Positions 1 to 33,510 of a DNA stretch of 33,510 nt are shown here, one piece after another; positions within the stretch are counted from its first letter, which is position 1; each line of letters opens with the position of its first letter. Source of the DNA: Thermoanaerobaculia bacterium (GTDB lineage: Bacteria; Acidobacteriota; Thermoanaerobaculia; Multivoradales; Multivoraceae). Made by a program: the position numbers and the translations under genes. The notes beneath the pieces were generated by a model. The model searched no databases and was not told the DNA's origin. It worked only from the letters and a program-made list of their open reading frames with translations. The DNA is taken from the NCBI GenBank assembly GCA_028285365.1, contig JANQPS010000466.1, forward strand, positions 1 through 33,510. Reading direction: 5' to 3'.

Positions 1-159
1 GGAGCTTCATTCGAGTGTCCCTCTCGCAGATGTAGTTTTGGTCAACCACATCCTTGCAGAGGGCCTCGAATGAACTGAACAACGTTCCCAGAATCCACAC
101 CTAGGAGGGTCTACGGTTGGCAGTACTGCGACGAAGGATCTCGCAACTGCAACTTCACG

Positions 160-1449
160 ATGTTCGACGAAGGGTGGCAGCGTTCGGAGATCGATCAGAA
201 GCACATCACGGCGCACGAGTTCTTCCATCTGGCACAGAGGCTGGTCGTGCCGCGGGTCACCTGCCGATCTGCATGGTGGGTGGAGGGCTCGGCAGACTGG
301 TTCGCCAACCGGGTCGTTCCGGGTTCGACTTGGTCAGAGGGTTGGTTGAGCGCTTTCGACGAGGAGTCGGGCGGACGCTCCTTGCTCGATATGACCTACG
401 AGACGCAGGCCTTCTTCTACTGGATCGACGATCGCTACGGCGACACGCTGCCGATGACCTACGCTGAGTTCGGCGACGAAGGCCTCAGCGACCCGGCGGC
501 AGTCGGTTCGCATCTCCCGCCTGAGGCCTGGCAGGAGTTCCTCGAAACGTATCTGTCAGGACACTTGCGCTATCCGGACGGCCGCCTCGCCATTCCCGAG
601 CCGAGCCTCGGCCCGGTGATCTCACGGCCCTGGCGCCTCTCCGGACCGCCACTCTCGTTTCCGCGTAGTCAGATCGAGCTCGAGCCGGGTGACTGGCGCC
701 TCGACGTCCAGAGCAACTCCGAGCTGCTCGGGGTTCGCGTTCCAGATCAGACCTGGAGGAGGGTCGAGACGCAGGCAGGGCAGGGCTCAATCGAGCACAC
801 CACCAAGTGTCCTGATCCCGAAAAGCTTGTTGTCGCGGCGGTGAGTCTCAACGGACCCGATCTGGCGGCGTCCGTCGTTGGCGATTTGGCAGAAGAGGAG
901 CCCTGCAACTGTTCCGAGCCGCCGCCGACCGATCATTGCCTCGTTGGCACCTGGCAAGTGACGTCGACGGATCTGCCCTCGACCTTTAACCGCGTCCAGA
1001 GCCGTGTCGGCGGTCCGTCGCGCTGGAGAGGCCAGGACATGGGGCGCAACCGGATTACGCTTGGCGCCGACGGTCGTTTCGAGCAGGTCTTCAGCAACAC
1101 GACGACTTCGCAGTTCAAGCATCAGATTGGCGACGTGCCGGCTACTCAGACTGTGACCATCAGCAACTCAGCTATCGGGCGCTGGTCGGCTCCCGAGCCG
1201 GGCCGGGCCAAGATCTGCAAAACCGAGTTCAAAGGTGAGATGACCAACGAGCTACGCATCGGTTCGGATGTGAGCAGATCGGGCCCTAATCCGATCCCGT
1301 ACGACGCAGGGCGTGAGCATCAGGGCTTCGATCACACCTACGCCTGTACTGCCAGCAGTGCGACGGTCACTCTGCACCCCGAGTTCGGGCAGCCAGTAAC
1401 CTGGACGATGGAGCGGATGCCCCGTCCGACCGCGACAGCGCCTCCCTGA
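160..1449 (+). CDS. Putative zincin-type metallopeptidase with C-terminal lipocalin-like ('CLVGTWQ') region; 5' end unresolved
   Basis: ORF of 429 aa; HExxH motif in 'ITAHEFFHLAQ' followed by 'WWVEGSADWFA' (E of gluzincin-like type); C-terminal 'CLVGTWQVTS'. HExxH lies only about 20 residues from the first Met, so the N-terminus may be truncated or frameshifted. Confidence 0.6.
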   Translation: MFDEGWQRSEIDQKHITAHEFFHLAQRLVVPRVTCRSAWWVEGSADWFANRVVPGSTWSEGWLSAFDEESGGRSLLDMTYETQAFFYWIDDRYGDTLPMTYAEFGDEGLSDPAAVGSHLPPEAWQEFLETYLSGHLRYPDGRLAIPEPSLGPVISRPWRLSGPPLSFPRSQIELEPGDWRLDVQSNSELLGVRVPDQTWRRVETQAGQGSIEHTTKCPDPEKLVVAAVSLNGPDLAASVVGDLAEEEPCNCSEPPPTDHCLVGTWQVTSTDLPSTFNRVQSRVGGPSRWRGQDMGRNRITLGADGRFEQVFSNTTTSQFKHQIGDVPATQTVTISNSAIGRWSAPEPGRAKICKTEFKGEMTNELRIGSDVSRSGPNPIPYDAGREHQGFDHTYACTASSATVTLHPEFGQPVTWTMERMPRPTATAPP

Positions 1450-1466
1450 TCGACGTCTAGAGGCTC

Positions 1467-1574
1467 GTGGGTTACCTGGCACCTCGTGGCCCGCGTGGCC
1501 ACGGTGGGTTACCTGGCACCTTTCGGCCGGAGCTAAGGCACGTCGTGGCCTGCGCGGTGGGTTACCTGGCACCT
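1467..1574. repeat. Three copies of GTGGGTTACCTGGCACCT (1467-1484, 1504-1521, 1557-1574)
   Basis: Identical 18-mers read directly from the sequence, with partly similar spacers (CGTGGCCYGCG). Confidence 0.9.
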
Positions 1575-1652
1575 TTGGGGACGGGGGTGCTTCTTGACAC
1601 CGAGGACTCCTCGAATCGACGATTGCGAAAACGGTCGACCGAGGAGAGGAAC

Positions 1653-2072
1653 ATGACCCACTTCCTGCTGCCTGTCATGGCGCTGGTCCTTTGGACGTTT
1701 GCCATCTCGCTGCTCATGTATAGCCGTCGCATTCCGGCGATGGGCAAGGTCTCGGAGGACGCTCAGGAATTCATCCGTCAGCCGGACCTCATTCACACGC
1801 TGCCGGCTCCGGCGCGCTGGGCGGCCGACAACTACAACCACCTCCACGAGCAGCCCACCATCTACTACGCGGTCATGATCGTTCTCTTCGTCACCGATCA
1901 GGTGGGCACGATCGATCTGACTCTCGCCTGGGCCTTCGTCGCTCTGCGTGTCGTGCACAGCCTCGTGCAGGTGACGACCAATCGGGTCCTCGTGCGTTTT
2001 GGCGTGTTTGCGACCTCGGCGCTCGTCCTCCTGACCTTGGCGGTCAGGGCGACTCTCGGGTTGATCGCTTAG
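1653..2072 (+). CDS. MAPEG family membrane protein
   Basis: 139-aa multi-TM protein (MTHFLLPVMALVLWTFAISLLMYSRRIPAM...); ATG preceded by GAGGAGAGGA; 'NYNHLHEQPTIYYAVMIVL' is MAPEG-like. Confidence 0.75.
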   Translation: MTHFLLPVMALVLWTFAISLLMYSRRIPAMGKVSEDAQEFIRQPDLIHTLPAPARWAADNYNHLHEQPTIYYAVMIVLFVTDQVGTIDLTLAWAFVALRVVHSLVQVTTNRVLVRFGVFATSALVLLTLAVRATLGLIA

Positions 2073-2079
2073 TCGACGC

Positions 2080-2892
2080 CTAGTCTCGGGGCTCCCCGTA
2101 GATCTCGACTGGCGTGGCACCCGCGTCGAAGTGTCTCTGCTTCTGGCGCATCAGCTCGGCCGCTTCTTTGGTCATGGCGACCTCTTGAAAGGTCTTCTGC
2201 TCGAAGCGCAGAGCCTCCGTGAGCGGCTGTTCCAGCGAGTTCTTGAGGATCCTCTTGAGGCCGTGCAGGGCAGCGGGCGGTCGCTCGGCGAGGCGTGCTG
2301 CCTGGTCGATCGCTACGTCGACACACGTTCCGTCTGGCACCACCCGGTTGACGCCGCCCAGCTCATAGAGTCGCTGAGCCGTCATGGGTGATCCGTCCAG
2401 GACCATCTCTGCGGTGACGGTTCGGCCGATGAGTCGAGCCAGGCGGCTGGTGCCGCCGATTCCGGTCGTGAGTCCCAGCATGACCTCCGGCTGCCCAAAG
2501 CGCGCCTGCTCGTCCGCGATGCGTAGATCACAGGCCCAGCCGAGCTCGGCGCCGCCGCCGCAGCAGTGGCCGTTGATCGCCGCGATCGTGATGACGTCGT
2601 CGTGCGTGATCTCCTGGAGCGCGCGAAACCAGCAGCCTGGCTCACCCGAGGCTTCTTCGCCGCCGAGGGCCTTGCCGAGATCGACGAGCCAGGCGTGTTC
2701 CAGCCAATGGCCATCGAGGCCTGAAGCCAGAACGCTGACCCTTGTGCCGTCCGCTCGTGCTTTGGCGAGCGCGTCCGCGAGCGCCGAGATCGCTTCCCAG
2801 GAGCCGAAGTTCGCGATGGCGCTATTGGTCATCGTGACCACAGCAACTCCGTCTTGGGGCATTGTCAGCTCGACGATGTTGGACTCACTCAC
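2080..2892 (-). CDS. Enoyl-CoA hydratase/isomerase family protein
   Basis: 270 aa; crotonase features 'ITIAAINGHCCGGGAELGWACDLRIADEQARFGQPEVMLGL'. Confidence 0.9.
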   Translation of the reverse strand: MSESNIVELTMPQDGVAVVTMTNSAIANFGSWEAISALADALAKARADGTRVSVLASGLDGHWLEHAWLVDLGKALGGEEASGEPGCWFRALQEITHDDVITIAAINGHCCGGGAELGWACDLRIADEQARFGQPEVMLGLTTGIGGTSRLARLIGRTVTAEMVLDGSPMTAQRLYELGGVNRVVPDGTCVDVAIDQAARLAERPPAALHGLKRILKNSLEQPLTEALRFEQKTFQEVAMTKEAAELMRQKQRHFDAGATPVEIYGEPRD

Positions 2893-2984
2893 TGGAAGAG
2901 CTGTCTCCGAGAATCGAATTGGCCGGAGTCGTCAGGACTTGGCTCCAGGTCGACAAGAACTCCGGTGCAGTATCGTCGCCGCGT

Positions 2985-3023
2985 TACATTACAGAGGTAC
3001 ATTAGAGAGGTACTACAGGAGGG
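2985..3023 (+). repeat. 13-bp tandem direct repeat upstream of BVMO gene
   Basis: TACATTACAGAGG / TACATTAGAGAGG / TACTACAGGAGGG at 2985, 2998 and 3011. Confidence 0.8.
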
Positions 3024-3074
3024 GCGAAGAGCAGTGTACAGCGGCTCGGCAACAGAGCGTGGCAAGGGAGAAGC

Positions 3075-4736
3075 GTGATGACCGAGCAGGCCGTCATCTC
3101 AGGTACAAAGAGTGTCCTGCCCAAGGATGACCTCGACTACGAAGTGATCGTCATCGGGGCCGGTGTGGGTGGCATCTACCAGATCAAGAAGCTGCTGGAT
3201 CTCGGAATCGACGCCACGGTTCTGGAAGGTGAGCCCGACCTCGGTGGCACCTGGTACCGCAATCGCTACCCGGGTGCGCGATTCGACTCGGAGAGCTACA
3301 CCTACGGCTACTCTTTCTCGCGCGAGTTGCTCGACGAGTGGCATTGGAAGGAGCGCTTCTCCGGACAGCCCGAAAACCTTCGCTATCTCAACTACGTGGC
3401 GGACAAGTTTGGGCTCCGCGAGCACATGCAGTTCGATTGCAAGGTCGAGCGGATTGTCTTCGACGAGGCGCTCGATGGCTGGCGCCTCTACCTGAGAGGG
3501 GATCGAACTCTCAGTTGTCGATTCGTGGTGACTGCGCTCGGACCTCTGTCGACACCGACGATGCCGAGCTATCCGGGGATGGACCGCTTTCGCGGCGACT
3601 CGTTCCACACCTTCTACTGGCCAGAGGACGAAGTACCCCTTGCCGGTAAGAGGGTGGGTGTCATTGGCACTGGTGCGACCGGTGTCCAGGTGATCGGCGA
3701 GATCGCCGACAAGGTGGGCCAGCTGACCGTCTTTCAGCGACGACCGAACTGGACGGCGCCACTCAACAACGGGCCGATCTCCGACGAAGAGATGGCAGCC
3801 ATCCGAGATCGCTACGAGGAGATCTTCGAGAACTGCGCCAACTCGCCCGGAGGCTTCGAGCACGAGCCGGACCGGCGAGGTTTCTACAGCTTGACGCGTG
3901 ACGAGCGTCAGGCTCTTTGGGATCGGCTCTACGACGAGCCGGGCTTCGGAATCTGGCTGAGCAACTTCGTCGAGATCTTCACCGAAGAGAAGGCCAACGC
4001 AGAGTTCTCCGAGTACATCGCGAATCGCATCAGGCAACGGGTCGACGATCCGGACGTTGCCGAGAAGCTGATCCCACGCGACCACGGCTTCGGTATCCAG
4101 CGCGTGCCGCTCGAGACCAACTACCTCGAGGCCTACAACCGGGACAACGTGCAGCTGGTCGACATCAGTGAAACGCCGATCCAAGAAATCACCGAGACCG
4201 GACTGAGAACCAGCGAAAGCTCCTACGAACTCGATCTCATCGTCTACGCGACCGGCTTCGACGCGCTCACCGGCGCCTATGACCGGATCGACATTCGAGG
4301 ACTGGGTGGCGTCTCCCTTCGTGAGCGCTGGGAGCAAGGACCTTCGACCTTCATGGGTGTGCTCATCAGCGGCTTTCCCAATCTCTTGATGGTCTCGGGC
4401 CCGCAGAGTGGCTCGGTGTCGACGAATTTCCCTCGTGGCATCGAAAACGGCGTCGACTGGATCACCGATCTGCTGACTCATGCCAGGGCGCGTCACCATC
4501 ACCGCATCGACGCCATCGCTGATGCCGAACAGGCGTGGACGAAGCACGTTGCCGATACCTATCGCGGGATGCTGCTGCGTAAGGCGCAGGGCTGGTTCAC
4601 GGGCTACAACTCCAACGTGGCAGGGCACGAGGCCGGCACGGTTCGTCACGTCGTCTACAACGGCGGCGGTCCGAAGTACGTGGCCAAGCTGAACGAAGTG
4701 GCGGCGAGCGGCTACGACGGGATTCGCTTCGGCTGA
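3075..4736 (+). CDS. Type I Baeyer-Villiger flavin monooxygenase (cyclohexanone monooxygenase-like)
   Basis: 553 aa; Rossmann motifs GAGVGG and GTGATG; BVMO fingerprint FxGxxxHxxxWP seen as 'FRGDSFHTFYWP'. Confidence 0.92.
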   Translation: MMTEQAVISGTKSVLPKDDLDYEVIVIGAGVGGIYQIKKLLDLGIDATVLEGEPDLGGTWYRNRYPGARFDSESYTYGYSFSRELLDEWHWKERFSGQPENLRYLNYVADKFGLREHMQFDCKVERIVFDEALDGWRLYLRGDRTLSCRFVVTALGPLSTPTMPSYPGMDRFRGDSFHTFYWPEDEVPLAGKRVGVIGTGATGVQVIGEIADKVGQLTVFQRRPNWTAPLNNGPISDEEMAAIRDRYEEIFENCANSPGGFEHEPDRRGFYSLTRDERQALWDRLYDEPGFGIWLSNFVEIFTEEKANAEFSEYIANRIRQRVDDPDVAEKLIPRDHGFGIQRVPLETNYLEAYNRDNVQLVDISETPIQEITETGLRTSESSYELDLIVYATGFDALTGAYDRIDIRGLGGVSLRERWEQGPSTFMGVLISGFPNLLMVSGPQSGSVSTNFPRGIENGVDWITDLLTHARARHHHRIDAIADAEQAWTKHVADTYRGMLLRKAQGWFTGYNSNVAGHEAGTVRHVVYNGGGPKYVAKLNEVAASGYDGIRFG

Positions 4737-4831
4737 GCCTCGGCACGAGGGTGGCCACGATCTGCCTTCGAGGACCGCATCGAGAGCAGCGTGAGGTGGA
4801 GCCTGAGGGCGAACGAGCCAGCTGGACAGCT

Positions 4832-4855
4832 AGCAGGAGACAGAGCAGGAGACAG
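4832..4855 (+). repeat. Perfect 12-bp tandem duplication (AGCAGGAGACAG x2)
   Basis: AGCAGGAGACAGAGCAGGAGACAG read directly; in the intergenic leader before the thiolase-like gene. Confidence 0.85.
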
Positions 4856-4908
4856 AGCTGGGTTATCCTGCGCCTCCCCCGAGAGCAATACCGAGGAGAC
4901 GAGGCACT

Positions 4909-6401
4909 TTGTCCGACCTTCCCAAGGCAGAGACTCCAGTGCTGGTTGGTGCGGGCAGGCTGTCTGGCGCGACCCGTCAGCTGATCTGGAATCGGGCCGC
5001 TCACCCCATCCCATGGACTACTGCGCCGAGGCGGCTCGCCGAGCTCTCGTCGAGAGCGGGGTGGAGACACGCCTCGCTCGCGCTCTCCAGTCGATCACGG
5101 TGGTTCGCATGTTCGAAGACTCGAACCCGGGCCGTTCACACGACTTTGGTCGCTCCAACAACCCGCCACGCTCGGTAGCCAGACGCCTTGGGGCGAAACC
5201 GGCCGAAGCCATCTACACAACGGCTGGTGGCGAGACTCCGCAACGTAAGCTCAACGAGCTCTGTGAGCGCATCTCCCGCGGTGAGCTCGACTGCGCGTTG
5301 CTGTGTGGCGTCGAAAACATCGCTACGGTGAGGCACCTCCAGCGAACGGAGTTCGAGGCCGATTTCGGGGAAGACGTCGAAGGCTCGTTGGAGGACGAGG
5401 GGTTCGGAACGTGGTGGTTCGACAGGCATCAGCTAGGCCACCGAGCGGCTGCCCCGATTCACTGTTATCCACTGCTCGAGCACGCCATCAGGCGCGAGCT
5501 CGGCAACTCGATGGACCAACATCTGGAGATGATGGCTCGTCTCTTCGCTCCGTTCTCGGAAGTGGCGGCGAACAATCCCTACGCCTATCGACAGGAGGCG
5601 TTCACGGTCCAGGAGCTGGCCGAGCCGACCGGTCGTAATCGACTGATCAGTCATCCCTATGGGCGACTCCTCAACGCTCGCGACAGTGTCGACCTCGCCT
5701 CGGCTGTCGTCGTGATGTCTTATGGCCGAGCGCGTGAGCTGGGTGTGGCATCCGACCGGCTCGTGTTCCTCCACGGATGCGCCGATGTGAGCGACAAGGT
5801 CCTCTTGCTGGAGCGCGAAGCCTTTCACCGCTCGGCCGCTGCGCGGCTCATGGCGGAGACGGCTTTCGAGATGGCCGGCATCGGGCCTGACGAGCTCAGC
5901 ACCCTGGATCTCTACAGCTGCTTCCCCTCCGCCGTCCGGATCGTCGCGCGCGAGATGGGCGTGACTGACGACGATTCGAGAGGTCTGACCACGACGGGTG
6001 GTTTGCCCTACTTCGGGGGTCCCGGCAACAGTTACTCACTGCACGCGATCGCCGAAGCGGTGGAGCGGTCCCGAGCAGAACCGGGCACCTATCACTGGGT
6101 CAGCGCCAACGGCGGCAACGTCAACAAGCAGTCTGCGGGCATCTATTCGACGCGTCCCTGGACTGGTATCTGGGAGCGACCCGACCCGGCCGACGCACAG
6201 AGTCGAATCGACGCCTTGCCGCTGCCCGCGTTGACGCTCGAGCCCGAGGGCAGTGCGACCATCGAGACCTATACCGTCGCGTTCGCGGGCGACACCCCCG
6301 ACTTTGGAATCGTCATCGGTCGTGACGAGCGCGATTGTCGGCGCGGTGCGCACGACGGATGGTCAGTCGACCTTCAGCGTGAGGTGACCGACGTCAAGTG
6401 A
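4909..6401 (+). CDS. Thiolase-like / acetyl-CoA acetyltransferase-family protein, interrupted by an apparent -1 frameshift near 4953-4956
   Basis: TTG start at 4909 after GAGGAGACGAGG; N-terminus 'ETPVLVGAG' is in frame 1 while 'QAVWRDPSADLESGRSPHPMDYCAEAARRALVESG...' continues in frame 0 (ORF 4791..6401). Confidence 0.75.
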
Positions 6402-6411
6402 CGAGGCGATC

Positions 6412-6792
6412 TCAGGCTGCCGCCGCTTCGCTTTCGGCAAAGAAGAGCTTGTTGTAGATGCGCCACTCGCCATCGACCTTGATCATCGACAGCGTGTCGA
6501 GGAACGTGATCCCGTCGTAATCGTCGCGTACTCGCGCGACTGCGGTGTCGCCGGCGATCTCGACCGAAAGGATCTCGAACCGCGCCGTCTCGCCATTGTC
6601 CTTCGGCGAGGGATTCTTGCTCGACACGAACTCGGCAAACTGCTCGACCGTGAGCTCGAGAAGATCTCCCTGCATGTAGCCGGTGATCTTGGCGTTCGGG
6701 TGAAAGGCGGCGTGGGCTTTTTCGGCGCTCGCCTCGAACATGGAGTCGAAGTAGGTCTGGGCAGTGTTCTCGATCTGCTGCTTGTCGTCCAT
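6412..6792 (-). CDS. NTF2-like / putative lumazine-binding-type small protein
   Basis: 126 aa, 'IENTAQTYFDSMFEASAEKAHAAFHPNAKI...SMIKVDGEWRIYNKLFFAE' typical of nuclear-transport-factor-2-like polyketide cyclase/lumazine-binding families. Confidence 0.75.
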   Translation of the reverse strand: MDDKQQIENTAQTYFDSMFEASAEKAHAAFHPNAKITGYMQGDLLELTVEQFAEFVSSKNPSPKDNGETARFEILSVEIAGDTAVARVRDDYDGITFLDTLSMIKVDGEWRIYNKLFFAESEAAAA

Positions 6793-6955
6793 TGCTGCAA
6801 GGCTCCCGGCTGGAGTGGTTTCTGGCCGTTCGGCCGCGAAGTGGGTTGACTGGCGCCAAGCTTAGCCGTTCCTACTGACTGCAGAGCTAAACTGCGCGGC
6901 TCATCGTTGCCCGAGACGGTCGCAGGTCTGCGCCGGAAAGGCAGGAGTAGAGGAG

Positions 6956-8149
6956 ATGAGTCGCTCATTGCGTCATGGCCGCCAGTCGTTGGCGATCCCG
7001 GGACCCTCGGTCATTCCCGATCGGGTTCTCTCGGCGATGCATCGTCCCATGCCCAACATCTACGGCGGCGAGCTCGTGGATACGTCGTTGAGTGTGCTCG
7101 GCGATCTGCCCGCAATTGCGCGCACGCAGGGTCACGCCTTCGTCGCGATCTCGAACGGGCACGGAGCTTGGGAGATGGCGCTGACCAACACGCTGTCCCG
7201 TGGCGACGCCGTGCTCGTGGTCGACACGGGGCTGTTCGCTCGGGCCTGGGCGCAGATGGCCGAGAGGCTCGGGCTCGAGGTTCGGTGGGTGCCGACGGAG
7301 GATGGCTACCCCGTCGATCCCGCGGCGGTGGAAGCTGCTCTCAGCGCTGACGATGCGCAGGAGATTCGCGCTCTACTGCTCGTACACGTCGATACCGCAA
7401 CCTCCGTGCTCAACGACGTCGCCGCGGTGCGGGAGGCGCTCAACGCGTCGCGGCACCCGGCTCTGCTGATGGTGGACTGTGTCGCCTCGCTCTGCTGCGA
7501 TCGCTACGAGATGGACCTTTGGGGTGTCGACGTGACGATCGGCGGATCGCAGAAAGGACTCATGGTGCCACCGGGGCTCGGACTGGTCTGGGCCAACGAG
7601 AAGGCGCTTGCTGCTCACCGGGAGGCGAGCCTTCGAACGCCGTACTGGGACTGGGAACCTAGGCTCAAAGACGGTCCGCACTATGTGAAGTACTGCGGCA
7701 CGCCGCCGATCCAGCATGTGTTTGCTCTGCGCGAGGCGCTCGACATGCTGATCGAAGAAGGGCTCGAGAACGTCTGGTGGCGCCACCAGGTGCTGGCAGA
7801 CGCTGTGCGCTCGGCCGTGGATGCGTGGTCGACGCCCGACGGACTGAGCCTCGCGATCGAGGTTCCTACGGCCAGATCGAACGCCGTGACCACGATCCGC
7901 ACGGGCAGTGTCGATCCGGATCGGCTACGAGAGATCGCAGAGGAGGGAGCGGGCCTCGTCCTGGGGATCGATCTCAACGATAGCCCGATCCGCTCGTTTC
8001 GGATCGGTCACATGGGTCACCTGAATCCCGCCATGCTGTTGGGAACGCTGGCAACCGTCGAGAGCGTCCTGATCGGTATGGGAGCCGAGCTCGGCGGCTC
8101 GGGCGCAGCGGCCGCGGCAGCGTCCATCGCCCCGCATCTGCAGGGTTAG
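6956..8149 (+). CDS. Class V aminotransferase (serine/alanine-glyoxylate aminotransferase-like)
   Basis: 397 aa; 'LAIPGPSVIPDRVLSAMHRP', PLP-lysine region 'DVTIGGSQKGLMVPPGLGLV'. Confidence 0.88.
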   Translation: MSRSLRHGRQSLAIPGPSVIPDRVLSAMHRPMPNIYGGELVDTSLSVLGDLPAIARTQGHAFVAISNGHGAWEMALTNTLSRGDAVLVVDTGLFARAWAQMAERLGLEVRWVPTEDGYPVDPAAVEAALSADDAQEIRALLLVHVDTATSVLNDVAAVREALNASRHPALLMVDCVASLCCDRYEMDLWGVDVTIGGSQKGLMVPPGLGLVWANEKALAAHREASLRTPYWDWEPRLKDGPHYVKYCGTPPIQHVFALREALDMLIEEGLENVWWRHQVLADAVRSAVDAWSTPDGLSLAIEVPTARSNAVTTIRTGSVDPDRLREIAEEGAGLVLGIDLNDSPIRSFRIGHMGHLNPAMLLGTLATVESVLIGMGAELGGSGAAAAAASIAPHLQG

Positions 8150-8168
8150 GCGCCCCATTCGAACGAGC

Positions 8169-9332
8169 TCACTCGGCGAGCTTGGCTTTCACTGCCTGCA
8201 CCATCGCGGTGCGCGCCATCGAGAACTGCGGGTTGGTGGCCTGGGGCCACGCCCCGTGAGTGACGATCACCAGATCCTGTTGCGGGTCGATCCAGATCAT
8301 CTGGCCGAAAATGCCGAGAGCAGCGTAGGCGCCTTCGTCGAACAGCCACCATAGGTAACCGTAGCCTTCGTAGCCGTTGGACGGGGCGGTCGATTCGGCC
8401 ATCCAGTTCCTGGGCAAGATTTCGGTGCCGTCAGGGAGGCGTCCGCCGTTGAGGGCAAACAGCCCGATGCGGGCGTAGTCCCGCAGGGTTGCGTTGATGC
8501 AGCAACCACCGAGCTCGACGCCATGATTGGCATCGATGGACCAGTTGGCGTCGTGCTCCATGCCGAACGGCTGCCAGATCTTCTGCTCGAGGTAGGTGGC
8601 GAGGTTGTTGCCGACCGCAGCACGCACGATTCCGCCGACGAGGTTCGTCTCACCGGTGTTGTAGTTGAACTCTTCTCCCGGCTCGTGCTCGACCGGAAGA
8701 TCGTCCAGGTAGTCGTAGAGCGTCAGCGCGTTGAGACCGCCGGCTCTTGCCACGTCCGATTGAGGGTCGGTGTAGTCCTCGTTCCACGCCACCCCGGAGG
8801 CCATCTGGAGGACATCCTGCAGCGTGGCCTCACCGTAGGCGCTACCACGCAGCTGCGGCAGGTAGTCGGTGACCGGATCCTCGACGCTGCGGATGTAGCC
8901 GTCCTTGATCGCCGCTCCGAGCAGCATGGAGGAAACCGACTTGGCGACGCTGAAGGAGATCCAGCGGCTGGTCGGGCCGTTGCCGAGCGCGTAGTCCTCG
9001 AACAGGATCTTGCCGTCCTGGACGACGAGCAGACCGACAATGTTCTGGTCCGCCATGTAGCCACCTAGCGTCCAGGTATTGCCGTTGTGCTCGAACGTCA
9101 TCTCGCGCAGCTGCGCGGATTCCTGTTTCGGTAGCGGATAGGCGTTCGCGCCGCGGCGAACCGGCCGAGTCGACCGAAACTGGTCGATGTTCTTGTAGCC
9201 GTAGAGCTGCTGGTTCGGCGTCCAGAAGAGAATGCTCGCCGGATCGAGCTCCTGGCTCGTCCCGGGGCTGAAGCTGGCGACGAGTGCAACGGCGAAGACT
9301 GCAGTGGCGAAGACAATGAGGATTCGCTGCAT
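8169..9332 (-). CDS. Serine hydrolase (class C beta-lactamase family), secreted
   Basis: Start chosen at MQRILIVFATAVFAVALVASFSPGTSQ (signal peptide); SxxK in 'ISFSVAKSVSSMLLGAAIKDG'; 'YNTGETNLVGGIV'. Confidence 0.88.
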   Translation of the reverse strand: MQRILIVFATAVFAVALVASFSPGTSQELDPASILFWTPNQQLYGYKNIDQFRSTRPVRRGANAYPLPKQESAQLREMTFEHNGNTWTLGGYMADQNIVGLLVVQDGKILFEDYALGNGPTSRWISFSVAKSVSSMLLGAAIKDGYIRSVEDPVTDYLPQLRGSAYGEATLQDVLQMASGVAWNEDYTDPQSDVARAGGLNALTLYDYLDDLPVEHEPGEEFNYNTGETNLVGGIVRAAVGNNLATYLEQKIWQPFGMEHDANWSIDANHGVELGGCCINATLRDYARIGLFALNGGRLPDGTEILPRNWMAESTAPSNGYEGYGYLWWLFDEGAYAALGIFGQMIWIDPQQDLVIVTHGAWPQATNPQFSMARTAMVQAVKAKLAE

Positions 9333-9437
9333 GGTTTTCTCCAGGACTGTTGTCTGAGCGTAGCAGTGGGATGCCGATGAGGGCGCAACCCAGACGTCGC
9401 TCGGCCGTAGGCGTGTTTGAATCCTCTGGAGGACAAC

Positions 9438-10676
9438 ATGAGAGTTAGCGCCTTCCCAGGCCTTGCAGGAATGCTGCTGAGCGTTTCGCTGGCGGCAGCT
9501 CCGATCGATGATCTCCACTCCGCCGTTGCTGAGCGCATCGAGTCGCAGCGTGAGGAGCTGGTCGAGCTGAGGCGGGATCTTCACCGTCATCCGGAAGTCT
9601 CGGGCGAAGAGGAGCGCACGGCTCGTGTGGTTGCCGAACGGCTCGAGACGCTGGGCTTGACCGTCACGACCGGCATCGGCGGGCATGGGGTGCTCGCGAT
9701 CGTCGAAGGTGCTCTGGACGGTCCTACGGTCGCGTACCGAGCCGACATGGACGCAGTGCCGTCGAGCGCTCCTGATCCGGTGGAGTTCAGGTCGGTCAAT
9801 GAAGGTGTACGGCACATCTGCGGTCACGACCTGCACACGACGATTGCCGTTGCGCTCGGCGATGCTTTTGCGTCGATCAGAGACCAGCTCCCGGGTCGAG
9901 TGGTCCTCGTGTTCCAACCTGCCGAGGAGCGCGCGACTGGCGCCAAGGCGATGCTCGCGGACGGCGTCCTGGAAAAGGCTCAGCCAGACGCCATCTACGC
10001 CGTTCATACGGCGCCCCTCGAGGTGGGACAGCTCGCGACGCGGAGCGGCGTCATGATGCCGCAACGGGACTCGATCCGGGTCAACGTCCGCGGCTCCACG
10101 GAGGCCGAAGTCAAGGCCGCGGCCAGCGCCGTCCGTCGGGCTGTGACGTCGGCAGGAACACTGAGGCCGGAGCAGGCGCGGGCGCCTCAGACCGGCGCGT
10201 TCAGCGTCGTCCAGCTTGGTGGTCCGTCGCCTGAGCCCGGAGGCGTCTGGACCGTCGCCGGAATGGCAACCGCCTCAGGTCCAACCAGTAGCGCTGAGCT
10301 ACGACAGCGTGTCGAGAAGGCCATTGCCGAGTTGGACTCGGACGGGGTCGATCTCGAGCTCGTCTACGAGCCCGCGGCAATCGCCGGTGTCAGGAACGAC
10401 GAGGAGCTCACGTCCGGTGCCATGGCGAGCGCCGGCCGGATCGTCGGGACCGAGAACGTCGTGGGCCTTACGACGTTGGTGCCGGCCTTCAGCGAAGACT
10501 TTGGCTCGTTTCAGCAGCAGGTCCCCGGTGTCATGTTTTTTCTCGGCGTGTCGAACAGCGAGAAGGGCATCGTCGGTATGCCCCATTCGCCTGGCTATGT
10601 GGCTGACGAGGAGGCGATCTTCGTTGGTGCCAAGGCGATGGCCGCGGTCGTGCTGGATCGGTTGAGAGCCGAGTGA
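9438..10676 (+). CDS. M20-family amidohydrolase/metallopeptidase, likely exported
   Basis: RBS TGGAGG; signal-like 'MRVSAFPGLAGMLLSVSLAAAP'; 'RRDLHRHPEVSGEEERTA', 'HICGHDLHTTIAVALG', 'VFQPAEERATGAKAML', 'FSEDFGSFQQQVPGVMFFLG'. Confidence 0.88.
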   Translation: MRVSAFPGLAGMLLSVSLAAAPIDDLHSAVAERIESQREELVELRRDLHRHPEVSGEEERTARVVAERLETLGLTVTTGIGGHGVLAIVEGALDGPTVAYRADMDAVPSSAPDPVEFRSVNEGVRHICGHDLHTTIAVALGDAFASIRDQLPGRVVLVFQPAEERATGAKAMLADGVLEKAQPDAIYAVHTAPLEVGQLATRSGVMMPQRDSIRVNVRGSTEAEVKAAASAVRRAVTSAGTLRPEQARAPQTGAFSVVQLGGPSPEPGGVWTVAGMATASGPTSSAELRQRVEKAIAELDSDGVDLELVYEPAAIAGVRNDEELTSGAMASAGRIVGTENVVGLTTLVPAFSEDFGSFQQQVPGVMFFLGVSNSEKGIVGMPHSPGYVADEEAIFVGAKAMAAVVLDRLRAE

Positions 10677-10697
10677 GTCGTCTGCAACGGCCGGCGA

Positions 10698-11453
10698 CTA
10701 TTTGACCGCTACGCCGATGGCGAGGTATCTCCAGCTCCTGGGGACCAGGGGAACCAGGAGACTGTCGAGACGGCCAAGAAGGCGCCTTTGGCTTTCAGTT
10801 CTTCCGAAGGTGCCGAGAAAACCAAGGGCTTGATACTCGAGCGAGGAGAAGTCGGCAAAAAAGCCCTCCAGCTCATCCAAGGAGCTGTAGCGAAGTCTGT
10901 CACCCCAGGCTGTGAACTTCCTTCGCGCAAAGCTGTGCACTCTCGACGCGGCCAGGTTCTCTGCAAAGAGCAGTTTCCCGCCCGGCTTCAACGCCTTGTG
11001 CATTTCTTTCACACTCGCGATCTGTTCGTCTTTGCCCAGCTTGCCCACGCTGGGTAGAACCGACTTGAGAAAGACGATGTCGAAGTGGCTCTCGTAGGGG
11101 ATGTCAAGGATGTTGATGGCTTCGTAGCGAACCTTGTCCTCGACGCCGTGCTTCTTGTGCAGCGGGGAGGCCGTGTTTTCGGGATCATCGCGGTCCGAAC
11201 AGACGGCCGTATTCCCGCTCAGGGCTGCCCACAGCGAAAGCCCGCCCTCGCGTGCGCCTACCTCCAGGCATACGAGCTCTCTTTGGCTCCGGAGATGGCC
11301 TTCCCAGATTCTGATGCTCCTGCCCCAGTTCACCGTGTCCCAGCGAATGACGTCGAGCAGGAGTTCCTTGTTCATGGCTTCGTTGTCGTCGGAGACGGAA
11401 TGAACGAGAGGTCCAGATTCGGCTGAGGGGGGCATCAGGCTCCGGAGGGCCAT
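10698..11453 (-). CDS. Class I SAM-dependent methyltransferase (start could be 11453 or 11375)
   Basis: 'LVCLEVGAREGGLSLWAAL' motif I-like; 'FDIVFLKSVLPSVG'; 'MHKALKPGGKLLFAENLA'. Confidence 0.78.
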   Translation of the reverse strand: MALRSLMPPSAESGPLVHSVSDDNEAMNKELLLDVIRWDTVNWGRSIRIWEGHLRSQRELVCLEVGAREGGLSLWAALSGNTAVCSDRDDPENTASPLHKKHGVEDKVRYEAINILDIPYESHFDIVFLKSVLPSVGKLGKDEQIASVKEMHKALKPGGKLLFAENLAASRVHSFARRKFTAWGDRLRYSSLDELEGFFADFSSLEYQALGFLGTFGRTESQRRLLGRLDSLLVPLVPRSWRYLAIGVAVK

Positions 11454-11538
11454 GATTGTAGGGCGAAGATGACGCTGGTGCGGTGCCGGCCTGGAAGAGT
11501 TCCCGAACGCCGGGCTTGCGACGCTACACTGGTTGATC

Positions 11539-13593
11539 ATGCCTCTCAGTGCCGGGCAACGTTTGGGCCCCTTCGAGATCGTCGAGCTACTCGGAAAAGG
11601 TGGAATGGGTGAGGTGTACCGGGCGCACGATCCTCGCCTTGGTCGTGATGTGGCCATCAAGGTCATACCTGAGGGCCTTAGAGGAGACTCTCGCTACAGA
11701 CGACGGCTTGAGCAGGAAGCCATGGCGATCTCGCGCCTGCAGCATCCTCACATTTGCACGTTGCACGACCTGGGCTCGCAGGCGGGGATCGACTACCTCG
11801 TGCTCGAGTACTTGGAAGGCGAGACGCTTGAAGCAAGGCTGAAGGAGATGCGTCTTTCTCTGGAGGATGTCGTTCGCATCGGCCGAGAGGTGTCTGGAGC
11901 CATCGATGCCGCTCACCAGAGCGGAGTCGTCCATCGCGATCTCAAACCGGCCAATGTGATGCTCACTGGCTCTGGCGCCAAGGTTCTTGATTTCGGACTG
12001 TCTCGAATCCCAGTCGGCAGCGAGCAGGCTGACAGCCAGATGGTGACTTGGGACTCGAGCGCCACCGCCGAAGGCCAGATAGTGGGAACGGTTCCCTACC
12101 TTTCGCCAGAACAGCTTCAGGGTCGCGAGAGCGATCGCCAGTCCGACATCTGGGCGCTTGGTTGTCTGTTGTACGAGATGGCCTTCGGAGAGCGACCCTT
12201 CAAGGGCGCGAGCCAAGCAGATCTGATCGCTGCGATTCTCCGGTCCGACCCACCGTTGTCGACGAGGGCCTCGCACCATGTGCCCTCAGCTCTAGAGCAG
12301 ATCGTGATCAAGTGTCTGGAGAAGGATCCCGTGCACCGGTGGCGAACTGCGCGGGAGGTGGGCGTGGCTCTGGAGGCAGTGCTCGGTGGGGACACGGCCA
12401 AAGAGATCACGGGAACTGACTCAAGCGATCCAGCGCTCGACCTTCAGCGACTTGCCGTTCTCCCATTCGCAAACTACTCCGGTGATTCCGAGCTGGACGG
12501 TGTCGGCTTTTGTGTTGCTGAAGAGATCCTGAACCGGTTGGCTGGAGTGCATCCCACAGTGTCGCGGAGTAGTTCGTTTGCCTTTCAAGGACCGGATGTC
12601 AGGGCACAGGCACTGAGGCTGGGTGCCAGGTTCCTTCTGGAGGGCAGCGTTCGGATCGCGGGAAACAGGTTGTTGATCAACGCACAGCTGGTCGACTGCT
12701 CGCGTGACGATCATCTTTGGGCTCAGTCCTTTGTCTCTGGGCCAAGTGGTGACGTCGAGGAGTTACGTGAGACGGCCGCTTCGATTGTCGGATCCATCCA
12801 ACAGCTTTTCTGGACTCACACCTGGGAGCCTGGCAGCGCCGAGTGGTACGTGAAGCGCCGGACCCGGCAAGACAACGCTCGGGCGCTGGAGCTGTTCCAG
12901 GTCGCCGCGGAGCGTGCGCCCGGTCGTTCCGACTTTCTGGTGTGGCAGCTGGTCTGCCTGAAGCAGCAGCTCGTCGAGGTATGGGCGGACGCTCCGGTGG
13001 CTACCGTGGGCACTATGGTTGATCTCGCGAACAAGCTACTCCAGCAGGACTCGGGCTATTGGAACAGCCACTGCGGAGCGGGCCTGGCGCACTCAGTCTC
13101 AGGTGACAGAGACTCTTGGCTTCGATGCTGGGAGCGGGCGGCTCAGCTCAGTGGCAGTCTGCCGCTTACCGTTGGTTCCCTCAGTCACGCCAAAGGCCTG
13201 CTGGGGCGATTCGAGGAAGCAGAGGAGGGTCTTGTTCGCTCCATGACGGCAAGTCCCGATGACTACCTGTATCCCCGCTGGGCGACTGCGCTCGCCGAGA
13301 CCAGGATCGCGTGGGGTCGGTACGACGAAGCTGTCGAAGCCGCAGATGAAGCCATCGAGCGCAACGCGAACGACTTCTACGGCTCGATCACCACGGCCTT
13401 CCAAGCGAAGGCGGTCGCTTTCGCTCACAAGGGTCGCATTGCCGATGCGCGAGGCATGCTTGTCCAAGCGACTACTCTTCGACCCGGTCTCAAGGCTAGC
13501 TGGGTGAACGTTGTGTTCGCCTCGGCTCTGCCTGAGATTCGAGCTCACTACCTCGATGGCCTATTGGCTGCCGGCATCGAGAACGATCTCTAG
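11539..13593 (+). CDS. Serine/threonine protein kinase with C-terminal TolB/FlgO-like and TPR-like region
   Basis: 'GKGGMGEVYRAHDPRLGRDVAIKVI', 'VVHRDLKPANVM', 'VLDFGLSR', 'VGTVPYLSPEQL'; C-terminal 'RLAVLPFANYSGDSELDGVGFCVAEEILNRLA' and helical repeats. Confidence 0.92.
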   Translation: MPLSAGQRLGPFEIVELLGKGGMGEVYRAHDPRLGRDVAIKVIPEGLRGDSRYRRRLEQEAMAISRLQHPHICTLHDLGSQAGIDYLVLEYLEGETLEARLKEMRLSLEDVVRIGREVSGAIDAAHQSGVVHRDLKPANVMLTGSGAKVLDFGLSRIPVGSEQADSQMVTWDSSATAEGQIVGTVPYLSPEQLQGRESDRQSDIWALGCLLYEMAFGERPFKGASQADLIAAILRSDPPLSTRASHHVPSALEQIVIKCLEKDPVHRWRTAREVGVALEAVLGGDTAKEITGTDSSDPALDLQRLAVLPFANYSGDSELDGVGFCVAEEILNRLAGVHPTVSRSSSFAFQGPDVRAQALRLGARFLLEGSVRIAGNRLLINAQLVDCSRDDHLWAQSFVSGPSGDVEELRETAASIVGSIQQLFWTHTWEPGSAEWYVKRRTRQDNARALELFQVAAERAPGRSDFLVWQLVCLKQQLVEVWADAPVATVGTMVDLANKLLQQDSGYWNSHCGAGLAHSVSGDRDSWLRCWERAAQLSGSLPLTVGSLSHAKGLLGRFEEAEEGLVRSMTASPDDYLYPRWATALAETRIAWGRYDEAVEAADEAIERNANDFYGSITTAFQAKAVAFAHKGRIADARGMLVQATTLRPGLKASWVNVVFASALPEIRAHYLDGLLAAGIENDL

Positions 13594-13632
13594 TCACTGG
13601 GCGGATAGGCTCAGATCGAAGACCGGCGACCA

Positions 13633-13655
13633 GCCGCCCCGAAGGTCCGGGCGGC
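13633..13655. terminator. GC-rich hairpin between convergent genes
   Basis: GCCGCCC (13633-13639) / GGGCGGC (13649-13655), 9-nt loop; no T tract. Confidence 0.4.
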
Positions 13656-13683
13656 CGGGCACCGATAGCCACTGGAGCGGACT

Positions 13684-15420
13684 CTAGGACCGCGGCCCCC
13701 GATCGACGAGGAACAGATCTCGCTGGAGCCCGCGAACGTCGCTGTTGCGCTCGATGATGCGTCTCAGCGTCTGGTCCTCGACCATGTCGATCATGTCGCC
13801 CGGGAGGATGTGCTCGTACCAGAAGCTGTCGCCGTCTCGCAGCCGTTCGAACTGGTCGACGAGAATGGCTCTGAACGTCTCGCCGACCATGGCTCCTCGA
13901 ACGTGCTCCTCGGCGAGTCCACCGACCCAGAGATCGATGTTGTCGACGGAGCCGTAGGTGTCGCGTAGCTGTTGTTGCGTGGAGCGATCGGAGGTGACGT
14001 CTTCGAAACGACGGTGCGGGCGAAGACCGTACGCTTCGCGCGTCTGGTTGTAGCTCGCCAGGCCGTGGTCGCGCCCGCGCTGGATGTTGAGCGAGGCGAG
14101 GTCGAAGCCACCGGCTCCTGGAGGACCGAAGAGAAAGTTGCGCACGTCGTCGACGATCTCGAGATCGACTTCGCGAGCGCGCTGCTGGGCGAGTCCTCGG
14201 ATCATGGTCTCTAGCGCTGGAGACGCGAGGAGCGAAGGGTTGAAGAAGGCGTCGGCGAGCGCCAGCGGTCCTTCGGGAGACTCGCTGCCGTCCGCTTCGA
14301 GCCTGAGGATAGAGCTCGACAGCATGGTGTGACCGACGCGATAGGCGGCGGTTGCGAACTCGTTGGCGATCGATGGATCGGTGGTCGGCGAATAGCCTCT
14401 GTAGGGCGACAGGGCATCGTCGCCGAGCAGGACGGGCAGGAACTCTCGATAGGTGATCGCCTGCATCTCGGCGCCGACGAGAAGTCGCGTCAGCTGGTAG
14501 ATCTCCTCACCCACAAGATCGGGATTCGACGCCGCGATCTCGGCTGCCCAGTGATTGTGCTCCCGCACGAAGAGGAGGTGCATGGCAGTGAGCGTGACCT
14601 GCTCGTTGGCTCGGAAGTCGCCGGCCAGGAAGAACTCGTCCGAGTTCGATGGAGCGTTGGGTAGGCCCTGGGTGTTGAAGGGCAAAAGGTCTCCGTCGCT
14701 GGTTGCGAGTCGCCCGGTGCCGTCGAGGGTCCTCAGTGCTCGAGCGCGCTCGGAATCCGAGCCGTAGACGTTGGAAGCGTCGATGAATGCGGTGATTTCG
14801 TTGACCTGCTGGCGGATGCCGCTCGCATCGTGCTCGTAGCTCGAACGTTCGAGCGGAATCTCCTGGGTTCCCAGCCCGGCCGGATCGAACCAGCGATCGC
14901 CAGCCGGGACGGCGATGTTGAAGTTTTCGGCTGGCTCCGCGATCGGTGTCAAGGTGATGTCGTGATCGAGGAACTGGCCCCACAGCCAGAGGAGATCGCT
15001 GGCTCTCGAGTCGTTTTCAGTGGGCTCGATTTCTTCCATGCAGACATTGCTGATCTGTCTTGCGGTGGGCCGCGTCGATCCCGATGGTGTGTCGAGCCCA
15101 TCGGCGTAGTCGGCTGGAGAGAGACGGAGGAACTCGATACCGGCAGCGCCCCACTGTGGGTTGTCGACGTTGTTCCCGACGCCGTCGATCGAACGATAGA
15201 CCGAGCCCAAACTGGCTGGATCGAACTCAGGCCGGTCGCGTCGCCGATTGGCTTCTCGGCGCGGATTGTTGGGCGAGCGCTGGTCGTCCGCCTGCTCGCC
15301 ACGCTCCGGAGCGGGGAGCTGCTGGCCCTGTTGAGCTACGGACGGTCGAGGCACGGCAGTGGCTATCGCGAGGAGGCTGATACCCAGGCTGCCCAAGCTA
15401 AGCAAGCGATGTCTGGTCAT
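13684..15420 (-). CDS. Secreted animal-type heme peroxidase (peroxidase/cyclooxygenase superfamily)
   Basis: Start at MTRHRLLSLGSLGISLLAIATAVPRPSVAQ with RBS AAGGAG 8 nt upstream; 'LLWLWGQFLDHDITLTP', 'HLLFVREHNHWAAEIA', 'TYREFLPVLLG', 'LNIQRGRDHGLASYN'. Confidence 0.92.
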   Translation of the reverse strand: MTRHRLLSLGSLGISLLAIATAVPRPSVAQQGQQLPAPERGEQADDQRSPNNPRREANRRRDRPEFDPASLGSVYRSIDGVGNNVDNPQWGAAGIEFLRLSPADYADGLDTPSGSTRPTARQISNVCMEEIEPTENDSRASDLLWLWGQFLDHDITLTPIAEPAENFNIAVPAGDRWFDPAGLGTQEIPLERSSYEHDASGIRQQVNEITAFIDASNVYGSDSERARALRTLDGTGRLATSDGDLLPFNTQGLPNAPSNSDEFFLAGDFRANEQVTLTAMHLLFVREHNHWAAEIAASNPDLVGEEIYQLTRLLVGAEMQAITYREFLPVLLGDDALSPYRGYSPTTDPSIANEFATAAYRVGHTMLSSSILRLEADGSESPEGPLALADAFFNPSLLASPALETMIRGLAQQRAREVDLEIVDDVRNFLFGPPGAGGFDLASLNIQRGRDHGLASYNQTREAYGLRPHRRFEDVTSDRSTQQQLRDTYGSVDNIDLWVGGLAEEHVRGAMVGETFRAILVDQFERLRDGDSFWYEHILPGDMIDMVEDQTLRRIIERNSDVRGLQRDLFLVDRGPRS

Positions 15421-15510
15421 GGAATCTCTCCTTGGTGGTCGACTTTGGTGTCGAGGTTGTCGTCGAGCTGTCGTCGCTTCGGCTGAGTCGCCGCGACACC
15501 GAGCGGTGGG

Positions 15511-15525
15511 GCAACCTATGTGCCA
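15511..15525 (-). promoter_or_regulatory. Sigma54 (-24/-12) promoter for the peroxidase gene
   Basis: Minus strand reads TTGGCAC-ATAGG-TTGCC (15-bp core TGGCAC-N5-TTGC), about 80 nt upstream of the peroxidase ATG after the predicted TSS. Confidence 0.7.
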
Positions 15526-15610
15526 ATACGCATAAGCTCGACTGAACGCCAGGAAAGTCAAGGGGTTGTTGGCGAGGGGGTTGGCGTGTGGTGCCTCGGT
15601 GGACCGTCAG

Positions 15611-15655
15611 GAGACTGCAGAATCCGCACCCCGCAGGTGCGAGTTCCGCAGCATC
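15611..15655. promoter_or_regulatory. NtrC-like dyad / candidate enhancer (UAS)
   Basis: CGCACC-CCGCA-GGTGCG (15625-15641) nested in a longer imperfect inverted repeat GAGACTGCAGAATCCGCACC / GGTGCGAGTTCCGCAGCATC (15 of 20 positions complementary). Confidence 0.55.
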
Positions 15656-15701
15656 GGAGAGGCGCTGAGCGACCAGGACCCAGGGGAATCAGGTAGCTGG
15701 C

Positions 15702-15718
15702 TTGGCAGCGCTTTCGCT
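15702..15718 (+). promoter_or_regulatory. Possible weaker sigma54 promoter toward the histidine kinase gene
   Basis: TTGGCAGCGCTTTCGCT: GG-N10-GC spacing retained, -12 element TCGC rather than TTGC. Confidence 0.3.
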
Positions 15719-15842
15719 ACGTAGTTGCTCAGTGACTCTGCCGATCACAGTCAGGTAGCTCTAGCTCGGCGAGGTCCATGAGCTGGGTGTGTAGGCACAC
15801 CAGGGTCCGAATCAGCACCGGAAGCTGTGAGAATCAGAGGGG

Positions 15843-17233
<1,391 letters not shown>

Positions 17234-17237
<4 letters not shown>

Positions 17238-18562
17238 CTCGAATCCTGGTGGTCGACGATGAGGTCGGAATTCGTGAGTTTCTCGTCGATGCCTTGTCGA
17301 CGGGCTCGTTTGTCGTCGAGTCTGCGGACTCTGCGGAAGTGGCTCTCCTGTCGCTGCGTCGGCGGGCGTACGACCTCCTGATCACCGACCTCCGGATGCC
17401 GGGTCTCTCTGGTCTGGAACTGCTGAGCCAGGCGCGCCACGAACAGCCCGAGCTGGAAGTCATCGTCCTCACGGCTCACGGCTCGGTCCAGTCAGCGGTC
17501 GAAGCCATGCGCCTGGGTGCTTTCGACTATCTCCAGAAGCCCGTCGAGAGTCCGGAAGCGCTGCGTCTCGTCGTCGACCGTGCCCTCGAACGTCGCTCAC
17601 TGCTGCGGAGTCAGGCGGGTCGAGAGCGAGATTCGGAACTGCCAGTGCTCTCGTACGGCGACCCGGCGATGGATCCGGTGCTCCGCGCCATCGACAAGGT
17701 GGCGCCAACCGAGACGACGGTACTTCTGGAGGGAGAGAGCGGTACCGGAAAAGAGGTCGCGGCGAGAACGCTGCATGCGCTCAGTAATCGTCGTGGCGGA
17801 CCCTTCATCGCTCTCAACTGTGCCGCCGTCGCGGATACGTTGATCGAGAGCGAGCTCTTCGGGCACGAGAGGGGAGCCTTCACGGGAGCGACGAGCGCTC
17901 GACGAGGACGCTTGGAGCTGGCTTCGGGAGGGACCTTCTTTCTCGACGAGATCGGTGAGCTGAAGTCGGAACTGCAGGCGAAGTTGCTGCGTGTTCTCCA
18001 GGAAAAGGAGTTCGAGCGAGTCGGAGGAAGTCGCACGATGAGCTCTGACGTCCGGTGGATCGCCGCGACCAATCGTGACCTGGAGGCGGAGGTGGAACGA
18101 GGACGGTTCCGCGAGGATCTCTACCACCGCATTGCGGTGTTTCCGATCGGTTTGCCGCCGCTGCGGGAGCGTCGTGAGGACATTGCACCACTCGCCGAGA
18201 CCCTGCTCGGCCGGATCGGAGCTCAGCTGGGCCGTCCTCGATTGAGACTCACGTCGGAAGCCGCGGAAGCGATCCAGGATGCGTTCTGGCCGGGCAACGT
18301 CCGTGAGCTTTCCAACGCACTCGAACGAGCCGCCATCCTCACCAGCGGCTCGAGTATCGGTTTGGCCCACCTGACCCTTCGAGAGGGCTCGGAATCGACG
18401 TCGCGTGATGACGGTGCCGTGCGGTCGTTGGAGGAAGTGGAGCGCGAGGCGATCGTGCGGGCGCTTCAGGCAGTCGACGGGAATCGGCGTCAGGCCGCCG
18501 AGATTCTCGGCATCGGCCTGAGGACTCTCTACGACAAGCTCAAGCGCTACGATCTTCAGTAA
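17234..18562 (+). CDS. Sigma54-dependent response regulator (NtrC family)
   Basis: REC '[18 protein letters not shown]...[10 protein letters not shown]'; AAA+ '[17 protein letters not shown]', 'GAFTGA'; Fis-type HTH '[24 protein letters not shown]'; GTG start overlaps the kinase stop (GTGA). Confidence 0.95.
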
Positions 18563-18593
18563 TCAGATCTTCAGTAACCCGAGGAGCTACTGA

Positions 18594-20834
18594 ATGAACC
18601 ACCTTGTCTCGTTGTCCGGCAGGTCATCGTGTGCGCGTCTGATCGCGTTCCTGGTGGTCGTTCTGATCACGGTGGCGCTCAGCACGGGCTGCCTGCAGAG
18701 AACCTCGGTCGACCCCGAGCTCGATCGCCTGTCCGCCATTGCCGAGCGCGTCACGATCATGAGGGATGACTTCGGTGTTCCACACGTCTACGGAAAGACC
18801 GACGCCGACGCCGTGTTCGGGCTGCTCTACGCCCAGGCCGAAGACGACTTCCGGCGCATCGAGCGCAACTACACGTGGGCGGTCGGAAGGCTTGCCGAGG
18901 CGGAGGGCGAAGGTGCTCTCTTCAGCGACTTGCGAGCTCGCCTGTACATGACGATCGATGAAGCCAAGGCGCATTACGACTCCTCCCCGCCCTGGCTCAA
19001 AGAGCTCTGCGTGGCGTTTGCCGACGGTCTGAACTACTACCTCGCGACTCATCCGGAGGTGGTTCCCGAGGTCATCGAGCGCTACGAGCCATGGATGCCG
19101 ATGTTCTTCTTCGAAGGCTCGATCGGCGGTGACATCGAGCAGATTCCGCTGGGAGGTATCGAGGCCTTCTATGGTCGCGACGAGTCCATCGACATGGCCG
19201 CTCTGCGGGAGGCCAGAGCGCCCAGATTCGGCTACGACCACCATCTCGGCTCCAATGGTTTTGCGATTGCCGGTGAGCACACCCTCTCGGGAGACGCCTT
19301 GCTGCTCATCAATCCGCACACCACGTTCTTTTTTCGCGGCGAAGTCCACGTCGTGAGTGAAGAAGGTCTCAATGCCTACGGTGCCGTGACCTGGGGACAG
19401 TTCTTCGTCTACCAGGGGTTCAACGAAGACACGGGCTGGATGCACACGTCGACCCGCGTGGACTTCATGGACGAGTTCCTCGAGGAGATCGTCGATCGAG
19501 ATGGCGAGCTGTTCTACCGCTACGGAGAAGAGCTCAGGCCGGTCGAGGTTTCCGAGGTCACCCTTCGCTACAAGGACGGTGAGTCGCTCGCGGAGCGCAC
19601 CTTTCCTACGTACCGTACCCATCATGGACCCATCACTCACAAGCTCGGTGAGCGGTGGGTGGCGACGAAGATCAACTGGAATCCGCCAAAGGCGCTCGAA
19701 CAGTCGTTCGTCCGCACCAAGCAGGCCGGCCTGGACGGCTTCAACGAGATGATGGAGATCCGCACCAACTCGTCGAACAACACGGTGTACGCGGATTCGA
19801 GCGGCAACATCGCGTACTACCACGGCAACTTCGTACCGCGGCGCGACCCTACCGTCGACTACTCCGAGCCGGTTGACGGCAGTGACCCCGGAACCGATTG
19901 GCAGGGGCTCCACGAGCTCGGCGAGATCGTCACCGTCACGAATCCCGAGAACGGCTGGGTTCAGAACTGCAACTCCACGCCGTTCACTTCAGCTGGCGAG
20001 TTCAGTCCCAAGGCGAGCGACTATCCTGCCTACATGGCGCCAGATCCGGAGAACTACCGGGGCATTCACGCCGTGCAGGTGCTCGAAGAGCTCGACGGCA
20101 GCTCCGACCTGACGCTCGACGGCCTCATCGAGATGGCCTACGACCCGTACCTTCCTGGCCTGGCGGTTCTCGTGCCATCGCTCGTCCAGGCGTACGACGC
20201 CTCAGGTGGCGATGAAGCGTTGGCCTCGGCGATCGACGCGCTGCGCACCTGGGACTTCACGGTGTCCGTCGATTCTGTGGCGATGACGCTGGCGCACTTC
20301 TACGGCATGCAGTTCAGGCAAGACGGAGCCAACCCTGACGGACTGCGCGGTATGGCGCAGGTCGAGTGGTTCGCCAACTCCTCGGCGCGCGACGAGCGTC
20401 TGCGGATCTTCAGAGCCACCCTCGAGAAGCTCGAAGAAGACTTCGGCAGCTGGCAAACCCCGTGGGGCGAGGTCAATCGCTTTCAGCGCCTCAGTGGAGA
20501 TATCGATCTGAGCTACGACGACACCGCGCCGAGTCTTCCGGTCGGAATGGCGTCCGGAGACTGGGGTGCGCTCGCGTCGTTCCGGGCGCGGCAGAGGGCC
20601 GGCACCAAGCGCATCTACGGTTCGTCTGGCAACAGCTTCGTCGCCGTCGTGGAGTTTGGCGAGCGCCTGAAGGCGAAGACCCTACTGGCGGGTGGTCAGA
20701 GCGGTGATCCGCAGTCTCCGCACTTCGACGACCAGGCGGAGCGTTACGCCAACGTCGAGTTCAAGGACGTGGCCTACTACCGGGAAGATGTCGAGGCGCG
20801 GGCTGTGAGCACGTACCGTCCGGGGGAACGGTAG
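18594..20834 (+). CDS. Penicillin acylase / N-acyl amide hydrolase family lipoprotein (Ntn hydrolase)
   Basis: Lipobox-like 'ALSTGC'; 'VTIMRDDFGVPHVYGKTDADAVFGLLYAQAEDDFRRIE'; nucleophile region 'HLGSNGFAIAG'; 'KRIYGSSGNSFVAVVEFGE'. Confidence 0.92.
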   Translation: MNHLVSLSGRSSCARLIAFLVVVLITVALSTGCLQRTSVDPELDRLSAIAERVTIMRDDFGVPHVYGKTDADAVFGLLYAQAEDDFRRIERNYTWAVGRLAEAEGEGALFSDLRARLYMTIDEAKAHYDSSPPWLKELCVAFADGLNYYLATHPEVVPEVIERYEPWMPMFFFEGSIGGDIEQIPLGGIEAFYGRDESIDMAALREARAPRFGYDHHLGSNGFAIAGEHTLSGDALLLINPHTTFFFRGEVHVVSEEGLNAYGAVTWGQFFVYQGFNEDTGWMHTSTRVDFMDEFLEEIVDRDGELFYRYGEELRPVEVSEVTLRYKDGESLAERTFPTYRTHHGPITHKLGERWVATKINWNPPKALEQSFVRTKQAGLDGFNEMMEIRTNSSNNTVYADSSGNIAYYHGNFVPRRDPTVDYSEPVDGSDPGTDWQGLHELGEIVTVTNPENGWVQNCNSTPFTSAGEFSPKASDYPAYMAPDPENYRGIHAVQVLEELDGSSDLTLDGLIEMAYDPYLPGLAVLVPSLVQAYDASGGDEALASAIDALRTWDFTVSVDSVAMTLAHFYGMQFRQDGANPDGLRGMAQVEWFANSSARDERLRIFRATLEKLEEDFGSWQTPWGEVNRFQRLSGDIDLSYDDTAPSLPVGMASGDWGALASFRARQRAGTKRIYGSSGNSFVAVVEFGERLKAKTLLAGGQSGDPQSPHFDDQAERYANVEFKDVAYYREDVEARAVSTYRPGER

Positions 20835-21142
20835 GTCTTGCGGACGATGTTTGGGGGTTGGTGTTTGGGGTCGCGAGGAGCCATGCGACGAGTCGAGTCG
20901 CGGACAAGCAGGGACCGTGGCGACTAGCGAGTATGGTCAGCTCGTCGGCAACTGCGGATGACAGTGCTGCGGGTCTCTCCGACGGACAGGTTGTGGTCGG
21001 CGGACTGATCTGGGACGAGGTCCCTCCTGCGTGCCGGCCGCAGAGCACGCGCGATCGAACGTAGCGACCGGCACTCCGTCGGGATGACATCAGCTCTCTT
21101 GGGGGCCGCGCACGGAGACCACTTCTCTGCGTTACTCGTCTT

Positions 21143-21255
21143 GGAGTTGCGGAGCAACTCCCAAGCAACCCGAAGGGTTGCCAGCCTCAATCAACCAACA
21201 CGTTAGACGTCATCCCGGAGTTGCGAAGCAACTCCCAAGCTAGCCGAAGGCTAGC
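21143..21255. repeat. Two copies of a double-hairpin element between convergent genes
   Basis: Copy A: GGAGTTGC-GGA-GCAACTCC (21143-21161) + GCAACCC-GAA-GGGTTGC (21165-21181). Copy B: GGAGTTGC-GAA-GCAACTCC (21217-21235) + GCTAGCC-GAA-GGCTAGC (21239-21255). Confidence 0.9.
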
Positions 21256-22948
21256 CAAGCCACTGTTCGATGAGCGACGACAGGACGGGCAACGTCACGG
21301 GGCCGGCGTCGAGGACGGCGTCGTGAAAGCTGCGCAGGTCGAAGGCCTCGCCGAGCTCCTCTTCGGCGCGCTTGCGGAGCTTGCGGAGTTCGATGTTGCC
21401 GATCTGGTAGATGAGGGCCTGGCCCGGCCAGCCGATGTAGCGATCGACTTCGGCAGCGATGACGTCGCGCGGCAGGACCAGTGAGTCACACATCGTGTCG
21501 ATGGCCCGGTCACGGCTCCAGCCGTGCCAGTGGATGCCAGTGTCGACGACCAGTCGCAAGGCTCTCCAGAGCTCGGACTCGTAGCGGCCGTACAGCTGCA
21601 CGGGAGTCTCGTAGAGCCCCATGTCTTCACCGAGGCTTTCGCAATAGAGCGCCCAGGCTTCCAACATGACGTGGTAGTGGTGAAAGCCATGTCGTCTGAA
21701 CTCGGGCAGCTGATCGTCTTCCTGCATGAGAGCCAGATGCATCAGGTGACCTGGCCACGCTTCGTGGAGCGTGAACGGTCGCAGCATGTAGAGCGGACAA
21801 CGGCTGGGAATGCTGTTGAGCCAGAAGATTCCGGGCCGAGATCGGTCGGCCGGGTTCGGCTGGGCGTAGGCCGGGGGCATCAACTCCGACATGGCGTCGT
21901 TCATGCTCTCGATGCCGTACGTGATCCTTGGAATTCGACCGAAAAACGCGGGGATGAGCTTGTCGACCCGTTTGGCAAAACTCTCGGCTTCGTAGCGAAG
22001 CTGATCTCCGGAAGTGGCCAGATGCACAGGGTCTTCGAGGGAGCGACGGAAGCCTTCGACATCACCGTCGAACTCCGTTCTCCCGACGATCTCGGCCATG
22101 ATGGCTTCGATGCGGGCGGCCTCTTCCAGACCGAGCTGATGGATGGCTTCAGGCTCCAGGTCGAGGGTCGTCTGGCTGGAGACAAAGTGGCGATAGAGCT
22201 CCTCACCGCGATGAGTGCCGCGGCAACCGAGGTCGTCTCGCGCCGTGTCGCCGAGCGGGCCGACGAGGAATTCTGCGAACTGAAGGAAGGCCGGCTGGAC
22301 CTCATCCCGGGCGACGTCCAGTGCCCGTTGCTCCCAGCGCTCGACCAGGCCACGTTGGGTACTCCGCGCGCGCTCGAAAGGCCCCAACCAGGCTTGTTGT
22401 TCGGGTGGAGCCTCCAACGTCGCGCGAATGTTCTGCGCGGTTTTCTCGAGCACCAGTCGCGGGTACCGATGCCCGAGCTCCTGCCCGGCGGTCAGGCCTT
22501 CTCTGATGTCGGCCAACCATCGAGGTAGGGACCGAAGCCGCTCGACGTAGAGTTCTGTCCCCTCGTCGTCGCGCAGGGCCACTGAATTGGCGAACTGGGA
22601 CGCGATGACGACCGGACTGCTCGGAAAGAGGCTCGGATAGAGGTGAGCGTCGATCTCGAATTCGCGCCGCGTGGAATGGAGCTGATGTCGGAGCAGAGAC
22701 AGGTTTGCCTTCTGGAGGTCGCTTGGTGGCTCGTCACCGTTTGCGAACGCTCGCTCGATGGAGTCGACTTCGGCTAGCTGATCGTTGGCCTGGCGAGCCC
22801 GACGCTCGTAGTCGGAGGGAGCCTCGAAGGCGATCAGAGGTTCGTCGTTCGGGACCCCAGCCAGAAACGCGAGAAGAGGCCACTCTTCGCAGTGAGACGT
22901 CCAGTACTGCTCCATGAGATCGTCGAGTCGTTTCGCGGGTTGCGTCAT
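21251..22948 (-). CDS. DUF885 family protein (alternative GTG start at 23041)
   Basis: 'PLYMLRPFTLHEAWPGHLMHLAL' HExxxGH-like motif, 'MLEAWALYCESLGEDMGLY', 'IDTMCDSLVLPRDVIAAEVDRYIGWPGQALIYQIGNIELRKLR' typical of DUF885. Confidence 0.88.
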   Translation of the reverse strand: MTQPAKRLDDLMEQYWTSHCEEWPLLAFLAGVPNDEPLIAFEAPSDYERRARQANDQLAEVDSIERAFANGDEPPSDLQKANLSLLRHQLHSTRREFEIDAHLYPSLFPSSPVVIASQFANSVALRDDEGTELYVERLRSLPRWLADIREGLTAGQELGHRYPRLVLEKTAQNIRATLEAPPEQQAWLGPFERARSTQRGLVERWEQRALDVARDEVQPAFLQFAEFLVGPLGDTARDDLGCRGTHRGEELYRHFVSSQTTLDLEPEAIHQLGLEEAARIEAIMAEIVGRTEFDGDVEGFRRSLEDPVHLATSGDQLRYEAESFAKRVDKLIPAFFGRIPRITYGIESMNDAMSELMPPAYAQPNPADRSRPGIFWLNSIPSRCPLYMLRPFTLHEAWPGHLMHLALMQEDDQLPEFRRHGFHHYHVMLEAWALYCESLGEDMGLYETPVQLYGRYESELWRALRLVVDTGIHWHGWSRDRAIDTMCDSLVLPRDVIAAEVDRYIGWPGQALIYQIGNIELRKLRKRAEEELGEAFDLRSFHDAVLDAGPVTLPVLSSLIEQWLG

Positions 22949-23163
22949 AGGCCGTTGGCTCTCAATCAGATGTTCGACCAGGTGGTCGACCAGAGGTCGG
23001 ATCGCTGAAGGAGAAAGTATCTCAGGCGCGGGCCGGTTCACTCGCGATCGATTGGACCACGTGTGAACGCTTTGTGGGCACGAGTCGTTGGCGTCCGCAC
23101 GAGGTCCATACGCAGGGAGCGGGAGTACGGGTCGTTCGCTCCTCGAGGCGCGACTCTCGGGTG

Positions 23164-23973
23164 CTAGCCGAAGATCAGGATCAAGTAGCCGTTGGCGACC
23201 ATGTGCATCACGACGGCCACGACGAATCCGTAGCGCATCCTGACGTAGCCGAAGATCGAGGCGCTCACCAGTTGAGGGAGCACGATGATCGGGACGAACG
23301 GAAGGTGATCGAGTGACAGATTGGTGTAGCGCGGCAGGTGTCCCAGTCCGAACGCGAGCACGCTGAGCCAGTAGACGAGAGGGAAGCGTGCCGAGTAGAG
23401 CCGGCCGAGCACTCGAGGGACTCCGGGGCTGCGCAGCAGCGCGTACGCGCCGAGCGCGGTGACGATCCCGGCTCCTACTCGCGCGGCGACGTGGTCGGTG
23501 AGGTTGTGCGTCAGCGTGTCGGAGAGGAACCCGGAGACGACGAAGTAAGCGAGCGTACCGGCGGAGACTGCGAGTGTCGCGGTTCGCAAGCGCAGTGGCA
23601 GGCGAAACGCCAGCTCATCGAGCAAGGGGGCGAAGAGGCCGGCGATGAGGAGTTTGTGGCCGCGAGACCACTGGCCGATCTCCCCGTGGCTGAGCGCGTT
23701 CTCGAGATCGACCATGAGGTCGAACTCTTCCAGGAGGGCCATGGGCAAGACCGCCAGTACAGAGAGGACTTCGCCAGCGACGAAGAGGGCCACGAGCGCT
23801 GCGATCGCGGATCGCCAGGAGACGGTCTCGATCTCGGCACGGGGCCGGACGAGGAAGGCGAACACGTCTCGGACCTGAGAGGCGTAGAAACGCGGATCGA
23901 TCAGCTGCAAGCCGTCACGCAAGAGGCGGTCCTCCGTAGACAGGCGCAGTTCAGTCTTCGCCTGTGTGGACAA
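23164..23973 (-). CDS. CPBP family intramembrane metalloprotease-like protein (start uncertain)
   Basis: Multi-TM; motif 1 'DELAFR', motif 2 'FGLGH', motif 3 'HMVAN'. Confidence 0.75.
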   Translation of the reverse strand: MSTQAKTELRLSTEDRLLRDGLQLIDPRFYASQVRDVFAFLVRPRAEIETVSWRSAIAALVALFVAGEVLSVLAVLPMALLEEFDLMVDLENALSHGEIGQWSRGHKLLIAGLFAPLLDELAFRLPLRLRTATLAVSAGTLAYFVVSGFLSDTLTHNLTDHVAARVGAGIVTALGAYALLRSPGVPRVLGRLYSARFPLVYWLSVLAFGLGHLPRYTNLSLDHLPFVPIIVLPQLVSASIFGYVRMRYGFVVAVVMHMVANGYLILIFG

Positions 23974-24187
23974 GAGACGCCGGAGGAGATTTGGTCCTTA
24001 CCGAACGGGTCCCAGCGCACACGCTGACGGGATCGATGACGCGACGTCCGTTGTCGTTCGCGACTCGAGGAGGTGGGTCAACGGTCTGAAAACGTTCCCG
24101 CGTGGTACTAGAGTGGGCGTCTTCCGGTACAGCGGGGCTGGTCGCTGCAGTGAGTAGCAAACCGCCAGAGCCGGCGCGCCATCGATC

Positions 24188-25363
24188 ATGAGTGACGAAC
24201 GCTACACATCTCCGAACTCGGAGCTCTACGGCCTGCGCTGCCGGTCGTGTGGGGCGCCTTGCTCGCTGGACCAGCCATGCGAAACGTGCGGAGCCGCGCC
24301 GGCTGACGACACCGCAAGACGGGCCTTGCTGCTTCATCGCGACCGTCTGAGGCGTATCCACCAAAAGGCGAGGGCGGTTGCAGGCATGACCGCGATCGCC
24401 GGAGCCGAGGACCAAGGCGAAGTCATCACGCGGGCCCTCGGGGCGGTTGTGCTCCCGGCAGTGGGCTTGCCGTTCGTGGCGCTGCTTCTCGTCGGGAATG
24501 ACCTGCTTTCGTGTCTTCCGGCGTTGGGGATCCTGGCAGTTGCCCTGGTGTGGACCTGGATCGCAGCGCGCAAAGCGTTGAAGCAGGTCGGGCAGCTCGT
24601 CGACAGCGCTCGTGGTGACTCTTTTGGCGTGGTGCAGTCGTTGCTCCAGACCGAGACCGTGCAGTGCCCTTCTTGCGGCGGTTTTGTCGCGCTGCTGGCG
24701 CTGTCGGTGGCTGACGGCGTTCCGTGCCCGTGGTGTTCGGTCGAGCTGGTGGCACCGGGCCACGAGGCTGACGCCGAGCACTCGAGGGCGGTCGAGGCTC
24801 TCCAGGGGCTCGAAGACCAGGCGCGGGCCGCTTTCGCCGAGCGCAGGAACAGTTCGAGTACGGGCGTTGACGACCGGTTTACGGGCCGTTCTGGTTTCGA
24901 CGGACGTACCGGCGTCTTCAGTGGCGTTCATGAAGGCCAGGACATGTGGTACGGCTACGACCTTGTGGATGGTGACTTCGTCGGGCGGACCGAGCTGATG
25001 TCGCCGGGCCTGAGTGAGAGACGGTGGCTGCTGGTCGCGCCGGACGACGAAGAGTCCATGAAAGCGCTCGCCCGGGCATGGCAGGTTGCGCTGCCCTCGG
25101 TCCAGGTGATGGACGGCGTGGAGCCTGCGAGGGTCGCGGCGGGGAAGCGGACTCTCGACGTGTACTCGGATGGTGCCCAAGACGAGTCTGCCTCGGAGCT
25201 ACATGATCTCGGACGGATCTCGGGCGCTCTCGAACAGCTCGACGACGGGGACGCCGTGGTGATCGATCGGGCCGGAGTCTCCATCTGGACCCTGCAGGCC
25301 GGTCGGGCCGGTGTGGTGCTCGATGCGGGAGCGCAGATTGCGTCGTCGTTGGCCCCTCGCTAG
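24188..25363 (+). CDS. Hypothetical membrane protein with two zinc-ribbon-like motifs
   Basis: N-terminal 'CRSCGAPCSLDQPCETCG', two TM segments, then 'CPSCGGFVALLALSVADGVPCPWC', followed by a soluble C-terminal region of unknown family. Confidence 0.75.
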   Translation: MSDERYTSPNSELYGLRCRSCGAPCSLDQPCETCGAAPADDTARRALLLHRDRLRRIHQKARAVAGMTAIAGAEDQGEVITRALGAVVLPAVGLPFVALLLVGNDLLSCLPALGILAVALVWTWIAARKALKQVGQLVDSARGDSFGVVQSLLQTETVQCPSCGGFVALLALSVADGVPCPWCSVELVAPGHEADAEHSRAVEALQGLEDQARAAFAERRNSSSTGVDDRFTGRSGFDGRTGVFSGVHEGQDMWYGYDLVDGDFVGRTELMSPGLSERRWLLVAPDDEESMKALARAWQVALPSVQVMDGVEPARVAAGKRTLDVYSDGAQDESASELHDLGRISGALEQLDDGDAVVIDRAGVSIWTLQAGRAGVVLDAGAQIASSLAPR

Positions 25364-25405
25364 CGAGGTGGTCCCCTTGGGAGCGTTCGCGATGCGCGGA
25401 CCACC
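25355..25405. terminator. Overlapping hairpins spanning a stop codon
   Basis: CCTCGCTAGCGAGG palindrome (25355-25368; TAG stop at 25361) and GGTGGTCC (25367-25374)/GGACCACC (25398-25405). Confidence 0.45.
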
Positions 25406-25549
25406 AGTCTCCGAAGATCGGCAGACTCTCGAGTCTTTTCCGACAAGCCGAAACCTGGGCGATGCTCTCGCGTAGCAGCCTCGAGAACGTTCTCCTCCCT
25501 CGCTATGCCAGTTAGGCGAGCGATCGAAGGTCAAGCCTAAGGAGCTGAT

Positions 25550-26482
25550 ATGCACACTCCCCGATCCCACGTGACCCGTCGTGTCGTCTCGACGATGACC
25601 TTGGTGACCTGTTTCCTCCTGGTTTCGATTCCTGCGTTCAGCAGCAGTATCAGTGAGCGTTTCGACGTCTCACCAGGTGGATTGCTGGTACTCGAGGCTG
25701 AAGGAGCCAAGATCGAGATCCTGCCCGGATCGAGCCGAGAGGTGACACTCGACCTCGAACGACGTGGATCGAGCACCAAGCCGATCGAAGACGACTACGA
25801 CCTCCAGTTCTCACAGGACGGTGATGTGGTCACCTTGATCATCGAGCGCAAGCGCGGATCGTCCTGGCTCAATTGGAGCTGGAAAGAGCGCGGCGTGGAA
25901 GCGACCGTCAGGGTCCCGGTGCGCTTCGACGCTCGCGTCAAGTCATCCGGGGGCTCGGTGCAGCTCCAGGAGCTCCAGGGTGACGTCGACATCCGCAGCT
26001 CTGGTGGCTCCATTGGCGTCGGTGAGGTCGATGGCCAGATGGACCTCGAGAGCTCCGGCGGCTCGATTCGAATCGCTGCGGTCACGGGTGATGCACAGAT
26101 CCAGAGCTCGGGAGGCTCGATCACCATCGAGCGTGCCGGTGCCGCGGTGGACGCATCGACCTCGGGCGGCTCGATCAAGGTCGAAGAGATCTCGGGTCCG
26201 TTACGTGCCTCGACGTCCGGCGGGAGCGTGCGAGCCAACTTGACCGAGACGCCTGGTAGCGACAGCGAGCTGAGGACGTCGGGCGGCAGCATCGAGGTGC
26301 GTCTGGCAAGCCACGTAGCGGTCGACATCGACGCCCGTGCCTCGGGCGGTTCGGTCAGCGATCGGATTGGCGTCGACGCCACGACCAAGTCGAAGGGGCG
26401 TCTCGTGGGCACCGTCGGTGGTGGAGGTCCCCGGATGGTGTTGCGCAGCTCGGGTGGCAGCGTTCGCCTCGTCAGCGAGTAG
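25550..26482 (+). CDS. Exported DUF4097-like beta-strand repeat protein with nine SGGS motifs
   Basis: Signal peptide 'VVSTMTLVTCFLLVSIPAFS'; nine '[ST]SGGS[IV]'-type repeats (one 'ASGGS'). Confidence 0.8.
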   Translation: MHTPRSHVTRRVVSTMTLVTCFLLVSIPAFSSSISERFDVSPGGLLVLEAEGAKIEILPGSSREVTLDLERRGSSTKPIEDDYDLQFSQDGDVVTLIIERKRGSSWLNWSWKERGVEATVRVPVRFDARVKSSGGSVQLQELQGDVDIRSSGGSIGVGEVDGQMDLESSGGSIRIAAVTGDAQIQSSGGSITIERAGAAVDASTSGGSIKVEEISGPLRASTSGGSVRANLTETPGSDSELRTSGGSIEVRLASHVAVDIDARASGGSVSDRIGVDATTKSKGRLVGTVGGGGPRMVLRSSGGSVRLVSE

Positions 26483-26611
26483 CACCGCGCGCGACTCGTT
26501 CGCAGGCCGATTCGCCGATTCGCAGGCACTTCTGGCGGCGAGGGAGAGGTGGATCGGCGGGCTCGACTATGATCCCGCCGTTTCGCACAATGCCCCATTG
26601 GAGGTGCACCC

Positions 26612-27400
26612 GTGACCCAGCCAGAGCATCTACGCCTCGAGGTCGAAGGCGGTATCGCGACACTCACGATCGATCGCCCCGAGAAGAAGGGAGCGATTAC
26701 CTACCAGATGCTGTTCGACTTCGTCGGGCTGGTTCGCGAGGTTGCCGAGCGCGATGACGCCCGGGTCCTGATTCTCACCGGTACCGACGGCTGCTTCTGC
26801 GCCGGTACCGACCTTGCCAATCTCGAGACCATTCCGGGCAAAGAGCGCGGGGTGCGGGGTGAAGCTCACGAAGAAGACGTCTGGTGGCCGCTCGTCGCCT
26901 GTCCGAAGCCCGTGATCGCGGCGATCGACGGGCCGGCGGTGGGAATGGGAGCCGAGTTCAGTAGTCAGTGTGACGTGCGGATTGCGACACCCAGAGCACG
27001 GTTTGCCTGGAACTTCGTGCATCGCGGGCTCGTGCCGGACACCGGGGCCGGATCCTGGTTGCTGCCGCGTCTCCTGGGACCGCAGCAAGCTCTTCGGCTG
27101 CTGTACTCCGGTGACTTCCTGAGCGCCGACGAAGCCCTCGAAGCCGGCTACGTCGCCCAGATCGTCGAGCCTGAACAGCTGGCAGAGCGTGCCCGTGAGC
27201 TGGCGATGTCGTTTCTGCAGGGTTCACCCTTCTCCCAGAAGCGCATCAAGGAGCTCGTTTATCAGGGCATGACCCGCAGCGTGGAAGAGCACATGGGCGC
27301 TCACGTCGAGGCTCTCAAGGAGTGTTTCGCCTCCGAAGACCATCAGGAGGGCGTGCGCTCGTTCCTCGAGAAGCGGCCGCCACGGTTCGTCGGTCGTTGA
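26612..27400 (+). CDS. Enoyl-CoA hydratase/isomerase family protein
   Basis: 'LEVEGGIATLTIDRPEKKGAITYQM', 'FCAGTDLANLE', 'KPVIAAIDGPAVGMGAEFSSQCDVRIA'. GTG start. Confidence 0.92.
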   Translation: MTQPEHLRLEVEGGIATLTIDRPEKKGAITYQMLFDFVGLVREVAERDDARVLILTGTDGCFCAGTDLANLETIPGKERGVRGEAHEEDVWWPLVACPKPVIAAIDGPAVGMGAEFSSQCDVRIATPRARFAWNFVHRGLVPDTGAGSWLLPRLLGPQQALRLLYSGDFLSADEALEAGYVAQIVEPEQLAERARELAMSFLQGSPFSQKRIKELVYQGMTRSVEEHMGAHVEALKECFASEDHQEGVRSFLEKRPPRFVGR

Positions 27401-27448
27401 GAGACCGACCGGCCTGTGGCTGGTGGTCGCGGTAGGCGTCGATAGCGC

Positions 27449-28171
27449 CTAGGTCGCGTTCCGCGCCTTCATGTCGGCGATGAAGGCGTCGGCCTCGGCG
27501 ATCGACGCCTGCATCTCCTCGACGAGTGTCGCAACGTCGAGCTCGAGCTCCTGCACTGTGGTTTGCAGTGAACCCAGGGCGCGAGCGTTGAGGTTGTGTT
27601 TGAGGAACAGAACCTGATCGTGGAGCTTGTCGAGCACCGGATCCATGGGCTCGGCGGCTTCCTTCATGACAGTGACGAGGTCCTCGTAGCGGCGCTTCGT
27701 TGCCGACCACTCACGCTCCGACTCAGCTCGCAGCGCGTCGCTGCTGTACTGACCGATTTCGTCCTTCCACTCAGCAAAGAGCGAGCGGGCGACGTTCTCG
27801 ACCTTGCGAATGCGGTCGTGAACCTCTTCGGCTCGCGCCGAGCTCTTGTCGTAGGTCTTGAGGACCTTCTTGTACATCGACTCGAGCTCGCCGCCGTCGT
27901 AGGACACGACCGCCTGGAACTGTTCCAGCGCGTCCTGGAACTGCTCCTGTGCGTCTTCCTGTGCTTCCTTGACGCTGTCGACGCGCGAGACCAGCAGCTC
28001 TCGCTTCTCGATGCCGATCTTCTCCAGCGCCGCGAAGTAGCGGTCGCGCACCCTGTTACAGGAGGTCGCACCGATCAGAATCAACAGGGCGGCCGCGAGC
28101 GTGGCCGCTCGACGAGCCTGGAGCCCGAAGTCGAGCTGCTGCCGGAAGCTCTCAGAGCTATTCGTGTTCAT
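27449..28171 (-). CDS. DUF2959-like lipoprotein
   Basis: Lipobox 'IGATSC'; 'YFAALEKIGIEKRELLVSRVDSVKEAQEDAQEQFQDALEQFQAVV' matches the DUF2959 pattern; coiled-coil. Confidence 0.82.
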   Translation of the reverse strand: MNTNSSESFRQQLDFGLQARRAATLAAALLILIGATSCNRVRDRYFAALEKIGIEKRELLVSRVDSVKEAQEDAQEQFQDALEQFQAVVSYDGGELESMYKKVLKTYDKSSARAEEVHDRIRKVENVARSLFAEWKDEIGQYSSDALRAESEREWSATKRRYEDLVTVMKEAAEPMDPVLDKLHDQVLFLKHNLNARALGSLQTTVQELELDVATLVEEMQASIAEADAFIADMKARNAT

Positions 28172-28234
28172 CGCGCGGTCGCCCTTTGATTAGAGAAGGA
28201 CTGCCTCAGCTAGAGCTGATTCGGGAAACTTAGG

Positions 28235-29776
28235 TCAGCCCTGGTCGCGCAGCATCCGTCTCAGGATCTTCCCCGAGGCGGACTTGGGAATCTCGTCGAT
28301 GAACTCGACGAGACGAAGCTGCTTGTAGGTCGCCACCTCGCTCGCCACGAAGCTCTTGATGTCGTCTTCGCTGGCTTCGGCGCCCGGCTTGAGAGTGATG
28401 AAACCCTTGGGCAGCTCGCCAGCTTCGTCGTCGGGAATGCCGATGACTGCGGCATCAGCCACCGCCGGGTGCGTCACCAGGAGAGCCTCCAGCTCGGCCG
28501 GGGGCACCTGGAAGCCTTTGTACTTGATGAGCTCCTTCAGACGGTCGACGATCGTGAAGTGACCGTCGGCATCGATGTGGCCGATGTCGCCGGTGTGCAG
28601 CCAGCCATCGTCGTCGATCGTGGTCTTCGTCGCCTCTTCGTTGTTGAGATAGCCGGGCATGACCTGCGGGCCGCGGACCCAGATCTCGCCGTCTTCGTCC
28701 TGGCCCAGGTCGGCGCCGGTCTCGGGGTCGACCACTCGGCACTCGGTGTTGGGAATGAGCAGGCCGATGGTTCCGGGCTTGTAGTGGCCTTTGGGCGTCG
28801 AGTGACTGACCGGCGAGAGCTCGGTCATTCCGTAACCCTGAACGACTTCACAGCCGAGACGCTCCGAGGCTTCGGAGGCCAGCTCGGCGCCGAGAGGTGC
28901 TGCGCCCGAGAACAGTGATTCCAGAGACGAGAGATCGAAGTTGTCGACGAGCGGATGTTTCGCGAGCGCGAGCACGACGGGTGGCACGACGAAGCCGCGC
29001 TTGATCTTGTGGTCCTGACAGAGCGTCAGGAACTGTTCGAGGTCGAAGCGAGGCATGGTCACGACCTTGCCGCCCTGGGCGAGCGCTCCGTTCATCAGGA
29101 CCTGCATGCCGTAGATATGGAAGAACGGGAGAAACGACAGCACGGTCTCACCGTCGTCGACTGGCATGAGCGCCTCGCACTGGGCGAGATTTGCGACCAG
29201 GTTGTGATGGGTGAGCATGACGCCCTTAGACAAACCCGTGGTTCCCGACGAGTAGGGCAGAGCGACGAGATCGTCGATCTTGCGCTCCACCTGAGCTGCC
29301 AGGGGTTGGCCAAACAGGCTGCTGGCCGGGCTCAGGTCGCTTTCGTCGAGAGTGAAGATCTCTTCGACGTTTGTGCCTTCCGCGGCTTCTTTGGCGACGT
29401 CGGCAAACAGGCTGATGGTGACCAGGAGCTTTGCGTTCGAGTCCTTCAGCTGATGCTTGACTTCGCCGGCGGTGTAGGTGGGATTGACGGTCGTGACGAT
29501 GCCGCCGGCATAGGCGGTGCCGTGAAACACGACGGCGTACTCAGGAACGTTGGGCGCCATGATGGCCACGACGTCGCCTGGAGCAAAGCCGCGCGCCTGG
29601 AGTCCACCCGCGAAGGAGCGAATGGCGCCGGAGAGCTCGGCGTAGGTCATCGTCCGTCCACTGGGGCCATCGACGAGGGCCGGCTGGTCCGCCAACCGCT
29701 CCGCGTGACGGAGGACGAAGTCCGTGAGGGTGATCTCCGGGATCTCGACTTCGGGGAAGGGACTCTTGTGAATCAT
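28235..29776 (-). CDS. AMP-binding acyl-CoA synthetase (4-coumarate-CoA ligase-like)
   Basis: 'LPYSSGTTGLSKGVMLTHHN', 'QGYGMTELSPVSH', 'GWLHTGDIGHIDADGHFTIVDRLKELIKYKGFQVPPAELE', 'PKSASGKILRR'. Confidence 0.95.
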   Translation of the reverse strand: MIHKSPFPEVEIPEITLTDFVLRHAERLADQPALVDGPSGRTMTYAELSGAIRSFAGGLQARGFAPGDVVAIMAPNVPEYAVVFHGTAYAGGIVTTVNPTYTAGEVKHQLKDSNAKLLVTISLFADVAKEAAEGTNVEEIFTLDESDLSPASSLFGQPLAAQVERKIDDLVALPYSSGTTGLSKGVMLTHHNLVANLAQCEALMPVDDGETVLSFLPFFHIYGMQVLMNGALAQGGKVVTMPRFDLEQFLTLCQDHKIKRGFVVPPVVLALAKHPLVDNFDLSSLESLFSGAAPLGAELASEASERLGCEVVQGYGMTELSPVSHSTPKGHYKPGTIGLLIPNTECRVVDPETGADLGQDEDGEIWVRGPQVMPGYLNNEEATKTTIDDDGWLHTGDIGHIDADGHFTIVDRLKELIKYKGFQVPPAELEALLVTHPAVADAAVIGIPDDEAGELPKGFITLKPGAEASEDDIKSFVASEVATYKQLRLVEFIDEIPKSASGKILRRMLRDQG

Positions 29777-29941
29777 GTGGACTCCAGCGGTTGGCTCGTA
29801 CTCGGGTCGTACGGTGAGAATCGATGAGCTAGCTCGGTGAGAGCTGTGCAGGCCAAAATGGCCGCCAAGTCTAGCGGGTGAGCGCCCTGGTGTGGCGCGA
29901 GCGTGGTGACGATCGGAGCGGTCGCGAGGCCCTGAGAGCGC

Positions 29942-30841
29942 CTACGGCGAATCGGCTCTCGAGATAGCGAGGGCCTCGCCGTAGTCGGCCAGTCCGCAGA
30001 CTGGTGTCACGCGCTCTCGCCACTGCTCCTCGAGTGCGTCGAGGGTTTGCTGAGACAACGTGAAGGCGCTCTTGTCGACTTCGCCTTTGACCTTCGCCGA
30101 CTCGGAGCCCGGGGGGAGGCCGAGACGCGTTTCGCTCAAGGTCCGCATCCCCAGATCGTCGAATCGATCGGAGTGGGACAGCATGAAACCGAGAGACGAT
30201 CGCTCGACCCCGAGCTCGATGAGCGCCTCCTCGGCTTCGATGCCGGCAAACTCAGCCACTCGCTCGACGTGAAGTCGGGGGTGCTCTTTCATCAGCTCGA
30301 AGGCGAGGACGAGAGTGTCGTCGTTGTCTCGTCGCGTCCACCAGGACACGAAGTGCGTCCAGTAGTCGCGCCCACCGTCGCGGTGGATCCACCAGTGGCC
30401 GAAGTCGTCGAGCGTGACGGTGCCCGGCTCGATCAGCCAACCGGTCATGAATCGGTAGAACGAGATCAGGGCTCTGTCCGGTGAGCGTATGGAGATCAGG
30501 TAGCGACCGCCTCGTGGCATGGGCTCCCAGGGGAGGTGACTCTTGAACGCCCGCGGCTGCGCTCGCTGCTCGACGTCCAATGGAATGCCAAGGTCGTGCG
30601 AGGTCTCGATCCACGGCACGACGCGGGAGATGTCGTCGAAGTCCATGTCTCCGCCCGTTCTCAGTGTGTGGACCATCTGCTGAAGCCACGTCGTTCCACA
30701 CTTGGCGAACGGTGAGATGACGAGGTCGGTGGGCCTCAGCTCCAGCCCGAGTCCCGTCGCAACTGACTCATCAGAGACGAAGCGTTCGAGAAGACCGTCG
30801 AACTCTTCGATGGAGGTGGCGCGTGGTGTTGTCGACGACAT
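29942..30841 (-). CDS. Sulfotransferase domain protein
   Basis: PAPS 5'-phosphosulfate loop 'PFAKCGTTWLQQMVHTL'; 'RYLISIRSPDRALISFYRF' (3'-PB-like). Confidence 0.88.
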   Translation of the reverse strand: MSSTTPRATSIEEFDGLLERFVSDESVATGLGLELRPTDLVISPFAKCGTTWLQQMVHTLRTGGDMDFDDISRVVPWIETSHDLGIPLDVEQRAQPRAFKSHLPWEPMPRGGRYLISIRSPDRALISFYRFMTGWLIEPGTVTLDDFGHWWIHRDGGRDYWTHFVSWWTRRDNDDTLVLAFELMKEHPRLHVERVAEFAGIEAEEALIELGVERSSLGFMLSHSDRFDDLGMRTLSETRLGLPPGSESAKVKGEVDKSAFTLSQQTLDALEEQWRERVTPVCGLADYGEALAISRADSP

Positions 30842-31027
30842 GGGTTGGCTCCGACTCGGGTGATCCGATCTCGATGGTCGGCTGTGCATGCTACTTCGCA
30901 GGCGTCTGGAGCCTGAGTAAGGGTGCTTGACGAAAGGAGAGGGAGCGGCCAACCTCCGTCCGCGGTAGTGCCGTCATGCCTCGTCGTACCGTCTCTTTCT
31001 TTTCGCCTCACTTCAGCTGAGCACACC

Positions 31028-32017
31028 ATGAGCGAATCACGATCACCGTCTGATGACCACAACGTCGAACCCGAACCGAGCGCTCCCTGGTCTTTCTTCA
31101 CCGGGATGTGCATGGGGGCGGCGGACGTCGTGCCTGGCGTCTCGGGCGGCACCATGGCGTTCATCATGGGGGTGTATCGCCACCTGATCGACGCTGTAAA
31201 GAGCTTCGATGTCGAGCTCGTGCGGCTGCTGCTGCAGCGCAAGATCAAGGAGAGTGTGGCGCACACCCATCTCCCGTTTCTCGCCGCCCTGGGCAGCGGT
31301 ATCGTCCTGTCGGTTCTCGTGCTCTCTGGGGGCGTCGAATGGGCCCTCGAGCATCAGAGAGTCTTGCTCTTCGCCTTCTTCTTCGGGCTCGTCTGTGCCT
31401 CGGTGATCTCACTGGCTTCGAAGATCGAGTGGAACGTCGCTGAGTTGATCTGGTTTGCGCTGGGTGCTGCAGCCGCCTGGGTGATCGTCGGAATGTTGGC
31501 CACACCGACGCCGGATGCGCCGTGGATGGCGTTCGTCGCGGGCTCGATCGGCATCACCGCCATGATCCTGCCCGGGATCTCGGGATCGTTCATCCTGCTG
31601 CTTCTGGGCCAGTACGCCAACGTCATCGGCGCCATCAACGACCTCAAGGGTGGCGACCTCCAGGCGCTCGTGACGCTCGTACCGTTCGGGCTGGGCATGG
31701 TCGTGGGGATCATGCTGTTCAGTCGGCTCCTCAGCTGGCTGCTCGATCGCTTCTATCTCGCGACGGTTGCCACGATGACCGGCTTCATCACCGGGTCGCT
31801 GCGCAAGATCTGGCCGTTCAAGGGTGACGTGATCCAGTCCCTGCAGAAAGAGGACGAGCTGATCGAAATCCGAGCCAATGCGCTGCCGGATCTGGAGACT
31901 CCGCAACTGTGGCCGGCGATAGGGCTCGCTGTCGTCGGGTTCATTGCAATCACCCTCATCGACCACGCTCACTCGAAAGAGAACCCGATCGTCAAGCTGG
32001 TGGCGCGACGCAACTGA
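31028..32017 (+). CDS. DUF368 (PopT-like, undecaprenyl-phosphate translocase family) membrane protein
   Basis: 'FFTGMCMGAADVVPGVSGGTMAFIMGVYRHLIDAVKSF' and 'ILPGISGSFILLLLGQYANVI' duplicated motifs typical of DUF368. Confidence 0.92.
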   Translation: MSESRSPSDDHNVEPEPSAPWSFFTGMCMGAADVVPGVSGGTMAFIMGVYRHLIDAVKSFDVELVRLLLQRKIKESVAHTHLPFLAALGSGIVLSVLVLSGGVEWALEHQRVLLFAFFFGLVCASVISLASKIEWNVAELIWFALGAAAAWVIVGMLATPTPDAPWMAFVAGSIGITAMILPGISGSFILLLLGQYANVIGAINDLKGGDLQALVTLVPFGLGMVVGIMLFSRLLSWLLDRFYLATVATMTGFITGSLRKIWPFKGDVIQSLQKEDELIEIRANALPDLETPQLWPAIGLAVVGFIAITLIDHAHSKENPIVKLVARRN

Positions 32018-32107
32018 GCGGCCCGATCGCCTGGCGGCGGGCGTCCGGGTCCCCTACGCGCTCAGGAGCGCGTCGGTCGAGGTCGGATTCGACGACGTGT
32101 GGCCACC

Positions 32108-32123
32108 ACCTCGTAAGCGAGGT
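32108..32123. terminator. Hairpin between convergent genes
   Basis: ACCTCG-TAAG-CGAGGT. Confidence 0.4.
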
Positions 32124-32140
32124 CGAAATGGGGACCTGGC

Positions 32141-33510
32141 CTATCGCATCGCCTCCTCCAGTCTGAGCCGGGCGGCTGCGATCGTCGCGAGGATACGTGT
32201 GGCGTTCTCCCGCCCGCTATACGCGATGACGATCCGCCGCTCGGCCGAATCGAGCAGCAGGGTGAGATCTCGTGCCGAGCGCTGCCGAGCCGCGCTGTCG
32301 GAACTCCCGATGGCACCGATCCATATCGGGCTGGTGTGGGCGAACGGGTAACTGTCCATCGCCGGCCACACGGTCTCGCCGCCGTGGGCGCGGGCGGCGA
32401 TCCACCCGCCCTGCGGCAGATCGAGAGCCCCGTCGAAACTGCGCGAGCCCGGTGCGTCGACTCCCTCGCTCGACCAGACGACGCCGCCGTTGACGAGCAG
32501 CTCGACCCGCTCGACTGGGACGGCGCTGTGGAGGTCGAGCTCGAACGAGGTCGTGCCACCGGTCGCGAGCGCGTCACCAGGGCGCGCGTCCGCCACCCTG
32601 AGCTCGAGGATCGGCCCCGACGAGACGAATGAGCGCCCCGCCGCCATGCCGCTCCAGTAGGCCGCGAGGTTGGATTCGCCGCCGGTGTCGACGTAGAGGC
32701 GCGTGGCCCCGACCGCCATCGTGCGATAGAAGTTGGTCATCACGTCGGTACCCGCCTCGAGCACGATCGGCATGCCGAGGTCGAGCAGTCGGTACCAGAC
32801 CTCGGCGGTGCCGAGCTCGTCGGTCCAGAGGCAGGCGACCTCGAGCCAGTCCAAGTTGCCGAGGATGCCGTCCGCAGCAAGCAGTGGCGGCACGGTATCC
32901 GGACCTCTACCAGAGAACGGATCACGCACGGTGACGGGGTGTACGTACCCGCCGAGCCCGCCCTGGCTGCGCGCGAACGCCAGCGCTTCGGCGTTGGGCC
33001 GATCGGCGGTGCCGTACACCTGGTAGCCGGGACCCCAGATCCACGGCCAGAAGAGGTCGGTGGTGTCGAGGAGGGCAACGTGGCCGAGGAAGTGGGAGCG
33101 CACCTCCTGCGCGAACTGGATGAGTGGTGGTTCGGCCGTGCGGTTCTGGCCCCACAGCTCCTGGTCTTCGAAGCGATTGTGGAGGTTGGCGAGCTGGGGA
33201 GTAGCGACGTCGAGGGACTCTCCTTGCATCATTCCGACCAGGTCGTCGGGCGCCAGTCGATACGGTCCGCCGTAGTTCAGGTGGAAATGGTGGTCGGCCG
33301 AGAGGTAGCCGGCAGCGCGTGCATCCCACACTGGCTGGACGGCGATCGTGACTTCGGCGACCCCGCTCGGAGTCACTTCGATGCTCAACTTCTGCTCCGG
33401 TGTGAGGATCCCCTTCACCGCGCTGATCTGCGCGCGCCCTGCCGGGAGCTCGAGCTCGATCACACCGGGCGAGTAGAAGAAGACGCGTCCGTGCTCGAGC
33501 GCAAACTGCG
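32141..33510 (-). CDS. CehA/McbA (PHP-domain)-like metallohydrolase, partial (runs off the window end)
   Basis: 'GYLSADHHFHLNYGGPYRLAPDDLVGMMQGESLDVATPQLAN'; frame stays open to 33510 (upstream residues 'QFALEHGRVFFYSPG'). Confidence 0.75.
   Translation of the reverse strand, partial: QFALEHGRVFFYSPGVIELELPAGRAQISAVKGILTPEQKLSIEVTPSGVAEVTIAVQPVWDARAAGYLSADHHFHLNYGGPYRLAPDDLVGMMQGESLDVATPQLANLHNRFEDQELWGQNRTAEPPLIQFAQEVRSHFLGHVALLDTTDLFWPWIWGPGYQVYGTADRPNAEALAFARSQGGLGGYVHPVTVRDPFSGRGPDTVPPLLAADGILGNLDWLEVACLWTDELGTAEVWYRLLDLGMPIVLEAGTDVMTNFYRTMAVGATRLYVDTGGESNLAAYWSGMAAGRSFVSSGPILELRVADARPGDALATGGTTSFELDLHSAVPVERVELLVNGGVVWSSEGVDAPGSRSFDGALDLPQGGWIAARAHGGETVWPAMDSYPFAHTSPIWIGAIGSSDSAARQRSARDLTLLLDSAERRIVIAYSGRENATRILATIAAARLRLEEAMR

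Follow-up and report, generated by a model that had tools for sequence, protein, structure and literature searches.

A candidate ZraPSR-like sigma54 cassette beside a secreted animal-type heme peroxidase in Acidobacteriota

Activators of the NtrC family are expected to occupy two tandem sites upstream of a -24/-12 promoter box. The regulon of one of them, ZraR, is tiny and consists of zraP, zraS, zraR, and possibly mgtA (PMC7657598). In Pseudomonas putida GB-1, MnxS1/S2-MnxR exerts sigma54-dependent control of Mn oxidases, and the same strain also encodes the animal-type heme peroxidase MopA (PMC11409713, PMC9765421). The expression of MopA is tied to FleQ, and the protein is composed of two peroxidase domains together with RTX-type Ca repeats (PMC9765421). 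For at least one family of early bacterial peroxidases in the superfamily that gave rise to myeloperoxidase, the literature calls the physiological role "completely unknown" (PMC4420034).

The window analyzed here, i.e., the whole stretch of DNA under study, comprises 33,510 nt of contig JANQPS010000466.1 (GCA_028285365.1) from a Thermoanaerobaculia bacterium (Acidobacteriota, Multivoraceae), whose 9.1-Mb genome was also scanned by sequence pattern. The genomes compared with it are fragmented MAGs, and the sample of the order consists of 72 genomes. The activator served as the query in the cross-genome homologue search, a kinase N-terminal query having missed known homologues. Sigma54 boxes were scored with an approximate PWM written after the published consensus, not taken from a curated matrix.

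The peroxidase gene and its two-component neighbors

The peroxidase gene (13684..15420, minus strand) encodes a secreted, animal-type heme peroxidase of 578 aa, whose PF03098 match (E 2.3e-160) places it in the peroxidase-cyclooxygenase superfamily; it is the only PF03098 gene found in the host genome. Its closest solved structure is 8s6c, named "Lactoperoxidase" (E 9e-167). Distal H153, R270/E273, proximal H364, and N445 are invariant among relatives, which keep the distal WGQFLDHD motif (containing H153), the R-x-x-E pair, the proximal RxGH, and NIQRGRDHG. The functional roles of these catalytic residues were assigned from those established for MPO/LPO and from PMC4420034. The start at ATG 15420, the ribosome binding site AAGGAG (15428..15433, minus strand), and the signal peptide named in the preliminary description of this DNA are all present, the N-terminus MTRHRLLSLGSLGISLLAIATAVPRPSVAQ reading as a Sec-type signal by eye.

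Across the order, the peroxidase is present in 11 of the 72 genomes (E <= 1e-60), and similar enzymes are numerous in Verrucomicrobiota and Planctomycetota. The backbone of the peroxidase tree is weak; the copies at L038 and L039 pair at 98% support, and the window copy falls outside that pair. Related peroxidases, mostly from Verrucomicrobiota, have an OmpR-type response regulator 17-630 nt away (L042, L043, L048, L050, L051, L052, L056, L057, L062, L068, L071, L073, L082, L088, L106, and L112). Among six of these regulators, the best model was CusR/CopR (heavy-metal) for four, CpxR for one, and PhoB for one, all with scores below the cutoffs. The peroxidase family thus seems to have been put under local two-component control repeatedly.

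On the other side of the intergenic region lies a membrane sensor histidine kinase of 464 aa (15843..17237, plus strand) with HisKA and HATPase_c domains, in which hydropathy reveals two TM segments flanking a periplasmic region of ~150 aa. Its best NCBIfam model is ZraS, reached at 160.5 bits against an equivalog cutoff of 479. An AlphaFold model of the sensor region, built without an alignment, was discarded at a pLDDT of 48. The adjoining gene (17234..18562, plus strand) encodes a sigma54-activating response regulator of 442 aa with a receiver, a Sigma54_activat domain carrying GAFTGA, and HTH_8, so that the GAFTGA activator beside a membrane kinase announced by the preliminary description was indeed found. 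The combination of receiver, AAA+ domain with GAFTGA, and Fis-type HTH assigns it to the NtrC family (COG2204-type). Among the matches listed, it scores under the cutoff of every named equivalog, including ZraR (362.6 bits, cutoff 760), and its homologues in seven other genomes share 57-65% identity.

A penicillin-amidase family gene (18594-20834) with a weak likeness to the PvdQ acylase (81 bits) follows the activator gene after 31 nt; it was dropped as a candidate operon member, being absent beside the activator in the relatives examined. Elsewhere in the window, at 8169-10676, a beta-lactamase-family ORF on the minus strand overlaps an M20 peptidase ORF on the plus strand, and one of the two starts probably lies further in.

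Promoter box and tandem dyads in the intergenic region

The sigma54 -24/-12 box TGGCACATAGGTTGC (15511..15525, minus strand) reads TGGCAC-ATAGG-TTGC, with ten bases between GG and GC (GG-N10-GC). It is the only exact match to TGGCAC-N5-TTGC in the window, which bears out the earlier report of an exact, correctly spaced consensus at this place. The PWM scan proposed in the same description ranks the box first in the window at 14.4 bits by the approximate matrix, the runner-up reaching 12.0, and when the 422-nt intergenic region was dinucleotide-shuffled, 0.6% of the shuffles contained an equally good site. Counted from the peroxidase ATG, the -24 T is 105 nt and the -12 C 91 nt upstream, and the predicted TSS at ~15499 would give a leader of ~79 nt. 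The host genome encodes RpoN, with its RpoN box ARRTVAKYR, in a gene split over two contig ends.

Upstream of the box, two candidate operator dyads that were absent from the preliminary description were added by the present analysis. The proximal dyad TGCGGATTCTGCA (15616..15628) begins 103 nt and the distal dyad TGCGGAACTCGCA (15638..15650) 125 nt upstream of the -24 T, both given on the peroxidase strand. Each is 13 bp long and has the form TGCR-N5-YGCA, with the consensus TGCGGAwTCCGCA, and the spacing between the two is 22 nt. The dyads were first spotted by eye in six promoter regions set side by side, where two copies sit upstream of every box; in four of the other regions they are 21-24 nt apart, and in genome G026 32 nt. 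The window contains a single tandem pair where 0.01 would be expected, and none arose when each promoter region was shuffled 4000 times.

A weaker sigma54-like box, TGGCAGCGCTTTCGC (15703..15717, plus strand; PWM 10.4, shuffle p 0.046), faces the kinase-activator operon. The dyads stand at offsets of -87/-65 from it, matching those of the kinase promoter in G037 (-89/-66), which hints at possible autoregulation of the operon. The intergenic region contains no Rfam match and no sigma70 promoter or terminator match. An IHF-like site with one mismatch, AGTCAAGGGGTTG (15556-15568), is located between the operator and the promoter.

Distribution of the candidate cassette and its putative output genes

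Close activator homologues (59-64% identity) adjoin the peroxidase in two other genomes, G026 and G052. In G026 (L039), peroxidase, kinase, and activator are all on one strand; in G052 (L038), peroxidase and activator share a strand, with the kinase inverted and without a large sensor loop. The peroxidase is preceded by a strong box in both genomes (TGGCACATGGGTTGCT and TGGCATAGCGATTGCT). In G047, the activator gene and the end of a kinase gene lie at one contig edge (L134) and the peroxidase start, with the upstream box TGGCACACCCGTTGCT, lies at another (L136), so the activator-peroxidase link in this genome spans two contigs. The distance from the -24 T to the start codon is 105 nt in the present genome, 125 nt in G052, 93 nt in G026, and 96 nt in G047. 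The promoter regions are otherwise 35-49% identical and keep TGGCAYA-N4-TTGCYC; conservation of the promoter in homologous loci, which had been put forward as a check, was thus found in L038, L039, and L136.

A strong box with a tandem operator precedes the peroxidase in all four Acidobacteriota genomes that possess both an activator homologue and a related peroxidase. Around 85 peroxidase loci, belonging to Acidobacteriota, Verrucomicrobiota, and Planctomycetota among other groups, were scanned for boxes; none of the 82 loci without the activator had a box of comparable score, their best upstream box reaching 12.7 bits versus 14.4-16.8 for the activator loci in the scan. Sigma54-mediated control of the peroxidase by the two-component system, as proposed in the preliminary description, is well supported at the level of sequence, both by the conservation of box and operator in 4/4 genomes and by their absence from ~80 peroxidase loci lacking the activator.

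A wider count was made across the order, with "activator absent" defined as no match at E <= 1e-130 among the matches listed per genome. By this threshold, six of the 72 genomes have an activator homologue among the matches listed. A dyad pair with a 6-13-nt gap and a sigma54 box <=350 nt away was found in 5/6 activator genomes versus 0/66 others (Fisher 4e-7, among the matches listed), a count that overstates independence because four of those five belonged to the discovery set. The sixth activator genome, G026, has the pair at its 32-nt spacing, outside the gap pattern. The tandem pattern without a box was also seen in activator-free genomes, at chance expectation.

Operator and box recurred in three genomes outside the discovery set, namely, G036, G191, and G348. 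In G191, a full dyad and, 23 nt from it, a near-perfect one precede an 18.4-bit box ~3.4 kb after the activator gene, and the target is a Metal_resist/LTXXQ secreted protein. In G348, dyads 32 nt apart and a box come immediately after the kinase-activator genes; the target gene is truncated and matches the Metal_resist/LTXXQ Pfam families below cutoff. These families are those of the ZraP/Spy-type periplasmic proteins. G036 has three dyads in tandem together with two strong sigma54 boxes (L156:4831-5139), with no clear target gene and no obvious open reading frame downstream of the boxes; a small gene, an RNA, or a decayed target is possible. The operator there adjoins a divergent gene resembling glycyl-tRNA synthetase.

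A kinase-activator-operator cassette without a peroxidase was also found in G037 (L037:7063-11846). Here the operator separates a YHYH gene from the kinase operon, with boxes facing both ways, one of them 71 nt upstream of the secreted YHYH gene; a gene for a secreted EF-hand protein has a second operator and another box upstream. The outputs are accordingly ZraP/Spy-like in G191 and G348, YHYH and EF-hand in G037, and myeloperoxidase-like in the host, G026, G047, and G052. It is an even call whether these loci represent a modular Acidobacteriota sigma54 cassette whose output has been exchanged several times with operator, activator, and kinase kept.

Proposed circuit, its rivals, and known systems

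The locus is very probably a dedicated, single-target sigma54 cassette of ZraPSR-like design, in which kinase, activator, tandem operator, and box would together drive the secreted peroxidase. The membrane kinase (15843-17237) would sense a periplasmic cue and phosphorylate the activator (17234-18562), which in turn would bind the tandem pair of TGCR-N5-YGCA dyads (15616-15650) and, through DNA looping, open RNA polymerase-sigma54 at the -24/-12 promoter (15525-15511). Promoter opening would lead to synthesis of the myeloperoxidase/lactoperoxidase-like enzyme, the peroxidase filling the slot of ZraP, and weak expression of the kinase-activator operon from the box at 15703 is probably due to this operator as well. 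In favor of this reading, the recognition helix G(I/L)GLRTLY(D/E)K is common to all eight activators; E. coli ZraR differs there, and so does the inverted repeat of its own control region. The adjacent activator is presumably the protein bound at the dyads, transcription from the box is likewise presumed, and we infer metal or envelope/oxidative stress as the signal.

A manganese-oxidation regulator like MnxS1/S2-MnxR, with the peroxidase acting as a Mn(II) oxidase, would be compatible with this promoter model and is suggested by Pseudomonas, where Mn oxidases are under the control of sigma54-dependent MnxR and Mn(II) is a substrate of animal-type heme peroxidases (MopA) (PMC11409713, PMC9765421). 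It is nonetheless unlikely, as MopA-type enzymes combine two domains with RTX repeats (PMC9765421) and the present protein has one domain and no RTX match; moreover, homologous cassettes drive ZraP/Spy-like proteins.

It is also conceivable that dyads and box are real but served by a second activator of this family whose gene lies elsewhere in the genome, the neighboring pair being incidental. Homologous activators with the identical recognition helix might bind the same operator, the helix type may be common to other NtrC-family regulators, and each genome has many candidate homologues. Against this, operator and box go with this particular activator throughout the order and adjoin it even where the target differs (G037, G348), which makes service by another activator very unlikely.

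The exact consensus has 17 matches across the 9.1-Mb genome versus 21 for a reversed control, i.e., it is at chance level, and because genome-wide exact matches do not exceed chance, an exact match alone is weak promoter evidence. The box might thus have arisen by chance, with the peroxidase relying on an ordinary promoter and some other target being regulated by the two-component system. That the box is accompanied by the tandem operator in every activator-peroxidase genome, that both are missing from peroxidase loci without the activator, and that the tandem pair has a single occurrence in the host genome render this account highly improbable.

Control of the peroxidase by an NtrB/NtrC nitrogen regulator is barely credible, since NtrC, although the best NCBIfam model of the activator, is matched at 437.6 bits below its cutoff of 558.6, the kinase is a membrane protein with a periplasmic part and finds its best model in ZraS, and the regulon is a single site. 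The label "NtrB/NtrC-like" given in the preliminary description holds at the superfamily level and fails for NtrB/NtrC proper, ZraPSR being nearer; "NtrB-like" is imprecise for a kinase with two TM segments and a ~150-aa periplasmic region. The ZraPSR-like reading is preferred over NtrBC because the cassette targets in G191 and G348 are ZraP/Spy-like.

The dedicated ZraPSR-like cassette suggests that systems of this kind can swap the output gene and keep the control parts, and TGCGGAwTCCGCA pairs are predicted to mark targets of this activator family across Acidobacteriota. If the modular reading were true, the cell would answer envelope or metal stress with peroxidase chemistry outside the cell as its stress output. 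Finding the inducing signal of such a dedicated switch would point to the role of early bacterial peroxidases.

Regarding the enzyme, the protein resembles the bacterial lactoperoxidase-like enzymes and peroxidockerins, sharing PF03098 with distal His/Asp, Arg/Glu, Ca-site, and proximal His motifs; the enzyme type is already known, and the novelty at this locus is its regulation. In the open-access literature searched, with most subscription papers outside its scope, no description of the kinase-activator/peroxidase pairing was found, nor of a single-domain bacterial heme peroxidase under a ZraPSR-like or dedicated sigma54 switch, in agreement with the preliminary description, which knew of no report of such a pairing. 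The CusR/CopR/HprR- and CpxR-type systems of Verrucomicrobiota share local two-component control of the same peroxidase family, but their regulators are OmpR-type and unrelated to the NtrC-type activator found here. The Mnx system, with the Mn oxidases MnxG, McoA, and MopA, has in common a sigma54 two-component activator over extracellular metal/organic oxidases in a strain with an animal-type peroxidase (PMC11409713, PMC11930936); it differs in that MnxR is reported for multicopper oxidases. The peroxidase itself, having one peroxidase domain and no RTX match, is not of the MopA type.

The likeness to ZraPSR is broader. In the window as in E. coli zraP-zraSR, a secreted output gene is divergent from an operon of a membrane kinase and a sigma54 activator, and boxes face both ways with a palindromic element between them, the kinase-facing box of the window being the weaker. 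The regulon is very small, as judged here from the operator count (single site), and the homologous G191 and G348 cassettes are linked to Metal_resist/LTXXQ (ZraP/Spy-like) genes. The differences are that the output here is a PF03098 heme peroxidase and not a ZraP-type protein, that E. coli has a GAGTAAAAATGACTC-type inverted repeat in place of the TGCGGAwTCCGCA operator, and that the activator and kinase are 43% and 34% identical, respectively, and score below the ZraR/ZraS equivalog cutoffs. Judged from these comparisons, the nearest working analogue of the predicted circuit is ZraPSR, yet by curated cutoffs the locus stands outside ZraPSR.
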